Part shown: piece after piece, positions 1 through 64,000 of the stretch | How the letters are laid out: every line of letters begins with the position of its first letter | How positions within the stretch are numbered: the first letter of the stretch is position 1 | Source: Ruminococcus sp. | GTDB taxonomy: Bacteria > Bacillota > Clostridia > Oscillospirales > Acutalibacteraceae | Length of the DNA stretch: 64,000 nucleotides | Direction: 5' to 3' | Assembly: GCA_017458845.1 (NCBI GenBank) | Contig: JAFSZY010000014.1 | Span: 1 to 64,000 of the forward strand | Translations under genes and position numbers: made by a program | Notes under the pieces: generated by a model | The model's input: only the letters and a program-made list of their open reading frames with translations | What the model was told of the DNA's origin: nothing | Database searches by the model: none

Positions 1-1
1 C

Positions 2-523
2 ATCATTTACGCTCCCGTTCGTACTCTGGCGGAGAGCACGATTGTCACAAACGGCGACCAGACCGACACAATCGTTTCTCTTATGTCCTGCGGACGTACA
101 TTTGAGCAGAGTCTCAGCGCCCGTGAGTTTGAGCCCGACGCTCCCAACTATACACCCCGTATCAGCGGAATTGTAAACTGCCGCACAGAGGCGGACGCCA
201 GAGGCGAAAAGCTTTCATACACTATGTCTATCCTCAAGAGCGCCAACGGCGACCCCAAGTGCTGCCAGCGCTTTACATTTGACTATGCTCATCCGCTCAG
301 AGGTCAGGGTCACTTCCTTCACACATATATGGGCGACGGCGACCCGCTCCCCAGCTTTGAGGGAGAGCCCACACTTGTTGAGATCGGCAACGACGACATC
401 GACGCTTTCGCGAAGAAAGTCTGGGACGCTCTCGATCCCGACAATAAGGTAAGTCTGTTTGTAAGATACATTGATATTGCTACCAACAAGGCGACATCAA
501 GAATCATAAATAAGAATAAGTAA
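2..523 (+). CDS. IMP cyclohydrolase, PurO-type (5' end outside window)
   Basis: The reading frame is open from the window edge to the TAA at 521-523, giving the last 173 residues; the N-terminus lies upstream. The visible part has the conserved pieces of the stand-alone IMP cyclohydrolase family (COG3363, archaeal PurO-like): VTNGDQTDTI, then REFEPDAPNYTPRISGI and HPLRGQGHFLHTYMGDGDPLPSFEGEP. The enzyme closes the ring of FAICAR to IMP, the last step of purine synthesis. In most bacteria this is the N-terminal domain of bifunctional PurH; here it is a separate gene directly upstream of a transformylase-only PurH, so the two together replace PurH. The ATG at 83 is internal and is not the start. 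Confidence 0.88.
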   Translation: MIYAPVRTLAESTIVTNGDQTDTIVSLMSCGRTFEQSLSAREFEPDAPNYTPRISGIVNCRTEADARGEKLSYTMSILKSANGDPKCCQRFTFDYAHPLRGQGHFLHTYMGDGDPLPSFEGEPTLVEIGNDDIDAFAKKVWDALDPDNKVSLFVRYIDIATNKATSRIINKNK

Positions 524-540
524 AGTGTAAAACTAAACGT

Positions 541-700
541 AGGGCGTGTCCCCTTTTAAGGGGACCGAAATCTTGATTTCGAGGGGTCGCACAGCCCTTT
601 AGAGGCGGTCCTTTTTATCCGTACGTGAGGATATAAAGGAAAGATAATCCCCCAAAATCAATTACTGCACAATAATGATTTTGACCCCTTTAAAAAGGGG
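541..700. repeat. Intergenic palindromic repeat block
   Basis: The gap between the two purine genes is filled with short perfect inverted repeats. CCCCTT-TT-AAGGGG lies at 550-563 and CGAAATC-TT-GATTTCG at 566-581. A GGGC/GCCC pair (about 542-545 with 593-596) encloses both, so 541-599 could fold as one large stem with inner hairpins. A second set follows: AAAATCA/TGATTTT arms around 655-683, then CCCCTTT-AA-AAAGGGG near 685-700. No open frame of note is present. It resembles the small palindromic intergenic repeats common in gut Firmicutes; whether it mobilises or affects mRNA stability is not visible. Confidence 0.5.
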
Positions 701-718
701 TACAACGGAGGTAATTTT

Positions 719-1789
719 ATGAACGAACTCGCATTAAAATACGGTTGTAACCCTAACCAGAAACCGTCAAAAATATTTATGAAAGACGGTTCTGATTTGC
801 CCGTAGAGGTACTCAACGGCAAGCCCGGTTACATCAACTTTCTCGACGCTTTCAACTCCTGGCAGCTTGTAAAGGAGCTTAAAGCCGCTACAGGTTTACC
901 CTCAGCCGCTTCCTTTAAGCACGTCAGCCCCGCGGGCGCTGCTGTAGCTACCGAGCTTTCCGACACTATGAAGAAGATTTATTTCGTAGACGATTTGGAA
1001 CTCACTCCCATAGCTTCCGCTTACGCTAAAGCAAGAGGCGCGGACAGAATGTCCTCATACGGCGACTGGGTAGCTCTCTCCGATACCTGTGACAAGGAGA
1101 CCGCCACACTCTTAGCCCGTGAGGTTTCCGACGGCGTTATCGCTCCCGACTATACACCCGACGCGCTCGAGATTCTCAAGACAAAGCGCAAGGGCAACTA
1201 CAACGTTGTCAAGATTGACCCCGACTACACTCCCGCTCCCATAGAGCACAAGGACGTTTTCGGTATCACATTTGAGCAGGGCAGAAACGAGCTCAAAATT
1301 GACGAGGAAATGATTACAGCAAGCATCCCTACAGCCAACAAGGATTTCCCCGAGGACGCTAAGCGCGACCTTATCATCGCTTTAATCACTCTCAAATACA
1401 CACAGTCAAACTCCGTTTGCTACGCCAAGGACGGACAGGCTATCGGCGTCGGCGCGGGTCAGCAGAGCCGTGTTCACTGCACAAGGCTCGCGGGCAACAA
1501 GGCTGACATCTGGTGGCTCAGACAGCACCCCAAGGTGCTCGGCTTACAGTTCGTTGACGACATCCGCCGACCCGACCGCGACAACACAATCGACGTTTAT
1601 ATCTCCGACGAGTACGAGGACGTACTCCGTGACGGCACATGGCAGAAGCTCTTTAAGGTTAAGCCCGAGCCTCTCACAGCCGAGGAAAAGAAGGGATGGA
1701 TTGCTAAGAACAGCGGCGTAAGCCTCGGCTCAGACGCTTTCTTCCCGTTTGGCGATAACATCGAGCGCGCCCGCAAGTCTGGCGTATAG
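719..1789 (+). CDS. purH: AICAR formyltransferase (PurH transformylase domain only), C-terminally truncated by in-frame TAG
   Basis: The 356-residue product matches the clostridial stand-alone phosphoribosylaminoimidazolecarboxamide formyltransferase, which transfers a formyl group from 10-formyl-THF to AICAR. The catalytic Lys-His pair is in SFKHVSPAGAA (K67, H68); TLKYTQSNSVCYAKDGQ and GAGQQSRVHCTRLAG follow, then SDAFFPFGDNIERA near the end. There is no IMP cyclohydrolase domain, consistent with the separate PurO-type gene upstream. The start ATG has a GGAGGT site about 8 bases upstream. The frame stops at TAG 1787-1789, but the same frame continues with the conserved family C-terminus to a TGA at 1895-1897, so the natural length would be 392. 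The enzyme as written is probably inactive unless the TAG is an error or is read through. Confidence 0.87.
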   Translation: MNELALKYGCNPNQKPSKIFMKDGSDLPVEVLNGKPGYINFLDAFNSWQLVKELKAATGLPSAASFKHVSPAGAAVATELSDTMKKIYFVDDLELTPIASAYAKARGADRMSSYGDWVALSDTCDKETATLLAREVSDGVIAPDYTPDALEILKTKRKGNYNVVKIDPDYTPAPIEHKDVFGITFEQGRNELKIDEEMITASIPTANKDFPEDAKRDLIIALITLKYTQSNSVCYAKDGQAIGVGAGQQSRVHCTRLAGNKADIWWLRQHPKVLGLQFVDDIRRPDRDNTIDVYISDEYEDVLRDGTWQKLFKVKPEPLTAEEKKGWIAKNSGVSLGSDAFFPFGDNIERARKSGV

Positions 1790-1897
1790 TATGTGGCTCA
1801 GCCGGGCGGTTCTATCCGTGACGACAACGTTATCGAGACCTGTGACAAGTACAATATGACAATGTGCTTTACGGGAATCAGACTTTTCCATCACTGA
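1787..1897 (+). pseudogene. Detached C-terminal tail of the AICAR formyltransferase, after a nonsense codon
   Basis: After TAG 1787-1789 the same frame reads 35 codons without a stop and ends at TGA 1895-1897. The translation contains [18 protein letters not shown] and ends FTGIRLFHH. This is the near-invariant end of PurH-family transformylases; E. coli PurH also has [12 protein letters not shown] near its end. In ATIC structures the Arg and Phe of the terminal RLFHH contact the AICAR substrate. One base change (AAG or AAA to TAG) accounts for the break, and no frameshift is needed. The tail lacks its own start codon and ribosome site. Confidence 0.85.
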
Positions 1898-2224
1898 TTA
1901 ATAAGCCCTCCCTTGGGGGAGGGTGCCGAACGTAGTGAGGCGGGAGAGGGTCCCCTTGCTAATGGGCTTACTATCAAACGTTTGATGAAGCGAGCATATA
2001 TAAATATGGACCCTCTATCGACCAAATCGCAAGCGATTTGCCCACTTTTTCCTTGGCATGAACGGCTTCCTAAGCCGGAGACGGCAAACCCTCTGTCGCA
2101 TTTGCGACATCTCCCTTAGTAAGGGAGTCTCACTTTTGCCGGCGTTGCCGACATTTCCCCTAAAAGGGGAATTTCCCAAGGGAAAGCTTGGTGCTCCTTT
2201 CAAAAATTTCTAAAGAGGTAAAAT
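1898..2224. repeat. Gene-free mosaic of short palindromes between purH and purD
   Basis: This 327-base gap holds a chain of perfect short inverted repeats. They include CCCTCCC-TTGG-GGGAGGG (1906-1923), CAAACGTTTG (1975-1984), AAATCGC-AA-GCGATTT (2024-2039), TGTCGCA-TT-TGCGACA (2094-2109), CTCCCTTA-G-TAAGGGAG (about 2111-2127) and CCCCT-AAA-AGGGG (about 2157-2169). The sequence changes character at nearly every arm, as if several repeat elements were nested. A 68-codon frame inside it is made of the repeats and has no family resemblance, so I do not call it. The last bases (about 2212-2224) carry the purD ribosome binding site AGAGG. Confidence 0.6.
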
Positions 2225-3490
2225 ATGAAAATACTTATGGTAGGTTCGGGCGGACGTGAGCACGCTCTTATCAAGAAGCTCAAGGAAAGTCCCAAATGTA
2301 CAAAACTCTATTGCGCCCCGGGTAACGGCGGTATCTCAAAGGACGCCGAGTGCGTAAACATAGGCGCGATGGATATAGACAATATGGTCAAGTTCGCCAA
2401 GGATGAGCAGATTGACCTCGTATTCGTAGCTCCCGATGACCCGCTCGCGGCTGGTATGGTTGACGCTATGGAAAAGGCGGGTATCCGCGCTTTCGGTCCC
2501 AACGCTGACGCGGCAATCATCGAGGCTTCCAAGGTTTTCTCAAAGAACCTGATGAAGAAGTACAACATCCCCACAGCTAAGTACGAGGTTTTCAGCGACC
2601 CCCAAAAGGCGATTGAATACATCGAGTCCGAGAACACAACTCCCGTTGTCGTCAAGGCGGACGGTCTCGCTCTCGGCAAGGGCGTTATCATAGCTCAGAC
2701 AATTGACGAAGCCAAAGCCGCCGTCAAGTCCATTATGGAGGACAAGCAGTTCGGCGACTCGGGCAACAATATCGTTATTGAGGAGTTTTTGACTGGTCCC
2801 GAGGTAAGTGTTCTCGCGTTTACGGACGGCAAGGTTGTAAAGCCTATGGTCAGCTCCAAGGATCACAAGCGCGCCTATGACAACGACGAAGGCCTCAACA
2901 CGGGCGGAATGGGCACGGTTAGCCCCAATCCTTATTATACTGATGAAATCGCGGACGAGTGTTACAAAACAATTTTTGTTCCTACAATCAAGGCTATGGC
3001 GATTGAGGGCAGGCCTTTCAAGGGTTGTCTCTACTTCGGTCTTATGATTACCCCGAACGGTCCCAAGGTTATCGAGTATAACGCGCGTTTCGGCGATCCC
3101 GAGGCTCAGGTTGTACTCCCGAGATTAAAAACTGATTTGGTTGACATCTGCGAGGCTATCATTGACGAAAAGCTTAAGGACGTTGACATCGAGTGGTACG
3201 ACGGTGCAACAGCCTGTGTAGTTATGGCGAGCGGCGGCTATCCCGTAGCGTACAAAAAGGGTATCGAGATTACAGGTCTCGACGAGAACGGCTCTGTTGA
3301 CGGCGCTATTGTCTACCACGCGGGCACAAAGCTCGAGAACGGTAAAATGCTCACAAACGGCGGACGTGTACTCGGTGTAACGGCGAGAGCCGAAACACTC
3401 GACGAAGCTCTCGACAAAGCCTACGCCGCGGTCAGGAAGATTAACTTCGACGGTGCTCATTACAGAACAGATATAGGCAGAACTAAATAA
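2225..3490 (+). CDS. purD: Phosphoribosylamine-glycine ligase (GARS)
   Basis: This 421-residue ATP-grasp ligase is the usual length for PurD. It joins glycine to 5-phosphoribosylamine in step two of purine synthesis. Family signatures are visible: MKILMVGSGGREHAL at the N-terminus, CAPGNGGI, the nucleotide-binding VVKADGLALGKGV near 140-155, GGMGTVSPNPYY, and EYNARFGDPEAQVVLPRL with metal and phosphate ligands near 285-300. The start ATG has an AGAGG site 8 bases upstream. It is the last gene of the purine set and is followed at once by a strong terminator. Confidence 0.97.
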   Translation: MKILMVGSGGREHALIKKLKESPKCTKLYCAPGNGGISKDAECVNIGAMDIDNMVKFAKDEQIDLVFVAPDDPLAAGMVDAMEKAGIRAFGPNADAAIIEASKVFSKNLMKKYNIPTAKYEVFSDPQKAIEYIESENTTPVVVKADGLALGKGVIIAQTIDEAKAAVKSIMEDKQFGDSGNNIVIEEFLTGPEVSVLAFTDGKVVKPMVSSKDHKRAYDNDEGLNTGGMGTVSPNPYYTDEIADECYKTIFVPTIKAMAIEGRPFKGCLYFGLMITPNGPKVIEYNARFGDPEAQVVLPRLKTDLVDICEAIIDEKLKDVDIEWYDGATACVVMASGGYPVAYKKGIEITGLDENGSVDGAIVYHAGTKLENGKMLTNGGRVLGVTARAETLDEALDKAYAAVRKINFDGAHYRTDIGRTK

Positions 3491-3494
3491 ATAT

Positions 3495-3525
3495 AAAAAA
3501 TCCCCGAAATTTTCGGGGATTTTTT
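3495..3525 (+). terminator. Rho-independent terminator after purD
   Basis: A TCCCCGAAA stem pairs with TTTCGGGGA and is followed by TTTTT; A-rich sequence on the other side makes it bidirectional. The same stem recurs at 4630-4655 after the next gene. Confidence 0.85.
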
Positions 3526-3535
3526 ACTGAAACAC

Positions 3536-3564
3536 TTGACAATTAATTGTTCCGAAGCTAGTAT
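3536..3564 (+). promoter_or_regulatory. Candidate sigma-A promoter for the lipoprotein gene
   Basis: TTGACA (3536-3541) and TAGTAT (3559-3564) are separated by 17 bases. An overlapping TATAAT (3562-3567) would give a spacer of 20. The gene start is 43 bases downstream of the -10. Confidence 0.6.
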
Positions 3565-3606
3565 AATACCAAATAAATTTGTCTGCCTGTTCAGGGAGGT
3601 TTTGCT

Positions 3607-4623
3607 ATGAAGAAAATGATTTTAATTTCTCTTTCTATTGTTATTTGTTTTTCTTTTATTTTATCTTCCTGCTCTGAAAAATACGATAAATCTCAATACA
3701 CACAAAAGGAAATTAAATACCCGATAAACGCCGAATTTGACGCAAATAATAAAGCAACATATTATGATAACCTTGATTACTACGGATATTATGATTTTCT
3801 TGATTTTCTTGATGTTATAGAGTACAGTGATATAAAACCAAAGTATAATATCGAAAAAGATGTCGACCCGTTTTATCTTACGGAAGGATGGGATGAGGGA
3901 GAATACTGGGAAATTAATTATGAAGCTTTGGCGAGCAATTATTACAGGAGTTTTCAGTCCGCGGTGCGTCAGTCGGGAGATTATATAATCTCGGATTTTA
4001 AAGACGGCGTGTGTATTAACAAGCTGATTTTTGATAAAAACAAATACAAAAGTAAAGATATAACAATAAAGATTCCTGAAACTATTGAAGGCAAAAAGGT
4101 TTTGAAGCTTAGCGGGTATATAAAAGATTATGATGAAGATATTTATCACGATAGATTTATGCAGCATGGTTTTTTAAATGAATTTCCCAGAAATTATAAG
4201 ATACACTTGATTATTCCGTCTACGGTTACTGATATAAGCGACTGCGGGCTTTACGGCTATTATTATCATGATTATGACGATTATTATTACGTAAAAGCTT
4301 CATACATTGAGGTAAGTCCTGATAATAAAAACTTCAGCTCAATAGACGGTGCTTTATATAGTAAAGACAAAAAATGGTTGTTGCTATTTCCTGACGATTA
4401 TTATGACTCGAAAGATTTTGTTGTTCCCGGGAGTGTAGAAAACATTTTAGATGTTTTTGAGGAGCTTAAATTCAAATCCTTGACAATAGGCAAAAATGTA
4501 AAACATATTTATTCTGATTACTTTGATAATAAAAAATGTATTGTTGATATTTATAAAAATTCTTACGCCGATAAGTGGTTTAAGGGTATTGATTTTGAAG
4601 CTAAGATAAAATTTCTTGATTAA
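3607..4623 (+). CDS. Secreted lipoprotein with BspA-like (LRR_5) repeats, function unknown
   Basis: The protein has 338 residues. The N-terminus is a typical lipoprotein signal peptide: Lys-rich start, hydrophobic core, then LSSC with Cys22 as the predicted lipid-attachment residue. The middle is very rich in Asp and Tyr. The C-terminal half reads like BspA-type leucine-rich repeat units, e.g. LIIPSTVTDISDCGLY, then IEVSPDNKNFSSIDGALYS with LLLFP, then a VPGSVENI and LTIGKNVKHI rung. Such repeats usually mediate surface binding, but no ligand can be inferred. The gene is clearly more AT-rich than its neighbours and is bracketed by two near-identical terminators, each followed by a TTGACA promoter, so it looks like an inserted single-gene unit. 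The start has GGGAGG about 7 bases upstream. Confidence 0.75.
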   Translation: MKKMILISLSIVICFSFILSSCSEKYDKSQYTQKEIKYPINAEFDANNKATYYDNLDYYGYYDFLDFLDVIEYSDIKPKYNIEKDVDPFYLTEGWDEGEYWEINYEALASNYYRSFQSAVRQSGDYIISDFKDGVCINKLIFDKNKYKSKDITIKIPETIEGKKVLKLSGYIKDYDEDIYHDRFMQHGFLNEFPRNYKIHLIIPSTVTDISDCGLYGYYYHDYDDYYYVKASYIEVSPDNKNFSSIDGALYSKDKKWLLLFPDDYYDSKDFVVPGSVENILDVFEELKFKSLTIGKNVKHIYSDYFDNKKCIVDIYKNSYADKWFKGIDFEAKIKFLD

Positions 4624-4629
4624 TTAATA

Positions 4630-4655
4630 GTCCCCGAAAATTTCGGGGATTTTTT
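4630..4655 (+). terminator. Rho-independent terminator after the lipoprotein gene
   Basis: The stem TCCCCGAAA/TTTCGGGGA is followed by TTTTTT. It is nearly the same sequence as the purD terminator at 3495-3525. Confidence 0.85.
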
Positions 4656-4665
4656 AAATTTGTGA

Positions 4666-4694
4666 TTGACAAGTAAACTTGGCAGAGTTACAAT
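4666..4694 (+). promoter_or_regulatory. Promoter of the DUF6442/XRE operon
   Basis: TTGACA (4666-4671) and TACAAT (4689-4694) are separated by 17 bases. A dyad, CAAGT-AA-ACTTG (4670-4681), overlaps the end of the -35 and the spacer, where a repressor would block polymerase. Confidence 0.7.
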
Positions 4695-4717
4695 ATAACT
4701 GCAAAGAAAACTTGGCA
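4670..4717 (+). promoter_or_regulatory. Candidate autoregulatory operator pair
   Basis: Two related sites, CAAGTAAACTTGGCA (4670-4684) and CAAAGAAAACTTGGCA (4702-4717), share AAACTTGGCA exactly 33 bases apart, about three helical turns. They flank the -10 box. The first contains a perfect CAAGT/ACTTG dyad and the second a CTTG-G-CAAG dyad (4711-4719). The operon encodes a small XRE-type regulator, so self-control is a reasonable inference. Confidence 0.5.
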
Positions 4718-4730
4718 AGGAGATGCTGTT

Positions 4731-5054
4731 ATGAATAAAGAAGAAATTTTGGCTAAAAGCCGTGAGGAAAACAAGAATCAGGATGAGCGCGAGAAGTTCG
4801 CTATTGCAAAAGCCAGCCAAAAGGCTACCTTTATCGGAGCCATAGTATGCTGTTTCTTTATTGTTCTTGATATATTCCTGGATAACGGAATATTCTATCC
4901 TGTTTACAGCATTTATTTGGCTATTACAGGCTCAACGCTTTTGTTTAAGTACTACTATCTCAAAAAGACGCATGAACTTATATTCGGAATCATTGAGATT
5001 CTTATCGCTATAGGGTTTATCGTTTTGTATATTCTTCATGAGGTAAAGTTCTGA
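4731..5054 (+). CDS. DUF6442-like small membrane protein
   Basis: The 107-residue protein begins MNKEEILAKSREENKNQDERE, a charged cytoplasmic head typical of the DUF6442 family. Three predicted membrane segments follow at about 33-50, 55-73 and 83-103, then a short tail. Its function is not known. Its stop overlaps the start of an XRE regulator by one base (TGATG), so the two are translated together; this pairing is frequent in Firmicutes. The start has AAGGAG about 7 bases upstream. The partner regulator and possible operators suggest a self-regulated unit, possibly stress- or envelope-responsive, but that is a guess. Confidence 0.7.
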   Translation: MNKEEILAKSREENKNQDEREKFAIAKASQKATFIGAIVCCFFIVLDIFLDNGIFYPVYSIYLAITGSTLLFKYYYLKKTHELIFGIIEILIAIGFIVLYILHEVKF

Positions 5055-5260
5055 TGGATGACAAGCTTGTACTCAAAAATTCGCTCAAGCTGGCAAGAAG
5101 CGAAAAGGGAATGTCTCAGTCGGATTTGGCAAAGCTGGTCGGCGTGTCCCGCAACACCATCAGCTCAATAGAAACAGGGCAGTTCAACCCGACAGCTAAA
5201 CTTGCCCTGATACTCTGTATCGCCCTCGACAAAAAATTTGAGGAACTGTTTTATTTTTAA
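5054..5260 (+). CDS. Small XRE-family helix-turn-helix regulator
   Basis: The protein has 68 residues and is almost entirely an HTH_3 domain: KLARSEKGMSQSDLAKLVGVSRNTISSIETGQ with the recognition helix around SRNTISSIE, then LALILCIALDKKFEELFYF. It is a likely DNA-binding repressor. It is coupled by a one-base overlap to the DUF6442-like gene and has no separate ribosome site of note. The likely targets are the repeats over the operon promoter at 4670-4717. Confidence 0.88.
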   Translation: MDDKLVLKNSLKLARSEKGMSQSDLAKLVGVSRNTISSIETGQFNPTAKLALILCIALDKKFEELFYF

Positions 5261-5263
5261 CAA

Positions 5264-5288
5264 AAAGGCTTCCGTTATGGAAGCCTTT
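5264..5288. terminator. Bidirectional terminator between the XRE gene and copA
   Basis: A perfect 10-base stem, AAAGGCTTCC/GGAAGCCTTT, with loop GTTAT, lies between convergent genes with A/T runs on both sides. It can end transcription from either strand. Confidence 0.88.
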
Positions 5289-5290
5289 GT

Positions 5291-7474
5291 TTATTTATTG
5301 AACCTTTTCAATCTCAGCGCGTTAGACACAACACAAATCGAGCTCAGGCTCATTGCGATTGTGCCGAACATCGGCTGCAGCTGCCATCCGAGCAGCGAGT
5401 AAAAAGCTCCAGCCGCGAGAGGTATGCAGATTATATTATAGATGAAAGCCCAGAACAGGTTTTCCTTAATATTTCTCAGTACCGCCTTGCTCAGCTTGAT
5501 TGTGGTGACAACGTCCGTGAGGTCGTTTTTCATCAGCACTATGTCGGCTGAGTCAATCGCGATGTCGGTTCCCGCGCCGATAGCTATTCCCACGTCCGCG
5601 CGCACTAAGGCGGGGGAGTCGTTGATTCCGTCGCCCACCATAGCGACAACGCTGTTTTCCTGATATTTCCTGACTATTTCCTCTTTTTCATTTGGCAGAA
5701 CCTGAGAGTACGCGGTCTTTATGCCCGCGGCTTTTTTGATATATTCGGCGGTCTGCTTGTTGTCGCCCGTCAGCATAACCGTTTCAATGTCAAGGGAATT
5801 TAGCTTACTTACTGCGTCTTTGCTGCTTTCCTTGATAATGTCCGCAACAGCGATAATGCCAATTACCTTTTTCTCGTCAGCAAAGAACAGGGGAGTCTTA
5901 CCGTTGTTATATAATTCTTTTATGGAATTATTATCAAAATCAATTGAGTTTTTCTTTATGAATTCAAGGTTTCCCGAATAATACTTTTTGTTTTCAATCT
6001 CAGCCGAAATCCCCGAGCCTGTATATGACTTGAAATTTTTGGCTTTTAAGAGCTCCACGCCGTTTTCTTTGGCGTATTCTACAACAGCTTTGCCCAGAGG
6101 ATGCTCTGACTCATTTTCGAGCGCGTAGGCTATTTTCAGGAAATCGTCTTTTTCAATATAGGGGAGAACGTCGGTGACGGCAGGCTCTCCTTTTGTAATT
6201 GTGCCTGTTTTATCGAGTACAACGGTCTTTACCTTGTTGGCGATTTCCACAGCCTCGGCGGACTTTATGAGTATGCCGTACTGAGCCGCTTTGCCTGTAC
6301 CTACCATAATCGCCGTGGGAGTGGCGAGCCCCAAAGCGCAGGGGCAGGAGATTACAAGCACAGCAATACCGAACGAAATCGCCCTGCCGAAGTCAGCGCC
6401 GACCAAAAGCCATATAATAGTGGTTATAATCGCGATACCGATTACCGAGGGGACGAATACCGCCGCTATTCTGTCTGCTATTCTGGCGATAGGAGCCTTT
6501 GAAGTTGTGGCGTCCTCAACGAGCTTTATAATTTTTGACAGCGTCGTGTCCGCGCCAGTGTTTACCGCTTCAATTTTAATATAGCCTGACTGCAATACAG
6601 TGCCGCCTGTCACATTATCACCCACAGCTTTGTCCGCGGGTATGCTCTCGCCCGTGATAGCACTCTCGTCAACACTGCAATTGCCCTCGATAATTTTGCC
6701 GTCAACGGGTATGCTTAAGCCGTTTTTGCAGATTACTATGTCACCCTGTTTGAGCGAGGTTGTGGGGACTTCAATCTCCTCTCCGTCTTTTTCAACAATC
6801 GCTGTTTTGGGCGTGAGCTTTATGAGTTTGCTTATCGCGGAGGAGGTTTTGCTTTTGCTCTTGCTCTCCAGGAATTTGCCTATAGTGATGAATGTCAGTA
6901 TCATTCCCGCCGACTCAAAGTAATAGTGCTCGCTCATACCGTAAACGCTGTTTATTATCAGGTTGTACACGCTGTACGCGACCGATACGCCCGCGCCCAG
7001 AGCTATAAGAGCGTCCATATTGGGGTTGAGCTTAAACAGCGATTTGAAACCATTAATAAAATATTTTTTGTTAAGTATCAGAATAGGAATAAGCAAAACA
7101 ATTTCCGCAATACCAAGCACCGTCATATTCTCCAGAACAGGAATATGCACACCGACCATATGGCTCATACTTACAAGCATCAGGGGAATCAGGAATACAA
7201 TTGAAAGTATCAGCTGTTTTTTTGTTTTGTCCGCGTTTTCGCTATACTCCTCATTTTGCGCGGAATACTCCTTTGCGTCGTAGCCCGCTTTTTTAACAGC
7301 GGCTATTATTTTTTTATTGTTTAAAACATTTTCGTCATAACAGGCGTCCATAGTGTTCGCGAGCAGGTTTACGTTGACCGATTCTACTCCGTCAAGGTTT
7401 TTTACAGCCTTTTCCACGTGAGCCTGACACGCCGAGCACATCATACCCATAACATTAAACTTTTGATTTTTCAT
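5291..7474 (-). CDS. copA: Copper-exporting P1B-type ATPase
   Basis: This is a full-length heavy-metal ATPase. Counting from the longest frame (7486), one N-terminal HMA domain carries the metal site MCSAC (C17, C20). The actuator TGE is at 278-280, the membrane CPC motif at 381-383, the phosphorylated Asp in DKTGT at 425, the SEHPLG nucleotide loop at 460-465 and GDGIND at 618-623. YN in TM7 (683-684) and MSLSS in TM8 are the CopA-type residues specific for Cu(I). I place the start at ATG 7474 because GGTGA sits 7 bases upstream of it; the ATG at 7486 lacks a good site. No copZ, csoR or copY is adjacent. It exports excess copper from the cytosol. Confidence 0.94.
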   Translation of the reverse strand: MKNQKFNVMGMMCSACQAHVEKAVKNLDGVESVNVNLLANTMDACYDENVLNNKKIIAAVKKAGYDAKEYSAQNEEYSENADKTKKQLILSIVFLIPLMLVSMSHMVGVHIPVLENMTVLGIAEIVLLIPILILNKKYFINGFKSLFKLNPNMDALIALGAGVSVAYSVYNLIINSVYGMSEHYYFESAGMILTFITIGKFLESKSKSKTSSAISKLIKLTPKTAIVEKDGEEIEVPTTSLKQGDIVICKNGLSIPVDGKIIEGNCSVDESAITGESIPADKAVGDNVTGGTVLQSGYIKIEAVNTGADTTLSKIIKLVEDATTSKAPIARIADRIAAVFVPSVIGIAIITTIIWLLVGADFGRAISFGIAVLVISCPCALGLATPTAIMVGTGKAAQYGILIKSAEAVEIANKVKTVVLDKTGTITKGEPAVTDVLPYIEKDDFLKIAYALENESEHPLGKAVVEYAKENGVELLKAKNFKSYTGSGISAEIENKKYYSGNLEFIKKNSIDFDNNSIKELYNNGKTPLFFADEKKVIGIIAVADIIKESSKDAVSKLNSLDIETVMLTGDNKQTAEYIKKAAGIKTAYSQVLPNEKEEIVRKYQENSVVAMVGDGINDSPALVRADVGIAIGAGTDIAIDSADIVLMKNDLTDVVTTIKLSKAVLRNIKENLFWAFIYNIICIPLAAGAFYSLLGWQLQPMFGTIAMSLSSICVVSNALRLKRFNK

Positions 7475-7505
7475 AATAATCACCATAGTTTTTCAATTCT
7501 AACTA

Positions 7506-7534
7506 ATTGTATCATAAGTTTAAACAGTAGTCAA
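7506..7534 (-). promoter_or_regulatory. Promoter of copA
   Basis: On the minus strand TTGACT (7529-7534) and TACAAT (7506-7511) are separated by 17 bases, about 32 bases before the copA start. I see no CopY or CsoR operator sequence. Confidence 0.65.
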
Positions 7535-7547
7535 AACAAAAGCTATG

Positions 7548-7625
7548 TCCCCGCTGTCATTCCGAGCTTGCAAAGGTTGTCCCCTGTGAGGAAAATGTCA
7601 GCCGTAGGCTGACAAAAGGGGGATG
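7548..7625. repeat. Palindromic intergenic repeat
   Basis: A perfect hairpin TGTCAGCC-GTA-GGCTGACA (7596-7614) sits between CCCC and GGGG arms (about 7580-7583 and 7618-7622). It resembles the blocks at 541-700 and 1898-2224. No gene is present. Confidence 0.45.
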
Positions 7626-7656
7626 AAAAAAAACAGAGCAGCCAAACGGCTGCTCT
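7626..7656 (-). terminator. Rho-independent terminator after spo0A
   Basis: On the minus strand AGAGCAGCC/GGCTGCTCT (7635-7656, 4-base loop) is followed by a run of eight T (7626-7633). Confidence 0.9.
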
Positions 7657-7672
7657 AACTTACCACTCATCA

Positions 7673-8437
7673 TTAACTCGCGTTTTTCAGCTGCAATCTC
7701 AGCTTGTCGGCTATCATAGCGATGAACTCACTGTTGGTGGGCTTGCCTCTGCTGTTGTGGATGGTATAGCCAAAGTAGGAGTTGAGTACATCCACGTCGC
7801 CTCTGTCCCAGGCTACCTCAATGGCGTGGCGTATAGCCCTTTCGACCCTTGATGAGGTCGTTTCGTATTTTTTGGCTACGCTTGGGTATAGCTGTTTTGT
7901 CACAGCGTTGATGATCTCGGGAGTTTCGATGGACATAATGATTGAGTCTCTCAGGTAGTTGTAACCCTTTATGTGAGCGGGAACACCGATATCGTGAAGA
8001 ATCTCGGTAACTCTCAGCTCAATGCCGTAGTTGTCATATCCAAATCCGCCCGTCTTGATTTTACCCTTATTGTGCAGTGTAACAATATCCTCACAGATTG
8101 CGTTTATATTGTAAGGCTTTAGGGCGTAATAATCCGCTCCATTCGTCATAATTTCCTTTTCGAGAGCGGGACTGTTGAATGAAGCCGTGACAATAATAAT
8201 AGGAGAGCTAACACCTTTTTGTTTGAGAGAACGCATAACGCCGAGTGAGTCGAGCCTTGTCATAAATAAATCCATAAGCACCACGTCGGGCTTGTTATTC
8301 ATAATTTTGAGCAGGAGCTCCTCGCCGTCGTTTTTACAGAATTCGGGAACTATGTTGTGGTTTTTTATAACGCTTAAATCGTCGTTTGAAAATTTGCTTA
8401 TATCTTCCGTAATCAGCAGTTTAATCGAGTTGTTCAT
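7673..8437 (-). CDS. spo0A: Sporulation master regulator Spo0A
   Basis: A receiver domain is joined to the Spo0A-specific DNA-binding domain. The phosphorylated Asp lies in VVLMDLFM (D58 of the longest frame), with acidic pocket ED at 13-14 and the receiver Lys in LKPYN. The receiver is divergent: the usual DxxMPxxDG stretch reads DLFMTRLDS. The C-terminal half is canonical: [41 protein letters not shown] and [17 protein letters not shown]. It commits the cell to sporulation. I set the start at ATG 8437 because GGAGG (8446-8450) is 8 bases from it but only 2 from the ATG at 8443. It lies downstream of spoIVB as in other clostridia, with its own promoters. Confidence 0.96.
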
Positions 8438-8473
8438 ATTCATATCCTCCGTAATTTTTTTGATTGCAAAATA

Positions 8474-8502
8474 ATACTACCATAAAGTGGGAAAATTGGC
8501 AA
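8474..8502 (-). promoter_or_regulatory. Proximal spo0A promoter candidate
   Basis: On the minus strand TTGCCA (8497-8502) and TAGTAT (8474-8479) are 17 bases apart, about 36 bases before the start codon. Confidence 0.5.
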
Positions 8503-8580
8503 TAGTTTCCAATTAACTTTTTTTAAAAATTTGCAATTTTTTTGTAACGGAGTTGTTAAATCTAAAATATAACACAATAT

Positions 8581-8619
8581 ATTGTAGTATAAGAGCTTAT
8601 TCGACACAATATATCGACA
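8581..8619 (-). promoter_or_regulatory. Distal spo0A promoter with Spo0A boxes over the -35
   Basis: On the minus strand TTGTGT (8604-8609) and TACAAT (8581-8586) are separated by 17 bases. An exact Spo0A box, TGTCGAA (8600-8606), overlaps the -35; a second, one-mismatch box TGTCGAT (8613-8619) lies 13 bases upstream. The layout is like Spo0A-activated promoters in Bacillus and suggests positive autoregulation. Confidence 0.55.
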
Positions 8620-8636
8620 ATTTTCTTAGCGATAGG

Positions 8637-8765
8637 TGGTAAGTGGCAAGTAACACTTATCGTAGGGGATACCGTCTCGGTATACCTAAGCGTATGGATT
8701 ATATGAATATTTTATTTTGACGGAGTCAAAACGATAAGGGCGCCCGAGACGGACGCCCCTACGCG
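8637..8765. repeat. GTAGGGG-type intergenic repeat between spoIVB and spo0A
   Basis: The block is bounded by GTAGGGG (about 8670-8676) and its inverse CCCCTAC (about 8755-8761). It contains a GGATACCG-TCT-CGGTAT hairpin and GGGCG/CGCCC arms. The same hairpin occurs at 14091-14115, so this is an interspersed family. No frame of note is present; with the spo0A promoter zone it fills the 328 gene-free bases here. Confidence 0.55.
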
Positions 8766-9764
8766 TTAATTAACCATATTCTCTCCGAGCACTGCGTAAC
8801 CCATTGTGCTGTCGTCTATAAATACGTGGGTAAGCACACCCGCGAACTTGCCGTTCTGCACAATCGGACTGCCGCTCATACCCTGAACAATACCGCCTGT
8901 TTTTTTTATCAGACGTTTGTCGGTGATTTTGATTATCAGGTTTCTGTTTGAATTTGAATAGGCGTTACAGATATCGACAATTTTGACACTGTATTTCTTG
9001 GGAGTCTGTCCCTTGATTGTGGAATACATATACGCCTTGCCTGTCCTGATTTCGTTTACTGTGGCGACCTGTACAGTCTTTTTGTTCGGTATTGAGGTCA
9101 GCTTGCCGTACACGCCGAGGGGAGTGTTTTTGCTGATTGTACCTATTTCTTCGTCAGAAAAATATCCGTTGAGCGTGCCTATGCCGTGTTTTGTGGATTT
9201 TGTGACGCTTGTTATTTGCGCTTTCTCGATTTCACCGCTGCCGCTTTCCATAAGACCGCCGCTCTCGATGTCGCAAATGCCATGCCCCAAAGCGCCGTAG
9301 CTCATATTTTCGGCGTTGTAGTAGCTTATGGTTCCAAGTCCCGCGCAGCTGTCTCTTATCCACATACCTGAGTAATAAACGCCGTTTTTGTTTTTCTGGG
9401 CATTAATTTTTTTGAGCATTTCAATATCGTTTCTAATAACTTTCAGCGTAACGGTTTTGCCCTTTGAGCCTTTGATGATTTCACTGAGCTGTTCGTTACT
9501 TTTGATTTTGCTGTTGTCCGCTTCGGTAATGATATCATTGACTTTTATGCCCGAGTCCTTGGCGGGGCAGACTCTGACGCCGCCGCTTGTGAACTTTTCG
9601 AGCCTTATAACCATTACGCCCTTACAGTAGAGCTTAAGCCCAAAAGCCTCGCCGCCAATAATTACCTCGGCGGTTTTCGCCTGCGTCGGTATTATACAAA
9701 TACTAACGCAAAAAATAACTGTAAATATAATTGATAATAATTTAATTTTGGATTTTTTTGCCAT
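8766..9764 (-). CDS. spoIVB: SpoIVB peptidase
   Basis: The 332-residue serine peptidase is made in the forespore and signals to the mother cell to activate SpoIVFB and hence sigma-K. An N-terminal signal or membrane anchor spans about 8-28. A PDZ domain follows around 60-112 (GVRVCPAKDSGIKVNDII). The S55 peptidase domain carries MWIRDSCAGLGT, ALGHGICD (His161) and GMSGSPI (Ser297, the likely nucleophile), with GVLTHVFIDD close behind. The start has AGGAGGTG about 7 bases upstream. Its place before spo0A is the conserved clostridial order; recN, often upstream, is absent and a divergent ATPase gene lies there. Confidence 0.95.
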   Translation of the reverse strand: MAKKSKIKLLSIIFTVIFCVSICIIPTQAKTAEVIIGGEAFGLKLYCKGVMVIRLEKFTSGGVRVCPAKDSGIKVNDIITEADNSKIKSNEQLSEIIKGSKGKTVTLKVIRNDIEMLKKINAQKNKNGVYYSGMWIRDSCAGLGTISYYNAENMSYGALGHGICDIESGGLMESGSGEIEKAQITSVTKSTKHGIGTLNGYFSDEEIGTISKNTPLGVYGKLTSIPNKKTVQVATVNEIRTGKAYMYSTIKGQTPKKYSVKIVDICNAYSNSNRNLIIKITDKRLIKKTGGIVQGMSGSPIVQNGKFAGVLTHVFIDDSTMGYAVLGENMVN

Positions 9765-9929
9765 TTATTCACCTCCTTTCAAATAACACTATTATTTTTT
9801 GAAAAGATGGTGTATAATAATATGGTAATCTGTATTTTTATAAAAACTATTGTTAGGAATAATCGCTGTTCTTAATGTTTTGAAGCGATTTGACATATTT
9901 TGTAAAAATTTCAATTAATTGAGGTTTAT

Positions 9930-12245
9930 ATGATTGACGAAAAGGTATTGAGCCTGGCTCTCTCGGAAGAGGAAGTCTCAAAGCAAATTGAAAAAGGCTT
10001 GGTAAACTATAACGCCGACACCAAGTCCAAGTCGGTGAAAAGAATTATTTTTGACAACGCCGTAACGCTGTTCAACATCCTGAACCTTGTGTTTTTGGTT
10101 CTGCTGATTCTCGTCGGCTCGTACAGGGATATGCTGTTTATGATTGTCGTAGCTTCAAACACAGTCATCGGCATAGTTCAGGAAATCCGTTCCAAAATCG
10201 CTGTGGACAGGCTATCTATCGTGGTTTCAAGCGATATCAGAGCTGTGCGCTCGGGCGAAGTGGTGAGTATTCCCTCGGAAAAAATCGTCCTCGGCGACAT
10301 TATTATCCTCAACTCCGGGCTTCAGATTCCCTGTGACTGCGAGATTGTCTCGGGCTTTTGTTACGCCAACGAGAGCCTTTTAACAGGCGAGAGCGACCTT
10401 ATTGAGAAAAGTGCGGGCGATAAGCTCCTCTCGGGAAGCTTTGTAGCCTCGGGCGAGGTTTACGCCAAGGTCAAAAGCGTAGGCGCGGACAACTACGCCG
10501 CCAAAATTCAGAGTGAAGCCAAGGTAAACAAAAAGGTTAACTCCGAAATAATGCGTACGCTCAATAAGATTATTACATATGTATCCATAGCTATTGTGCC
10601 TGTGGGAACAGCCCTGTTCGTCAACAAGTATTTCATCAACCATATCCCGATTGAGGAAGCCGTAACAAGCGTTGTGGCTGCGCTCATAGGTATGATACCC
10701 GAGGGGCTTGTTCTTCTCACAAGTACGGTGCTGGCGGTTGCCGTAATCAGGCTGTCCCGCAAGAGCGTGCTCGTTCAGCATTTGTTTTGCATTGAAACTC
10801 TCGCGAGAGTAGACACTATCTGCCTTGACAAGACAGGAACCCTCACTACAGGAGAGCTGGAGGTTGTCGAAACAGTCCCGCTTGATTATGACGAGAATGA
10901 GATTGAAACCGCGTTAAAATCGCTCGCTCAAAGCTCTCTTGATAAGAACAGCACAATAAAAGCCATCGACGACTATATCAACTGCGATTACCTCAAAGCC
11001 CTCGAGGTTATTCCGTTTGTGTCCGAAAAAAAGTGGTCGGGCGCTGTGCTCGAAAACAAAAAGAGCTATGTGCTCGGCGCGGCTGAGTTTATTTATAATT
11101 CTAATAAGGAATTATTTGACAAGATTGACGCTATAGACAAAAACTACCGTGTGGTGACTCTCTCCGTAAGCGACATGCCTTTCCCGTCTAACGCTCAGCT
11201 GCCCGAGGGCTTAAAGCCGATTGCGCTTGTTATCATAAAAGACCGAATACGCGACAACGCCGCTCAGACTATAAAGTATTTTACAGAGCAGGGCGTGGAT
11301 CTCAAGATTATCTCGGGCGACAACAGCAAAACTGTTGAGAGAATTGCTTCCTCGGTAGGTGTGCCGAATGCCGAAAAATGCGTGGACGCAACCACGCTCA
11401 ATACCGACGAAAAGCTAAAAGAAGCCGCCGAGAAATACACCGTATTCGGAAGAGTAACGCCTCAGCAGAAGCGCAAGCTCGTAATTGCTCTTAAAGAGAG
11501 AAAGCGCACAGTCGCTATGACGGGCGACGGCGTGAACGACGTGCTCGCTCTCAGAGAATCGGATTGCAGTATCGCGGTTTCCTCGGGCTCCGACGCCGCT
11601 AAGAACGTGTCCCAGCTCGTACTAGTTGACAACGACTTCGCTCATCTGCCCGAGGTTGTAGCTGAGGGCAGACGCTCCATAAACAATATTCAGCGGAGCG
11701 CGTCCCTCTTTATTATAAAAACTATCTACTCAATTATCCTGGCGTTCACGTTTATTTTCATCAGCGTAAACTATCCGTTCAGACCGATTCAGCTCTCGTT
11801 CACGAACGCGTTTATCATCGGACTGCCGTCCTTTGTCCTGGCGCTTCAGCCCAACCACAACAGAATTAAAGGCAACTTTTTGCGCAACATTATCATACGA
11901 GCTTGGCCCGGGTCGTTTATGGTTGTGTCCAACATCTTTACCTTGCTGTGCTTCACCGATAAAATTTCCTACGCCGAGTTTTCCACAATGTCCGTCATAC
12001 TTGTGGCGCTGGTCGGTGTTATGACGGTAATCAGGCTTTCTGTCCCGATAAACGCCCTCAGAGCGGCGCTCATAGCTTTCATAACGACTTGCCTGACAGT
12101 GGGCGTATTGTTCTTCGGCTGGTTCTTTGAGTTCGAGCAGCTGACGGGCTTAAGTCTGATATTACTGTTGATTTTATCGTCAATAACAATTATATTATAT
12201 AATGTATTGTACACGTTAAGCGTTAAATTACTTGAAAAGGACTAG
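9930..12245 (+). CDS. CtpE-like cation-transporting P-type ATPase
   Basis: The 771-residue P-type ATPase has no N-terminal metal-binding domain. Visible motifs are the actuator LTGES (151-155), membrane motif MIPEGLVLLTS (255-265), phosphorylated Asp300 in DKTGT, and GDGVND in the hinge. Hydrophobic segments sit at about 45-80, 215-232, 245-275, and several after 600. The MIPEGLVLLTS signature matches the subfamily that includes mycobacterial CtpE rather than typical SERCA/PacL or Mg enzymes; CtpE has been linked to calcium, so a Ca or other divalent cation is the best guess. The nucleotide domain is short. It heads an operon with a small membrane protein and cca, divergent from spoIVB. Confidence 0.82.
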   Translation: MIDEKVLSLALSEEEVSKQIEKGLVNYNADTKSKSVKRIIFDNAVTLFNILNLVFLVLLILVGSYRDMLFMIVVASNTVIGIVQEIRSKIAVDRLSIVVSSDIRAVRSGEVVSIPSEKIVLGDIIILNSGLQIPCDCEIVSGFCYANESLLTGESDLIEKSAGDKLLSGSFVASGEVYAKVKSVGADNYAAKIQSEAKVNKKVNSEIMRTLNKIITYVSIAIVPVGTALFVNKYFINHIPIEEAVTSVVAALIGMIPEGLVLLTSTVLAVAVIRLSRKSVLVQHLFCIETLARVDTICLDKTGTLTTGELEVVETVPLDYDENEIETALKSLAQSSLDKNSTIKAIDDYINCDYLKALEVIPFVSEKKWSGAVLENKKSYVLGAAEFIYNSNKELFDKIDAIDKNYRVVTLSVSDMPFPSNAQLPEGLKPIALVIIKDRIRDNAAQTIKYFTEQGVDLKIISGDNSKTVERIASSVGVPNAEKCVDATTLNTDEKLKEAAEKYTVFGRVTPQQKRKLVIALKERKRTVAMTGDGVNDVLALRESDCSIAVSSGSDAAKNVSQLVLVDNDFAHLPEVVAEGRRSINNIQRSASLFIIKTIYSIILAFTFIFISVNYPFRPIQLSFTNAFIIGLPSFVLALQPNHNRIKGNFLRNIIIRAWPGSFMVVSNIFTLLCFTDKISYAEFSTMSVILVALVGVMTVIRLSVPINALRAALIAFITTCLTVGVLFFGWFFEFEQLTGLSLILLLILSSITIILYNVLYTLSVKLLEKD

Positions 12246-12247
12246 AT

Positions 12248-12673
12248 ATGAACTATAAAATAAGTGAGAATTTCGCTCGGCAGTTATCCGCCGACCTCGA
12301 CAAAAAGTACCTCAGCAGCGGTGTAAAGCTGGGCGGAAGCATTGAAAATAATAAGATTAAACTCTATACAACCGACGACCATGGCAAGCATTCCAGCTTT
12401 ATGACGCGTACGTTTTACGGAAAGCTAAACGGAGATATTCTCAACGGAAAATTATCCGTGAGCAGATATGTATTGCTTCTCCTCGGTATACTCGCGGGAT
12501 TTTGTATAGAAAGCATTGTTATGGCTGTGATTTCCGCTTCACTGATTTCAATCTTTTTCCCTGTTGTCATATTGGTACTTGAAGTATTGTATTTTGTTTT
12601 TATAAAGAAAATATCATTTGAAAACGACAAACTTATTAATAAGTATTTAGAGGATCTTACAATTGAAAATTAG
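12248..12673 (+). CDS. Hypothetical two-TM membrane protein
   Basis: I do not recognise this 141-residue protein. A hydrophilic N-terminal part (1-70) with a GGSIENNKIKLY stretch is followed by two predicted membrane segments at about 74-95 and 100-121 and a short charged tail. It begins two bases after the ATPase stop and overlaps the cca start by 11 bases, so it is cotranscribed with both. The position suggests an accessory of the ATPase, but the sequence does not prove it. A GTP-ase, sensor or enzyme motif is not visible. Confidence 0.6.
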   Translation: MNYKISENFARQLSADLDKKYLSSGVKLGGSIENNKIKLYTTDDHGKHSSFMTRTFYGKLNGDILNGKLSVSRYVLLLLGILAGFCIESIVMAVISASLISIFFPVVILVLEVLYFVFIKKISFENDKLINKYLEDLTIEN

Positions 12674-14015
12674 TATTCCCGAGAATGTAAATTCATTGCT
12701 GATAAAACTGAATAACTGCGGTTTTGAGGCTTTCGCAGTTGGCGGCTGCGTCCGCGACAGCCTCCTTGGAATTGAGCCTAACGATTGGGATATCACTACC
12801 TCCGCAAAGCCCAGCGAGATTAAGAGCGTGTTCTCGGACTATCAGCTCATTGAAGTAGGCGAAAAGCACGGCACTATCGCCGTGGTAATAAACTACAAGC
12901 CCTACGAGATTACCACTTACCGCCTTGACGGCGCGTACTCCGATAACCGCCGTCCCGACAGCGTGAGCTTTACGGATAAGCTTGAGGAAGATTTGTCCCG
13001 CAGGGATTTCACCGTAAACGCTATGGCGTATAACGATGAGGTCGGTCTTGTCGATCCGTTCAACGGCGAGCTCGACTTGCAGTACAAAGCTCTCAGGTGT
13101 GTGGGCGCCCCCGACAAACGATTTAATGAGGACGCTTTAAGGATACTCAGGGCGCTAAGGTTCGCCTCTGTATATAACCTCAGCATAGAGGGAAGCACCT
13201 CTAACTCTATTGTCCGCAACAGACTTCTCCTGAACAATATATCCGCCGAGAGAATCCAAAGCGAGTTCAGCAAAATGCTTTGCGGGGACAATATTAATTT
13301 TATTCTGCGCAGATACAAGGATGTCATTGCGGTGTTTATTCCCGAGATTGTCGCCACCTTTGAGTGTGAACAAAACACTCCGCACCACAACAAGAACGTA
13401 TGGCGGCACACTACGGCGGCGGTTTCAAACATAGAAAACAGCCTTACCTTACGAATGACAATGTTTATGCACGATATAGGCAAGCCTCTTGCGCGCAGAA
13501 CCGACTCGAGCGGCAGAGACCACTTTAAAGGGCATAATCATTTCAGCGCCGTTCTTGCCAAGAACGCTCTGGAACGCCTTAAATATCCCACAAAGTTCAT
13601 TGAGGACGTTGTAACGCTTATTGAGTATCACGACGTGAGATTTTCTGACAACAAAAAGAAAATCAAGCACGTTCTCAACAACATCGGGCTTGTCAATTTT
13701 GAGAGACTGCTCAAGGTCCAGAAGGCGGATATCCTTTCGCAGTCAAAGTATAAGCGCGAGATAAAGCTCAATAACCTAGACCTCGCCTATGATACATATA
13801 AGAGCATTATTGATAATAAGGAGTGTTATTCCCTGAAGAGCCTGAATATAAACGGCTCTGACTTGATTCATCTCGGCATTACCGAGGGCAAAATTATCGG
13901 CGATATTTTAGAAAGACTGCTTGATGGAGTGATTGACGGAACCTTTGAGAACGACAACGTTTTCCTCAAAAAAGAAGCCATAGAGCTAATTAATGAATTG
14001 AGAACTGAGAATTGA
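12663..14015 (+). CDS. cca: CCA tRNA nucleotidyltransferase
   Basis: The 450-residue class II nucleotidyltransferase adds or repairs the 3' CCA of tRNAs. The head has AFAVGGCVRDSLLG and the metal-binding D41-x-D43 of NDWDITTSAKP; RRDFTVNAMAYN and RFNEDALRILRALRFAS mark the neck. An HD domain follows (HHNKNVWRHT, MFMHDIGKP, HDVRF), so the protein is the HD-fused form. The start is TTG at 12663, with AGAGG (12649-12653) 9 bases upstream, and it overlaps the previous gene. The last codons and stop are made of a short tandem repeat (GAATTGAGAA-like), which may have replaced the original tail. Whether it adds the full CCA or only part cannot be told by eye. Confidence 0.93.
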   Translation: MKISIPENVNSLLIKLNNCGFEAFAVGGCVRDSLLGIEPNDWDITTSAKPSEIKSVFSDYQLIEVGEKHGTIAVVINYKPYEITTYRLDGAYSDNRRPDSVSFTDKLEEDLSRRDFTVNAMAYNDEVGLVDPFNGELDLQYKALRCVGAPDKRFNEDALRILRALRFASVYNLSIEGSTSNSIVRNRLLLNNISAERIQSEFSKMLCGDNINFILRRYKDVIAVFIPEIVATFECEQNTPHHNKNVWRHTTAAVSNIENSLTLRMTMFMHDIGKPLARRTDSSGRDHFKGHNHFSAVLAKNALERLKYPTKFIEDVVTLIEYHDVRFSDNKKKIKHVLNNIGLVNFERLLKVQKADILSQSKYKREIKLNNLDLAYDTYKSIIDNKECYSLKSLNINGSDLIHLGITEGKIIGDILERLLDGVIDGTFENDNVFLKKEAIELINELRTEN

Positions 14016-14038
14016 GAATTATATAAAATTTTAAATAC

Positions 14039-14116
14039 GTAGGGGAGCTGTTCATCTCGAGCTCCCTTACTTGCGTTATGATAAAACTTCAGGGATACCG
14101 AGACGGTATCCCCTGC
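14039..14116. repeat. GTAGGGG-type intergenic repeat between cca and tadA
   Basis: It begins ACGTAGGGG and ends with CCCCTGC, with GGGATACCG-AGA-CGGTATCCC as a perfect hairpin near 14092-14112 and GGGAGCT/AGCTCCC arms at 14043-14066. The hairpin is the inverse of that at 8674-8690. It lies between convergent genes and contains no frame of note; no classical terminator is seen here, so these hairpins may serve. Confidence 0.55.
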
Positions 14117-14121
14117 AAAAT

Positions 14122-14571
14122 CTATTTGTTTCTTAATTCAGCAAAAAAACTTTTTATTAATCCACTGCATTCGTCCTGTAAAACTCCGCCCTCAAATTCA
14201 GGTCTGAAGTTATCTTTCATATTAAAAATATTGAGATTTGACGTGCACGCGCCGTTTTTAATGTCATACGTCCCGAAGAACACTTTCGGGATTCTCGCGT
14301 TTACAATCGCTCCCGCGCACATAGGACAGGGCTCAAGCGTGACATAGAGCTCACATTCCCACAATCTCCAGCCTCCGAGCTTCTCACAGGCTTTATATAT
14401 CGCCTCTGTTTCAGCGTGGAAGAGGGCGTTTTTGCCGTTTTCTCGTCTGTTATAGGCTGTGGAAATAACCTCACTGCCTTTTGTTATTACCGCGCCAATC
14501 GGGATTTCCCCGAGCTTATATGCTTTTTGGGCTTCCGCCAGCGCCAGTCTCATATAATCTTCTTTAGTCAT
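14122..14571 (-). CDS. tadA: tRNA adenosine(34) deaminase
   Basis: The 149-residue zinc deaminase converts A34 to inosine in tRNA-Arg(ACG). Zinc ligands and the catalytic Glu are in FHAE (H52, E54) and PCPMC (C82, C85). The N-terminal YMRLALAEAQKAYKLGEIPIGAV and GACTSNLNIF are typical of TadA. Length matches the family. The gene lies two bases downstream of the CPBP protease gene on the same strand, so they probably share a transcript. Confidence 0.93.
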   Translation of the reverse strand: MTKEDYMRLALAEAQKAYKLGEIPIGAVITKGSEVISTAYNRRENGKNALFHAETEAIYKACEKLGGWRLWECELYVTLEPCPMCAGAIVNARIPKVFFGTYDIKNGACTSNLNIFNMKDNFRPEFEGGVLQDECSGLIKSFFAELRNK

Positions 14572-14573
14572 AA

Positions 14574-15527
14574 TCAGAACATATACTTGCTGAAATCCAG
14601 CCAGCTTATCGAAATGGTTTGGAAAGTGGTTAATACGATATATATGACGAACACTATGATTCCTGCGGAAAACATAGAGCTTTTAACAGCTTCCCTGAAG
14701 GGAATATCCTCGCGCGAGCTCAGTTTGAAAAAGCCTTTTTTTCTGCTCAGTATTGCCGCCGAGATTATACCCAGCACAAACACAACAAATAAACTGATAA
14801 GGTAAATGTTGTTCAGTACGTTTTCGTCAATGGCTTTGTTATCGAGCAGAATTGAAATCAATACGCTCCTGAAATTCACGATAAAATGCACGACCATAGA
14901 TGGTACAAGAGAGCCTGTCCTGATTGTGAGGAACGCCAGCACAAGTCCCACGATAAACGCAAACGGAATCTGAATGATGTTCCCGTGCATTAATGCGAAG
15001 AGCGCCGAGGACAAAAACAGAGCAAAGGCGTCGCCGAAGAATCTCAGCTTGCCGAGTACGATTCCTCTGAACAGGAACTCCTCAACGAGCGGAGGGATGA
15101 CGGAAACCGCCACTATATTAATTATGTTTTCAAGTAACGTGCGGGATTCAACGGACAAATCAATGTTGTTTTCCACGCCGAATACAGCGAAGCTGCTTTG
15201 AAGTAAATCAGTCAAGTAATCTGCTGTGAAAGCTACAGTCAGACCCGCGAGTATAAGCGGTACAGCCAGGTTGAGTTTTATCCATTTTATTCTGATGACA
15301 GAGCCCGGGTCGGTTTTTGAAAACCAGCAGTAGAATAATCCGACTATAAACAGTCCCACAATCGAGATGAGCACATCCAGCAGCAGCAGTGAAGTTGTGT
15401 CCATTTTTTTGTAAAGGAAAATGCCTGCAACAAGCGACATCGCGTACATTGTAAGCGATGCGGCGAACAGCATGAAACCGAGCCCGCTCGACGTTTTCCT
15501 CAACGGTTCAGTTGTGTTATAATTCAT
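14574..15527 (-). CDS. CPBP family intramembrane metalloprotease
   Basis: The product has about 317 residues with eight or so predicted membrane segments. The Abi/CPBP motifs are all present: EEFLFRG (motif 1, glutamates and Arg), FALMHGNIIQIPFAFIVGL (His motif 2) and MVVHFIVNF (His/Asn motif 3). Such proteins are membrane proteases related to CAAX prenyl endopeptidases; in Gram-positives some act in bacteriocin immunity, but the substrate here is unknown. I set the start at ATG 15527, with GGATG 8 bases before it; a GTG at 15536 is possible. tadA follows after two bases. Confidence 0.85.
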   Translation of the reverse strand: MNYNTTEPLRKTSSGLGFMLFAASLTMYAMSLVAGIFLYKKMDTTSLLLLDVLISIVGLFIVGLFYCWFSKTDPGSVIRIKWIKLNLAVPLILAGLTVAFTADYLTDLLQSSFAVFGVENNIDLSVESRTLLENIINIVAVSVIPPLVEEFLFRGIVLGKLRFFGDAFALFLSSALFALMHGNIIQIPFAFIVGLVLAFLTIRTGSLVPSMVVHFIVNFRSVLISILLDNKAIDENVLNNIYLISLFVVFVLGIISAAILSRKKGFFKLSSREDIPFREAVKSSMFSAGIIVFVIYIVLTTFQTISISWLDFSKYMF

Positions 15528-15546
15528 AAAAATCACATCCGTGTAA

Positions 15547-15575
15547 ATATTAACACAATACTTGTCTCAAATCAA
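15547..15575 (-). promoter_or_regulatory. Promoter of the CPBP protease-tadA pair
   Basis: On the minus strand TTGATT (15570-15575) and TAATAT (15547-15552) are 17 bases apart, just before the gene. Confidence 0.5.
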
Positions 15576-15618
15576 GAAATATCTGCCTATATAAATGGTT
15601 ACATTCTTTTTACAACAA

Positions 15619-15647
15619 TTGACAGTATTCTTCATTAAGATTATACT
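15619..15647 (+). promoter_or_regulatory. Upstream promoter of the polyol-phosphate operon
   Basis: TTGACA (15619-15624) and TATACT (15642-15647) with a 17-base spacer. Confidence 0.6.
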
Positions 15648-15687
15648 TAAAATGTGAAATAATAATTAGGGTTATTCTGTCATTTTA

Positions 15688-15716
15688 TTGACTTTATATG
15701 CCTTTTTTGGTAAAAT
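15688..15716 (+). promoter_or_regulatory. Downstream promoter of the polyol-phosphate operon
   Basis: TTGACT (15688-15693) and TAAAAT (15711-15716) with a 17-base spacer. Together with the one at 15619 it forms a tandem pair. Confidence 0.55.
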
Positions 15717-15752
15717 TATATAATAATAACTTAATGGATAATGGAGTCAGTT

Positions 15753-16442
15753 ATGAATACAGCTATCATTCTAGCGGGCGGTGTCGGCAGCCGAATGGGC
15801 GTTGATAAACCCAAGCAATATCTCATTGTGAACGAAAAGCCAATTATCGTTTACTGCCTCGAAATTTTTGAAAAACACGCTGAAATTGACAATATTGTCA
15901 TAGTAGTCAGCGACGAGTGGAAGGACTATGTTGAACAGAACGTTGAGCAGTACGGAATCTCAAAGGTCTGCGGTTACGCTCCCGCGGGTAAAACCCGCCA
16001 GCACTCCATCTATAACGGGCTTAAATCCGCTCAGGAGAACGCTCCCGATACTAAAGTCTGTATCATTCACGACGCGGCGCGTCCGCTCGTTTCCGACAAG
16101 ATTATCTCCGACTGTATCGTCGGCGCTATCGAGGACGACGGCGCTATGCCCGTTATTACGGTTAAGGACACCGTGTATCAGAGCAAGGACGGCAAGTCTA
16201 TCGACAACCTTCTCAAGCGCAGCGAGCTTTTCGCGGGACAGGCTCCCGAGAGCTTTGACTTCAAAAAATATCTCGATATACATAATTCCGTCTCGGATGA
16301 TGAAATCGCCTCAACCGCGGGCAGCAGTGAGATTGCTTACCGTCACGGGATGAAAATCCGGTTGGTTGAAGGCAGCGAGAGGAACTTTAAAATCACAACA
16401 GTAGAAGATTTGGAAACTTTTGAAACTATTATTAATTCCTGA
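15753..16442 (+). CDS. IspD/TarI-family cytidylyltransferase, probably for ribitol-5-phosphate
   Basis: The roughly 229-residue nucleotidyltransferase has the CTP-binding loop ILAGGVGSRMGVDKPKQY, the HDAARPLV stretch and the late STAGSSEIAY and NFKITTVEDL motifs. IspD (methylerythritol-4-phosphate) and TarI (ribitol-5-phosphate) share these, and the sequence alone does not separate them. The next three genes favour TarI: a polyol-phosphate dehydrogenase, a pentulose-phosphate epimerase and a teichoic-acid type phosphotransferase. I infer synthesis of CDP-ribitol. The start is set at ATG 15753, since TGGAG (15742-15746) is 6 bases upstream; the ATG at 15741 overlaps that site. IspD for isoprenoids remains the alternative. 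Confidence 0.8.
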   Translation: MNTAIILAGGVGSRMGVDKPKQYLIVNEKPIIVYCLEIFEKHAEIDNIVIVVSDEWKDYVEQNVEQYGISKVCGYAPAGKTRQHSIYNGLKSAQENAPDTKVCIIHDAARPLVSDKIISDCIVGAIEDDGAMPVITVKDTVYQSKDGKSIDNLLKRSELFAGQAPESFDFKKYLDIHNSVSDDEIASTAGSSEIAYRHGMKIRLVEGSERNFKITTVEDLETFETIINS

Positions 16443-16456
16443 TAGGAGGTAGACCT

Positions 16457-17509
16457 ATGGATACAATGAAAGCCAGAGTTTTGCACGCGGTTGGTGACCT
16501 TAAGTATGAGGATTATCCGATTCCCGAGCTCAAACCCGATGAAGTTTTGATGAGGGTTAAGGCTTGCGGCATCTGCGGCTCCGATATTCCCAGAATTTTT
16601 GTAAACGGCACTTATCATTTTCCCACAATCCCGGGGCACGAGTTCGCGGGAGAGGTTGTAGCCGCCGCTTCAAAGGAGAACGAAAAATACATCGGCACAC
16701 GCGCTGCTGTTTTTCCGCTGATTCCTTGCAGGGAATGCACAAGCTGCAACAAGGGCGTTTATGAGACCTGCAAGAATTACGATTATCTCGGTTCGCGTTC
16801 CGACGGAGCCTTTGCCGAGTATGTTAGAGTTCCTGTATGGAACCTCGTTCCCATAGCTGATAATGTGTCTTTCGAGGAAGCCGCTATGGCTGAGCCCACC
16901 GCGGTGGCGCTTCACGCATTGAGACGCGCGGGAATAGAAATCGGCGATACGGTCGTAATCTACGGTCCCGGTACCATAGGTATGCTTATCGCTCAGTGGG
17001 CGAGAGCCTGGGGCGCGGGCAAGGTCCTTCTTGTAGGTACCGATATGAACAATTACGAGTTTATTGAAAGCCTCGGCTTTTATGACTATTTCAACGCTTC
17101 CCACGGAGATCCTATCGAGTGGATTATGGAACAGACCGACGGCAACGGCGCGGATATAGCCATTGAGGCTGTAGGTATTGCCGTAACCGCCAACAACTGT
17201 CTTGACAGCGTCGCGTCAGGCGGAAAGGTTATTTTCGTGGGCAATCCTCACGGTGACTTCACCTTCGCTCAGAACACTTATTGGCAGATTTTGAGAAAAC
17301 AGCTCAGAATTTTCGGCACATGGAACTCTGCCTATAACAACACTCCACAGAGCGACTGGGCGGTAGTTGTTGACGCTATGTCCTCAGGCGCCGTTAAGGT
17401 TAAACCTCTCATCACTCATAGATTCAGTCTTAAGGATATGGACAAGGGACTTGAAATTATGAAAGAGGGAAAAGAATTTTACAGTAAGGTAATGGTTGTT
17501 ATCGACTAA
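16457..17509 (+). CDS. Zinc-dependent polyol-phosphate dehydrogenase (GatD/TarJ-like)
   Basis: The 350-residue medium-chain dehydrogenase has catalytic zinc ligands C37 (ACGICGSD), H61-E62 (GHE) and a Glu near 146. The four structural Cys are in CRECTSCNKGVYETC (91, 94, 97, 105). The NAD(P) fold carries YGPGTIGML. GSDIPRIFVNGTYHFPTIPGHEF and LRKQLRIFGTWNS closely resemble galactitol-1-phosphate 5-dehydrogenase. Following a TarI-like gene, the likely reaction is reduction of ribulose-5-phosphate to ribitol-5-phosphate as in TarJ; other sugar phosphates are possible. The start has a strong AGGAGGT site. Confidence 0.85.
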   Translation: MDTMKARVLHAVGDLKYEDYPIPELKPDEVLMRVKACGICGSDIPRIFVNGTYHFPTIPGHEFAGEVVAAASKENEKYIGTRAAVFPLIPCRECTSCNKGVYETCKNYDYLGSRSDGAFAEYVRVPVWNLVPIADNVSFEEAAMAEPTAVALHALRRAGIEIGDTVVIYGPGTIGMLIAQWARAWGAGKVLLVGTDMNNYEFIESLGFYDYFNASHGDPIEWIMEQTDGNGADIAIEAVGIAVTANNCLDSVASGGKVIFVGNPHGDFTFAQNTYWQILRKQLRIFGTWNSAYNNTPQSDWAVVVDAMSSGAVKVKPLITHRFSLKDMDKGLEIMKEGKEFYSKVMVVID

Positions 17510-17518
17510 AGGTGCGTT

Positions 17519-18184
17519 ATGGCAGGAATGTTATCACCGTCAGTGATGTGCGCTGACTTGCTTAATCTTCAAAAAGAAATCGAGGAACTTGACTCTCTTG
17601 GGGTTGAGTTTCTTCATATTGACTTTATGGACAACAAGTTTGTCCCCAACATAACTTTTGACACAAATATGGTCAAGAGCTTTAAGAGACCGATGAAGAA
17701 TATCCGACGTGATATTCATCTTATGGCTTTTGAGCCTCAGCGTTTTTTTGACGCTATGGATATTTCAAAGGGCGATATGGTATCGGTTCACTTTGAGGCT
17801 TGCGAGGACGTCCACGCCGTTTTGGCTCAAATCCGTTCCCGCGGTGCTTCGCCTTGTCTCGCTATCAGCCCCGACACTCCCGTTGAGGTCGTAAAGGACT
17901 TTATGTCGGAAGTGGACGCGTTTTTGCTTATGACTGTTTACCCGGGGTTTGCGGGTCAGCCTATGGCGCCCAAGAGTATGGAGAGACTCTCTCAGCTTCG
18001 CGGCATTGTTGACGAAAGCGCCAGAGATATCAAAATCGAGGTTGACGGTCACGTCAGCTGGGATCATTGTACCGAGATGAGGGAGAGAGGCGCCGATATT
18101 TTTGTAGCGGGTTCTTCCTCTGTCTACGGAAAACAGTATCCTTTGGATAAAGCAGTTAAAATGTTTTATAGATTAGTAAAATAA
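17519..18184 (+). CDS. Ribulose-phosphate 3-epimerase family protein
   Basis: The 221-residue TIM-barrel protein has the Rpe pattern SPSVMCADLLNL, HIDFMDNKFVPN (metal ligands H33, D35), DIHLMAFEP, PGFAGQ and EVDGHVSWD. Several spots differ from housekeeping Rpe: VYPGFAGQ instead of VNPGFGGQ, and EVDGHVS instead of EVDGGI. A specialised paralogue is therefore likely. Epimerising xylulose-5-phosphate to ribulose-5-phosphate would feed the neighbouring dehydrogenase. It begins 10 bases after that gene. Confidence 0.85.
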   Translation: MAGMLSPSVMCADLLNLQKEIEELDSLGVEFLHIDFMDNKFVPNITFDTNMVKSFKRPMKNIRRDIHLMAFEPQRFFDAMDISKGDMVSVHFEACEDVHAVLAQIRSRGASPCLAISPDTPVEVVKDFMSEVDAFLLMTVYPGFAGQPMAPKSMERLSQLRGIVDESARDIKIEVDGHVSWDHCTEMRERGADIFVAGSSSVYGKQYPLDKAVKMFYRLVK

Positions 18185-18193
18185 GAAGGTAAT

Positions 18194-19987
18194 TTGGGGG
18201 AAAAGAAATTGCAGTATAAATTGCGTTTTGAAAGCGTAGTTATCGAAAAAAGAAATATGACGATTAAGGTTTCGGGTGAGTTCAACGATTCGTCCATAAC
18301 CGCCGATTCTTTAGCAACACCTAAGGTTATTTTGCATTTTAAACACAAGAACGAGGATCGCCGTATTCCTCTTGTTATCTTTTTTGATGACATTGTTACG
18401 GTTGACGGCAGGGTAATGTTCAAGTCGGAATACACCTATACTCTCGACAATATTTTCTGGAAAACCAGAAAAGCCAACAACCCCTTCAAGATGTTCGTTA
18501 ATCTCAGCTATGCTGATTTTTATGAGGAAGCCGTTGATATCGACTACACTCCCGGGCAGTTAGTTCAGGATAATTTCTTCTATACGCTTGAAGTCCGCGA
18601 CGATTGCTTCAAATTCAATACAAACGCCGAAATCATCCACAAAGACCACAAAAAAGAAAAGCTTGTTCTGCTTTTTGACAGGCTGCTCAAGATTGTCGCT
18701 ATAATTTTAGCGATTCCGCTCATCCCTATTTATATAATTATGGGACTTTTGACCTTTACGGGATACATCAAAATGCCCGCCAAGATTGAAGCAGAGGGTA
18801 AATTAGAGAGATTAGTTTCTTTTTTAATGAGCAGAATGTCGGCTGTCTGCCGTGAGAGCTTCTCAATGGTTCGCCTCAAGAGACATAATATTAAGAGCGC
18901 GTACAAGCGAGTCAAAAATCATCCGATTAAGGAGAACAGAATTACATTCTACTCAGCCAGAAGAAACGAGCTTTCGGGCAACTTTGAGTTTGTATATAAT
19001 AAGCTTAAGGATGATAAGAACCTCGACATCCGGTTCCTTTATAACACTAATACATTCAGATTTATGACGAAACAGCAGATAAAAGAGTTCGCCGAAGCCT
19101 GCGCTACAAGTAAGGTTATTGTGCTTGACGAGTATACTCCTCAGATTCACCTGATAAGTCTCAAAAAGGAGACTAAGATTATTCAGCTCTGGCACGCCTG
19201 CGGAGCTTTTAAAACTTTTGGCTTCTCACGTTTGGGTAAGCCTATGGGTTCTCCGCAGAACACCAGAATGCACCGCTCCTACGACTATGTAACGGTCAGC
19301 TCAAAGTATTGCCAAAAGTGCCATTCCGAGGGCTTTGGTATCGCTACGGATAACGTTGTTCCCACAGGCATAGCGAGGACTGACATTTTCTTTGACGAGC
19401 AGTACAAGCAGAGCTTTATCAACGAATTCTACAAAAAATATCCCAACTTTAAGGACAAGAAGATTATCCTCTTCGCGCCCACCTTCAGGGGCGATGTCAA
19501 GGAAACCGCTTATTATCCTATGGATTTGTTTGATATCAACGACGTTTGCGCAGAGCTCGGTGACGAGTACGCGATAATCATCAAGCACCATCCGTTTATT
19601 CAGGAAAAGCAGGAAATCCCCGAGAAGTACTCAGACAGAGTAATCGACCTTTCCGACAGTACCGAAATCAATGATCTTCTGTTTGTTTCTGATGTCATAA
19701 TTACGGACTACTCCTCGCTTGTTTTCGAGGCTTCCATTGTCAATGTACCTATGCTGTTTTACGCGTATGACCTTGAGGGATATATAAAAGAAAGAGACTT
19801 CTACTTCGACTTCAAAACCAATATCCCGGGCAAGATTTGTACATCGTTCGTAACCTTGATGGAAGCTATCAAGAATGAGGATTATGAAGCGGAGAAAATT
19901 GACGCGTTCAGGGAGATGTTCTTCGATAAGCTGGACGGCAACTCTTCACAGAGAATAGCCGATTTAATTTACAAATGTTTGGAATAA
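18194..19987 (+). CDS. CDP-glycerol/CDP-ribitol poly(polyol phosphate) transferase (TagF/TarL-like)
   Basis: The 597-residue protein ends in a Glyphos_transf domain (about 250-597). Signatures include IIQLWHACGAFKTFG, VTVSSKYC, VPTGIARTDIFF, KKIILFAPTFRG, IIKHHPF and IITDYSSLVFEA. These enzymes transfer glycerol- or ribitol-phosphate from the CDP form onto a growing teichoic-acid chain at the inner membrane face. The first 150 residues form a hydrophilic, probably beta-rich domain, and a hydrophobic stretch at 164-190 should anchor or dock it to the membrane. The start is TTG at 18194 or TTG at 18209; the latter has better spacing from the GGGGG run. With the three genes before it, it completes a polyol-phosphate polymer pathway. 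Confidence 0.88.
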   Translation: MGEKKLQYKLRFESVVIEKRNMTIKVSGEFNDSSITADSLATPKVILHFKHKNEDRRIPLVIFFDDIVTVDGRVMFKSEYTYTLDNIFWKTRKANNPFKMFVNLSYADFYEEAVDIDYTPGQLVQDNFFYTLEVRDDCFKFNTNAEIIHKDHKKEKLVLLFDRLLKIVAIILAIPLIPIYIIMGLLTFTGYIKMPAKIEAEGKLERLVSFLMSRMSAVCRESFSMVRLKRHNIKSAYKRVKNHPIKENRITFYSARRNELSGNFEFVYNKLKDDKNLDIRFLYNTNTFRFMTKQQIKEFAEACATSKVIVLDEYTPQIHLISLKKETKIIQLWHACGAFKTFGFSRLGKPMGSPQNTRMHRSYDYVTVSSKYCQKCHSEGFGIATDNVVPTGIARTDIFFDEQYKQSFINEFYKKYPNFKDKKIILFAPTFRGDVKETAYYPMDLFDINDVCAELGDEYAIIIKHHPFIQEKQEIPEKYSDRVIDLSDSTEINDLLFVSDVIITDYSSLVFEASIVNVPMLFYAYDLEGYIKERDFYFDFKTNIPGKICTSFVTLMEAIKNEDYEAEKIDAFREMFFDKLDGNSSQRIADLIYKCLE

Positions 19988-19992
19988 AAGGC

Positions 19993-20021
19993 TTGACAAT
20001 CGTAAATTAATGTTATATAAT
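19993..20021 (+). promoter_or_regulatory. Promoter of infC-rpmI-rplT
   Basis: A full consensus promoter: TTGACA (19993-19998), 17 bases, TATAAT (20016-20021), with start expected near 20028. Confidence 0.85.
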
Positions 20022-20027
20022 CATTTA

Positions 20028-20163
20028 TGCAAAAATAAAGTAAGGCAGTAATGCTTTCACCTGTGGGGTGTCGTCTGCACGGGTCAATACTTTTAAACAC
20101 GGTTTTATTATGTATTGTTATGCGGACGGATTATCTGTCCGCATTTGTTTTTATTTAATCTAT
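20028..20163 (+). ncRNA. infC leader (L20-leader-type attenuator)
   Basis: About 135 bases of untranslated leader lie between the promoter and the infC ribosome site. It ends in a terminator-like hairpin ATGCGGAC/GTCCGCAT (20120-20144, 9-base loop) followed by TTTGTTTTT. In Firmicutes the same operon is controlled by L20 binding to such a leader, with premature termination. Position and structure fit; I have not matched the covariance model. Confidence 0.65.
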
Positions 20164-20177
20164 GGAGGTGCTTTGTT

Positions 20178-20702
20178 ATCAGCAAGAAACAGGACAATGT
20201 TCAAATCAATGAGGATATCCGCGACAGCGAGCTTCGTGTTATCAGCGCGAGCGGTGAACAGCTCGGCATTATGTCGTCGGATCAGGCGCTTGATTTAGCG
20301 GCTAAAGAAGACCTTGATCTCGTAAAAATTGCTCCTCAGGCAAAACCGCCTGTGTGCAAAATTATGGATTACGGCAAGTACAAGTTTGAAAAAGCCAAAA
20401 AAGAAAAAGAAGCCCGCAAAAAACAGAAGATTATCGAAACTAAGGAAGTCAGACTTTCGCTCAATATCGATACTCACGATTTTAACACTAAGCTCAACAA
20501 CGCTATTAAGTTCTTAAAGCACGGTGATAAGGTTAAGGTTTCAATTCGCTTCAGAGGACGCGAGATGGGTCACTCTGAGTTTGGTTATGATTTGATGACT
20601 CGTTTTTCAGAGGCTTGTGAGGAGTACGCGACTGTCGCTAAGCCCTCAAAGCTTGAAGGCCGCAATATGGTTATGTTTCTTTCACCAAAGCCAAACAAGT
20701 AA
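20178..20702 (+). CDS. infC: Translation initiation factor IF-3, AUC start codon
   Basis: The 174-residue IF-3 keeps the 30S subunit free and checks the start codon. It has the N domain (QINEDIRDSELRVISASGEQLGIMS), linker rich in Lys and the C domain (EVRLSLNIDTHDFNTKLNNA, VKVSIRFRGREMGH). The frame has no ATG, GTG or TTG at the expected place. GGAGGTG (20164-20170) is followed 7 bases later by ATC at 20178, giving M/ISKKQDNVQINE. IF-3 genes are known for AUU or AUC starts that IF-3 itself discriminates against, giving autoregulation. A longer frame from 20115 would run through the attenuator hairpin and is unlikely. rpmI and rplT follow. Confidence 0.93.
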   Translation: MSKKQDNVQINEDIRDSELRVISASGEQLGIMSSDQALDLAAKEDLDLVKIAPQAKPPVCKIMDYGKYKFEKAKKEKEARKKQKIIETKEVRLSLNIDTHDFNTKLNNAIKFLKHGDKVKVSIRFRGREMGHSEFGYDLMTRFSEACEEYATVAKPSKLEGRNMVMFLSPKPNK

Positions 20703-20726
20703 TTTTAGTTAAGGAGGATAAATATT

Positions 20727-20924
20727 ATGCCTAAAATCAAAACTCACAGCGGAGCAAAAAAGCGCTTTAAGCTTTCAAAAAACGGAAAGGTTATCCGCGC
20801 GCACGCTAACAAATCTCACATTCTCAACAAAAAGACTACAAAACGCAAGAGAGGTCTTCGCCAGACTGTATGTGCTGATAAGACCAACGTGGCTCAGATT
20901 AAACGTCTGATTCCCTATAAATAA
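20727..20924 (+). CDS. rpmI: 50S ribosomal protein L35
   Basis: The 65-residue basic protein begins [21 protein letters not shown] and has the [20 protein letters not shown] core of L35. The start has AAGGAGG about 8 bases upstream. It lies in the standard infC-rpmI-rplT order. Confidence 0.98.
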
Positions 20925-20957
20925 TTATTGACAATTAACTGAACGGAGGTAATAAAT

Positions 20958-21311
20958 ATGGCACGAGTTAAAGGCGCGATGGCTACTCGCAAAAGAAGAA
21001 AAAAAGTATTAAAGCTCGCAAAGGGCTATTTTGGTTCTAAATCAAGACATTTTAAAATGGCTAAACAGGCCGTTAACAAGTCAGGCAACTACGCTTATAT
21101 TGGTCGTAAGCAGAAGAAGAGAGATTTCCGTCGTCTTTGGATTACACGTATCTCAGCTGCTTGCAAGGCTAACGGTATGAATTATTCAACATTTATGAAC
21201 GGGCTTAAAAAAGCCGGTATTACGCTCAATCGTAAAATGCTTTCCGAGATTGCTATTTCCGATCCCGCCGCATTTACATCATTAGTTGAGCAGGCTAAAG
21301 CCGCAAAATAA
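20958..21311 (+). CDS. rplT: 50S ribosomal protein L20
   Basis: The 117-residue protein begins [29 protein letters not shown] and has [19 protein letters not shown] and [16 protein letters not shown]20 nucleates 23S rRNA folding and is the likely ligand of the leader upstream of infC. The ribosome site is ACGGAGGT. Confidence 0.98.
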
Positions 21312-21323
21312 TAAAACGTAATT

Positions 21324-21351
21324 GCGTTTGGATTGTTGTCCAAACGCTTTT
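21324..21351 (+). terminator. Terminator after rplT
   Basis: GCGTTTGGA/TCCAAACGC stem with loop TTGTTG, followed by TTTTGC. The U tract is short. Confidence 0.65.
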
Positions 21352-21383
21352 GCTATTTATTGTAAGATTGTTTTGGTGTGTAT

Positions 21384-22169
21384 ATGAAGAGAATTTCCGC
21401 TAAGGATAATCCGTTGATTAAGCATATAAATAAACTTGTCAAAAGTGCAAAATATCGGGCAGAACAGTGCGAATTTGTCGCCGAGGGAGTGCGCCTTTGT
21501 GAGGACGCGCTCAATTCGGGCTGCGATATAATATCGCTCGTTGTGTCGGATTTCGCGTGTGAACATTACAGTGATACTATCTCAAAACTTGAGGAAAAAG
21601 CGGAGAACTGCTATGTTATATCGGATTCTTTGTTCTCAAAAATATCCGATACGAGGAATCCTCAGGGCGTGCTTTGCGTAATAAAAGCTCTTGACAATCC
21701 TACTCTATTTGATAAAATAAAATGTAATGGAAAATTTTTGGCGCTTGATAATATTCAGGACCCTTCAAACCTCGGCACGATTCTCAGGACAGCTGAGGCT
21801 GTAGGTGTTGACGGCGTAATTCTTTCCGCCGACTGCTGTGATATCCATTCTCCCAAGGTGGTCAGAGGAAGTATGGGAGCTGTGTTCAGGCTGTCCTATA
21901 TTATTGTAGACACAATAGCCGCGTTTTTGAGTGAATATAAAGAACTCACCGCTTTCGCCGCTGTTGTCGATTCTCAGGCAAAGAAAATCACCGATATAGA
22001 TTTTAAAGGCAAAGCAGTTTGCGCTGTAATAGGAAACGAGGCAAACGGACTCAAACAGTCAACAATTGACTCTTGCTCGGATTCTTTTACTATTCCTATG
22101 AATGGCAGAGCGGAAAGTCTCAACGCTTCCGTTGCCGCGAGCATAATAATGTGGGAAATGATTAAATGA
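21384..22169 (+). CDS. TrmH/SpoU-family RNA 2'-O-methyltransferase
   Basis: The protein has about 261 residues: an N-terminal substrate-binding domain (CEFVAEGVRLCEDALNSG) and a C-terminal SPOUT knot. The knot carries FLALDNIQDPSNLGTILRTAEAVGVDGVIL, SPKVVRGSMGAVFRL, IGNEANGL and the end motif IPMNGRAESLNASVAASIIMWE. It methylates a ribose in rRNA or tRNA; the exact target is unknown. Similar genes often follow rplT in Firmicutes. ATG 21384 is preferred to the GTG at 21378 because GGTG precedes it. The stop overlaps dprA (ATGA). Confidence 0.9.
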   Translation: MKRISAKDNPLIKHINKLVKSAKYRAEQCEFVAEGVRLCEDALNSGCDIISLVVSDFACEHYSDTISKLEEKAENCYVISDSLFSKISDTRNPQGVLCVIKALDNPTLFDKIKCNGKFLALDNIQDPSNLGTILRTAEAVGVDGVILSADCCDIHSPKVVRGSMGAVFRLSYIIVDTIAAFLSEYKELTAFAAVVDSQAKKITDIDFKGKAVCAVIGNEANGLKQSTIDSCSDSFTIPMNGRAESLNASVAASIIMWEMIK

Positions 22170-23359
22170 CGGATATTAGATATTGGATTTGGTTTTCCAA
22201 GGCTGTAGGATACTGTACTCCCAAAGCCAAACTAATCCACGAAATGTACGGAGATATCGAGGAGTTTTATAACGGCAAGGAACCCGAGTGGAGACTCTCG
22301 GGTCTGTTTTCCAACGCTGAAATTAACAAGCTCGGCTCAACTGACTTATCTGTCGCCGACGAGATTATCGCCAAGTGCAATAAGCACTGTTATGAAATCA
22401 TCACTATAGATAATCCCTATTATCCCCGCTGTCTTTATAACATCGACGACCCGCCCGCGGTGCTCTATGTTTCGGGTATGCTGCCCGATATTGACGACAG
22501 ACTGTCCATAGGCGTAGTCGGCACAAGGAAAGCTTCTATGTACGGCATAAGAGCCGCCCACAGCTTTTCGTTCAACCTCGCTAAATGCGGGATTGCTGTT
22601 GTCAGCGGCGGCGCTTTGGGGATAGATTGTTCCGCCCATCTCGGCGCGCTTGCCGCCGACGGAGTGACGATTTGTGTTCTTGGCTGCGGTATCAACTATG
22701 ATTATTTGCGTGAGAACGCAAAAATGCGCAGTGATATCACTTTTAGGGGAGCGGTTGTGTCCGAGTATCCGCCCGATACCGAGCCTTATCCTTTTCATTT
22801 TCCCCAGCGTAACCGTATTATCTCAGCGTTGTCCAACGGTATACTTGTTGTGGAAGCGGGTGAGAGGAGCGGTGCGCTGATTACCGTGAACTCCGCGCTT
22901 GAGCAGGACCCGACCAAGAAGATTTTCGCTATGGCAGGTCCTGCCGACCCGCATTTTTACGGAACAAACGAGCTTGTCAAGGATAAAGTGGCGAAACTTG
23001 TTACCGACTACAAAGATATAATCGACGATTTTGATAATATCTATGTTACGGAGGAGATTTCTCCCGAACTCAAACATATCGACGAAAAGGTCAACGCGAT
23101 TCCCGTTAAAGGGAAGCTCCCCAAGGATATAAACGGGCTCAAGACCAACGACCTCACGGACGCTCCTACTCATAAGGATGTGGAGTTGTCCGAGGATGAA
23201 CGCAAGGTATATTACTTAATCGGAACAGAGCCCGTTCATATAGATACGATTGCCGAAAAAACTAATCTGCCTGTGTTTAAGATTTCTTCTGTTTTGACTG
23301 TTCTTGAAGTCAAAAAGCTGATTAAATGCGTACAGGGCAGAAATTATATATTAATTTAA
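22166..23359 (+). CDS. dprA: DNA processing protein DprA/Smf
   Basis: The 397-residue protein has a central Rossmann-like domain: GVVGTRKASMYGIRAAHSF, VVSGGALGIDCSAHLGAL, TICVLGCGINYDYLREN, SEYPPDTEPYPFHFPQRNRIISALSNGILVVEAGERSGALITVNSAL (split here for length in the family sense). A winged helix domain closes the C-terminus (about 335-397). DprA loads RecA on incoming single strands during transformation. It overlaps the previous gene by four bases and topA follows, the usual dprA-topA order. Confidence 0.94.
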   Translation: MTDIRYWIWFSKAVGYCTPKAKLIHEMYGDIEEFYNGKEPEWRLSGLFSNAEINKLGSTDLSVADEIIAKCNKHCYEIITIDNPYYPRCLYNIDDPPAVLYVSGMLPDIDDRLSIGVVGTRKASMYGIRAAHSFSFNLAKCGIAVVSGGALGIDCSAHLGALAADGVTICVLGCGINYDYLRENAKMRSDITFRGAVVSEYPPDTEPYPFHFPQRNRIISALSNGILVVEAGERSGALITVNSALEQDPTKKIFAMAGPADPHFYGTNELVKDKVAKLVTDYKDIIDDFDNIYVTEEISPELKHIDEKVNAIPVKGKLPKDINGLKTNDLTDAPTHKDVELSEDERKVYYLIGTEPVHIDTIAEKTNLPVFKISSVLTVLEVKKLIKCVQGRNYILI

Positions 23360-23392
23360 ATAGGAAAAATTTAGGAAAAATTTGGAGGAATT

Positions 23393-25459
23393 ATGTCAAA
23401 CTTAGTTATTGTGGAGTCGCCCGCAAAGGCGAAAACAATCAAAAAATATCTGGGTAAGGATTACGATGTAATCGCTTCAATGGGTCACGTCCGTGACCTT
23501 CCCAACGCTCGTTTAAGCGTAGATATAAAGAACAACTATGAACCCAATTATTCTATAATCAAAGGCAAGGAAAGCCTCGTTAAGGATATCCAGAAGCAGG
23601 CAGACGTTTCGGAAAAAATCTTTCTCGCGACCGACCCCGACCGCGAGGGAGAGGCTATTTCCTGGCACCTTGCGTATATTCTCGACCTTGACTTGAACGA
23701 CGCCAACCGTGTGGAGTTCAACGAGATTACCAAATCCGGTGTGAACAACGGTATGAAGTCCCCGAGAAGCATCAACCTCAATCTCGTAAACGCTCAGCAG
23801 GCAAGACGTGTTCTCGACCGTCTGGTAGGCTACAAGCTCAGCCCGTTTGTGTCTCAAAAAATTCGCCGCGGTATGTCTGCGGGACGTGTTCAGTCTGTTG
23901 CTGTGAGGATTATTGTTGACAGAGAAGAGGAAATCCGCGCGTTCAAACCCGAGGAATACTGGACAATCGACGCCAAGTTTATCCCCAAAGGCTCACGCAA
24001 GTCTTTCCCCGCTACACTGCATTTAGGCAAAGATAAGATAAAGAATCAGGAACAGGCTGAGAAGATTCTCTCAGACCTCGAGAATGCCGACTACATTGTC
24101 TCGAGCGTAAAGCACGGCACTCGCAAAAAATCTCCCGCTCCACCCTTTATCACCTCAACACTTCAGCAGGAAGCCTCCCGCAAGCTCGGCTTTCAGTCCA
24201 GAAGGACAATGAAGGTTGCCCAAGAGCTCTACGAAGGTATTGAGATTGATGAGCTTGGCGCTACAGGTCTTATCACGTATATGAGAACGGATTCGCTCAG
24301 AATTTCGAATCAGGCGATATCCGAGGTAACTAATCATATAGCTGGTAAATTCGGCGAGAAGTATCTCCCCGCGAAACCCAGATTTTTCAAGTCGCGTTCA
24401 AACGCTCAGGACGGTCACGAAGCTATCAGACCGACTATGACTTCGCTTGAACCCGATAAAATCAAACATAACCTCACCTCCGACCAGTATAAGCTCTATA
24501 ATCTCATCTGGAAGCGCTTTGTAGCTTCCCAGATGTCCGACTGCGTTCAGAAGACCACCCGCGCTGACATCGAGGGTAACGGATATGTTTTCAAGGCTTC
24601 GGGCTATACTGTAGATTTTGACGGCTTTACTATGCTTTACACAGAGAGTAAGGATACTGCTGAGGAAAAATCTCTCGAACTGCCGCCGCTTGAAAAGGAT
24701 ATGAGCGTCCGTAAGAAGGAGATTGTCCCCAATCAGCACTTTACCCAGCCGCCTTCAAGATACACAGAGGCTTCTCTTATCAAAACTCTTGAAGAAAACG
24801 GGATCGGCAGACCGTCCACATACGCCGCCACAATCTCCACAATTACTGGCCGTGAGTATGTAAAGCGCGAGAGCAAGGTCTTGGTTCCCACAGAGCTCGG
24901 CGAAGCTATGGTCAAGCTGATGAAGGAGCGATTCCCCAAGATTGTAAATCTCAAGTTTACCGCTCAGATGGAGCAGAGCCTTGATACTGTCGAGAGCGGA
25001 GAGGTTGAGTGGAAAGCGCTTATAGATGATTTCTATCAGGATTTTGAAAAGACTTTAGCTAAAGCAAAAACCGATATGGATGGCGTAAAAATCCAGCTCG
25101 AAGAGGACAAGACCGATATTATCTGCGAAAAATGCGGCAGAAATATGGTCATCAAAGTTGGTAAGTACGGCAAATTCATCGCCTGCCCGGGGTATCCCGA
25201 ATGTAAGAACGTCAAGAAATATGTTCAGAAGCTCGGCGTAAAATGTCCCAAGTGCGGCGACGGCGACGTAATTATAAAGCAGACCAAGCGCAAGACCGTT
25301 TTCTACGGCTGCAGCAACTATCCCAACTGTGACTTTGTTTCGTGGAATGAGCCTGTCGATGAGAAGTGTCCGCAGTGCGGCGGTCCTCTATTTAAGAAAA
25401 AAGGCAAAAAGAAGATTCTTTTCTGCGAGAACAAAGACTGTGGATACGAAAAGAAATGA
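23393..25459 (+). CDS. topA: DNA topoisomerase I
   Basis: The 688-residue type IA topoisomerase has a TOPRIM domain (MSNLVIVESPAKAKTIKKYLG, TDPDREGEAISWHL) and the active-site Tyr296 in ITYMRTDSLRIS. ENGIGRPSTYAATISTI is also visible. Three C-terminal zinc ribbons follow, with Cys in CEKCG/CPGYPEC, CPKCG/CSNYPNC and CPQCG/CENKDC. It relaxes negative supercoils. The stop overlaps trmFO (ATGA). Confidence 0.97.
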   Translation: MSNLVIVESPAKAKTIKKYLGKDYDVIASMGHVRDLPNARLSVDIKNNYEPNYSIIKGKESLVKDIQKQADVSEKIFLATDPDREGEAISWHLAYILDLDLNDANRVEFNEITKSGVNNGMKSPRSINLNLVNAQQARRVLDRLVGYKLSPFVSQKIRRGMSAGRVQSVAVRIIVDREEEIRAFKPEEYWTIDAKFIPKGSRKSFPATLHLGKDKIKNQEQAEKILSDLENADYIVSSVKHGTRKKSPAPPFITSTLQQEASRKLGFQSRRTMKVAQELYEGIEIDELGATGLITYMRTDSLRISNQAISEVTNHIAGKFGEKYLPAKPRFFKSRSNAQDGHEAIRPTMTSLEPDKIKHNLTSDQYKLYNLIWKRFVASQMSDCVQKTTRADIEGNGYVFKASGYTVDFDGFTMLYTESKDTAEEKSLELPPLEKDMSVRKKEIVPNQHFTQPPSRYTEASLIKTLEENGIGRPSTYAATISTITGREYVKRESKVLVPTELGEAMVKLMKERFPKIVNLKFTAQMEQSLDTVESGEVEWKALIDDFYQDFEKTLAKAKTDMDGVKIQLEEDKTDIICEKCGRNMVIKVGKYGKFIACPGYPECKNVKKYVQKLGVKCPKCGDGDVIIKQTKRKTVFYGCSNYPNCDFVSWNEPVDEKCPQCGGPLFKKKGKKKILFCENKDCGYEKK

Positions 25460-26766
25460 GTATAAATGTTATCGGAGCGGGTTTAGCGGGCTGTGAGGCG
25501 GCTTATCAGATAGCCAAACGCGGTATTGACGTAAAGCTCTATGATATGAAACCTCAGAAAAAGAGCCCTGCTCATAAATCTGACTTATTCGCGGAACTCG
25601 TTTGTTCTAACTCATTTAAGGCGGACAGAGTATCGTCAGCGGCGGGACTTCTCAAAGCTGAAATGCGCCTGTTCGACTCACTATTGTTAAAAGCCGCGGA
25701 CAAAGCCCGTGTTCCCGCGGGCGGAGCGCTCGCCGTGGACAGGGATTTGTTTTCCGGGTATGTAACAGACGCCCTGAAAAACAACGAAAAGGTTACTTTC
25801 GTCAGTGAGGAAATAACCGAAATACCCGACGGCGAGATTGCAATAATCGCCACAGGCCCTTTGACTTCCGACAGCTTTGCCGAGAGCATTTATTCCCGTT
25901 TCGGAAGCGCGCTGTCCTTTTATGACGCGGCGGCTCCCATTGTCACTCTCGACAGCATAGATATGGACCACGCCTTTTTTGAGTCAAGATACGGCAAAGG
26001 CGACGGCACGGATTATCTCAACTGTCCGATGAACAAAGCTGAGTATGATGTTTTTTACGACGCTTTGGTAAATGCCGAAAGAGCCCCCGTTCACGAGTTT
26101 GACGTGCGTGACCCCAAGGTTTATGAGGGCTGTATGCCCATTGAGGTTATGGCTCAGCGCGGTTATGATACAATCCGTTTCGGTCCTATGAAGCCCGTCG
26201 GGTTGACCGACCCGAGAACAGGGCACCGTCCATGGGCAGTTCTTCAGCTTCGTAAGGAGAATTCCTCTGGCACAATGTTTAACCTTGTAGGCTTTCAGAC
26301 TAATCTTAAATTTCCCGAGCAAAAGCGTGTGTTTGGTCTTATTCCCGCATTAAAAAACGTGGAGTTTATACGCTTTGGCGTTATGCATCGCAATACGTTT
26401 TTGAACTCGCCGAAGATTTTAAACAGTGATTTTTCTACTAAGGAGAATAACAAAATTTTCTTTGCGGGACAGATTACAGGCGTTGAGGGCTATATGGAAA
26501 GCGCCTCGTCTGGAATTATCGCGGGTATAAACGCCGCGCGAAGATATTATGGCAAGGACAGCTTATCTCTGCCCGATACAACTATGACGGGTTGCTTGTC
26601 CTCGTATGTGTCTGACGCTACAGTGGTGAATTTCCAGCCTATGGGCGCGAATTTCGGCATTCTGCCCGAGCTTATTAACAGACCGAGAAACAAACAGGAA
26701 CGCGGACAAGCGTATGCCGACCGTGCTCTCCTGGATTTAAAGAAATATTTAGAAAGCGTGATTTGA
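25456..26766 (+). CDS. trmFO: Methylenetetrahydrofolate-tRNA uracil-54 methyltransferase
   Basis: The 436-residue flavoprotein makes m5U54 in the T loop with folate and FADH2 as donors. The N-terminal FAD site is INVIGAGLAGCEAAYQIAKRG. C50 in ELVCSNSFKAD and the Cys of VYEGCMPIEVMAQRG are the two conserved cysteines. GPMKPVGLTDPRTG, FAGQITGVEGYMESASSG and MGANFGILP are also typical. It overlaps topA by four bases and plsX by one. Confidence 0.97.
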   Translation: MSINVIGAGLAGCEAAYQIAKRGIDVKLYDMKPQKKSPAHKSDLFAELVCSNSFKADRVSSAAGLLKAEMRLFDSLLLKAADKARVPAGGALAVDRDLFSGYVTDALKNNEKVTFVSEEITEIPDGEIAIIATGPLTSDSFAESIYSRFGSALSFYDAAAPIVTLDSIDMDHAFFESRYGKGDGTDYLNCPMNKAEYDVFYDALVNAERAPVHEFDVRDPKVYEGCMPIEVMAQRGYDTIRFGPMKPVGLTDPRTGHRPWAVLQLRKENSSGTMFNLVGFQTNLKFPEQKRVFGLIPALKNVEFIRFGVMHRNTFLNSPKILNSDFSTKENNKIFFAGQITGVEGYMESASSGIIAGINAARRYYGKDSLSLPDTTMTGCLSSYVSDATVVNFQPMGANFGILPELINRPRNKQERGQAYADRALLDLKKYLESVI

Positions 26767-27755
26767 TGAAGATTATCGTAGACGCGATGGGCGGCGACAA
26801 CGCTCCTTTAGAAATTATAAAAGGCTCCGCGCAAGCCGCGCGGGAATACAACGTCAGTATTATTCTTGTCGGCGACGAAGGTCAGATTAAAAAGTGCGCT
26901 GAGGACAACAGCGTTGATATCTCCAAAATGGAGATTGTGCACGCCTCTGAGGTTATCACTAATGACGAGGATGCTGACGCCGTTCTTAAGAAAAAACCCG
27001 ACAGCTCCCTCTCTGTCGCTTTAAAGCTCTTGGCAGAGGGCAAAGGCGACGCTATCGTCAGCGCGGGCAACAGCGGCGCGATTTGCGTAGGCGGTACTCT
27101 CATTGTCAAGCGCATAAAGGGTATAAAGCGTCCCGCTTTCGCTCCTGTGCTCCCTCACGTTAATGACGGACATTTTATGCTCATAGACGCGGGCGCAAAT
27201 CTTGAGTGCCGCGCCGAAATGCTGTATCAGTACGCCGTAATGGCTTCCGCGTATATGGAAAAGGTTATGAAGGTTAAGAACCCCAGAGTCGGTCTCGCCA
27301 ATGTCGGAGCTGAGGAGCACAAGGGTATGGAGCTTCAACACGAAACATACGAGCTTTTGAAGAACTCCGACCTCAACTTTATCGGCAACGTAGAAGCTCG
27401 CGACCTTCCCGAGGGTGTTTGCGACGTTTGCGTATGCGACGGCTTTACGGGCAATATGATTCTCAAAACCTACGAGGGCGTGGCAAAGTCATTGTTCAAG
27501 ATGATTAAAGAGCTTTTTAAAAAGAGCGTCAAAAATAAAATCGCCGCCGGGCTTGTTATCGGCGATTTAAAAACAATGGCTAAAAAGTTCGACTATAACG
27601 AAGTCGGCGGAGCTCCCATTATGGGTACCGCAAAGCCCGTGTTCAAGGCTCACGGAAGTTCCAGAGCAAAAACATTCAAGAACGCTATCCGTCTGACAAA
27701 GGATTATGTCGGCGGCGACGTAATTTCTGAAATAACTAAATTTATAGGTAAGTAA
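26766..27755 (+). CDS. plsX: Phosphate acyltransferase PlsX
   Basis: The protein has about 329 residues. It converts acyl-ACP to acyl-phosphate for phosphatidic acid synthesis. It begins MKIIVDAMGGDNAPLEIIKG; later GNSGAICVGGTLIVKRIKG, RPAFAPVLP, IDAGANLECRAE and GFTGNMILKTYEG are family marks. I use ATG 26766, which overlaps the trmFO stop as TGATG; no strong ribosome site is visible, so translation is probably coupled. rnc begins on its last base, leaving no room for acpP, which often lies between plsX and rnc. Confidence 0.96.
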   Translation: MKIIVDAMGGDNAPLEIIKGSAQAAREYNVSIILVGDEGQIKKCAEDNSVDISKMEIVHASEVITNDEDADAVLKKKPDSSLSVALKLLAEGKGDAIVSAGNSGAICVGGTLIVKRIKGIKRPAFAPVLPHVNDGHFMLIDAGANLECRAEMLYQYAVMASAYMEKVMKVKNPRVGLANVGAEEHKGMELQHETYELLKNSDLNFIGNVEARDLPEGVCDVCVCDGFTGNMILKTYEGVAKSLFKMIKELFKKSVKNKIAAGLVIGDLKTMAKKFDYNEVGGAPIMGTAKPVFKAHGSSRAKTFKNAIRLTKDYVGGDVISEITKFIGK

Positions 27756-28432
27756 TGAAAGAATTTGAAAAACTAATTGACTACAATTTTAATAACAGAA
27801 AGTTGCTTCAACAGGCGCTGACACATTCATCCTACGCCAACGAGCACAGAGGCAGAAATATAAAGCATAACGAACGCCTCGAGTTTTTGGGTGACGCTGT
27901 GCTTTCTATTGTTGTCGCTGATTATATCTACGCCAACTGTCCCGATTTGCCCGAAGGCGAGCTTACAAAGCTCCGCTCCGCATTGGTGTGTGAGAAGGCT
28001 CTCTACAAGTTCGGCAAGATGATCAAGCTCGGAAGCTTTCTCTATTTCAGCAAGGGCGAAAAGAACGGCGGCGGAGCTGACAGACCGTCAATTGTCGCGG
28101 ACGCTTTCGAGGCGGTTATTGCCGCAATCTATCTTGACGGCGGTATGGAACCCGCCAAAAAGCATATCTTGAGATTTGTTGTTCCCGAGATTAATAACCA
28201 GAACCAAAAGCCTTTCAAGGACTACAAAACTACCCTGCAGGAGATTGTTCAGAAGAACCCGGGTGAAAAGATAGAATACATACTCACTTCCGAGAGCGGT
28301 CCCGATCACAACAAGCATTTTGTTTTTGAGGTTCATCTCAACAGCAACGTTATCGGCAAGGGCGGCGGCAGAAGCAAGAAGGAAGCCGAGCAGAACGCGG
28401 CGAGAGAAGCTTTGGAGTTGATGGGCTATTAA
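27755..28432 (+). CDS. rnc: Ribonuclease III
   Basis: The 225-residue enzyme has the RNase III signature ERLEFLGDAVLS (41-52) with catalytic acidic residues there and in DAFEAVIAAIYLDGG. A C-terminal double-stranded RNA-binding domain (about 155-225) carries KTTLQEIVQKNPGEKIEY and GKGGGRSKKEAEQNAAREAL. It processes rRNA and other duplex RNAs. It overlaps plsX by one base. Confidence 0.97.
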   Translation: MKEFEKLIDYNFNNRKLLQQALTHSSYANEHRGRNIKHNERLEFLGDAVLSIVVADYIYANCPDLPEGELTKLRSALVCEKALYKFGKMIKLGSFLYFSKGEKNGGGADRPSIVADAFEAVIAAIYLDGGMEPAKKHILRFVVPEINNQNQKPFKDYKTTLQEIVQKNPGEKIEYILTSESGPDHNKHFVFEVHLNSNVIGKGGGRSKKEAEQNAAREALELMGY

Positions 28433-29429
28433 GCAAGGTAACGTAGCTCTGTTCATTCCGCACAACGGTTGTCCGCATCAGTGTTCTTTCTGTAATCAAA
28501 GGCGTATTACCGGACAGACACAGCAGCCGACGCCAGAGGATGTCAGGCTGACCGTAGAGCGGGCGCTCAGCGATTTGGGCGATGACAGTCACAACTGCGA
28601 GATTGCTTTCTTCGGCGGAAGCTTTACGGCTATCGACAGAGGCTATATGGTTTCTCTCTTAGAAGCTGTAAAGCCGTATGTGAATAGTTTCAAAGGAATT
28701 CGACTCTCCACACGTCCCGATTATATTGACGACGAAATACTGACGATTCTCAAAGACTACGGTGTAACAACGATTGAGCTCGGAGCCCAGTCTATGGACG
28801 ATAATGTCCTCGCAGCGAACAACAGGGGACACAGCACTCGGGATGTAAAAAAAGCTTCCGAACTGATTAAACAGTATGGCTTTGATCTCGGCTTGCAAAT
28901 GATGACAGGCTTATATAAAGCTGATTTTTCGAGCGATTTACACACATCCGAGGAATTTGCGGAGCTTTCTCCCGACTGCGTAAGGATATATCCCACCGTG
29001 ATTATGAAGGACACAGAGCTCGCTGATTTGTATTTAAACAAAGATTATGTTCCTTATTCTCTTGATGAGTCGGTAGAGCTTTGCGCTCAGATTATCGAGT
29101 TGTTCTATGAGAACGACATCGAGGTCATCCGCGTCGGACTGCATTACAGCGATAGTTTGATTGACGGCAGTATCGGCGGAAACTACCACCCCGCGTTCAA
29201 AGAATTGTGTGAAAATAAAATTTTTTTGAATAAAATCTTAAAAAGCATTATTAATGTGAACTCTAAAGATATAATAGTAACTGTTAATCCTTCCTCAGTT
29301 TCCAAAATGATTGGTCAAAACAAGTCTAATCTTCGAAAATTAACGGATATGGGATATATGGTAAAGATTGAGAAAGATAACAAATTAAACAAATACGATG
29401 TTTCAGTTAAAGATAAAACAGGTGATTAA
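28428..29429 (+). CDS. Radical SAM protein (Elp3-related) with apparent AUU start
   Basis: The cluster-binding motif GCPHQCSFCNQ lies upstream of the first ATG of the frame (28575), so the gene must start earlier. The frame opens after an in-frame TGA at 28419-28421 and contains no ATG, GTG or TTG before the cysteines. ATT at 28428, overlapping the rnc stop, gives MKQGNVALFIPHNG, the usual N-terminus of this family, with GGAG (28414-28417) 10 bases upstream. The 333-residue product then has AFFGGSFTAID, LSTRPDYIDDE and TTIELGAQSMDD. It is related to the radical SAM part of Elp3 without the acetyltransferase; function unknown. The rnc-radical SAM-smc-ftsY order is common in clostridia. smc follows with no gap. 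Confidence 0.85.
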   Translation: MKQGNVALFIPHNGCPHQCSFCNQRRITGQTQQPTPEDVRLTVERALSDLGDDSHNCEIAFFGGSFTAIDRGYMVSLLEAVKPYVNSFKGIRLSTRPDYIDDEILTILKDYGVTTIELGAQSMDDNVLAANNRGHSTRDVKKASELIKQYGFDLGLQMMTGLYKADFSSDLHTSEEFAELSPDCVRIYPTVIMKDTELADLYLNKDYVPYSLDESVELCAQIIELFYENDIEVIRVGLHYSDSLIDGSIGGNYHPAFKELCENKIFLNKILKSIINVNSKDIIVTVNPSSVSKMIGQNKSNLRKLTDMGYMVKIEKDNKLNKYDVSVKDKTGD

Positions 29430-32400
29430 ATGCTTTTAAAATCCCTTGAAATTCAGGGCTTTAAGACATTCCCCGATAAAACTAAATTATCCTTTGACAC
29501 AGGTATGACTTCGGTTGTCGGACCTAACGGTTCGGGTAAGAGTAATATCAGTGATGCTATAAGATGGGTGCTTGGCGAGCAATCACCCAAAAGCTTGCGC
29601 TGTTCAAAAATGGAAGACGTAGTATTCAACGGAACCGACGACAGAAAGGCTCAGGGCTACGCCGAGGTTACTCTCAACATTGATAACAAGGACAGATTTT
29701 TGCAATATAACGGCGACGACGTCGCTGTTACACGCCGTTATTATCGCAGCGGTGACAGCGAGTACCTCATTAACGGCGCTCAGGTTCGTCTTAAAGATGT
29801 CAACGAGCTCTTTATGGATACAGGTCTCGGCCGTGACGGCTACTCTATGATAGGTCAAGGCAAAATCGACAGTATAGTATCCTCCAAAAGCGAGGACAGA
29901 CGCGAAATCTTTGAGGAAGCCGCGGGTATCTCCAGATATCGCTACAAAAAACTGGAGTCGGAACGCAAGCTTAAACACACCGAGGACAACCTTTTCAGGC
30001 TCAGAGATATAGTCACTGAGCTTGAGGACCGTGTAGGACCTCTCAAATCACAGTCTCAGAAAGCGGAAAAATTTCTAGAATACTCGGGCGAGAAGAAGGA
30101 TATCGAAATTGCTCTCTGGGTCAATACGCTAAACAGCAGCAATAAAGTCCTCAAAGAGGAAGAGGACAAGCTGGAGATTTTCCGTCTTCAGCACGAGAAC
30201 GCCGACAAGGAACTTGACAACATTCAGCTTGAAACCGAGAAGAACTATGTAGAGAGCGCCGAGTATTCCACAAAAATTGAATCTATCCGCGAGGAAATTA
30301 CAAACATTCAGGCTGAAATCAGCTCCAAGAAGTCATCGGTATCTGTAGCCGAGAACGATATTCTGCATAATGAGGAGAATATCAAACGTCTCGAAAGTGA
30401 GATTCAAAAGGTGGACGACGATGCCGAGGACGCTTTGAACAGCATTGACGAGAAAAAGTCAAAAATAGAAGAGCTTAAAAAGCTGATTGAGAAAAAGCAG
30501 AATGAGTACGACGAAACGTCTGATAAGCTCAACGTAGTCAATACAGATTCCAGCCGCAGTGGCGATAAGCTTCAGGAACTCAGCGCGACGCTCGCCGAGC
30601 TCACAGCTCAGTCCGCTGACGCGCGCGTCACAATGATGACAAGCGTTACTTCGGTGAATGAATTACAGTCCAGAATTGAGGATATATTAAGCAATAACAA
30701 CGCAAGACAGGAGCAGTATAACACTACTCTTGATATCTTTGAGGACTTTAAACAACAGCTAGACGGCGTTAACGATAAGGTTGCTTCTTATACCAATTCC
30801 TTAAAGGGGCTCGAAATCAAGCTTGAGTCCAGACAGAAAAAGCGTGACGACTTAAAAGCTCAGGCGGACACACTCAACCTCGACGCTCAGGAAGCGCTCA
30901 GAAGAGTTAAGCTGCTTGAAGATTTGGAACGTAACCTTGAGGGCTTTTCCTATTCCGTCAAGACTGTTATGAAAAGCTACCGCGAGGGCAGACTAAAGGG
31001 TATCAGAGGTCCTGTTTCCAGAATTATTAAGGTTCCCGATGAATACACAGTGGCTATCGAGATTGCTCTGGGTATGGCTATGCAGAACATTGTTACCGCC
31101 ACCGAACAGGACGCTAAAGCCGCTATCTCTTATCTGAAGAAAAACGACGGCGGACGAGCCACATTCCTGCCCGTTAACACAATCAAGCCCAAGACACTTA
31201 CAGAAAAAGGTCTTGACGATTGTTACGGCTTTATAGGCGTAGCGGCTGATTTGTGCGATTGTAAGGCTGAGTATAATAACATTCTTAAATCATTACTCGG
31301 CAGAATTGTAATTGCCGAGGATATCAACAGCGCCGCGTCCATAGCCAAAAAATATTCCTACCGATTTAAGGTTGTAACACTGGACGGTCAGGTTGTAAAC
31401 GCGGGCGGTTCGCTCACAGGCGGTTCTTTAGGCAAAAAGTCGGGCTTGTTGTCCCGAGCCGGTGAGATTGAAAAGACAAAAAAGAAGGCTGAACAGCTTC
31501 AGAAGAAGGCTGAGGAAGCCGCCAAGCTCGCTCAAAAAGCTATAGAGGAATACACGGCTATTGAGGCGGATATACTTGCCACAAGAGCAGATTTATCCAA
31601 CACCAAACAGGAACAAATCAGGATTCTCACTGAGTCCAAGGCGTGTGAGAATGACCTCAACAATCAAAAAGCAGCGATTGATAATGCCGCTTGTGAGGTC
31701 GAGTCCTGTAAGTCCAGAATAGAAAACTTTAAGGTTGAAGAGAAAAAGGCTAAGAGCAGCCTTGATGATATCAATAACGCTATTTCCGAATATGAAGCGC
31801 TTATTGAAGACATTACGGGCAGCCGCTCCAAGCTCACGCAGCAGCGCGAGGAAATGTCCGAAAGCTTGCAGAATATACGCTTGGAGATTGTCACAGCTAA
31901 GAAGGATATAGAAACTCTGAATTCCGAGATTACCTTTGCTCTGTCCTCAGAGGAAGGCAGAGAAAACCGCAAGGCTCAGATTCGCGCTGATATTGAGCAG
32001 TATAACTATTTTATCACCGACGCAGAGCAGAGGATTGACGGGCTTAATCTTAATATTACTGAGCTTGACAACAGGATTAAAACATTAAATACTGATATTG
32101 AAAATATTAATAATAAAAAGAACGACCTTGAAAAACGTACCGTCGAACTCAGACAAATTGAAAAAGACAAAACAAGCGAGCGTGAAGTCGCGGGCAGAGA
32201 GCTTGCCAGACTCGAAGAGCGCAAGATTAATCTCCAAAAGGAGTATGACAACATAATCTCCAAGCTTTGGGAGGAATATCAGCTCACTAAGAAAGAGGCT
32301 GAGGATTCAGCTATTGAGATTGAGAATATTTCCACAGCCAAAAGCAGACTCAATGAACTTAAGTCCAAAATCCGCAATCTCGGCAATGTAAACGTCGGAG

Positions 32401-32996
32401 CTATTGAAGAATACAAAGAGGTTTCCGAGCGCTACGAGTTTATGAGCGCTCAGGTTGAGGATGTTGAGAAATCCAAGAAAGAGATTGAACGCCTAATTAA
32501 TGACTTGACAAAGCAAATGCAGGAGGAATTTATCAAAGCGTTTGAGGAGATTAACCGCAACTTCACCTTTACGTTCAAGGAGCTTTTCGGCGGCGGCACA
32601 GCCTCGCTTTCGCTTACCGACCCCGAGGATATTCTCACAAGCGGAATTGACATTATTGTTCATCCTCCCGGGAAAATTGTCGTTCACCTTGACGCGCTTT
32701 CGGGAGGTGAGAAGGCACTGGTCGCTATCGCCTTGTACTTCGCGATTATGAAGGTAAGACCGGCTCCGTTCTGCGTAATGGACGAGATTGAAGCTGCTCT
32801 GGACGAGGTAAACGTTGACCGTTTCGCTCAGTATGTGCGTAATCTTACATCAAAGACACAGTTTATTCTCATCACACACAGACGAGGTACAATGGAAGAA
32901 GCCGACGTGCTCTACGGCGTTACTATGCAGGATGAGGGCGTTTCAAAGCTGCTTGAGCTCAGAGTCAGCGAAGTATCCGCAAAATTAGGTATATAA
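29430..32996 (+). CDS. smc: Chromosome segregation protein SMC
   Basis: The 1188-residue protein has the Walker A site GPNGSGKSNI (31-40), two long coiled coils (about 170-500 and 680-1020), a hinge around 510-660 (KGIRGPVSRIIKVPDEY, GGSLTGGSL) and the ABC head at the end. The head carries LSGGEKALVAIAL and the Walker B FCVMDEIEAALDE. It is the ring-forming ATPase of bacterial condensin, working with ScpA and ScpB, which are not in this window. It starts immediately after the radical SAM stop. Confidence 0.98.
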   Translation: MLLKSLEIQGFKTFPDKTKLSFDTGMTSVVGPNGSGKSNISDAIRWVLGEQSPKSLRCSKMEDVVFNGTDDRKAQGYAEVTLNIDNKDRFLQYNGDDVAVTRRYYRSGDSEYLINGAQVRLKDVNELFMDTGLGRDGYSMIGQGKIDSIVSSKSEDRREIFEEAAGISRYRYKKLESERKLKHTEDNLFRLRDIVTELEDRVGPLKSQSQKAEKFLEYSGEKKDIEIALWVNTLNSSNKVLKEEEDKLEIFRLQHENADKELDNIQLETEKNYVESAEYSTKIESIREEITNIQAEISSKKSSVSVAENDILHNEENIKRLESEIQKVDDDAEDALNSIDEKKSKIEELKKLIEKKQNEYDETSDKLNVVNTDSSRSGDKLQELSATLAELTAQSADARVTMMTSVTSVNELQSRIEDILSNNNARQEQYNTTLDIFEDFKQQLDGVNDKVASYTNSLKGLEIKLESRQKKRDDLKAQADTLNLDAQEALRRVKLLEDLERNLEGFSYSVKTVMKSYREGRLKGIRGPVSRIIKVPDEYTVAIEIALGMAMQNIVTATEQDAKAAISYLKKNDGGRATFLPVNTIKPKTLTEKGLDDCYGFIGVAADLCDCKAEYNNILKSLLGRIVIAEDINSAASIAKKYSYRFKVVTLDGQVVNAGGSLTGGSLGKKSGLLSRAGEIEKTKKKAEQLQKKAEEAAKLAQKAIEEYTAIEADILATRADLSNTKQEQIRILTESKACENDLNNQKAAIDNAACEVESCKSRIENFKVEEKKAKSSLDDINNAISEYEALIEDITGSRSKLTQQREEMSESLQNIRLEIVTAKKDIETLNSEITFALSSEEGRENRKAQIRADIEQYNYFITDAEQRIDGLNLNITELDNRIKTLNTDIENINNKKNDLEKRTVELRQIEKDKTSEREVAGRELARLEERKINLQKEYDNIISKLWEEYQLTKKEAEDSAIEIENISTAKSRLNELKSKIRNLGNVNVGAIEEYKEVSERYEFMSAQVEDVEKSKKEIERLINDLTKQMQEEFIKAFEEINRNFTFTFKELFGGGTASLSLTDPEDILTSGIDIIVHPPGKIVVHLDALSGGEKALVAIALYFAIMKVRPAPFCVMDEIEAALDEVNVDRFAQYVRNLTSKTQFILITHRRGTMEEADVLYGVTMQDEGVSKLLELRVSEVSAKLGI

Positions 32997-33011
32997 TAAA
33001 GGAAGAAACAT

Positions 33012-33923
33012 ATGGGACTTTTCAGTAAAATAAAAGAAGGTCTTAAAAAGACCCGTGACAGTGTAATCGGTCAGATTGACTCTATGCTGAAGTCATTCAC
33101 CAAAATTGACGAGGAACTCTTTGAAGAATTAGAGGAGCTTCTTGTAATGGGTGACGTCGGTGTGGCTACTGCCGAGGATATATGCGAAAAGGTTAAACTC
33201 CGCGTCAAAGAGACAGGTACAACCGACCCCGCAGAAATCCGTAATTTATTGCAGGAAGTTGTGGCAGAAATGCTCACAGGCGGTCAGGAGCTTAAGATCG
33301 ACACAAAACCGTCAGTTGTGCTCGTTATCGGTGTCAACGGCGTGGGCAAGACCACCACAATCGGCAAAATGGCAAACCGCTTTAAGAACGACGGTAAAAA
33401 AGTTTTGCTCGCCGCAGCCGATACATTCCGCGCGGCGGCTATCGACCAGCTTCAGATTTGGGCTGACCGCAGCGGCTGTGATATCATAAAGCAGAACGAG
33501 GGCAGCGACCCCGCGGCAGTTGTTTACGACTCTATCTCCGCCTCCAAGGCGAGAGGCACTGATGTTATCATTGCCGACACAGCGGGTAGACTTCACAACA
33601 AAAAACACCTTATGGATGAGCTCGCTAAGATTAACAGAGTTATCGATCGTGAGCTGCCTGACGCTGATAAGGAAATCCTTCTTGTTCTGGACGCCACAAC
33701 AGGCCAGAATGCCGTATCCCAGGTTGAGCATTTTAAAGAAGCTACAGGCATTACCGGTATAGTTCTCACGAAGCTCGACGGAACTGCCAAGGGTGGAATA
33801 ATTCTCGCTATCAAAAACACTCTCGACGTTCCCGTTAAGTTCATCGGAGTTGGCGAGCAGATAGACGACTTACAGCCGTTTGACCCCGAAGAGTTTTCAA
33901 AAGCATTATTTGATTTCAGTTGA
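33012..33923 (+). CDS. ftsY: Signal recognition particle receptor FtsY
   Basis: The 303-residue SRP GTPase has a short N domain (1-95) and no acidic A domain. G motifs are GVNGVGKTTTIGKMA (108-122), DTFRAAAIDQL, DTAGRL and TKLDGTAKGG; GVGEQIDDLQPFDP closes the family pattern. It docks ribosome-SRP complexes at the membrane. ffh and ylxM, often downstream, are absent; rdgB follows after 3 bases. Confidence 0.97.
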   Translation: MGLFSKIKEGLKKTRDSVIGQIDSMLKSFTKIDEELFEELEELLVMGDVGVATAEDICEKVKLRVKETGTTDPAEIRNLLQEVVAEMLTGGQELKIDTKPSVVLVIGVNGVGKTTTIGKMANRFKNDGKKVLLAAADTFRAAAIDQLQIWADRSGCDIIKQNEGSDPAAVVYDSISASKARGTDVIIADTAGRLHNKKHLMDELAKINRVIDRELPDADKEILLVLDATTGQNAVSQVEHFKEATGITGIVLTKLDGTAKGGIILAIKNTLDVPVKFIGVGEQIDDLQPFDPEEFSKALFDFS

Positions 33924-33926
33924 GTT

Positions 33927-34529
33927 ATGAAGTTTATTATCGCGACTAATAATCCCAAAAAACTGGTTGAGCTCGAACGAATACTCAACCCTTTGGGTAT
34001 AAACGCCGTAACGGCAAAGCAGGAGGGAATATCCCTCGCGGACGTTGAGGAAAACGGCAAAACATTTAAAGAAAACTCTTTTATAAAAGCGTACGCAGCT
34101 TGTTCAAAGTCGGGATTACCCGCTATCGCTGACGATTCGGGAATTTGTGTTGACGCGTTAAACGGCGAGCCGGGGATATATTCCGCTCGGTTCGGAGGAG
34201 AAAACGCCACAGACAGCGACAAAAACAAGTTGATTCTCAGTAAGCTGAAGGATGAAACAGACCGCAAAGCTCACTACACCTGCGCAATCACCTGTGTATT
34301 CCCGAACGGCAATATTATTCAGGTTGAAGATTATTGCTATGGTGAGATTGCAACAAAGCCCGAGGGCTCGGGAGGTTTCGGCTACGACCCGATTTTTCTA
34401 TATAACGGCAAATCCTTCGGTTATTATACCGCTGAGGAAAAGGATAAAGTCAGCCACAGAGGAAAGGCGCTAAGAGCTTTTAAAGAAGAATTAGTCAAGT
34501 ATTTGGAGGACAATAATGTTAACCAGTAA
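33927..34529 (+). CDS. rdgB: XTP/dITP diphosphatase (RdgB/HAM1)
   Basis: The 200-residue protein begins MKFIIATNNPKKLVELERIL and has ADDSGICVDALNGEPGIYSARF and EGSGGFGYDPIF, then SHRGKAL. It removes deaminated purine nucleotides such as ITP and XTP. It overlaps yhbY by 14 bases. Confidence 0.95.
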   Translation: MKFIIATNNPKKLVELERILNPLGINAVTAKQEGISLADVEENGKTFKENSFIKAYAACSKSGLPAIADDSGICVDALNGEPGIYSARFGGENATDSDKNKLILSKLKDETDRKAHYTCAITCVFPNGNIIQVEDYCYGEIATKPEGSGGFGYDPIFLYNGKSFGYYTAEEKDKVSHRGKALRAFKEELVKYLEDNNVNQ

Positions 34530-34818
34530 ACAGCGGGCATATTTGAGAAGCTTAGCAAATGGTATAGATACAATATTATATGTCGGGAAAGGCGGAATGT
34601 CGGAGCAGATTATCAAACAGGCTGACGACGCTCTGACGGCGCGCGAGCTAATCAAGGGTAAATGCATTGAAAACTGTCCGTTAACTCCGCGTGAAGCGGC
34701 GGATATTCTTTCCAAAAAGACTGACAGCGATTCTGTACAAATTATCGGTTCGAAGTTTGTGCTTTACAGACCTAATCCCGACGAGCCTGTTATAAAGCTT
34801 CCTAAAGTAAAAAAATAG
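34516..34818 (+). CDS. yhbY: YhbY-type CRM-domain RNA-binding protein
   Basis: The 100-residue protein has the CRM fold signs LTSKQRAYLRSLANGIDTILYVGKGGMSE, ALTARELIKGKCIENC and IIGSKFVLYRPNPD. The family binds pre-50S particles. It starts inside the end of rdgB. Confidence 0.9.
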   Translation: MLTSKQRAYLRSLANGIDTILYVGKGGMSEQIIKQADDALTARELIKGKCIENCPLTPREAADILSKKTDSDSVQIIGSKFVLYRPNPDEPVIKLPKVKK

Positions 34819-34842
34819 ATTTTAATAAAAGGGCGTGATAAC

Positions 34843-35424
34843 GTGAACAAGGCAGAATATCTGTCCCTTATTAAAGGAAGAATGGGACAAAGGCGTTATA
34901 TCCACAGCGTGAATGTCGCTCAGTCGGCTGTCGAGCTTGCCCGCCATTACGGCGCAAACGATGAAAAAGCCGAAATAGCGGGCATATTGCATGACTCCTG
35001 CAAGGAAATCCCCAAGGATGAAATGTTGCAAATTATGACGCGCGGTGGTATAATACTTGACGCTGTTGAAAAAGGCACGTCAAAGCTTTGGCACCCCATA
35101 GCGGGCAGTGTGTACGCGCGCGATACTCTGGGTATAGACGATGAGGAAATAATAAACGCGATACGTTATCACACAACAGGCAGAGCGGGTATGTCCCTTC
35201 TCGAAAAGATTATTTTCATCGCAGACTTTATTTCCGCAGAGAGAGATTATGACGGTGTTGATATAATGCGCCAAAAGGCGTTCGAGTGTCTTGAGGACGC
35301 TATGCTCTTCGGCTTGCAGTTTACAATCACCGATTTAACAAAAAGAAAAATGACTATACATAGCAACGCGCTTGCTTGCTATAACGATGCTATTTTATAT
35401 TTAGAAAAGAAAGGTTTGTTATAA
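34843..35424 (+). CDS. yqeK: YqeK-type HD hydrolase (Ap4A hydrolase family)
   Basis: The 193-residue HD protein has RYIHSVNVAQSAVELA, the metal HD in GILHDSCKE, HPIAGSVYARD and AIRYHTTGRAGMSLLEKIIFIADFI (within the family pattern). YqeK enzymes cleave symmetrical dinucleoside tetraphosphates. The start is GTG. In most Firmicutes nadD lies between yhbY and yqeK; here only 24 bases separate them. It overlaps rsfS by one base. Confidence 0.9.
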   Translation: MNKAEYLSLIKGRMGQRRYIHSVNVAQSAVELARHYGANDEKAEIAGILHDSCKEIPKDEMLQIMTRGGIILDAVEKGTSKLWHPIAGSVYARDTLGIDDEEIINAIRYHTTGRAGMSLLEKIIFIADFISAERDYDGVDIMRQKAFECLEDAMLFGLQFTITDLTKRKMTIHSNALACYNDAILYLEKKGLL

Positions 35425-35780
35425 TGACAACTTATGAACAGGCTGTAAAAATTGCCGAGATACTTGACAGCAAGCTCGGTCAGGAAATCAGAATTATCGA
35501 AATCACAGACGTTACCGTACTGGCGGATTATATGGTGTTCGCCACAGGACGCAGCAGTACACAGGTAAAGGCTCTTGCCGATGAGGTTGAGTTCAAAATG
35601 AACGAGGCGGGAATCTCTGTCAATCATATTGAGGGACACCGCTCCAACAGCTGGATTCTGCTTGATTATACGGACGTTATCGTGAATGTATTTAACGAAG
35701 AAGCGAGAAAGTTCTATGACCTTGAGCGTTTGTGGCAGGACGGCAAGGAAGTAGATTTGTCAGATATATTAAAAGATTAA
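35424..35780 (+). CDS. rsfS: Ribosomal silencing factor RsfS
   Basis: The 118-residue protein has KIAEILDSKLGQEIRIIEI, VLADYMVFATGRSSTQVKALADEV and EGHRSNSWILLDYTDVIVNVF, then YDLERLW. It binds L14 and blocks subunit joining in starvation. It is coupled to yqeK by TAATG. Confidence 0.96.
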   Translation: MTTYEQAVKIAEILDSKLGQEIRIIEITDVTVLADYMVFATGRSSTQVKALADEVEFKMNEAGISVNHIEGHRSNSWILLDYTDVIVNVFNEEARKFYDLERLWQDGKEVDLSDILKD

Positions 35781-35795
35781 TCGGAAGGTGATTTT

Positions 35796-38210
35796 ATGAA
35801 GTACAACCACAAAGCGGTTGAACCTAAATGGCAAAAAATATGGGAGGATAAAGGCGTATTTCACGCGTCAAACGATACTTCCAAGGAGAAGTTTTACGCT
35901 CTTATAGAATTTCCGTATCCCTCGGGACAGGGACTCCACGTTGGACATCCCCGTCCGTACACAGCTCTTGATACGGTAGCCCGCAAAAGACGTCTGCAGG
36001 GATATAACGTTCTGTATCCTATCGGTTGGGACGCTTTTGGGCTTCCCACAGAGAACTACGCTATCAAGAATCACATTCATCCCGAAATAGTTACCAAGAA
36101 CAATATCGAGCGTTTTAAGAAGCAGATTCAGTCACTCGGCATTTCCTTTGACTGGAGCCGTGAAATAAACACCACAGACCCGGATTATTACAAGTGGACA
36201 CAGTGGATTTTTCTTCAGCTCTTTAAACATGATTTAGCTTACAAAAAGGAAATGAACGTCAACTGGTGTACTTCCTGTAAGTGTGTTCTTGCTAACGAAG
36301 AGGTTGTAAACGGCGTTTGTGAGCGCTGCGGAAGCGAGGTTATCCACAAAGTAAAATCCCAGTGGATGCTTAAAATCACCGCGTACGCCGATAGACTCAT
36401 CAACGACCTTGATTTGGTGGACTATCCCGCCAGAGTAAAGGCTCAGCAGAAGAACTGGATTGGTCGTTCCACAGGCGCGGAGGTTGACTTCAAGACCACA
36501 ACAGACGATACTCTCACAGTATATACAACCCGATGTGATACATTGTTCGGCGCTACATATATGGTTATTTCTCCCGAGCATCCGCTGATTGAAAAGTGGG
36601 CTGATAAGCTCAAAAATATTGATGAGGTAAGAGATTATCAGCTTCAGGCGTCAAAAAAATCCGACTTTGAACGTACCGAGGTTGCCAAGGACAAGACAGG
36701 TATACGCCTCGATGGCGTTGAAGCGATTAATCCTGTCAACAATACTCAGATTCCGATTTTCGTGTCCGACTATGTACTTGTTTCATACGGTACTGGCGCG
36801 ATTATGGCTGTTCCCGCTCACGATACCCGTGACTGGGAGTTCGCAAAGAAGTTTGACCTGCCTATTATCGAAGTTGTAAAGGGCGGCAATGACGTTCAGG
36901 AAGAAGCGTTCACGGACTGCGCCACAGGTACTCTTGTTAACTCGGGATTTATTAACGGACTCTCTGTTGAGGACGCTCAGAAGAAGATGATTTCCTGGTT
37001 AGAGGAAAACGGCGTCGGCAAAGCTAAAGTCAATTATAAACTGCGCGACTGGGTGTTCTCGCGCCAGCGTTACTGGGGCGAGCCTATCCCGATTGTACAT
37101 TGCGATAAATGCGGATATGTTCCGCTCGATGAGAGCGAGCTACCGCTTAAACTTCCTATGGTTGATTCCTATGAGCCCACAGATACAGGCGAGTCTCCGC
37201 TCGCTAAAATGACCGACTGGATTAACACCACATGTCCCTGCTGCGGCGGAAAAGCAGTCAGAGAAACCGACACAATGCCTCAGTGGGCTGGTTCGTCATG
37301 GTATTTCCTCAGATATATGGATCCGCACAACAACGAGGCTTTGGCTTCCAAGGAAGCGCTTGATTATTGGTCTCCCATTGACTGGTACAACGGCGGTATG
37401 GAACACACAACTCTCCACCTGCTCTACAGCCGTTTCTGGCATAAATTCCTTTACGACCTCAAGGTTGTTCCCACTCCCGAGCCGTACGCGAAACGTACAA
37501 GCCACGGAATGATTCTCGGAGAGAACGGCGAAAAGATGTCCAAGTCCAGAGGCAACGTGGTAAACCCCGATGATATCGTTAACGAGTATGGCGCCGATAC
37601 AATGCGTCTGTACGAGATGTTTATCGGCGACTTTGAGAAAGCCGCTCCATGGAGTCCGTCGAGCATCAGAGGCTGCCGCAGATTTGTGGAGCGTTTCTGG
37701 AACTTGCAGAACATTCTTGTTGACGGCGACGCTATCCGCCCCGAACTTGAGAGCTCATTCCATAAAGCTATCAAGAAGGTAGGGGAGGACATCGAGAATA
37801 TCAAGTTTAACACAGCTATCGCGGCTTTAATGTCTTTAATCAACGACGTATCAGCTTTTGGCTCAATCTCCAAAAAAGAGCTCGGCATATTTGCTATACT
37901 GCTCAGTCCGTTTGCTCCTCACGTTTCCGAGGAAGTTTGGGAAGTTTGCTCGCTGGGCGAGGGTATACTTGCTGAACAGAGCTGGCCCGAGTACGACGAG
38001 AGCAAATGCGTTGAGGAAACCATCGAGATTGCCGTTCAGGTCAACGGAAAAATCAAAGCAAGACTCAACATCCCCGTTGACGCCGAGCAGGATGATGTTC
38101 TGGCGCTCGCAAAGGCTGACGATAACGTAGCTAAAGCCATTGACGGAATGAATATTATCAAAGAAATATACGTTAAGGGACGTATTGTGAACATTGTTGT
38201 AAAACCCTGA
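35796..38210 (+). CDS. leuS: Leucyl-tRNA synthetase
   Basis: The 804-residue class I synthetase has the HIGH-type [14 protein letters not shown] (about 47-60), the zinc Cys cluster [14 protein letters not shown] with CERCG, the CP1 editing domain ([25 protein letters not shown]) and the KMSKS loop [12 protein letters not shown]. Length is usual. No T-box leader is seen; it is 15 bases after rsfS with its own AAGGTG site. Confidence 0.98.
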
Positions 38211-38253
38211 AAAAATTGTTTTTAGTATTTATTAACTAATTTTTTGATAGGTA

Positions 38254-38283
38254 TTGACATTTTATGTTTACTTAGTGTATAAT
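38254..38283 (+). promoter_or_regulatory. Promoter of rpsU
   Basis: TTGACA (38254-38259) and TATAAT (38278-38283) with an 18-base spacer. Confidence 0.8.
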
Positions 38284-38335
38284 AATTATTGCATTATTTG
38301 CAAATTACCCATTTAAGATGGGAGGGAAATAGAAA

Positions 38336-38512
38336 ATGTCAGAGGTAAGACTTAAAGAAAATGAATCTCTCGAAAGCGCATTGAGAAGATTCAAGAAACA
38401 GTGTGCCAGAGCTGGCGTAATTGCTGAGGTTCGCAAGAGAGAAGCTTATGAGAAGCCTTCCGTAAAGCGTAAGAAGAAATCCGAAGCAGCTCGTAAACGC
38501 AAGTATAGGTAA
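38336..38512 (+). CDS. rpsU: 30S ribosomal protein S21
   Basis: This 58-residue gene begins [20 protein letters not shown], continues with [20 protein letters not shown] and ends in a Lys/Arg-rich tail ([15 protein letters not shown]). That is the whole of a typical Firmicutes S21. The start has GGGAGG about 10 bases upstream. A small CCCAT/ATGGG stem in the leader (about 38308-38322) overlaps the beginning of that site. A good terminator follows, so it is a single-gene unit. Confidence 0.96.
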
Positions 38513-38518
38513 TTATTT

Positions 38519-38546
38519 AAGCGGACAGGCTTACTGTCCGCTTTTA
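38519..38546 (+). terminator. Terminator after rpsU
   Basis: AGCGGACAG/CTGTCCGCT stem, loop GCTTA, followed by TTTAT. Confidence 0.85.
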
Positions 38547-38571
38547 TACTTTTATTCAACAGGAGTAAATT

Positions 38572-39003
38572 ATGAAAAAAGTATTAGTATTATTAGGTCC
38601 CAACCTCAATATGGTTGGTGTACGTGAGAAAGGTATCTACGGTACCGAAACCGCCGAGGATATCAGCACACAGACTATTAAATACGCTGAGAATAACGGC
38701 TTTAACGCTGATGTCTATCAGTCAAACCACGAGGGCGATTTAATAGATAAGATACATTTTGCCAAAGATAACTATGACGGTGTTGTTATTAACGCCGGCG
38801 CGCTTACTCACTACAGCTACGCTCTTCGTGACGCTATAGCCTGTGTTGATATTCCGTTTGTTGAGGTTCATATGTCCAACATTCACGCTCGTGAGGAATT
38901 CCGTCATACCTCCGTGATTGCGCCCGTATGCAAAGGTCAAATCGCGGGATTCGGCAAGCAGAGCTATTTTCTGGCTATTGAAGCATTAAAGGATTTGATT
39001 TAA
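38572..39003 (+). CDS. aroQ: 3-dehydroquinate dehydratase, type II
   Basis: The 143-residue protein begins with the type II signature LLGPNLNMVGVREKGIYG and has YQSNHEGDLIDKIH, VINAGALTHYSYALRDAI, EVHMSNIHAREEFRH and the final IAGFGKQSY. It makes 3-dehydroshikimate in the shikimate pathway. It is followed at once by the M24 peptidase gene. Confidence 0.96.
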   Translation: MKKVLVLLGPNLNMVGVREKGIYGTETAEDISTQTIKYAENNGFNADVYQSNHEGDLIDKIHFAKDNYDGVVINAGALTHYSYALRDAIACVDIPFVEVHMSNIHAREEFRHTSVIAPVCKGQIAGFGKQSYFLAIEALKDLI

Positions 39004-40086
39004 TTGAACGCTTTTGAGCAAAGAATTAACGGTATCCGAGCTATACTCGATAAATCCCAAGCCGCGCTTATTAATAACGGCAACGATGTCTATTACTTTT
39101 CGGGCATTCAGAACTGCGAGGGATATGTACTTATCACAAATGATAAGTCATATCTTTTCGTGGACTTTAGGTATTATGAAACAGCAAAAGTACATTGCGG
39201 CTCCTGCAAGGTTGTTGAGTTTAAGTCCTTTTACGATAGCCTTAAAACTGTTTTAAAGGACAGCGAGACTAAATCCTTATTGATTGAAAACAGTTTTGTC
39301 AGTCTGAGTTTGTATAACAAGTTTATTAAAGAATTCAACTCTATCGGTGTTTCTGTGGTTTCTGATGATACGCTTGTTAAGACGATTAACAATTTGAGGA
39401 TTATAAAAAGTGATGACGAAATCAATTTCATAGCCGAAGCCCAGAAGATAACCGAAAAAGCATATAATGAAGTTTTAAATATTGTTAAACCGGGCGTGAG
39501 CGAGAGAACTGTCGCCGTGGAGCTTGAGTATCTGCTGAGAAAATATGGCGCTGACAGCGTTTCATTTGACCTCATTACCATTACAGGTAAAAATACCTCA
39601 CTTCCTCACGGCGTACCCGGTGATAATATCGTTAGCGAGGGCGACTTCTTCACAATGGATATCGGCGCGCTTTACAAGGGCTATCACAGCGATATGACGC
39701 GTACTGTAGCGGTTAAGAGCTGTGACGATTTTCAGCGTGGGATTTATGATATAGTTTTTAATGCTCAGACTGCCGCTTTATCAAAGGTTAAAGCTGGGGT
39801 AAAGGCGAGCGAAATTGACAAGACCGCCAGAGATATTATAACCGACTGCGGTTACGGCGAAAATTTCGGACATTCCACAGGTCACGGCGTGGGGCTGGAT
39901 ATCCATGAAATGCCGTATGTCAGCTCAAAGAGTGAAACTATTTTGTTCGAAAATATGGTGATTACAGTTGAACCCGGGATTTATCTCGAAAACAGGTTCG
40001 GCGTTCGTATTGAGGACATGGTTTTGGTGAAGCGGGACGGCTTTATGAATTTCGTTGCCTTGCCAAAAGAACTTATTGTTGTATAA
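39004..40086 (+). CDS. pepP: M24 family Xaa-Pro aminopeptidase
   Basis: The 360-residue protein has a creatinase-like N-terminal half and a pita-bread catalytic half. Metal ligands are in FTMDIGALYKGYHSDMTRTVA, GHSTGHGVGLDIHE, VEPGIYLE and GVRIEDMVLV. It removes N-terminal residues before proline. The start is TTG directly after the aroQ stop, with AAAGGA 9 bases upstream. The aroQ-pepP-efp order is conserved in Firmicutes. Confidence 0.92.
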   Translation: MNAFEQRINGIRAILDKSQAALINNGNDVYYFSGIQNCEGYVLITNDKSYLFVDFRYYETAKVHCGSCKVVEFKSFYDSLKTVLKDSETKSLLIENSFVSLSLYNKFIKEFNSIGVSVVSDDTLVKTINNLRIIKSDDEINFIAEAQKITEKAYNEVLNIVKPGVSERTVAVELEYLLRKYGADSVSFDLITITGKNTSLPHGVPGDNIVSEGDFFTMDIGALYKGYHSDMTRTVAVKSCDDFQRGIYDIVFNAQTAALSKVKAGVKASEIDKTARDIITDCGYGENFGHSTGHGVGLDIHEMPYVSSKSETILFENMVITVEPGIYLENRFGVRIEDMVLVKRDGFMNFVALPKELIVV

Positions 40087-40089
40087 TAC

Positions 40090-40118
40090 TTGCATTTTTA
40101 TATAATTTTATGTATAAT
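40090..40118 (+). promoter_or_regulatory. Promoter of efp
   Basis: TTGCAT (40090-40095) and TATAAT (40113-40118) with a 17-base spacer. Confidence 0.7.
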
Positions 40119-40160
40119 TAAAATATCAAATTATGATTAAATTTTTCAGGAGGTATAATT

Positions 40161-40718
40161 ATGATTTCTGCAGGTGATTTCAGAAACGGCGTAACTTTTG
40201 AAATGGATGGACAGGTTGTTTCCATCATTGAGTTTCAGCACGTTAAACCCGGTAAGGGCGCGGCTTTTGTAAGAACAAAGATTAGAAACGTTATTACTGG
40301 CGCCGTTGTTGAAAAGTCATTTAACCCTAACGATAAATATCCCACAGCGTTTATCGAGAGAAGAGATATGGAGTACAGCTACAACGACGGCGAGCTCTAT
40401 TACTTTATGGATACCGAAACTTGGGAGCAGATTCCGATTAACGCGAGCGTTCTCGGCGACAACTTCAAGTTTGTCAAGGAGAATATGATGTGCAAGATTC
40501 TTTCCTACAAGGGCAACGTATTCGGCGTAGAGCCCCCCAACTTTGTAGAGCTTGAGGTCACAAAGACCGACCCCGGCTTTGCGGGCAACACAGCTACCAA
40601 CGCCACAAAACCCGCTACTGTTGAGACAGGCGCTGAGGTTAAGGTTCCTCTGTTCATTAACGAGGGCGAAGTTATCCAGATTGATACACGCACAGGCGAT
40701 TATCTGGGCAGAGCGTAA
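40161..40718 (+). CDS. efp: Elongation factor P
   Basis: The 185-residue protein has the three beta-barrel domains of EF-P. The tip loop is [12 protein letters not shown] with K32 at the modified position. [17 protein letters not shown] and the ending [24 protein letters not shown] are typical. It relieves stalling at polyproline. The ribosome site is AGGAGGT. Confidence 0.98.
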
Positions 40719-40727
40719 GGAGTTATT

Positions 40728-41144
40728 ATGGCATACGAATATATGAGTCCCGGCGAAAAGGCGGCTTATCTCAAAGGTTTAGCCGAGGGTTTAGACCTCG
40801 ATAAATCCAAACCCGAGGGCAAGCTTATCGACGCTATGCTCGATTTGCTCTATGACATCACCGATGAGATGAACGCAATGGAAGAACGCGTTGATCAAAT
40901 CGAAGACGAGTATTATGACGACTTTGACGAAGATTTCGATGATGACTTTGATTTCGATGACTTTGACGAGGAGAATCCGGACTACGAGGTAACCTGTCCC
41001 GACTGCGGAGCTGAGGTAGTAGTTGACGAGGATACCCTCATCGAGGGAGAAATCCCTTGTCCTAACTGCGGCGGCGTACTGGAATTTGACTTTTCAAGTC
41101 TTTTTGACGCTGATAAGGACGACAGCGAGGAACTTCCGTTTTAA
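40728..41144 (+). CDS. CD1247 N-terminal domain-type acidic zinc-ribbon protein
   Basis: The 138-residue protein starts with the helical YMSPGEKAAYLKGLAEGLDLD / KLIDAMLDLLYDITDEM region of the clostridial CD1247-type family. A very acidic linker (about 62-86) follows, then a zinc ribbon with two Cys pairs (CPDCG, CPNCG). Function is unknown. It lies 9 bases after efp, its usual neighbour in clostridia. A terminator follows. Confidence 0.78.
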   Translation: MAYEYMSPGEKAAYLKGLAEGLDLDKSKPEGKLIDAMLDLLYDITDEMNAMEERVDQIEDEYYDDFDEDFDDDFDFDDFDEENPDYEVTCPDCGAEVVVDEDTLIEGEIPCPNCGGVLEFDFSSLFDADKDDSEELPF

Positions 41145-41157
41145 ACTGTAACACTTA

Positions 41158-41195
41158 TAACACCTCTCGTGTAGTATAACGAGGGGTGTTTTTTT
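41158..41195 (+). terminator. Terminator after the CD1247-type gene, overlapping the yunB start
   Basis: ACACCTCTCGT pairs with ACGAGGGGTGT (8-base loop) and is followed by seven T. The 3' arm contains GAGGGG (41181-41186), the apparent ribosome site of yunB, and the TTG start lies at the end of the T run. Confidence 0.82.
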
Positions 41196-41832
41196 GCTTT
41201 GTAAATCTAAAAACAATAAAAATAGCAAGCTTAAAAAAACAATCATCGCGCTTATATCTTTTTTGTTGGCTGTTGTAGTAATTTTTGAAATACAGGCTAT
41301 TCCGTTCACGAGGAAATATGTAAAAAGTATGTCCAAAATGTATTCCTCACGAATAATAGCGGAAACAATTGATAATGTTCAGGAAAAAACAGGGTATACA
41401 TATTCTGATTTAGTCTTGGTAAAATATTCAGACAACGGGGACGTAAAGTCGATTACCGAGAACACAATCAATGTAAACAAGTTCAAGTCACAAGTAACAA
41501 GAGAAATTCAGCAAAAACTCGATCAAAAAACAATGTACAGTTTCGATTTGCCTTTAGGCGCTTTTACAGATGTTACGGTACTAAACAACTTTGGTCCTAA
41601 TATCGAAATCAACTTTATGCTGACAGGTTCGGTAAACTGCAAGCTGAAGAGCACATTTGAGAGTGGTGGGGTTAACCAGACGGTACATCATATTAATCTG
41701 TCTGTTTCAACAGATATAATTACAATCAGCCCAGAGTATACCGAACAAAACAAATTTGTTACGGATTACGAAATCGCTCAGACCGTTATAGTGGGCACAA
41801 CACCATCAACTTTCGCAGATATTGTACGATAA
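41194..41832 (+). CDS. yunB: Sporulation protein YunB
   Basis: The 212-residue protein has a Lys-rich start, one membrane segment (about 15-34) and the YunB body: SSRIIAETIDNVQEK, LVLVKYSDNGDVKSITENT, FDLPLGAFTDVTVLNNFGP and ISPEYTEQNKFVTDYEIAQTVIVG. In Bacillus it is needed for normal spore formation (sigma-E regulon). The only usable start is TTG 41194; its ribosome site GAGGGG is part of a terminator stem, so translation of readthrough RNA may be blocked. No clear separate promoter was found between the two genes. Confidence 0.82.
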   Translation: MLCKSKNNKNSKLKKTIIALISFLLAVVVIFEIQAIPFTRKYVKSMSKMYSSRIIAETIDNVQEKTGYTYSDLVLVKYSDNGDVKSITENTINVNKFKSQVTREIQQKLDQKTMYSFDLPLGAFTDVTVLNNFGPNIEINFMLTGSVNCKLKSTFESGGVNQTVHHINLSVSTDIITISPEYTEQNKFVTDYEIAQTVIVGTTPSTFADIVR

Positions 41833-41867
41833 GAACAAAATATCCACAAAATATAGCGTATTTGGTA

Positions 41868-41896
41868 TTGTATTATTTTTTTATTTGTGCTATAAT
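41868..41896 (+). promoter_or_regulatory. Promoter of miaB operon
   Basis: TTGTAT (41868-41873) and TATAAT (41891-41896) with a 17-base spacer. Confidence 0.65.
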
Positions 41897-41933
41897 TTCT
41901 TAGATATGTTTAAGATTGGGGTATTTTTTCTAA

Positions 41934-43355
41934 ATGGAAAAATTCAGCACTGTCAATGATTTTGATATTACTCAAAATGAGTATATTAATCTTATATATG
42001 AGATAATGCAGAATCGCAAGCGCGGCGAAAAGCCCGTCGCGTTTATCCGCACCTACGGCTGCCAGCAGAATGTCGCGGACGGCGAAAGAATCAAGGGTAT
42101 GCTTGAGGCTTCGGGATTTGTTTTTGAGGATAAGCCCGATAACGCCGATTTCATACTTTTCAACACCTGCGCTGTCAGGGAACACGCCGAGGACAGAGTT
42201 TTCGGAAATGTAGGAGCATTAAAGAACTTAAAGCTAAAACATCCGAACACACTTATCGCGTTGTGCGGCTGTATGATGGAACAAAAGCATATAGCCGAGA
42301 GGATGTACAAGAGCTTTCCTTATGTAGGTCTTGTTTTTGGCACTCACGCGCTGCACCAATTCCCGCAGCTGTTATATAAAGCTTTATCTGGCGGTAAAAG
42401 AGTTTATCTCAGGGATAACGATGACAGCCTAGTGCATGAGGGTATTCCCGTAAAGCGTGACGGCACATTTAAAGGCTGGCTCCCCATAATGTACGGCTGC
42501 AATAATTTTTGCACGTATTGTATTGTTCCTTATGTAAGAGGACGGGAGCGCAGCAGGAAGAGCGGAATTATCCTTTCCGAAGCCCAAGATATGATAAACT
42601 CGGGATATAAGGACATTACTCTTTTGGGACAAAACGTCAATTCCTACGGAAAGAACCTCGAGAACAGCCCGAGTTTTGCCGAGCTTATCAAAGAGATAGA
42701 CAATATTGAAGGCGACTACTGGCTGAGGTTTATGACTTCTCATCCCAAGGACTGCACGAGAGAGCTCATTGACGTTATCGCTCAGTCAAAGCACATAAGC
42801 AAGCATCTGCATTTGCCTTTCCAATCGGGCAGTGACAGGATTCTCAAAGCGATGAACCGCCATTATGACAGGCAGAAGTATCTTGACATTGTAAATTACG
42901 CCAAGTCAAAGATTCCCGATGTAAGCCTGACAAGCGATGTTATAGTCGGCTTCCCGGGAGAAACTTACGAGGATTTCAAAGAGACGCTTTCACTCATAAG
43001 AGAAGTTGAGTATACATCACTGTTTACTTTCATCTATTCGCCCCGTGTCGGCACTCCCGCCGCCGCGATGGATGACCCGATTTCCGCTGAGGAAAAGGGA
43101 GAGTGGTTCAAGGAACTCTTAAGCGTACAGGAGGAAATTGCCTCAAAGCGCTGTGCTTCTATGATTGGCACATCTCAGAAAGTGCTTGTGGAAGGTGAAA
43201 AAGGCAAGGACAATATTTTAAACGCCAGGACTTCAGGCAATATAATTGTCGAAGCTAAAGGCAGTAAAGATTTAATAGGGACTTTTCAGAATGTAAAGGT
43301 TACCAAAGCGGGCAACTGGATTTTGAAAGGCGAATTTATAAAGGAGAACAGTTAA
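41934..43355 (+). CDS. miaB: tRNA-2-methylthio-N6-dimethylallyladenosine synthase
   Basis: The 473-residue methylthiotransferase has the N-terminal UPF0004 domain (RTYGCQQNVADGERIKGML, NTCAVREHAEDRVFG, CGCMM), the radical SAM motif CNNFCTYCIVPYVRGRERS and a C-terminal TRAM domain. It adds the 2-methylthio group to i6A37 in tRNAs. The partner prenyltransferase miaA is in the same gene run. Confidence 0.96.
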   Translation: MEKFSTVNDFDITQNEYINLIYEIMQNRKRGEKPVAFIRTYGCQQNVADGERIKGMLEASGFVFEDKPDNADFILFNTCAVREHAEDRVFGNVGALKNLKLKHPNTLIALCGCMMEQKHIAERMYKSFPYVGLVFGTHALHQFPQLLYKALSGGKRVYLRDNDDSLVHEGIPVKRDGTFKGWLPIMYGCNNFCTYCIVPYVRGRERSRKSGIILSEAQDMINSGYKDITLLGQNVNSYGKNLENSPSFAELIKEIDNIEGDYWLRFMTSHPKDCTRELIDVIAQSKHISKHLHLPFQSGSDRILKAMNRHYDRQKYLDIVNYAKSKIPDVSLTSDVIVGFPGETYEDFKETLSLIREVEYTSLFTFIYSPRVGTPAAAMDDPISAEEKGEWFKELLSVQEEIASKRCASMIGTSQKVLVEGEKGKDNILNARTSGNIIVEAKGSKDLIGTFQNVKVTKAGNWILKGEFIKENS

Positions 43356-43357
43356 TT

Positions 43358-43762
43358 ATGGATATTATTGAACAGGTAAGAGAGCTCGGAAGGTCTCTGC
43401 AGGCTGACGAGAGCTATAAAAAAATGAAGGAAGCCGAGAAAGCCGCCGACGCGGACACAGAGCTTCAGGAGCTTATCAAAGAATTTAATTTAAAAAGATT
43501 ATCTATAAACACTGAGAACGCAAAATCTCAGAAGGACCCCGAGAGAATTCAGAAACTCAACACCGAAATGCAGAAGGTCTATTCGGATATTATGTCCAAT
43601 GAGAATATGGTTGCGTATAACGAGGCTAAACAGTTGTTTGATACATTAACAGTCAGGGTCAATACTATTTTGCAGAACTGTATCGCGGGCGAGGACCCCG
43701 ATACAACCGACTTTGATGCCTCTTGTACAGGCAGCTGCGCTACCTGCGGAGGCTGCGGCTGA
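43358..43762 (+). CDS. YlbF/YmcA family protein with Cys-rich tail
   Basis: The 134-residue protein is largely helical and fits the Com_YlbF family (VRELGRSLQADESYKKMKEAEKAADAD, MSNENMVAYNEAKQLFDTL). The tail has Cys 108 and then CTGSCATCGGCG with Cys at 123, 127, 130 and 133. In Bacillus YlbF, YmcA and YaaT form a complex that binds iron-sulfur clusters and helps RNase Y. A metal or cluster site here is an inference. It sits 2 bases after miaB. Confidence 0.82.
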   Translation: MDIIEQVRELGRSLQADESYKKMKEAEKAADADTELQELIKEFNLKRLSINTENAKSQKDPERIQKLNTEMQKVYSDIMSNENMVAYNEAKQLFDTLTVRVNTILQNCIAGEDPDTTDFDASCTGSCATCGGCG

Positions 43763-43791
43763 TAGAATAATTATGGAAAGGAGCAAGTTTT

Positions 43792-46392
43792 ATGGCTGAA
43801 CAGAAATTATCCCCGATGATGCAGCAATATCTGAAAATTAAAGATGAAAACAAGGATAGCATTCTGTTCTTCCGTCTCGGCGACTTTTACGAGATGTTCT
43901 TTGACGACGCTAAACTTGCTTCTCAGGAACTCGAGCTCACTCTTACAGGCCGTGACTGCGGATTGGAGGAGCGCGCTCCTATGTGCGGAGTGCCGTATCA
44001 CAGCTGCGAAGGCTATATAGCCAGACTTGTTCAAAAGGGCTATAAGGTCGCAATTTGCGAACAGATGGAGGACCCCTCAAAGACTAAGAATATTGTAAAA
44101 CGTGATATTGTTCGTGTCGTTACCCCCGGTACGGTTATCGAGAGCAGTATGCTCGACGAAAGCCTGAACAACTACATTTCCTGTATATACTGTGAGGGTA
44201 AAAACGTTGCGATGTGCTTTTGTGATATTTCCACAGGAGAATTATACGTTACCGATTTTAAGGGCAAGGATGTTTTAGAGAAGATTAAATCTCAGCTTTC
44301 AAGCTACAATCCCCGCGAGATATTAATCGGCGGAGATGTTGTAAAATTCAAGGAATTGCCTGCCTTTATCAAGGACAAGCTTTCCGCTTCTATTGAGATG
44401 TATCCCGACGAAAATTTCGCGTACATAACCTGTCTTGATATAGTAAAATCTCAATTTAAAAACGATTATTCCGCGGTTGAGGACAAGCATCTGGTTGTTT
44501 CCGCTATCGGCGCGCTTATCTCATACCTTAAAAACACTCAAAAGACAGGTCTTGAACGAATTTCACACATAAACACCTACGCCGAAGACCAGTTTATGAA
44601 GCTTGACTTCAACACTCAGCGCAACCTTGAGCTCACTCAGACTATGCTTAACAAGGAAAAGAAAGGATCGCTGCTTTGGGTTCTCGATAAAACAAAGACC
44701 TCAATGGGCAAGCGCCTGCTGCGTAGTTGGGTGGACAAGCCTTTGCTTAATATCACAAAGATTATCAATCGTCAAAGCGCTGTGGAGGAGCTTGTTAACG
44801 AAACAGTTCTCAGGCTGGATTTAACCGCTGCGTTAATAGGAATTCTCGATATTGAGCGTATAATGACCAAGATTGTTTACGGTTCTGCCAACGCCAGAGA
44901 ACTGCGTTCTCTCTCATCCGCATTGGAGAAGCTTCCCGATATCAAAATGCTTTTGAGCGACTGCAAATCAACAATGCTCAAAACCATCTGTTCAAAGCTG
45001 GATACATTAGAGGATATATATAAGCTCATAGACGACGCTATTGTCGAGGAACCTCCTTTCTCGGTTAAAGAAGGCGGAATGATTAAGCGCGGATATAATG
45101 AAGCGCTCGACTCAGTAAGCTCCGATATGAACGACTCAACGGGCTTGCTCTCTAAAATTGAGGAGGAACAGCGCGCGCTGACAGGTATCCCCAAGCTCAG
45201 AGTAGGATACAACCGCGTATTCGGTTATTATATTGAAGTCACCAATTCCTATAAAGATATGGTGCCCGAAACATATATCCGTAAACAGACGCTCACCAAT
45301 TGCGAGCGATATATTACTCAGGATTTAAAGGAAATCGAGGGCAGAATACTCGGCGCGAAGGACAAAGCGGTAGCTCTCGAGTATGAATTGTTTGACAGAA
45401 TACGCAAAAAGACCGCTGAGAACCTCGAGCGTATTCAGCGCACAGCTAGCTGTATAGCCACGCTCGATGTTTTCAATTCTTTGGCTAATGTCGCTTCAGA
45501 TAACCGATATACACGTCCTGATGTTAATCTTTCCGATAAGATTATGCTCAAGGACAGCCGTCATCCTGTTGTCGAGCTGCTGTTGAAGGGCGCTCCCTTT
45601 GTTCCGAATGACGTTTATCTCAATTGTTCGGCAAACAGAGTAGCTATCATTACAGGTCCAAATATGGCGGGTAAATCCACATATATGCGTCAGGTAGCAT
45701 TAATTGTACTTATGGCTCAGATAGGCAGCTTTGTACCCGCTTCATCTGCCGAAGTCGGTATAGTTGACAGTATCTTTACTCGTGTCGGAGCTTCTGATGA
45801 CTTAGCTTCGGGACAATCAACCTTTATGGTTGAGATGAGCGAGGTCGCTCATATTGTGACCAACGCCACTAGCAAGTCGCTGCTGATTCTTGACGAAATC
45901 GGACGCGGTACTTCCACATTTGACGGTATGAGTATAGCAAGAGCGGTGCTCGAATATGCTGTTGATAAAAAGAAGCTCGGCGCTAAGACCCTCTTTGCCA
46001 CTCATTATCACGAGCTCACAGTTATGGAAAAGGTAATTGAGGGCGTCAACAACTATAACATAGCTGTCAAAAAGCACGGCGACGACATCACCTTTCTGCG
46101 CAGGATTGTTCCGGGCGGAGCTGACGACAGCTACGGCATCGAGGTAGCCAAGCTTGCCGGACTTCCCGATACCATAATCGAACGAGCCAAGGAGATTCTC
46201 AAAGAACTCGAGAGCGGCAACAGCTCAATTCAGCCTGCTCTTAATCCCCGCACTGAGGAACCCCAGGAACAGCTTAGCCTTATGCCCGGCGCGAACTCTG
46301 CTTTAACAGAGAAGCTTGAGCAGGTTGATCTTAACACCTTAACGCCGATTGAAGCTATGAATTTACTTTATGAATTAAAGAATTTATTATAA
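43792..46392 (+). CDS. mutS: DNA mismatch repair protein MutS
   Basis: The 866-residue protein has the mismatch-binding start LSPMMQQYLKIKDENKDSILFFRLGDFYEMF, containing the Phe-x-Glu motif. The ATPase carries GPNMAGKSTYMRQ, DDLASGQSTFMVEM, LILDEIGRGTSTFDG and ATHYHEL. A C-terminal tail ends TLTPIEAMNLLYELKNLL. mutL follows after 19 bases. Confidence 0.98.
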   Translation: MAEQKLSPMMQQYLKIKDENKDSILFFRLGDFYEMFFDDAKLASQELELTLTGRDCGLEERAPMCGVPYHSCEGYIARLVQKGYKVAICEQMEDPSKTKNIVKRDIVRVVTPGTVIESSMLDESLNNYISCIYCEGKNVAMCFCDISTGELYVTDFKGKDVLEKIKSQLSSYNPREILIGGDVVKFKELPAFIKDKLSASIEMYPDENFAYITCLDIVKSQFKNDYSAVEDKHLVVSAIGALISYLKNTQKTGLERISHINTYAEDQFMKLDFNTQRNLELTQTMLNKEKKGSLLWVLDKTKTSMGKRLLRSWVDKPLLNITKIINRQSAVEELVNETVLRLDLTAALIGILDIERIMTKIVYGSANARELRSLSSALEKLPDIKMLLSDCKSTMLKTICSKLDTLEDIYKLIDDAIVEEPPFSVKEGGMIKRGYNEALDSVSSDMNDSTGLLSKIEEEQRALTGIPKLRVGYNRVFGYYIEVTNSYKDMVPETYIRKQTLTNCERYITQDLKEIEGRILGAKDKAVALEYELFDRIRKKTAENLERIQRTASCIATLDVFNSLANVASDNRYTRPDVNLSDKIMLKDSRHPVVELLLKGAPFVPNDVYLNCSANRVAIITGPNMAGKSTYMRQVALIVLMAQIGSFVPASSAEVGIVDSIFTRVGASDDLASGQSTFMVEMSEVAHIVTNATSKSLLILDEIGRGTSTFDGMSIARAVLEYAVDKKKLGAKTLFATHYHELTVMEKVIEGVNNYNIAVKKHGDDITFLRRIVPGGADDSYGIEVAKLAGLPDTIIERAKEILKELESGNSSIQPALNPRTEEPQEQLSLMPGANSALTEKLEQVDLNTLTPIEAMNLLYELKNLL

Positions 46393-46411
46393 GTTATAAG
46401 GATGTGATTAA

Positions 46412-48337
46412 ATGGGCTTGATAAACGTACTCGACAAGCACGTTGCCGAATTAATCGCTGCTGGCGAAGTGGTCGAAAGACCCGCTTCGGCGATTAAAGA
46501 GCTCATTGAAAACTCGATAGACGCGGGCGCCAGTGATATCACCGTTGAGATTCAAAACGGCGGTATTACCTTTATGCGCGTCACCGACAACGGCTGCGGA
46601 ATTCTGCGCGATGATGTAAAGCTCGCGTTTCTGCCGCACGCTACTAGTAAGATTAAGATAGAGAACGACCTTGACAGTATCTCTACTCTCGGATTCAGGG
46701 GAGAAGCGTTGGCTTCCATTTCCTCGGTCTCAAAGCTTCAGCTGCTTACATGCCACGAGAGCGAGAGCATTGGAACATCCTACGAGATTGACGGAGGGGA
46801 AGAGGTCTCTTTTGATGACGCGGGCTGTCCCAAAGGCACCACGATAATAGTACGGGATTTATTCTACAACATTCCCGCGCGAATGAAGTTCCTAAAAACC
46901 GACAGGTCCGAGGGCAATGCTGTCGCCAATGTTATTGATAAAATCGCGCTTTCTCACCCCGAGATTTCCATTTCATTCATCAGGGACGGAAAGAGAGTTC
47001 TCAACACTTCAGGCGATAACAAAATAAAGTCAGTTGTATACTCGGTTTATGGTCGTGATTTTTCGAACGGTCTTATCCCTGTGAATTATGAACTCAACGG
47101 TATTAAGGTGCAAGGCTACATTTCGTCTCCTGTAAACGCCAGACCAAACAGGGGTATGCAGAATTTCTTTATCAACGGCAGATATGTAAAGTCGGGAACA
47201 GCGTCAGCCGCTCTTGAGGAAGCGTGCAAAGGCAGTGTTATGGTTGGCAAGTTCCCCGCGTGTGTATTGCACTTATCTGTTCCTTTTGAGGCAATTGACG
47301 TCAATGTTCATCCGTCAAAGATTCAGGTCAGATTTGTAAACGAGCGTCCGATTTTTGACGCTGTATATCATGCCGTAAAGACCTGTCTGTCAACTGGCGA
47401 CAGGCGCAAGGAAATTACCTTTGAAGGTCAGGCACGCAACAACGCTTTTTCTGATATCCGCAAGTCAAAGCCCTTTATTTCGACTCCCGCCACATTTGAA
47501 AAGTCTGTTCCCAAGGTCGAAAAGAAACCCGAAAATCCTTTCGCGGAGCTAAATAATCTGAACTCAAAACCAGTCTATTCAGTAATGGAAGCTTCCGTCA
47601 GCGACGTTGAAACCAATCCTTTTGAAGTGTATTCAAAGGAATCCATCAAAAGGGAAGAAAAGATTAATAATTTTGTCTCGGAACAACAAAAAAGCGCTGA
47701 GGTTGAAAAAGAGAAAGAGGTTATTGAAGAAATTTCCGAACCAAAGCCGATTATCGAACAGCCTAAGAATAAGCTGAGACTCGTCGGAGAGGCGTTCAAT
47801 ACATATATCATCGTTGAAAAGAACGACAAGGAAATCGTAATCATAGACAAGCACGCCGCTCACGAGCGAATGATTTATGAAAAGCTTAAGAAAGAGCGCG
47901 GAGCGGGCTTCTCTCAGGTTCTGCTCCATCCTGTAACTGTCGTTCTGAATAAAACAGATTATGAATCCGCTATCTCAAACCTTGATATGTTCAGAGAATG
48001 CGCCTTTGATGTGGAGGACTTCGGCAACGGAACCTTGATAGTACGCGCCGCTCCGCAGTATCTCAATATTGATGATGTCGAAAGCTCGGTTATCGAAATG
48101 GCAGGCTACATAGCCCAGAACAAAACCGATATACGAAGCGAAAAGATGGACTGGATTTATCATAACGTAGCTTGCCGAAGCGCAATAAAAGGCGGTAACA
48201 TCAGCACTCGTGAGGAACTGATTGATATAGCCAATAAGCTTGACGAGGACCCGACACTCAGATATTGTCCTCACGGCAGACCCGTCTGTGTTGTGATGAG
48301 CCGTTATGAGCTTGAAAAACAGTTCGGAAGAGTATGA
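46412..48337 (+). CDS. mutL: DNA mismatch repair protein MutL (endonuclease type)
   Basis: The 641-residue protein has the GHKL ATPase: GEVVERPASAIKELIENSIDAGA, DNGCGI and GFRGEALASI. A variable linker (about 340-450) is followed by the C-terminal endonuclease domain. Its metal motif reads DKHAAHERMIYEKLKKE, where most family members have DQHA; CRSAIKGG and CPHGRPVCVVMSRYELEKQFGR follow. It nicks DNA during repair in organisms lacking MutH. The stop overlaps miaA (ATGATGA). Confidence 0.97.
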   Translation: MGLINVLDKHVAELIAAGEVVERPASAIKELIENSIDAGASDITVEIQNGGITFMRVTDNGCGILRDDVKLAFLPHATSKIKIENDLDSISTLGFRGEALASISSVSKLQLLTCHESESIGTSYEIDGGEEVSFDDAGCPKGTTIIVRDLFYNIPARMKFLKTDRSEGNAVANVIDKIALSHPEISISFIRDGKRVLNTSGDNKIKSVVYSVYGRDFSNGLIPVNYELNGIKVQGYISSPVNARPNRGMQNFFINGRYVKSGTASAALEEACKGSVMVGKFPACVLHLSVPFEAIDVNVHPSKIQVRFVNERPIFDAVYHAVKTCLSTGDRRKEITFEGQARNNAFSDIRKSKPFISTPATFEKSVPKVEKKPENPFAELNNLNSKPVYSVMEASVSDVETNPFEVYSKESIKREEKINNFVSEQQKSAEVEKEKEVIEEISEPKPIIEQPKNKLRLVGEAFNTYIIVEKNDKEIVIIDKHAAHERMIYEKLKKERGAGFSQVLLHPVTVVLNKTDYESAISNLDMFRECAFDVEDFGNGTLIVRAAPQYLNIDDVESSVIEMAGYIAQNKTDIRSEKMDWIYHNVACRSAIKGGNISTREELIDIANKLDEDPTLRYCPHGRPVCVVMSRYELEKQFGRV

Positions 48338-49278
48338 TGAAAACTAAAGTTATCGCGATAGTAGGACCTACTGCCTCGGGGAAAACCTCTCTCTCAATTG
48401 AAGTTGCGAAAAGCTTCAACGGAGAGATTGTTTCCGCAGACAGTATGCAGATTTACAAAGGAATGAATATAGCCACCGCAAAACCGTCAGAGGAAGAAAT
48501 GCGGGGCATCAAGCATCATCTTATCGACTTTCTACCCGCCGATGAATCTTATTCCGTAGGACAGTATGTTCTTGACGCTCAAAACGCCATATCTGAAATT
48601 GTTTCCAAGGGCAAAACTCCCGTAATCTGCGGCGGTACTGGCTTATATGTTGATTCTCTATTAAACGGCATCGATTTTGCAGAAAACAGCAGCGATGATA
48701 AAATAAGAGAGGAACTGTATATACTCCTCGAAAGCAAAGGAATCGATTATCTGCTCGATATGCTTGCGCAGTTTGATTCTGACTCATCAAAGCGTTTATC
48801 TGTCGAAAAAAATCCCAAGAGAATTATCAGAGCTATCGAGTTTTACAAAACCACGGGAACTACAATCACCGAACAAAACAGGAAAAGCAAGCAAAAAGAA
48901 AGCGCTTATAAACCTCTGGTATTTGGTTTGACCGCTAAGGACAGGCAGTACATCTATGATAGAGTAAACAAGCGTGTGGATATTATGCTCAGGGACGGCT
49001 TGCTTGACGAGGCTCAATCTGTTTTGAATTCCGATTTAAGCGATACCGCCTCAAAGGCAATAGGTTATAAACAGCTTCAGCCGTATTTTGACGGAATTGA
49101 TGAGCTTGACGCTTGTGTTGACCGTCTCAAAACCGAGACAAGACATTATGCAAAACGTCAATTGACATGGTTCAGACGTAATGATAGTATAAATTGGATT
49201 TATATTGACGAACTAAAATCTACCGGTGAGCAGTTTGAAAGTATCAAAAGTACCATAAGAAGGTTTATATATGGATAA
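48334..49278 (+). CDS. miaA: tRNA dimethylallyltransferase
   Basis: The 314-residue enzyme has the P-loop GPTASGKTSLSIE, SADSMQIYKGMNIATAKP, GGTGLYVDSLL and AIGYKQLQPY with HYAKRQLTWFRR. It prenylates A37 of tRNAs, making the substrate for MiaB. ATG 48334 or 48337 can serve. It overlaps mutL and the next gene; hfq is not present. Confidence 0.97.
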   Translation: MMKTKVIAIVGPTASGKTSLSIEVAKSFNGEIVSADSMQIYKGMNIATAKPSEEEMRGIKHHLIDFLPADESYSVGQYVLDAQNAISEIVSKGKTPVICGGTGLYVDSLLNGIDFAENSSDDKIREELYILLESKGIDYLLDMLAQFDSDSSKRLSVEKNPKRIIRAIEFYKTTGTTITEQNRKSKQKESAYKPLVFGLTAKDRQYIYDRVNKRVDIMLRDGLLDEAQSVLNSDLSDTASKAIGYKQLQPYFDGIDELDACVDRLKTETRHYAKRQLTWFRRNDSINWIYIDELKSTGEQFESIKSTIRRFIYG

Positions 49279-50566
49279 ATTATTATTTAAAAGAATTATA
49301 ATTGCTGTATTATCTATTCTTATAATTTTATATATTGTTTATCTTATCGCGGGTTCTGATATAAACAAAACAGTTGAAACCGAAGAAGCGGTTGAAACCG
49401 TTATTTCGGACGTTATTCACACCGATTGTTTTGTTATCCGTAATGAAGAATACATCAAAAACGATACGGACGGCGTTTTGTCTTATGATGTTAACGACGG
49501 CGATGATGTCAGCGTAGGGCAGACAATTGCCGATGTATTCAATAACGAAAACGACGCTGTTTATCGTCAGCAGATTAAGTCAATCAACGAGCAAATTAAA
49601 AGCCTTAAGGAACTCAGCGAAAACTACTACAAGGACAGCGTAAGCCTTGAGACTGTAGAAAACCAGATAAACAACAATTTGTTCGCTGTACTGTCAAATG
49701 TTAATTCAGGTGATTATTCCGACGCTAAAAAATTGAGCAACAATTTGCTCCTTTCAATTTGCGAAAGACAGATGATTACAGGCGAGGTCAAAGATTTTTC
49801 TTCTAAGATTTCACAGCTTAAATCCAAGAAGAAAGACCTTGAATCCAATTGTTCCGACAGCATAGGTACAATATCATCCGATAAAGCCGGGTACTTTGTT
49901 TCCTCGCCCGACGGCTACGAACATTCGATTAAATACGACAACGTCAAGAATATTTTGCTCAGTGACTTAAAGAATCTCAAGAAATCCAAAGTACCGAAAA
50001 GTGTTGTCGGCAAAGTTATTATAAATCCCGAGTGGTATATAGCCTGTGAAATCAGCGCGGATGACGCTGTGGGGCTGTCAAAACTAATGAACATTGGTAA
50101 AACCATCAGTGTGAAAATGCCCTCGTTGACTGTAGAAAGTATTCCCGCGAAGATTTACTCTATCAATCAGTCCAGTAAGAAGGACAGCGCGGTATTAGTG
50201 CTTGAATGTAACTATATGGATAATTACCTTGCTCTCGCGAGAAACGAAAAGATGGAAATCACTACACTTTCTTACGAAGGAATCAAGGTTGCCAAGCGCG
50301 CAATCCACGAAGCGGTAGTTGAAAAGACTGTTAAAGATAAAAACGGGGATAAGGTTACCAAGGAGAAGAAGGTTCAGGGCGTTTATGTTCTTCACGGCTC
50401 CGAGCTGCAATTCAAGGAAATACATATCATCTATTCATCGAGTGATTATGTATTATGCGACCCGAACCCTGACGAAGGCGTACTGTTCAGCGATGAGACT
50501 ATTGAGCTTTACGACCAGGTAATAGTAAAAGGAGATAATTTATATGACGGAAAAGTTATTAGATAA
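49271..50566 (+). CDS. HlyD-like membrane protein next to division genes
   Basis: The 431-residue protein has one N-terminal membrane segment (about 8-27), a barrel-sandwich half (DGVLSYDVNDGDDVSVGQTIADV), a helical hairpin region (about 95-205) and a second half with beta structure. That is the plan of HlyD/RND membrane-fusion proteins, seen by topology and the GxxVxxGQ-type stretch. No transporter partner is nearby. Similar proteins recur beside yggS and sepF in clostridia; the function is unknown. It overlaps miaA by 8 bases and yggS by 23. Confidence 0.68.
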   Translation: MDKLLFKRIIIAVLSILIILYIVYLIAGSDINKTVETEEAVETVISDVIHTDCFVIRNEEYIKNDTDGVLSYDVNDGDDVSVGQTIADVFNNENDAVYRQQIKSINEQIKSLKELSENYYKDSVSLETVENQINNNLFAVLSNVNSGDYSDAKKLSNNLLLSICERQMITGEVKDFSSKISQLKSKKKDLESNCSDSIGTISSDKAGYFVSSPDGYEHSIKYDNVKNILLSDLKNLKKSKVPKSVVGKVIINPEWYIACEISADDAVGLSKLMNIGKTISVKMPSLTVESIPAKIYSINQSSKKDSAVLVLECNYMDNYLALARNEKMEITTLSYEGIKVAKRAIHEAVVEKTVKDKNGDKVTKEKKVQGVYVLHGSELQFKEIHIIYSSSDYVLCDPNPDEGVLFSDETIELYDQVIVKGDNLYDGKVIR

Positions 50567-51260
50567 CGTAAATTATAATTATCACTTAATCGAGGAGAGA
50601 ATCTCAGAAGCCGCATCAAAGGTCGGCAAAAGCAGGGATGATATTACATTCCTTGCCGCTACAAAAACCGTTGACGCCGAGGTTATAAACTACGCTATTT
50701 CGCTTGGGCTTAAGTATATTGGCGAAAACAAGGTTCAGGAGCTCCTCTCTAAATACGAGGACTATAACCTTGAAAACACTTCTCTGCAATTTATCGGTCA
50801 CTTGCAGACAAACAAAGTAAGACAAATCGTCGGCAAGGTTGATTTGATTCAGTCGGTAGATTCCGTAAAGCTTGCGAAGGAAATATCTAAACAATCGGTT
50901 AAGAATAATGTTCACACCGATGTGCTGGTAGAAGTGAATATCGGTATGGAAGAAAGCAAAAGTGGTGTTTTGCCCGAGAATCTTCACGAATTGCTCGATG
51001 AAATAAAGGATTTTGATAACATTTCGGTCAAAGGTCTGATGACGATACCGCCGATTTGTGATAGTAAACAAAAAATTTCTAAATATTTTGATAAAATGAA
51101 CAATATATTCATTGACATTTCGAGCAAAAACATAGATAATATTTCTATGGACATTCTTTCCATGGGAATGTCGGCTGATTATTACGAAGCAATTTTGTCA
51201 GGCGCTAATATGGTACGTATAGGTTCATCACTTTTTGGCGCTCGTAACTATAACAAATAA
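50544..51260 (+). CDS. YggS-family PLP homeostasis protein
   Basis: The 238-residue protein is the alanine-racemase-like single barrel. The PLP Lys41 is in FLAATKTVDAEVI; GENKVQELLSKY, FIGHLQTNKVR, VEVNIGMEESKSG, GLMTIPP and SMGMSADYYEAI are all typical. It controls pyridoxal phosphate levels and is the ylmE-type neighbour of sepF. Confidence 0.95.
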   Translation: MTEKLLDNVNYNYHLIEERISEAASKVGKSRDDITFLAATKTVDAEVINYAISLGLKYIGENKVQELLSKYEDYNLENTSLQFIGHLQTNKVRQIVGKVDLIQSVDSVKLAKEISKQSVKNNVHTDVLVEVNIGMEESKSGVLPENLHELLDEIKDFDNISVKGLMTIPPICDSKQKISKYFDKMNNIFIDISSKNIDNISMDILSMGMSADYYEAILSGANMVRIGSSLFGARNYNK

Positions 51261-51276
51261 TTTGGAGGATAAAGTA

Positions 51277-51729
51277 ATGGCTAATTTTGTTGACAAGTTT
51301 AAACGTATGTGGGACGCTCCCGATGAGGAGTACGATAACGGTTATGACGAGTATGGATATGCGGAGAACGAGGAAGAGGAATATGAGGATGTCGCTACAT
51401 ATACTCCTTCATCACGCCGTAATAAGGTTGTAAACATAAGCGCGACGGCAAAGCTCAAGGTTGCTATCTTCAGACCTGAAAATTTCGGCGAGGAAACAAG
51501 AGCTATAGCTGACGAGCTTATCAAAACCCACACAGTTGTTCTTAATCTCGAGGAGACTAAAAAGGATATCTCCAGAAGGATTATCGACTTCCTCAGCGGC
51601 GTAGCGTACGCTAATCGCGGCAAGATTAAGAGAGTTGCCACAAGCACATTCATTATTATTCCAAATAACGTTGACCTCACAGGTGACGATTTGCTTGACG
51701 AGTTAGAGCACAGCGGTGTTTACTTCTGA
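51277..51729 (+). CDS. sepF: Cell division protein SepF
   Basis: The 150-residue protein begins with the membrane-binding helix ANFVDKFKRMW, then an acidic, Tyr-rich linker (about 15-45) and the SepF core (KVAIFRPENFGEETRAIADEL, RRIIDFLSGVAYAN, FIIIPNNVDLTGDD). It bends and tethers FtsZ rings. ATG 51277 is the start, with GGAGG 8 bases upstream; the longer frame from 51235 overlaps yggS. The next gene begins inside its last codons. Confidence 0.95.
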   Translation: MANFVDKFKRMWDAPDEEYDNGYDEYGYAENEEEEYEDVATYTPSSRRNKVVNISATAKLKVAIFRPENFGEETRAIADELIKTHTVVLNLEETKKDISRRIIDFLSGVAYANRGKIKRVATSTFIIIPNNVDLTGDDLLDELEHSGVYF

Positions 51730-52465
51730 TAAAGACGACAATAATTTATTTTCTAGAGTTGACGACGCGCTCAGTCTTTCCCAAATCAGACACAAGCCTT
51801 CATTCATTGGCTTTCTCAACGAGAGAGAGCAGTACATTATTTCAAAGCATTTCGGTTTTGCTAAGGATAAAATAGTATTTTTCGGCGGTTATAAAAACGC
51901 CGTGAGAAAAGTAATGTGCGCGTTTGATTACGATGTTTCAAACGAAGACTTCCCGATAGAAAAGCTTTGCTATAAGTTCAGGAAGGAGGATACTTTGTCG
52001 CATCGTGACTTTCTCGGTTCGCTTATGGGACTAGGAATCGAGCGCAGCTGTGTTGGTGATATAATTGTCGGCGACAGTTACGCTGCCGTTTTTGTAAAAA
52101 GTGAAGTCAGCGATTATATTAAAACGCAGCTTTCCAAAATCGGACGAGCGGGTGTGAAACTGATCCCCGAAAATGAATGTGATTTTTCCTATGAGCCTGA
52201 TACCGAGGTTTTATCCCTTGTTGTCAGTTCTATGAGGCTTGATTCAGTTGTGTCGGCTATCACAAAGCTGTCAAGGACTAAAGCCGCTTCATTAATCAAC
52301 TCGGGCAAGGTGTTCACCAATTATTCCGAGAACTGTAAAGTCAGTTACTTTTTGAAACCTGATGATATTCTCACCATTCGCGGTAATGGTAAGTTCATAA
52401 TACAAGAACAGTCCTCAATCACAAAAAAAGGACGGCTTAAAATCAATATTGTACATTATAGATAG
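51716..52465 (+). CDS. ylmH: YlmH-type S4-domain RNA-binding protein
   Basis: The 249-residue protein has an N-terminal region (RHKPSFIGFLNEREQYIISKHF, RDFLGSLMGLGIERSCVGDI) and a C-terminal S4 domain (LDSVVSAITKLSRTKAASLINSGKVFTNY). YlmH proteins bind 50S particles and have been tied to ribosome rescue in Bacillus. Start is GTG 51716 with a 14-base overlap with sepF. Confidence 0.9.
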   Translation: MFTSDKDDNNLFSRVDDALSLSQIRHKPSFIGFLNEREQYIISKHFGFAKDKIVFFGGYKNAVRKVMCAFDYDVSNEDFPIEKLCYKFRKEDTLSHRDFLGSLMGLGIERSCVGDIIVGDSYAAVFVKSEVSDYIKTQLSKIGRAGVKLIPENECDFSYEPDTEVLSLVVSSMRLDSVVSAITKLSRTKAASLINSGKVFTNYSENCKVSYFLKPDDILTIRGNGKFIIQEQSSITKKGRLKINIVHYR

Positions 52466-52476
52466 GAGTTGTAAAT

Positions 52477-53166
52477 ATGTTAACTATTGACGAAATCAAA
52501 GACATATCTTTCCGAAGAGGAAGAGGTTACAGGGGCGAAGATGTAGACGCTTTTATTGATGAAGTTATTCTTACATTTGAGCAGATGAAAAAAGAAAAAG
52601 CCGAGTTAATCAGAAAGATGGATATTCTCGCTACACGTGTTGAACAGTATCGCGCTGACGAGGAAACTGTCAGAAACGCTCTGCTTACATCACAGAGAAT
52701 TGCCGATCAGTCTGTCAAAGAAGCTAACGCTAAAGCAGCTGCTATCGTATCTGACGCTGAAGCTAAAGCCGCTTCAATACAAAAGGAAGCTAACGCTACA
52801 ACAGCTAAGCAGAAGGAAGTTTATTTAAAGCTTAAGAGCGACTCTGTTGAGCTGCGTTCTGAACTCGAGGCTCTTTATAAGAAGCATTTAGAAACAATCA
52901 ATACTCTTCCCACAGACGCCGTTGTAGCTCGTGAGCAGGAGGAACTCAACCGCAAATACCCCACAGCTCCTGTTGAGGAGTCCGAGGCTGTTGAACCTGA
53001 ATATGTCCAGCCCGAAACCGCGGCTCCCGCAGAAGAGGATGTAGTTGATGTTTCACAGGTTGAGGATACATTCGAGCCTGTTTCCACAGGTACAGAGTTT
53101 GTTCCCGAGGACAACAAATTTTCTAATTTGAAGTTCGGAGAGAATTACGACGTAGACGACGAATAA
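52477..53166 (+). CDS. divIVA: Cell division/polarity protein DivIVA
   Basis: The 229-residue protein has the N-terminal lipid-binding domain (LTIDEIKDISFRRGRGYRGEDVDAFIDEV), then long coiled coils with Ala-rich repeats (about 30-150) and a low-complexity acidic tail. It marks negatively curved membrane at septa and poles. It is the last of the yggS-sepF-ylmH-divIVA set before ileS; yggT is missing. Confidence 0.95.
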   Translation: MLTIDEIKDISFRRGRGYRGEDVDAFIDEVILTFEQMKKEKAELIRKMDILATRVEQYRADEETVRNALLTSQRIADQSVKEANAKAAAIVSDAEAKAASIQKEANATTAKQKEVYLKLKSDSVELRSELEALYKKHLETINTLPTDAVVAREQEELNRKYPTAPVEESEAVEPEYVQPETAAPAEEDVVDVSQVEDTFEPVSTGTEFVPEDNKFSNLKFGENYDVDDE

Positions 53167-53189
53167 TATTTTTTTGGAGAGTAGTTATT

Positions 53190-55955
53190 ATGTCCCAGGA
53201 TTATAATTCCACATTAAATCTTCCCAAAACAGAATTTCCAATGCGAGCAGGCTTACCTAAGAGTGAGCCTGTTACTCTGCAAAAATGGGAAGATAACGAT
53301 GTTTATAACAAACTTATGGAGCGCAACGAGGGCAAGCCGCTGTACGTTTTGCACGATGGCCCTCCTTATGCCAACGGTGATATTCACCTCGGACACGCTC
53401 TCAATAAGATTTTAAAAGACTTTATCGTTCGCTATAAGAATATGGCGGGCTTTAAGTCACCATTTGTCCCGGGTTGGGATACCCATGGACTTCCCACAGA
53501 GCTTAAAGCCAGAGCTAAAGCGGGCATCGGCAGTTCCGCCGATATCAGTGTGCTCGAGCTGAGAAAAATGTGCGAGGAGTTTGTTACAGGCTATATCAAC
53601 GATCAGCGTGACCAGTTTAAGCGTCTGGGCTGTATCGGTGAATGGGACAACCCCTATATTACCTTAAAGCACGAGTTTGAGGCGGAGCAGATTAAAGTTT
53701 TCGCTGAAATGGCTTCAAAAGGATATATCTATAAGGGCTTAAAACCCGTTTACTGGTGTCCCGAGTGTAAGACAGCGCTTGCCGAAGCTGAAATTGAGTA
53801 TGCCGAGGATCCCTGCCATTCCATCTATGTTAAGTTCAAAGTCACCGATGACCTTGGTAAATTTGAGGCTATGGGCATTGACCCGTCAAAGGTAAGCTTT
53901 GTTATCTGGACAACTACCACTTGGACATTACCTGCTAATGTCGCTATTTGTGTAGGTCCCCGTTTTGAGTATTCAATCATCAAGGTTAACGATGAGTATC
54001 TTGTAATGGCTGCCGACCTTTACAAGGGCGCTATGGAAACAGCCGGGATTACAGATTACGAGGTTGTCGCTACAATTAAGGGCAGTGAGCTTGAGTATAT
54101 GAAGACAGCGCATCCCTTCATCGACAGAGAATCTCTTATCATTGTTGGTGAGCACGTTACTCTCGAAAGCGGTACAGGCTGTGTTCATACCGCTCCGGGT
54201 CACGGTGTGGATGACTATAACGTATGCCAGAATTATCCCGAAATTCCTGTTATCTGTCCTGTTAACGCTGACGGCGTAATGACTGAGGAAGCGGGGCAGT
54301 TCGCTGGCTTAACGACAGAAGAAGCTAACAAGAAAATTGCTATAAATCTTGACGAGAGCGGTTCGCTTTTCGCTTTGCAGAAGATTATTCACCAGTATCC
54401 GCATTGCTGGAGATGTAAATCGCCCATTCTTTTCAGAGCTACAGACCAGTGGTTCTGTTCGGTTGACGACTTCAAGGACAAGGCTATTGATGCTATCAAT
54501 ACCGTTGAGTGGGTTCCCGCTTGGGGTAAAGACAGAATCACATCGATGGTCAGAGACCGCAAAGACTGGTGTATTTCCCGTCAGCGCAAATGGGGTGTTC
54601 CTATCCCGATTTTCTACTGCGCTGATTGCGGCGAGCCTTTTGTTGATAAAGACGCTATGCTTGCTGTTGCCGATTTGTTCGGTAAGGAAGGTTCAAACGC
54701 TTGGTTTGAAAAAGAAGCGGATGAGATTTTGCCCGCGGGCACAAAGTGTCCCAAGTGCGGATGTTCTAAGTTTGAAAAAGAAAAGGACATTATGGATGTA
54801 TGGTTTGACTCAGGTTCTTCTCATACAGCTGTTGTCAAGCGCCGCAACTATCTGCGTTATCCCGCTGATATGTATCTTGAGGGTAATGACCAGTACAGAG
54901 GATGGTTCCAGTCCTCGCTCTTGACTTCTGTTGCCACCGAGGGTGTTGCTCCTTATAAAACCGTACTTACTCATGGTATGATTCTTGATATGGAGCGCCG
55001 CAAGATGAGTAAATCTCTTGGCAACGGTATCAGTCCCCAGGAGGTAATTCAGCAGTATGGCGCTGACGTCCTCAGACTTTGGGTCGCTTCATCCGATTAT
55101 CAGTCCGATATCAATATTTCAAGAGAAATCCTTAAGCAGATGTCCGAGTCTTATCGAAAGATTCGTAACACTGCCCGCTATATTCTCGGTAATATTTCCG
55201 ATTTTAATCCCGATACCGATATGGTTAGCGCTGATAAGCTTCTTAATATTGATAAATGGGCTGTCAAGACGCTCAATAATCTCATCGAAAAAGCAAACTC
55301 CTCATACGATAAATATGAGTTCCATCAGGTATATCACAGCGTTCATAATTTCTGTGTTGTAGATATGTCCAACTTCTATCTTGACGTATTAAAAGACAGA
55401 CTTTATACAGAGAAGAAGGACAGCCTGTCCCGCCGCTCGGCTCAGACAGCTATTTACCTTATTCTTGACGCTATGACCAGAATGCTGGCTCCTATCTTAG
55501 CGTATACTTCCGACGAAATCTGGAATTATATGCCGCATAAATCATCTGATAATCCCGAGAATATTCTCTTTAACGATATGCCCAAGGTTATCGATATCGA
55601 TGTAGACGATGAGTTTATGTCGCTCTGGGAGAAGATTCACGAGCTCAGAGATGACGTCAAGAAGGAGATTGAGGTTCTTGTCAAGGATAAGACTATCAAA
55701 TCTTCACTTGAATCTAAAGTTACTCTCACTGCTTCAGGAGATTACTATGACTTCCTTAAAAAGGTCGAGGACGAAATCAAACCCGCTCTCATTGTTTCCG
55801 ATGTGGAAATCATAATGGGTGAGGGAGACCTTGATATCAAAGTTGAGAAGGCTGAAGGCGATAAGTGCGAACGCTGCTGGACAATCAGCAAGACAGTCGG
55901 ACTCAACGCTGCTCATCCCACTCTCTGTGATAAGTGCTGTAAGTTCTTTGAGTAA
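53190..55955 (+). CDS. ileS: Isoleucyl-tRNA synthetase
   Basis: The 921-residue class I enzyme has the HIGH-type GDIHLGHALNKILKDF (about 63-78), the KMSKS loop RRKMSKSLGNGISP and a C-terminal zinc ribbon CERCWTISK with CDKCC. Length and zinc ribbon place it in the bacterial IleS1 type. No T-box leader is seen; it follows divIVA by 23 bases. Confidence 0.98.
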   Translation: MSQDYNSTLNLPKTEFPMRAGLPKSEPVTLQKWEDNDVYNKLMERNEGKPLYVLHDGPPYANGDIHLGHALNKILKDFIVRYKNMAGFKSPFVPGWDTHGLPTELKARAKAGIGSSADISVLELRKMCEEFVTGYINDQRDQFKRLGCIGEWDNPYITLKHEFEAEQIKVFAEMASKGYIYKGLKPVYWCPECKTALAEAEIEYAEDPCHSIYVKFKVTDDLGKFEAMGIDPSKVSFVIWTTTTWTLPANVAICVGPRFEYSIIKVNDEYLVMAADLYKGAMETAGITDYEVVATIKGSELEYMKTAHPFIDRESLIIVGEHVTLESGTGCVHTAPGHGVDDYNVCQNYPEIPVICPVNADGVMTEEAGQFAGLTTEEANKKIAINLDESGSLFALQKIIHQYPHCWRCKSPILFRATDQWFCSVDDFKDKAIDAINTVEWVPAWGKDRITSMVRDRKDWCISRQRKWGVPIPIFYCADCGEPFVDKDAMLAVADLFGKEGSNAWFEKEADEILPAGTKCPKCGCSKFEKEKDIMDVWFDSGSSHTAVVKRRNYLRYPADMYLEGNDQYRGWFQSSLLTSVATEGVAPYKTVLTHGMILDMERRKMSKSLGNGISPQEVIQQYGADVLRLWVASSDYQSDINISREILKQMSESYRKIRNTARYILGNISDFNPDTDMVSADKLLNIDKWAVKTLNNLIEKANSSYDKYEFHQVYHSVHNFCVVDMSNFYLDVLKDRLYTEKKDSLSRRSAQTAIYLILDAMTRMLAPILAYTSDEIWNYMPHKSSDNPENILFNDMPKVIDIDVDDEFMSLWEKIHELRDDVKKEIEVLVKDKTIKSSLESKVTLTASGDYYDFLKKVEDEIKPALIVSDVEIIMGEGDLDIKVEKAEGDKCERCWTISKTVGLNAAHPTLCDKCCKFFE

Positions 55956-55968
55956 GATGAAAATCTTT

Positions 55969-56000
55969 AATCGGTGTAGCAAAATCTACACCGATTTTTC
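55969..56000 (+). terminator. Terminator after ileS
   Basis: AATCGGTGTAG/CTACACCGATT stem, loop CAAAAT, followed by TTTC. The U run is short. Confidence 0.75.
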
Positions 56001-56017
56001 CTATACGGAGTGATTTG

Positions 56018-56485
56018 ATGTATTTAGTTTTAATTTTGTCTGCTGTTGTAGCGGCGGTTGATTTTTTACTCAAGCTGTTAGTTATCAACAATCTGAAACC
56101 CGCCGGCACTGTTGAACTTATCCCGGGATTGTTTTCTCTGAAATATGTAGAGAACAAGGGTGCCGCGTTTGGTATGCTCTCAAACGCCAGGTGGATTTTT
56201 ATAGTCTTTACCATTGTCATTATAATAGCTTTAATTTATATAATGATACGCAAGAAGATTAACGGCAAACTATTTAGTATTGCCTCGATTCTTATTATCG
56301 GCGGGGGGATAGGTAACCTCATAGACCGTGTTTTTTACGGCTATGTCGTTGACTATCTCAGCATAAGCTTTTTCCCGCCCGTATGCAATTTCGCTGATTA
56401 TTGCATTACAATAGGCGCGGTTCTTATGGTGATATACCTACTTTTCTTTTCGGACTTTATAAAAAAGGACAAGAAAAATGACTGA
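56018..56485 (+). CDS. lspA: Lipoprotein signal peptidase
   Basis: The 155-residue membrane protein has four predicted segments and the catalytic Asp pair in GNLIDRVFYGYVVDYLS and NFADYCITIGA. NKGAAFGML is also typical. It cuts prolipoprotein signals such as that of the lipoprotein at 3607. ATG 56018 has ACGGAG 7 bases upstream; a TTG three bases earlier is less likely. It overlaps rluD by 8 bases. Confidence 0.96.
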   Translation: MYLVLILSAVVAAVDFLLKLLVINNLKPAGTVELIPGLFSLKYVENKGAAFGMLSNARWIFIVFTIVIIIALIYIMIRKKINGKLFSIASILIIGGGIGNLIDRVFYGYVVDYLSISFFPPVCNFADYCITIGAVLMVIYLLFFSDFIKKDKKND

Positions 56486-57401
56486 TTATTCATTTATTAT
56501 AGACTCCGAAAATGCCGGCGTCAGGATTGACAAATTTCTTTCCGATGAAATAGAGGAGCTCACTCGTTCTGCTTTAGTTAATCTAATTACGAACGGTAAT
56601 GTTAAAGTTAATAATAAAGAAGTTTCAAAAAACTATAAATTGAAATCGGGAGACAATATCGCTGTATCTGTTCCCGAGCCCGTCGAATATGAAGCTGAAG
56701 CCGAAAACATACCCTTGGATATTGTTTATGAGGATAATGATTTACTTGTTGTGAACAAACCTAAAGGAATGGTCGTCCATCCCGCCGCGGGAAACTATAC
56801 AGGGACACTTGTCAACGCGCTATTGTATCATTGCAAGGACAATCTTTCGGGCATTAACGGCGTATTGCGACCCGGTATTGTTCATAGAATAGACAAAGAT
56901 ACAAGCGGTCTGCTTCTTGTAGCCAAGAACGATAAAGCTCACAAAAGCCTCGCCGAGCAAATTAAAGAGCATAGCTTGACAAGAGAATACGAGGCGATAG
57001 TTTTCGGCAATATCAAGGATGACTCAGGCGTAATTGACGCGCCTATCGGCAGACATCACTCTGACCGAAAAAAAATGGCTGTTACCGACAAAAATTCCAA
57101 AAACGCCGTTACTCATTATAAAGTTTTAGAACGCCTAAAAGGCTATACATATATTAAGTTTAAACTGGAAACAGGGCGAACGCATCAGATTCGTGTTCAT
57201 TGCGCGTATATAGGTCACCCTGTCTCAGGAGATAAGGTTTACGGAGTGAAAAATGAAAAAACCAATATGGAAAGCCAGTGTCTGCACGCCCGGAAAATAG
57301 GATTTATTCACCCGAGTACGGGAGAATATATGGAATTTGTTTCGGATTTGCCCAATTATTTCAGTGATTATTTAATTAAGCTCAGAAATATAAGTAAATA
57401 A
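56478..57401 (+). CDS. rluD: RluA-family pseudouridine synthase (RluD-like)
   Basis: The 307-residue protein has an N-terminal S4 domain (GVRIDKFLSDEIEELTRSALVNLI) and the catalytic HRIDKDTSGLLLVAKND with the active Asp. LTREYEAIVFG and TGRTHQIRVHCAYIGHPVSGD complete the pattern. It modifies uridines in 23S rRNA. The lspA-rluD pair is common in Firmicutes. Confidence 0.93.
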   Translation: MTDYSFIIDSENAGVRIDKFLSDEIEELTRSALVNLITNGNVKVNNKEVSKNYKLKSGDNIAVSVPEPVEYEAEAENIPLDIVYEDNDLLVVNKPKGMVVHPAAGNYTGTLVNALLYHCKDNLSGINGVLRPGIVHRIDKDTSGLLLVAKNDKAHKSLAEQIKEHSLTREYEAIVFGNIKDDSGVIDAPIGRHHSDRKKMAVTDKNSKNAVTHYKVLERLKGYTYIKFKLETGRTHQIRVHCAYIGHPVSGDKVYGVKNEKTNMESQCLHARKIGFIHPSTGEYMEFVSDLPNYFSDYLIKLRNISK

Positions 57402-57424
57402 TTTTCTTTTAATGTAAAAAATGC

Positions 57425-57453
57425 TTGCATTTCATTTCTGTTTGTGGTATGAT
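57425..57453 (+). promoter_or_regulatory. Promoter of rplS
   Basis: TTGCAT (57425-57430) and TATGAT (57448-57453) with a 17-base spacer. Confidence 0.65.
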
Positions 57454-57459
57454 ATTTAG

Positions 57460-57566
57460 GCATTTGGATACCGTTACTATGTAATGGGGTTCAACAATCG
57501 GCATTTTGCCGTAATTTGAAGCGGATAGTCCTCTGCATTTGTTATTGTATGAATATCTGAAATTTA
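57460..57566 (+). ncRNA. rplS leader (L19-leader-type)
   Basis: About 110 untranslated bases lie between the promoter and the rplS site. They contain an ATTACATAGTAACGG-type inverted pair (CCGTTAC/GTAATGG at about 57473-57488) and CGGCA/TGCCG arms at about 57499-57511. Firmicutes rplS genes often carry such an autoregulatory leader. Position and folding fit; the covariance model was not run. Confidence 0.5.
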
Positions 57567-57579
57567 TAGGAGGTTCATT

Positions 57580-57921
57580 ATGGACGCATTAAAAACAATA
57601 GCTGCCGATTCTGTAAAGGCAGAAGCTCCCGTGTTCGGTATTGGTGACACTGTAAAAGTTGCCGTAAATATCCGCGAGGGTCAGAGAGAAAGAATCCAGA
57701 TGTTTGAGGGCACAGTTATCGCACGCAAAGGTTCGGGAGTATCCGAGACTTTTACTGTCAGACGTGTTGCTTACGGTGTAGGTGTAGAGAGAGTATTCCC
57801 GCTGCATTCCCCGAACGTAAGGAAAGTTGATGTAGTTCGTCGCGGTAAAGTCAGAAGAGCTAAGCTCTATTATCTCCGTGATCGTGTTGGTAAGGCTGCC
57901 AAGGTTAAAGAACAAATCTAA
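57580..57921 (+). CDS. rplS: 50S ribosomal protein L19
   Basis: The 113-residue protein has [58 protein letters not shown] and [17 protein letters not shown]. The site is AGGAGG. rimM and trmD, usually upstream, are not here. Confidence 0.98.
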
Positions 57922-57928
57922 TTAATCA

Positions 57929-57956
57929 AGGGGGCTTTGTAAAGCCCCTTTCTTTC
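57929..57956 (+). terminator. Terminator after rplS
   Basis: AAGGGGGCTTT/AAAGCCCCTT stem followed by TCTTTCC. Confidence 0.8.
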
Positions 57957-57973
57957 CTTAATAGGGTGTTTTT

Positions 57974-58612
57974 ATGAGCAAAGAAGAGAGCAAAGCGGTA
58001 ATTCAATCCCGTGTGGAAGAACCCGCTAAAGAGCAAAAAAAGAAAAAGAAAAAACGTAAAGTTGAACCGAGAACAATACATCTCAAAAAATCCAGCGGTA
58101 CCGCAAGTCTTTATGATTGGGTGCATTCGCTTGTCTTTGCCGTTGCGATTGTAGTAATCATCCTGACATTCTTCTTACGCCTTGTTGACGTAAGCGGTAC
58201 ATCTATGGTTCCGACTCTTAAGCATCAGGACAAAGTAATTGTCACTAACTTCTTCTATACTCCGTCGGACGGTGATATTATAGTTATCAGTCATGGCGCA
58301 GAGTACGCGGACCCGATTATCAAGCGCGTTATCGCCACAGAAGGGCAGACGCTTTCGATTGATTTTGATAAAGGAACCGTAAAGGTTGACGGCAAAAAGC
58401 TTGATGAGCCTTATATTCAGGGCTTTACTCACGCAGAGGACGCTGAGATTCCCAAGGTTATCCCCAAGGGCAAAGTGTTTGTAATGGGAGATAACAGAGG
58501 CGTTTCACTTGACAGCCGTTCCAAGGAAATCGGTTTGATTGACGTTAACGATATCATCGGCAAAGCACAGGTGGTTGTTTTCCCGTTTAACAGCATTAAA
58601 TATTTATATTAA
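57974..58612 (+). CDS. lepB: Signal peptidase I
   Basis: The 212-residue protein has a long Lys-rich cytoplasmic head (1-45), one membrane segment (about 50-70), the catalytic Ser77 in SGTSMVPTL and Lys117 in IIKRVIATEGQ, then MGDNRGVSLDSR. It removes Sec signal peptides. It follows rplS and precedes rbgA, the usual order. Confidence 0.95.
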   Translation: MSKEESKAVIQSRVEEPAKEQKKKKKKRKVEPRTIHLKKSSGTASLYDWVHSLVFAVAIVVIILTFFLRLVDVSGTSMVPTLKHQDKVIVTNFFYTPSDGDIIVISHGAEYADPIIKRVIATEGQTLSIDFDKGTVKVDGKKLDEPYIQGFTHAEDAEIPKVIPKGKVFVMGDNRGVSLDSRSKEIGLIDVNDIIGKAQVVVFPFNSIKYLY

Positions 58613-58622
58613 TTATATTAAT

Positions 58623-58653
58623 CAAAAACCCACATTTTATGTGGGTTTTTGTT
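58623..58653 (+). terminator. Terminator after lepB
   Basis: AAAAACCCACAT/ATGTGGGTTTTT stem with a short loop; the last T run serves as U tract. Confidence 0.85.
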
Positions 58654-58676
58654 AAATTTACAGACAGGTGAAAGAT

Positions 58677-59552
58677 ATGGATACAAAGCAGAATATACAG
58701 TGGTTCCCGGGACATATGACAAAGACTAAACGTCAGATTCAGGCTTCTCTGAAGCTGATTGATGTTGTTGTGGAAATCATTGACGCCAGAATCCCGATTA
58801 GCAGCAGTAATCCTGATTTAAAGGAACTTTTGCAATCAAAACCCAAGCTTGTATTACTTAATAAGTGCGATAAAGCTGACAGAAAAGCCACTATGTTATG
58901 GGTGGATTATTACGCTCAAAACGGAATTACAGCACTTCCTGTGGATTGTAAAACAGGAAAAGGGCTCAATCAATTTGTGCCTTCAATAAGAAGAATACTC
59001 GATAAAAAGTTTAAAGCTCAGCAAGCTAAAGGTATTAAAAATCCCTTCCTCAGAGTTATGATTGTCGGAATTCCAAATGTGGGTAAATCCTCTTTCATAA
59101 ATCGTGTGTCCAAACAGAGCCGTGCCAAGGTTGAGGACAGACCGGGCGTCACAAGAGGCAACCAATGGTACACTATTTCAAAAGATTTGGAAATGCTGGA
59201 CACACCAGGTGTATTATGGCCTAAATTTGACGACCAAAAGGTCGGCGAAAATCTGGCTTTTACAGGCGCTATAAAAGATAATATACTTGACATAGAGCTG
59301 TTGGCTGTTGACTTTCTTGAGAATATGAAGAAGCATCCTACAGATAAGTTCCTTGAAAGATTCAAATTAACAACAGATGATTTAGCTTCTAACGATTCTT
59401 ATGAGCTACTGCAGCTTATAGGACGCAAGAGAGGTATGCTTATATCGGGCGGTGAAATAAATACCGAAAGAGCCGCAACGCTCGTTCTTGACGAATATCG
59501 TGACGGTAAGTTTGGCAATATTACACTGGAATACCCTGAGGAGATAAATTGA
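58677..59552 (+). CDS. rbgA: Ribosome biogenesis GTPase RbgA (YlqF)
   Basis: The protein has about 291 residues with circularly permuted G motifs: LLNKCDKAD (G4) comes first, then [13 protein letters not shown] (G1) and [10 protein letters not shown] (G3). [14 protein letters not shown] begins the protein. It is needed for late 50S assembly. ATG 58677 is preferred, with AGGTG 6 bases upstream; a GTG at 58668 lies inside that site. Confidence 0.95.
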
Positions 59553-60157
59553 TGGATTGGTTATTGTACGAAAAAGAAGCTAAGAATAAAGGCTTTGTAA
59601 ATGTTTGCGGCGTTGATGAAGCGGGCAGAGGACCTCTCGCGGGTCCCGTGTGCGCCGCTGCCGTAATTCTCAAAGATAATCAGATAATAGAGGGCGTTAA
59701 CGACTCCAAAAAGCTGACCGAAAAAAAGAGGGAAGCTCTATTCGACGTTATTAAAAGTGAAGCTCTTGATTATTCAATTGCCTTCGCGACAGTTGAGGAA
59801 ATTGAGGAAATGAATATTCTCAATGCCACTATGTTAGCTATGAAGCGCGCGGTTGAAGGCTTGAGTACAAAAGCGGATTACGCCTTGATTGACGGCAACA
59901 GATTCCCTCCGCTTGATATTCAGGGCGAATATGTCATCAAGGGCGACGCTAAATCTATGTCTATAGCTGCCGCGTCAATTCTTGCTAAGGTCAGCCGTGA
60001 CAGATTATGCTATGAATACGCCGAAAAATACCCCGAGTACGGATTTGATAAGCACAAGGGCTACGGTACTAAAGCTCATACGGAGGCTATCCTCAAGTAC
60101 GGTCCCTGTGAGATTCACAGGCTTAGTTTTCTGAAGAAAATATTAAACAATGGATAA
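59552..60157 (+). CDS. rnhB: Ribonuclease HII
   Basis: The 201-residue enzyme has the acidic site [36 protein letters not shown] and [13 protein letters not shown], then HKGYGTKAH. It removes RNA from RNA-DNA hybrids. ATG 59552 overlaps the rbgA stop and has GAGGAG 8 bases upstream. Confidence 0.97.
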
Positions 60158-60530
60158 ACAAACTTTAGGCAAAAAAGGCGAAAAATTCGCCGTAAAATAC
60201 TTAAAAAAGAATAAATACAGTATTATTTACACCAACTTCGCTACAAAATTAGGCGAAATAGATATTATCGCGGAAAAGTCGGGATACATAGCTTTTGTTG
60301 AGATTAAAACAAGAACCGAAGGGCAAATGCTTGAACCGTCTCTTTCTGTTGATAAGAATAAACAGCGCAGGATTTTCGCCGTATCCAATGAGTATATCAA
60401 GAGATTTAAAATCAAAAAACATCCTCGCTACGATATAGCGGAAGTTATAGTGAATGATAAGGGTAAATTCAGCATAAACTACATAGATAACGCCTTTTGG
60501 CAAGAAGGAGAAGACTATGCAGTATTTTGA
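60150..60530 (+). CDS. YraN family (UPF0102) endonuclease-like protein
   Basis: The 126-residue protein has [43 protein letters not shown] and [11 protein letters not shown]. The D-(x)-E-x-K pattern (EIDII, FVEIKTR) fits the nuclease fold. Function unknown. It overlaps rnhB by 8 bases and the next gene by 14. Confidence 0.9.
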
Positions 60531-61449
60531 TTTACATTGCGATACGATTTACGAATCACTTATAAGGGCTTGCGATATTTCAAACTCTGATTTACATATT
60601 ACCCCGCAAAAATCCAAACACTTATCCCCATATATTCAGTGCTTTGCAATTTGTGTCCCCGAGGAATTAACAGGCGAAAACGCGACCAAAATGTTCCAAA
60701 ACGCTTACAAGCGTTTATCGGAGCAATGCCGAAAGTTTGATATCTCAATAATACGAAGCTTTGATGATTTAAAGAGAGTAACGAAAAACACGGGGAAAGG
60801 AGCGATTTTTACAGTCGAGAACGCTTCTGTTTTAGCAGGTAAAATAGAGAATATTAAGCTTTTCCAAGAATATGGAGTAAAAATTGTCACATTAACATGG
60901 AACGGAAGAAATGAACTCGGTGACGGCGCAATGGTGTCACATTCAAATGGGATTACTCCGTTTGGTATAAAGGTGATAAAAGAGCTAGAAAACAACAATA
61001 TTGTGATTGATGTTTCTCATGCAAGTGATAGATTGTTTTATGATGTGGTTTCAAATTCTGCAAAACCTATTGTCGCTACACATTCAAATTCACGTGTTGT
61101 TACTAATGTAAAACGAAATCTGACAGATGAACAATTTGAAATTATAAAGAACAGAAACGGAATTGTCGGTATTAATTTACACAAATATTTCCTAAATAAT
61201 AACCCCTATGAAGCTTCACAGTATGATATTTTAAAGCATACAGACCATTTTCTGTCAATGGGCGGTGAATATACCCTTGCTTTCGGAGCTGATTTTGATG
61301 GTTGCGAGCTACCCGATGACATAAAAGGGATTGATTCTATCGCGCAGATTTACGAGCTGTTTTTAAAACATAATTACAGCGAAAAACTGATTGATAAAAT
61401 ATTTTTTGAAAATGCGTATAAATTCCTCGAAAACTTTGACAAATACTGA
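60517..61449 (+). CDS. M19 family dipeptidase
   Basis: The 310-residue metallo-dipeptidase begins [13 protein letters not shown] with the HxD metal pair. TVENASVL (metal Glu), LTWNGRNELGDGA, DVSHASDRLFYDV and THSNSRVV continue the renal-dipeptidase pattern. It hydrolyses dipeptides; the exact substrate is unknown. The 5' end overlaps yraN by 14 bases. It is more AT-rich than its neighbours. Confidence 0.9.
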   Translation: MQYFDLHCDTIYESLIRACDISNSDLHITPQKSKHLSPYIQCFAICVPEELTGENATKMFQNAYKRLSEQCRKFDISIIRSFDDLKRVTKNTGKGAIFTVENASVLAGKIENIKLFQEYGVKIVTLTWNGRNELGDGAMVSHSNGITPFGIKVIKELENNNIVIDVSHASDRLFYDVVSNSAKPIVATHSNSRVVTNVKRNLTDEQFEIIKNRNGIVGINLHKYFLNNNPYEASQYDILKHTDHFLSMGGEYTLAFGADFDGCELPDDIKGIDSIAQIYELFLKHNYSEKLIDKIFFENAYKFLENFDKY

Positions 61450-61464
61450 GTTTTATAGTACAAT
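61436..61464 (+). promoter_or_regulatory. Promoter of thrC, inside the end of the dipeptidase gene
   Basis: TTGACA (61436-61441) and TACAAT (61459-61464) with a 17-base spacer. It begins in the last codons of the previous gene. Confidence 0.65.
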
Positions 61465-61489
61465 ATAAAGTTGTTGAAAGGGTGATTTG

Positions 61490-62998
61490 ATGCTATATAA
61501 CAGCACCGAAAACAAAAAGGAAGTTGTAAGCGCTTCACAGGCGATAGCTCAGGGTATTTCAAAGGACGGCGGACTGTTTGTTCCGCAGGAGATTCCTGAG
61601 TATGATATTAATACAATTAAAGAATTGCTTGGGCTGGATTATAAAGGGATCGCTAAAAAGGTTTTTGCTGACTTTTTAACTGATTTCACAGCTGACGAGA
61701 TTGAAGACTGCGTTAAAAAAGCGTACACAAGCGCTAAGTTCGGTTCCGATAATCCCGCGCCGTTAGTATTCAAAAAATATAACGGCAACGACTTGAATAT
61801 CTTGGAACTCTGGCACGGTCCTACTTGCGCTTTTAAGGATATGGCTCTGCAAATCTTACCGCATTTGCTTACAAAGTCGCTTAAAAAGACCAACGACGGC
61901 AAGGACGCTGTAATTCTGGTCGCCACTTCAGGCGATACGGGTAAAGCCGCTCTCGAGGGCTTTAAGGATGTTGAACATACAAAGATTATTGTATTCTATC
62001 CCGCTCAGGGTGTAAGCCCGATGCAGAAGCATCAGATGAATACTCAGGAAGGTTCTAACGTTAAGGTTTGCGCCATAGAGGGTAACTTTGACGACGCTCA
62101 GACAGGCGTTAAGAAGATTTTTACTACACCAGAAATAGCCAAGGAGCTCGAAAAGAACAATATGATGTTCAGCTCCGCCAATTCAATCAACTGGGGCAGA
62201 CTTCTTCCTCAGATTGTTTATTACATTGCGGCTTACTGCGAAATGGTCAACAGCGGCAAGATTAATCTCGGCGATAAAATCAACGTTGTTGTTCCCACAG
62301 GTAATTTTGGAAATATTCTCGCTTCCTATTACGCTTATTGTATGGGGCTGCCTGTTAACAAGTTTATTTGCGCGTCAAACTCAAATAATGTCTTGACTGA
62401 CTTTATCAATACGGGCGTATATGACAAGAACCGTCAGTTCTATACAACAATTTCTCCGTCAATGGACATTCTTGTTTCCTCGAATCTGGAGAGACTGCTA
62501 TATAAGCTCTCTGGTGACAATGACGAGTTTACAAAAGATTGTATGACTAAGCTTAAAACAGTTGGTAAGTACGAAGTGGATTCCAAAGTTAAGGACGCTG
62601 TTTCAAATGCGTTCTACGGCGGTTTCTGTGATGACACTGCTACAAAAGATACTATCGCTAAAATGTTCAAGGAAGAGAACTATCTCTGTGATACACATAC
62701 TGCGGTTGCAGTAAACGTGTATGATAAATATGTTGAGGAGACAGGGGACAAAACTCCTACGGTTATAGCTTCTACGGCAAGTCCGTACAAGTTCTCTAAA
62801 TCAGTGCTTTCCGCTGTAAATGATGGCAAGGAGATTCCCGACAGTGAGTTTGATATGGTTGATATGCTCAACGATATTACAAAGGTAGATATACCCGCTC
62901 CACTGTCGTTGTTAAAGAACAAAAAGGTTAGATTCACTGATGCTATCAACATTGATGATATGCCGATATACGTTCTTGATAGTTTAGGTATTAAATAA
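61490..62998 (+). CDS. thrC: Threonine synthase
   Basis: The 502-residue PLP enzyme makes threonine from O-phosphohomoserine. The PLP Lys is in TCAFKDMALQ; VATSGDTGKAALEGF, YPAQGVSPMQKHQM and VPTGNFGNILASYYA are typical of the long bacterial/fungal form. ATG 61490 has GGGTG 7 bases before it. No T-box or riboswitch was noticed upstream. Confidence 0.96.
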   Translation: MLYNSTENKKEVVSASQAIAQGISKDGGLFVPQEIPEYDINTIKELLGLDYKGIAKKVFADFLTDFTADEIEDCVKKAYTSAKFGSDNPAPLVFKKYNGNDLNILELWHGPTCAFKDMALQILPHLLTKSLKKTNDGKDAVILVATSGDTGKAALEGFKDVEHTKIIVFYPAQGVSPMQKHQMNTQEGSNVKVCAIEGNFDDAQTGVKKIFTTPEIAKELEKNNMMFSSANSINWGRLLPQIVYYIAAYCEMVNSGKINLGDKINVVVPTGNFGNILASYYAYCMGLPVNKFICASNSNNVLTDFINTGVYDKNRQFYTTISPSMDILVSSNLERLLYKLSGDNDEFTKDCMTKLKTVGKYEVDSKVKDAVSNAFYGGFCDDTATKDTIAKMFKEENYLCDTHTAVAVNVYDKYVEETGDKTPTVIASTASPYKFSKSVLSAVNDGKEIPDSEFDMVDMLNDITKVDIPAPLSLLKNKKVRFTDAINIDDMPIYVLDSLGIK

Positions 62999-63688
62999 AT
63001 GTCGCTTTTTACAATAGCCGACCTTCATCTGTCGCTTGGCACAGATAAGCCTATGGATGTTTTCAGCGGCTGGGACAATTATGTCGAAAAGCTCAGTGAA
63101 AACTGGCGTAAGATAATAACTGACGACGACACGGTAGTAATCGCGGGAGATATTTCCTGGGCAATGAAACTCAGCGAGACAGAAAAGGATTTCGAGTTTA
63201 TCAACAACTTGCCCGGTAACAAAATCCTTTTAAAAGGCAACCACGATTATTGGTGGGATACTGTCAGCAAGATTAATCGTAATTTGAGTGAACACGGGTT
63301 TAACACTATCAAAGTCTTGTTTAATAATAGCTTTGTTGTCGATGAATACTCGATTTGCGGAACACGAGGCTGGACGCTTGACAGTGACACCGAGGAGGAT
63401 CAAAAGATTCTTTCACGTGAGTGCGGTCGCCTCAGGATGTCCCTTGAAAGCGCTAAAGGCAGCGGCAAAGAAATTGTTGTGTTTTTGCACTATCCGCCGA
63501 TTTTCGGCACTCAGTTTCAGGATGAAATTATTGATTTACTTCTTGAGTACGGTGTAAATAAATGCTACTACGGTCATATTCACGGGCAGAATCTGATTAA
63601 AGCCGCTTTTAACGGCGAATTTAAAGGTATAAATTTTAAGCTTATTTCATGCGACGCTTTGGGCTTTATGCCTGCGCTCGTACGATAA
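62999..63688 (+). CDS. Calcineurin-like metallophosphoesterase
   Basis: The 229-residue protein has the metal motifs IADLHLS, AGDISWAM, LKGNHDYWW, FLHYPP and YYGHIHGQN. The substrate is unknown. It starts on the base after the thrC stop and is cotranscribed with it. Confidence 0.88.
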   Translation: MSLFTIADLHLSLGTDKPMDVFSGWDNYVEKLSENWRKIITDDDTVVIAGDISWAMKLSETEKDFEFINNLPGNKILLKGNHDYWWDTVSKINRNLSEHGFNTIKVLFNNSFVVDEYSICGTRGWTLDSDTEEDQKILSRECGRLRMSLESAKGSGKEIVVFLHYPPIFGTQFQDEIIDLLLEYGVNKCYYGHIHGQNLIKAAFNGEFKGINFKLISCDALGFMPALVR

Positions 63689-63709
63689 GCAAAACTAGAT
63701 AAATATATA

Positions 63710-63738
63710 TTGCTATATTATTAACACAATGTTATAAT
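63710..63738 (+). promoter_or_regulatory. Promoter of tig
   Basis: TTGCTA (63710-63715) and TATAAT (63733-63738) with a 17-base spacer. Confidence 0.65.
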
Positions 63739-63770
63739 AATTGGCGTACAAAGTTTTATGGAGGATTAAA

Positions 63771-64000
63771 ATGAGTTTAACAAAATCAACAAAACTGGAA
63801 GAAGCTAACAAATACGAATTAGAAGTCGCTGTAGATAAGGAAACTTTTTCCGCCGCGACGACAAGAGTTTACAAAAAACAGGTAAAGAATATTAACATTC
63901 CCGGTTTCAGAAAGGGCAAAGCTCCCAAGCATATTATCGAGAGAATGTACGGCAAAAATGTTTTCTATGAGGACGCTATCGAGGATACATACCCCAAGGC
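63771..64000 (+). CDS. tig: Trigger factor (3' end outside window)
   Basis: The first 76 codons are visible. They hold the ribosome-binding domain with the signature [21 protein letters not shown], the loop that contacts L23. Start ATG has GGAGG about 7 bases upstream. The rest, including the PPIase domain, lies beyond the window. Confidence 0.94.

Follow-up and report, generated by a model that had tools for sequence, protein, structure and literature searches.

The closest described systems are the TarI-TarJ-TarL sets of Staphylococcus, Listeria, and Lactiplantibacillus, in which a ketose-phosphate reductase, a CTP:polyol-phosphate cytidylyltransferase, and a polymerase act together. Two Escherichia coli enzymes, the D-allulose-6-phosphate 3-epimerase AlsE (3ct7, 3ctl) and the galactitol-1-phosphate 5-dehydrogenase GatD (4a2c), are also relevant here. 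GatD-like MDRs have been described as D-arabitol-phosphate dehydrogenases using xylulose-5-P (PMC6685057), and CDP-arabinitol is a precursor in pneumococci (PMC10118250). We analyzed a 64,000-nucleotide stretch of a Ruminococcus sp. contig (JAFSZY010000014.1, assembly GCA_017458845.1), hereafter the window. The window contains an operon that is predicted to make and polymerize a CDP-activated sugar alcohol, probably other than ribitol.

Operon organization and conservation

Four intact, co-directional genes on the forward strand (approximately 15619-19987) form one operon with intergenic gaps of 9-14 bases. They encode a cytidylyltransferase of the IspD/TarI superfamily (15741-16442), a GatD-like zinc MDR (16457-17509), an epimerase of AlsE type from the ribulose-phosphate 3-epimerase family (17519-18184), and a TarL/TagF-type CDP-polyol phosphotransferase with a TTG start (18194-19987). 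All four proteins match their families far above chance in profile searches, and the four activities proposed in an initial annotation are supported. At the sequence level, the operon with its cytidylyltransferase, MDR, epimerase, and polymerase is confirmed as real. The two promoters placed before it were also recovered as promoter-like sites. P1 (15619..15647, + strand) reads TTGACA-17-TATACT and matches 11 of 12 consensus positions. P2 (15688..15716, + strand) reads TTGACT-17-TAAAAT, has a TG ahead of its second hexamer, and matches 10 of 12. Of the 16 close-clade relatives scanned, 15 carry the P1 hexamers with the same spacing ahead of the operon within the stretch examined, and P2 was seen in most relatives.

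The gene order is the same in 37 other Ruminococcus-type genomes, and among 120 sampled genomes of the genus, 55 encode the epimerase. The four genes are under strong purifying selection, with dN/dS of 0.015-0.094 wherever computable. The inclusion of an epimerase had been called unusual for tar clusters. This holds against textbook tar genes, but the epimerase-containing module recurs in other genera (L121, L124, L125, and L230, and L218 with an SDR reductase). Intact genes, conserved linkage, retained catalytic residues, separate housekeeping IspD and Rpe enzymes, and a joint divergence of three of the enzymes from the ribitol type can all be read directly from sequence.

Family assignment of the four enzymes

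The first gene is predicted to encode a CTP:polyol-phosphate cytidylyltransferase. Its likely start is the ATG at 15753 (229 aa), which is favored by relatives and a GGAG site. The curated model NF001183, which names ribitol-5-phosphate cytidylyltransferase, scores it at 183 bits (cut-off 166), and the IspD model TIGR00453 gives 173.9 bits, under its cut-off of 181.3. A separate, better-scoring IspD (213 bits) is encoded elsewhere in the genome (G000:C19). The possibility that the window enzyme is the only IspD of the genome, for which the initial annotation had suggested a search, is ruled out by this gene. The tree places the window enzyme in a separate 100/100 clade with 11 rows, distinct from IspD and from the TarI clade (96/98), which comprises TarI of Listeria, S. 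epidermidis, L. plantarum, and Leuconostoc together with L121. The catalytic D106, R109, R157, and K213 are retained. At E. coli IspD positions 165-167 the window enzyme has A-P-E, compared with T-P-Q in IspD and TarI, and it has A at position 189. A-P-[E/D] is found in cytidylyltransferases linked to window-type MDRs, and T-P-Q in TarJ-linked ones and IspD. The L121 enzyme groups with TarI yet independently carries A-P-D.

The MDR is predicted to reduce a hexulose phosphate (or another ketose phosphate) to a polyol phosphate. It matches the GatD model (E=2.6e-67), has GatD (4a2c) as its best solved relative, and carries motifs for the zinc ligands at residues 37, 60, and 91. It shares only 18-23% identity with four genuine TarJ proteins, and TarJ and the window type form separate 100/100 clades. 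Plain TarIJ orthology is ruled out by these identities and by the clades of both enzymes. A 99/97 clade unites the window MDR with MDRs from further CDP-polyol clusters. The catabolic sister members of this clade (L119, L120, L122, L126, L127, and Enterococcus raffinosus L220) are each encoded near an AlsE-type epimerase; the epimerase of L220 shares 55% identity with E. coli AlsE.

The epimerase matches Ribul_P_3_epim (PF00834, E=3e-55), retains the catalytic H33, D35, H67, and D176, and was modeled confidently as a (beta/alpha)8 fold (pLDDT 92.5). RPE and AlsE match the window epimerase equally well in a fold search, which therefore cannot tell the two apart. The loop after strand 8 is one residue longer (GSSSVY, compared with GTSGLF in AlsE and GSA-VF in Rpe), a difference that sets AlsE apart from the solved RPEs when these are aligned pairwise with it. 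PGFAG is present, and DGH replaces DGG in the phosphate-binding loop. T196, S197, and G198, the residues reportedly involved in loop deletions of AlsE, coincide with the additional loop residues in this alignment. When loop length was scored by a pattern rule, 64 of 142 aligned family members combined a short loop with DGG and 57 a long loop with another residue; each mixed kind occurred once, and the rest were unscored by the pattern.

Ordinary Rpe proteins form a 100/99 clade, and the window epimerase falls outside it. The tree rules out a recent duplicate of the cell's own Rpe, and an ordinary Rpe encoded elsewhere (G000:C17) rules out the window epimerase as the only Rpe of the genome. The NCBIfam AlsE equivalog model scores the window protein at 161 bits against a cut-off of 271. 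Some long-loop members are fused to ROK hexose kinases or encoded next to them, together with an RpiB-type isomerase, an arrangement like that of allose operons. In Listeria L225 and L224 and Clostridia L180, a short-loop and a long-loop epimerase occur in or near one polyol operon, as if the two differ in substrate. By these features the window epimerase is of the AlsE type, and it is predicted to prefer hexulose-6-phosphates. This agrees with the earlier suggestion that its altered loops point to a special substrate.

The polymerase matches Glyphos_transf (E=2.8e-83) and the solved TarL 8va1 (E=1.3e-79). Its best family is TarL (E=1.2e-97), although the score of 328 bits lies under the curated cut-off of 1000 and belonging to this family does not define the polyol. 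The motifs WHACGAFK (333), KHHPF (464), and DYSSLVFE (505) and one hydrophobic segment around residues 167-187 were identified, and the protein is the only strong member of its family in the genome. TagA (PF03808) had no match in the 99.9% complete genome, and with it the linkage unit typical of wall teichoic acids appears to be lacking. Three LytR_cpsA_psr attachment proteins are encoded; such proteins also serve other polymers.

Predicted pathway and alternative readings

The dehydrogenase, cytidylyltransferase, and epimerase depart together from the ribitol type, and the assignment of the cassette to a non-ribitol type is fairly firm. A route from fructose-6-P through allulose-6-P, hexitol-6-P, and CDP-hexitol to poly(hexitol phosphate) is modestly favored by these features. 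The AlsE-type epimerase would convert D-fructose-6-P to D-allulose-6-P, and the GatD-like dehydrogenase would reduce carbon 2 to give allitol-6-P or altritol-6-P. The IspD-superfamily enzyme would then couple hexitol-6-P to CTP, and the TarL-like enzyme would repeatedly move hexitol-phosphate units onto a lipid-linked or membrane acceptor, yielding a teichoic-acid-like poly(hexitol phosphate). In this scheme, we infer which substrates are used, how the steps follow one another, that the polyol is a hexitol, what the acceptor is, and that the polymer lies at the cell surface. The ribitol-5-phosphate label of NF001183 and the TarL family of the polymerase count against it, as do the ability of AlsE to take ribulose-5-P too and the equal fold match to RPE and AlsE. 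A search for hexitol teichoic acids returned no relevant report and no allitol or altritol phosphate polymer within the literature library covered. The wider proposal, that rumen Ruminococcus and several other Clostridia with the same enzyme set use a new CDP-hexitol pathway to a poly(hexitol phosphate) surface polymer, is plausible but tentative.

Another pentitol could be used instead, with ribulose-5-P epimerized to D-xylulose-5-P and reduced by the MDR to D-arabinitol-1-P or xylitol-5-P for poly(arabinitol phosphate) or poly(xylitol phosphate). The published activity of GatD-like MDRs on xylulose-5-P and the pneumococcal CDP-arabinitol are consistent with this reading. So are two pentose-like contexts that count against a hexitol: in L126 this type of MDR and epimerase occur together next to a ribulokinase, and in L198 a long-loop epimerase is accompanied by transketolase and RpiB. 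However, the MDRs of arabitol-type operons (L225, L223, and L198; those of Listeria and L. paracasei are so called by resemblance) form another 100/100 clade, L225 has a short-loop Rpe besides its long-loop epimerase, and the genome already encodes an Rpe that could supply xylulose-5-P. We consider a pentitol of this kind rather unlikely.

The initial annotation had proposed ribitol, running from xylulose-5-P through ribulose-5-P, ribitol-5-P, and CDP-ribitol to poly(ribitol phosphate), so that the divergence of the enzymes would reflect phylogenetic distance only. The CDP-polyol-to-polymer logic of that scheme is supported by the sequence, and the NF001183 and TarL matches and gene roles equal to those of tarIJ(L) in Listeria, S. 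epidermidis, and L. plantarum speak for ribitol itself. Its choice as the polyol is nevertheless not supported, given a dehydrogenase outside TarJ, a cytidylyltransferase outside TarI and IspD with a changed pocket, and an AlsE-type epimerase. With Rpe already present in the cell, another enzyme for ribulose-5-P and xylulose-5-P would be superfluous. The sampled Clostridia L207, L210, L211, and L213 carry TarI-like T-P-Q enzymes with dehydrogenases scoring weakly to the window type; ribitol-type pairs therefore appear to exist in Clostridia and look different. A literature search for an epimerase together with TarJ found no relevant report. We consider the ribitol scheme improbable. CTP might also be coupled to a ketose phosphate at the outset, with the resulting CDP-ketose then epimerized and reduced, or the TarL-like protein might add single polyol-phosphate decorations to another glycan. 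The TagF family has single-transfer members (TarB and TarF), TagA and the usual linkage unit were not detected in the genome, and the DGG-to-DGH change lies where the epimerase binds phosphate. But the TarF and TarB models score the polymerase at 141 and 118 bits, far under TarL, and a longer ketose phosphate explains the AlsE-type loop more simply, which makes these variants very improbable.

Annotation pipelines would assign these genes to ribitol-phosphate enzymes, or to IspD and Rpe. Should the hexitol pathway be correct, a group of rumen bacteria would be using an unusual six-carbon sugar alcohol, to our knowledge not known in cell walls, for a teichoic-acid-like polymer. An A-P-[E/D] cytidylyltransferase with a GatD-like MDR and a long-loop epimerase would then be a signature predicting the polymer in other gut bacteria, and rare hexitols and allulose-6-P would gain a biosynthetic role. 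The polyol of such polymers becomes testable with four purified enzymes.

Comparison with known systems

The operon shares with TarI-TarJ-TarL the combination of reductase, cytidylyltransferase, and TarL-like polymerase. It differs in its GatD-like reductase, a cytidylyltransferase of another clade with A-P-E, the additional AlsE-type epimerase, and a genome without TagA. The epimerase resembles E. coli AlsE in the longer post-strand-8 loop, PGFAG, DG followed by a non-glycine residue, and the SLMC/SVMC motif. The two are only 32% identical, and the window epimerase lies in a biosynthetic operon whereas AlsE acts in allose breakdown. GatD, also a zinc MDR, acts on a hexitol phosphate, but is 31% identical to the window MDR, which is presumed to run in the reducing direction.

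Among related clusters, E. raffinosus L220 (a mannose-type PTS operon with a 6-phospho-3-hexuloisomerase-like protein) encodes an MDR 46% identical to that of the window in the same operon as a true AlsE homolog, but looks catabolic and has no cytidylyltransferase or polymerase. L121, with a TarI-TagF fusion, an AlsE-type epimerase, an MDR, and a teichoic-type ABC exporter, shows the same activities, although its cytidylyltransferase belongs to the TarI clade. We know of no characterization of L121, L230, or L218. L230 and Parabacteroides L218 also combine the same activities with TagF/TarL-type transferases, L218 differing in having an SDR as its reductase.

Operon organization, conservation and genome context

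The operon consists of four intact forward-strand genes spaced 9–14 bases apart, flanked by a divergent CPBP protease gene on one side and infC on the other. Curated models assign the products to the IspD/TarI-superfamily cytidylyltransferases (15741–16442), the zinc-dependent MDR dehydrogenases with GatD closest (16457–17509), the ribulose-phosphate-3-epimerase family (17519–18184) and the TarL-like polymerases (18194–19987). For the cytidylyltransferase, ATG 15753 is the likelier start codon; it is preceded by a GGAG site and matches the start of several relatives. Two sigma-70-like promoter sites were identified upstream by sequence match, the first being shared by 15 of the 16 close relatives that were scanned. 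Together, gene calls, models and promoter sites bear out the initial annotation of a four-gene operon behind two promoters. Downstream (19988–20144), a promoter-like site with a perfect 12/12 match begins 5 bases 3' of the polymerase stop, and the infC leader (20120–20144) contains a strong terminator-like hairpin. No Rfam family was found at threshold across the whole window.

A further 37 Ruminococcus-type MAGs, the majority of rumen or gut origin, keep the same gene order, with the CPBP gene and infC as flanks wherever contigs extend far enough. Pairwise dN/dS of the operon genes ranges from 0.015 to 0.094 in the computable pairs. Within the genus, 55 of 120 sampled genomes have the operon-type epimerase, mostly alongside an ordinary Rpe; at family level the count is only 2 of 150 genomes. 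One of these two, locus L230 from another genus, has all four gene types; there, three tandem TarL-like stretches follow the operon-type cytidylyltransferase, MDR and epimerase (7327 to about 11400). The kept gene order, low dN/dS and uneven occurrence indicate an old, functional and patchily distributed operon. Full-length loci of a deeper clade (L031–L034 and L036–L043) carry an extra A-P-Q cytidylyltransferase and an SDR at about 2200–4100, upstream of the four genes. This pair is of the type carried by L. plantarum and Leuconostoc plasmids in their capsule loci, and possibly serves a second CDP-polyol.

The 2.2-Mb genome (99.9% complete) also encodes a stronger IspD on contig C19 (213 bits, versus 146 for the operon enzyme), the separate ispD whose existence the initial annotation had left to be checked, and an ordinary Rpe on C17 (259 versus 187 bits). 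A housekeeping role for the operon enzymes is thereby ruled out, and they are regarded as extra copies with a special role. Apart from the operon polymerase, the genome encodes no strong Glyphos_transf protein. Elsewhere in the genome, contig C57 carries a phosphonate cassette (L130, 4372–10009), with consecutive genes for a fusion of nucleotidyltransferase and PEP mutase, an iron-containing alcohol dehydrogenase, a phosphonopyruvate-decarboxylase-like TPP enzyme and a distant TagF-type transferase, which suggests surface glycans with phosphonate decoration.

Cytidylyltransferase and dehydrogenase

The cytidylyltransferase retains the catalytic residues of E. coli IspD (D106, R109, R157 and K213). 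It has A-P-E at positions 165–167 and A at 189, where IspD and TarI have T-P-Q and T or S; we take these positions to line the polyol pocket. In the tree, it shares a 100/100 clade with proteins of L123–L125, L201, L204, L205, L208 and Parabacteroides L218. This separate clade and the changed pocket residues rule out TarI or IspD identity ("CYTIDYLYLTRANSFERASE"). A-P-[E/D] was found in every sampled cytidylyltransferase linked to a window-type MDR, and T-P-Q in every TarJ-linked one. The L121 enzyme groups with TarI yet has A-P-D, and its linked genes encode a window-type MDR and an AlsE-type epimerase; the pocket change therefore seems to have multiple origins. In L218 (6264–11215), a polysaccharide locus on a plasmid of Parabacteroides distasonis (Bacteroidota), the cytidylyltransferase, an SDR oxidoreductase and a long-loop epimerase are consecutive, in a row that also includes two CDP-glycerol-glycerophosphotransferase-family genes.

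The MDR shares 31% identity with E. coli GatD and 18–23% with the genuine TarJ proteins encoded at loci in Listeria, L. plantarum, S. epidermidis and Leuconostoc, which form a separate 100/100 clade; TarJ identity is ruled out on both grounds. It belongs to a 99/97 clade with MDRs of the CDP-polyol clusters L121, L123, L124 and L125. Members of the sister clade are catabolic (L119, L120, L122, L126, L127 and E. raffinosus L220), with an AlsE-type epimerase close by in all six loci; that in L220 shares 55% identity with E. coli AlsE. MDRs of arabitol-type operons fall in a different 100/100 clade. In L124, a 471-aa protein without a Pfam match (6526–7941), possibly an unrecognised transferase, is encoded immediately upstream of the epimerase-cytidylyltransferase-MDR genes.

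The epimerase

The operon epimerase is assigned by its sequence to the AlsE type. The catalytic H33, D35, H67 and D176 are retained. In alignments to solved structures, AlsE is one residue longer after strand 8 than the RPEs displayed. Like AlsE, the operon epimerase has the longer loop, GSSSVY; it also has DGH in place of DGG, and PGFAG. Work by Chan et al. from 2008 reportedly found that the extra residue lengthens the AlsE site for hexulose-6-phosphates and that deletion of a loop residue in AlsE switches preference to ribulose-5-P. Among 142 aligned family members scored by loop pattern, 64 combine the short loop with DGG, 57 combine the long loop with a different residue (many from the window's own family, and so not 57 independent events) and 2 are mixed, the remaining rows being unscored. 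Ordinary Rpe forms a 100/99 clade, and the operon epimerase lies outside it.

A ROK hexose kinase and an AlsE-type epimerase are naturally fused, beside an RpiB-type isomerase, in L186 (5377–6939) and L188 (3762–5402), and a ROK kinase lies near the long-loop epimerase in L191; these arrangements resemble allose operons. In Listeria L225 (4272–10365) and L224 (8555–16024) and in Clostridia L180, two epimerases, the one short-loop and the other long-loop, lie within or close to a single polyol operon, which fits different substrates. The long-loop enzymes of the two Listeria loci are annotated merely as ribulose-phosphate 3-epimerase.

Predicted pathway and candidate polyols

In the proposed pathway, the AlsE-type epimerase would convert fructose-6-P to allulose-6-P, which would be reduced to allitol- or altritol-6-P, coupled with CTP and polymerised. 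A hexitol is slightly favoured as the polyol, and the product may be poly(allitol or altritol phosphate). This route would account for the presence of the epimerase, since pentulose phosphates are already served by Rpe. The main rival, a pentitol other than ribitol, is considerably less probable; it draws on the L126 MDR/epimerase pair adjoining a ribulokinase, the L198 long-loop epimerase near transketolase and RpiB, and the ability of GatD-like MDRs to reduce xylulose-5-P (PMC6685057). The identified and linked genes depart in a coordinated manner from ribitol-type enzymes, which makes the ribitol-phosphate polymer of the initial annotation improbable, more so than the other pentitols.

For the hexitol phosphate polymer, we infer all substrates, the order of steps, the acceptor and the surface location. 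LCP proteins are present in the genome but TagA is not detectable in it, so the predicted polymer does not count as a standard wall teichoic acid. The cassette probably differs from the canonical ribitol system. It is a real operon for a known kind of pathway, and its enzyme set marks a distinct, recurring variant.
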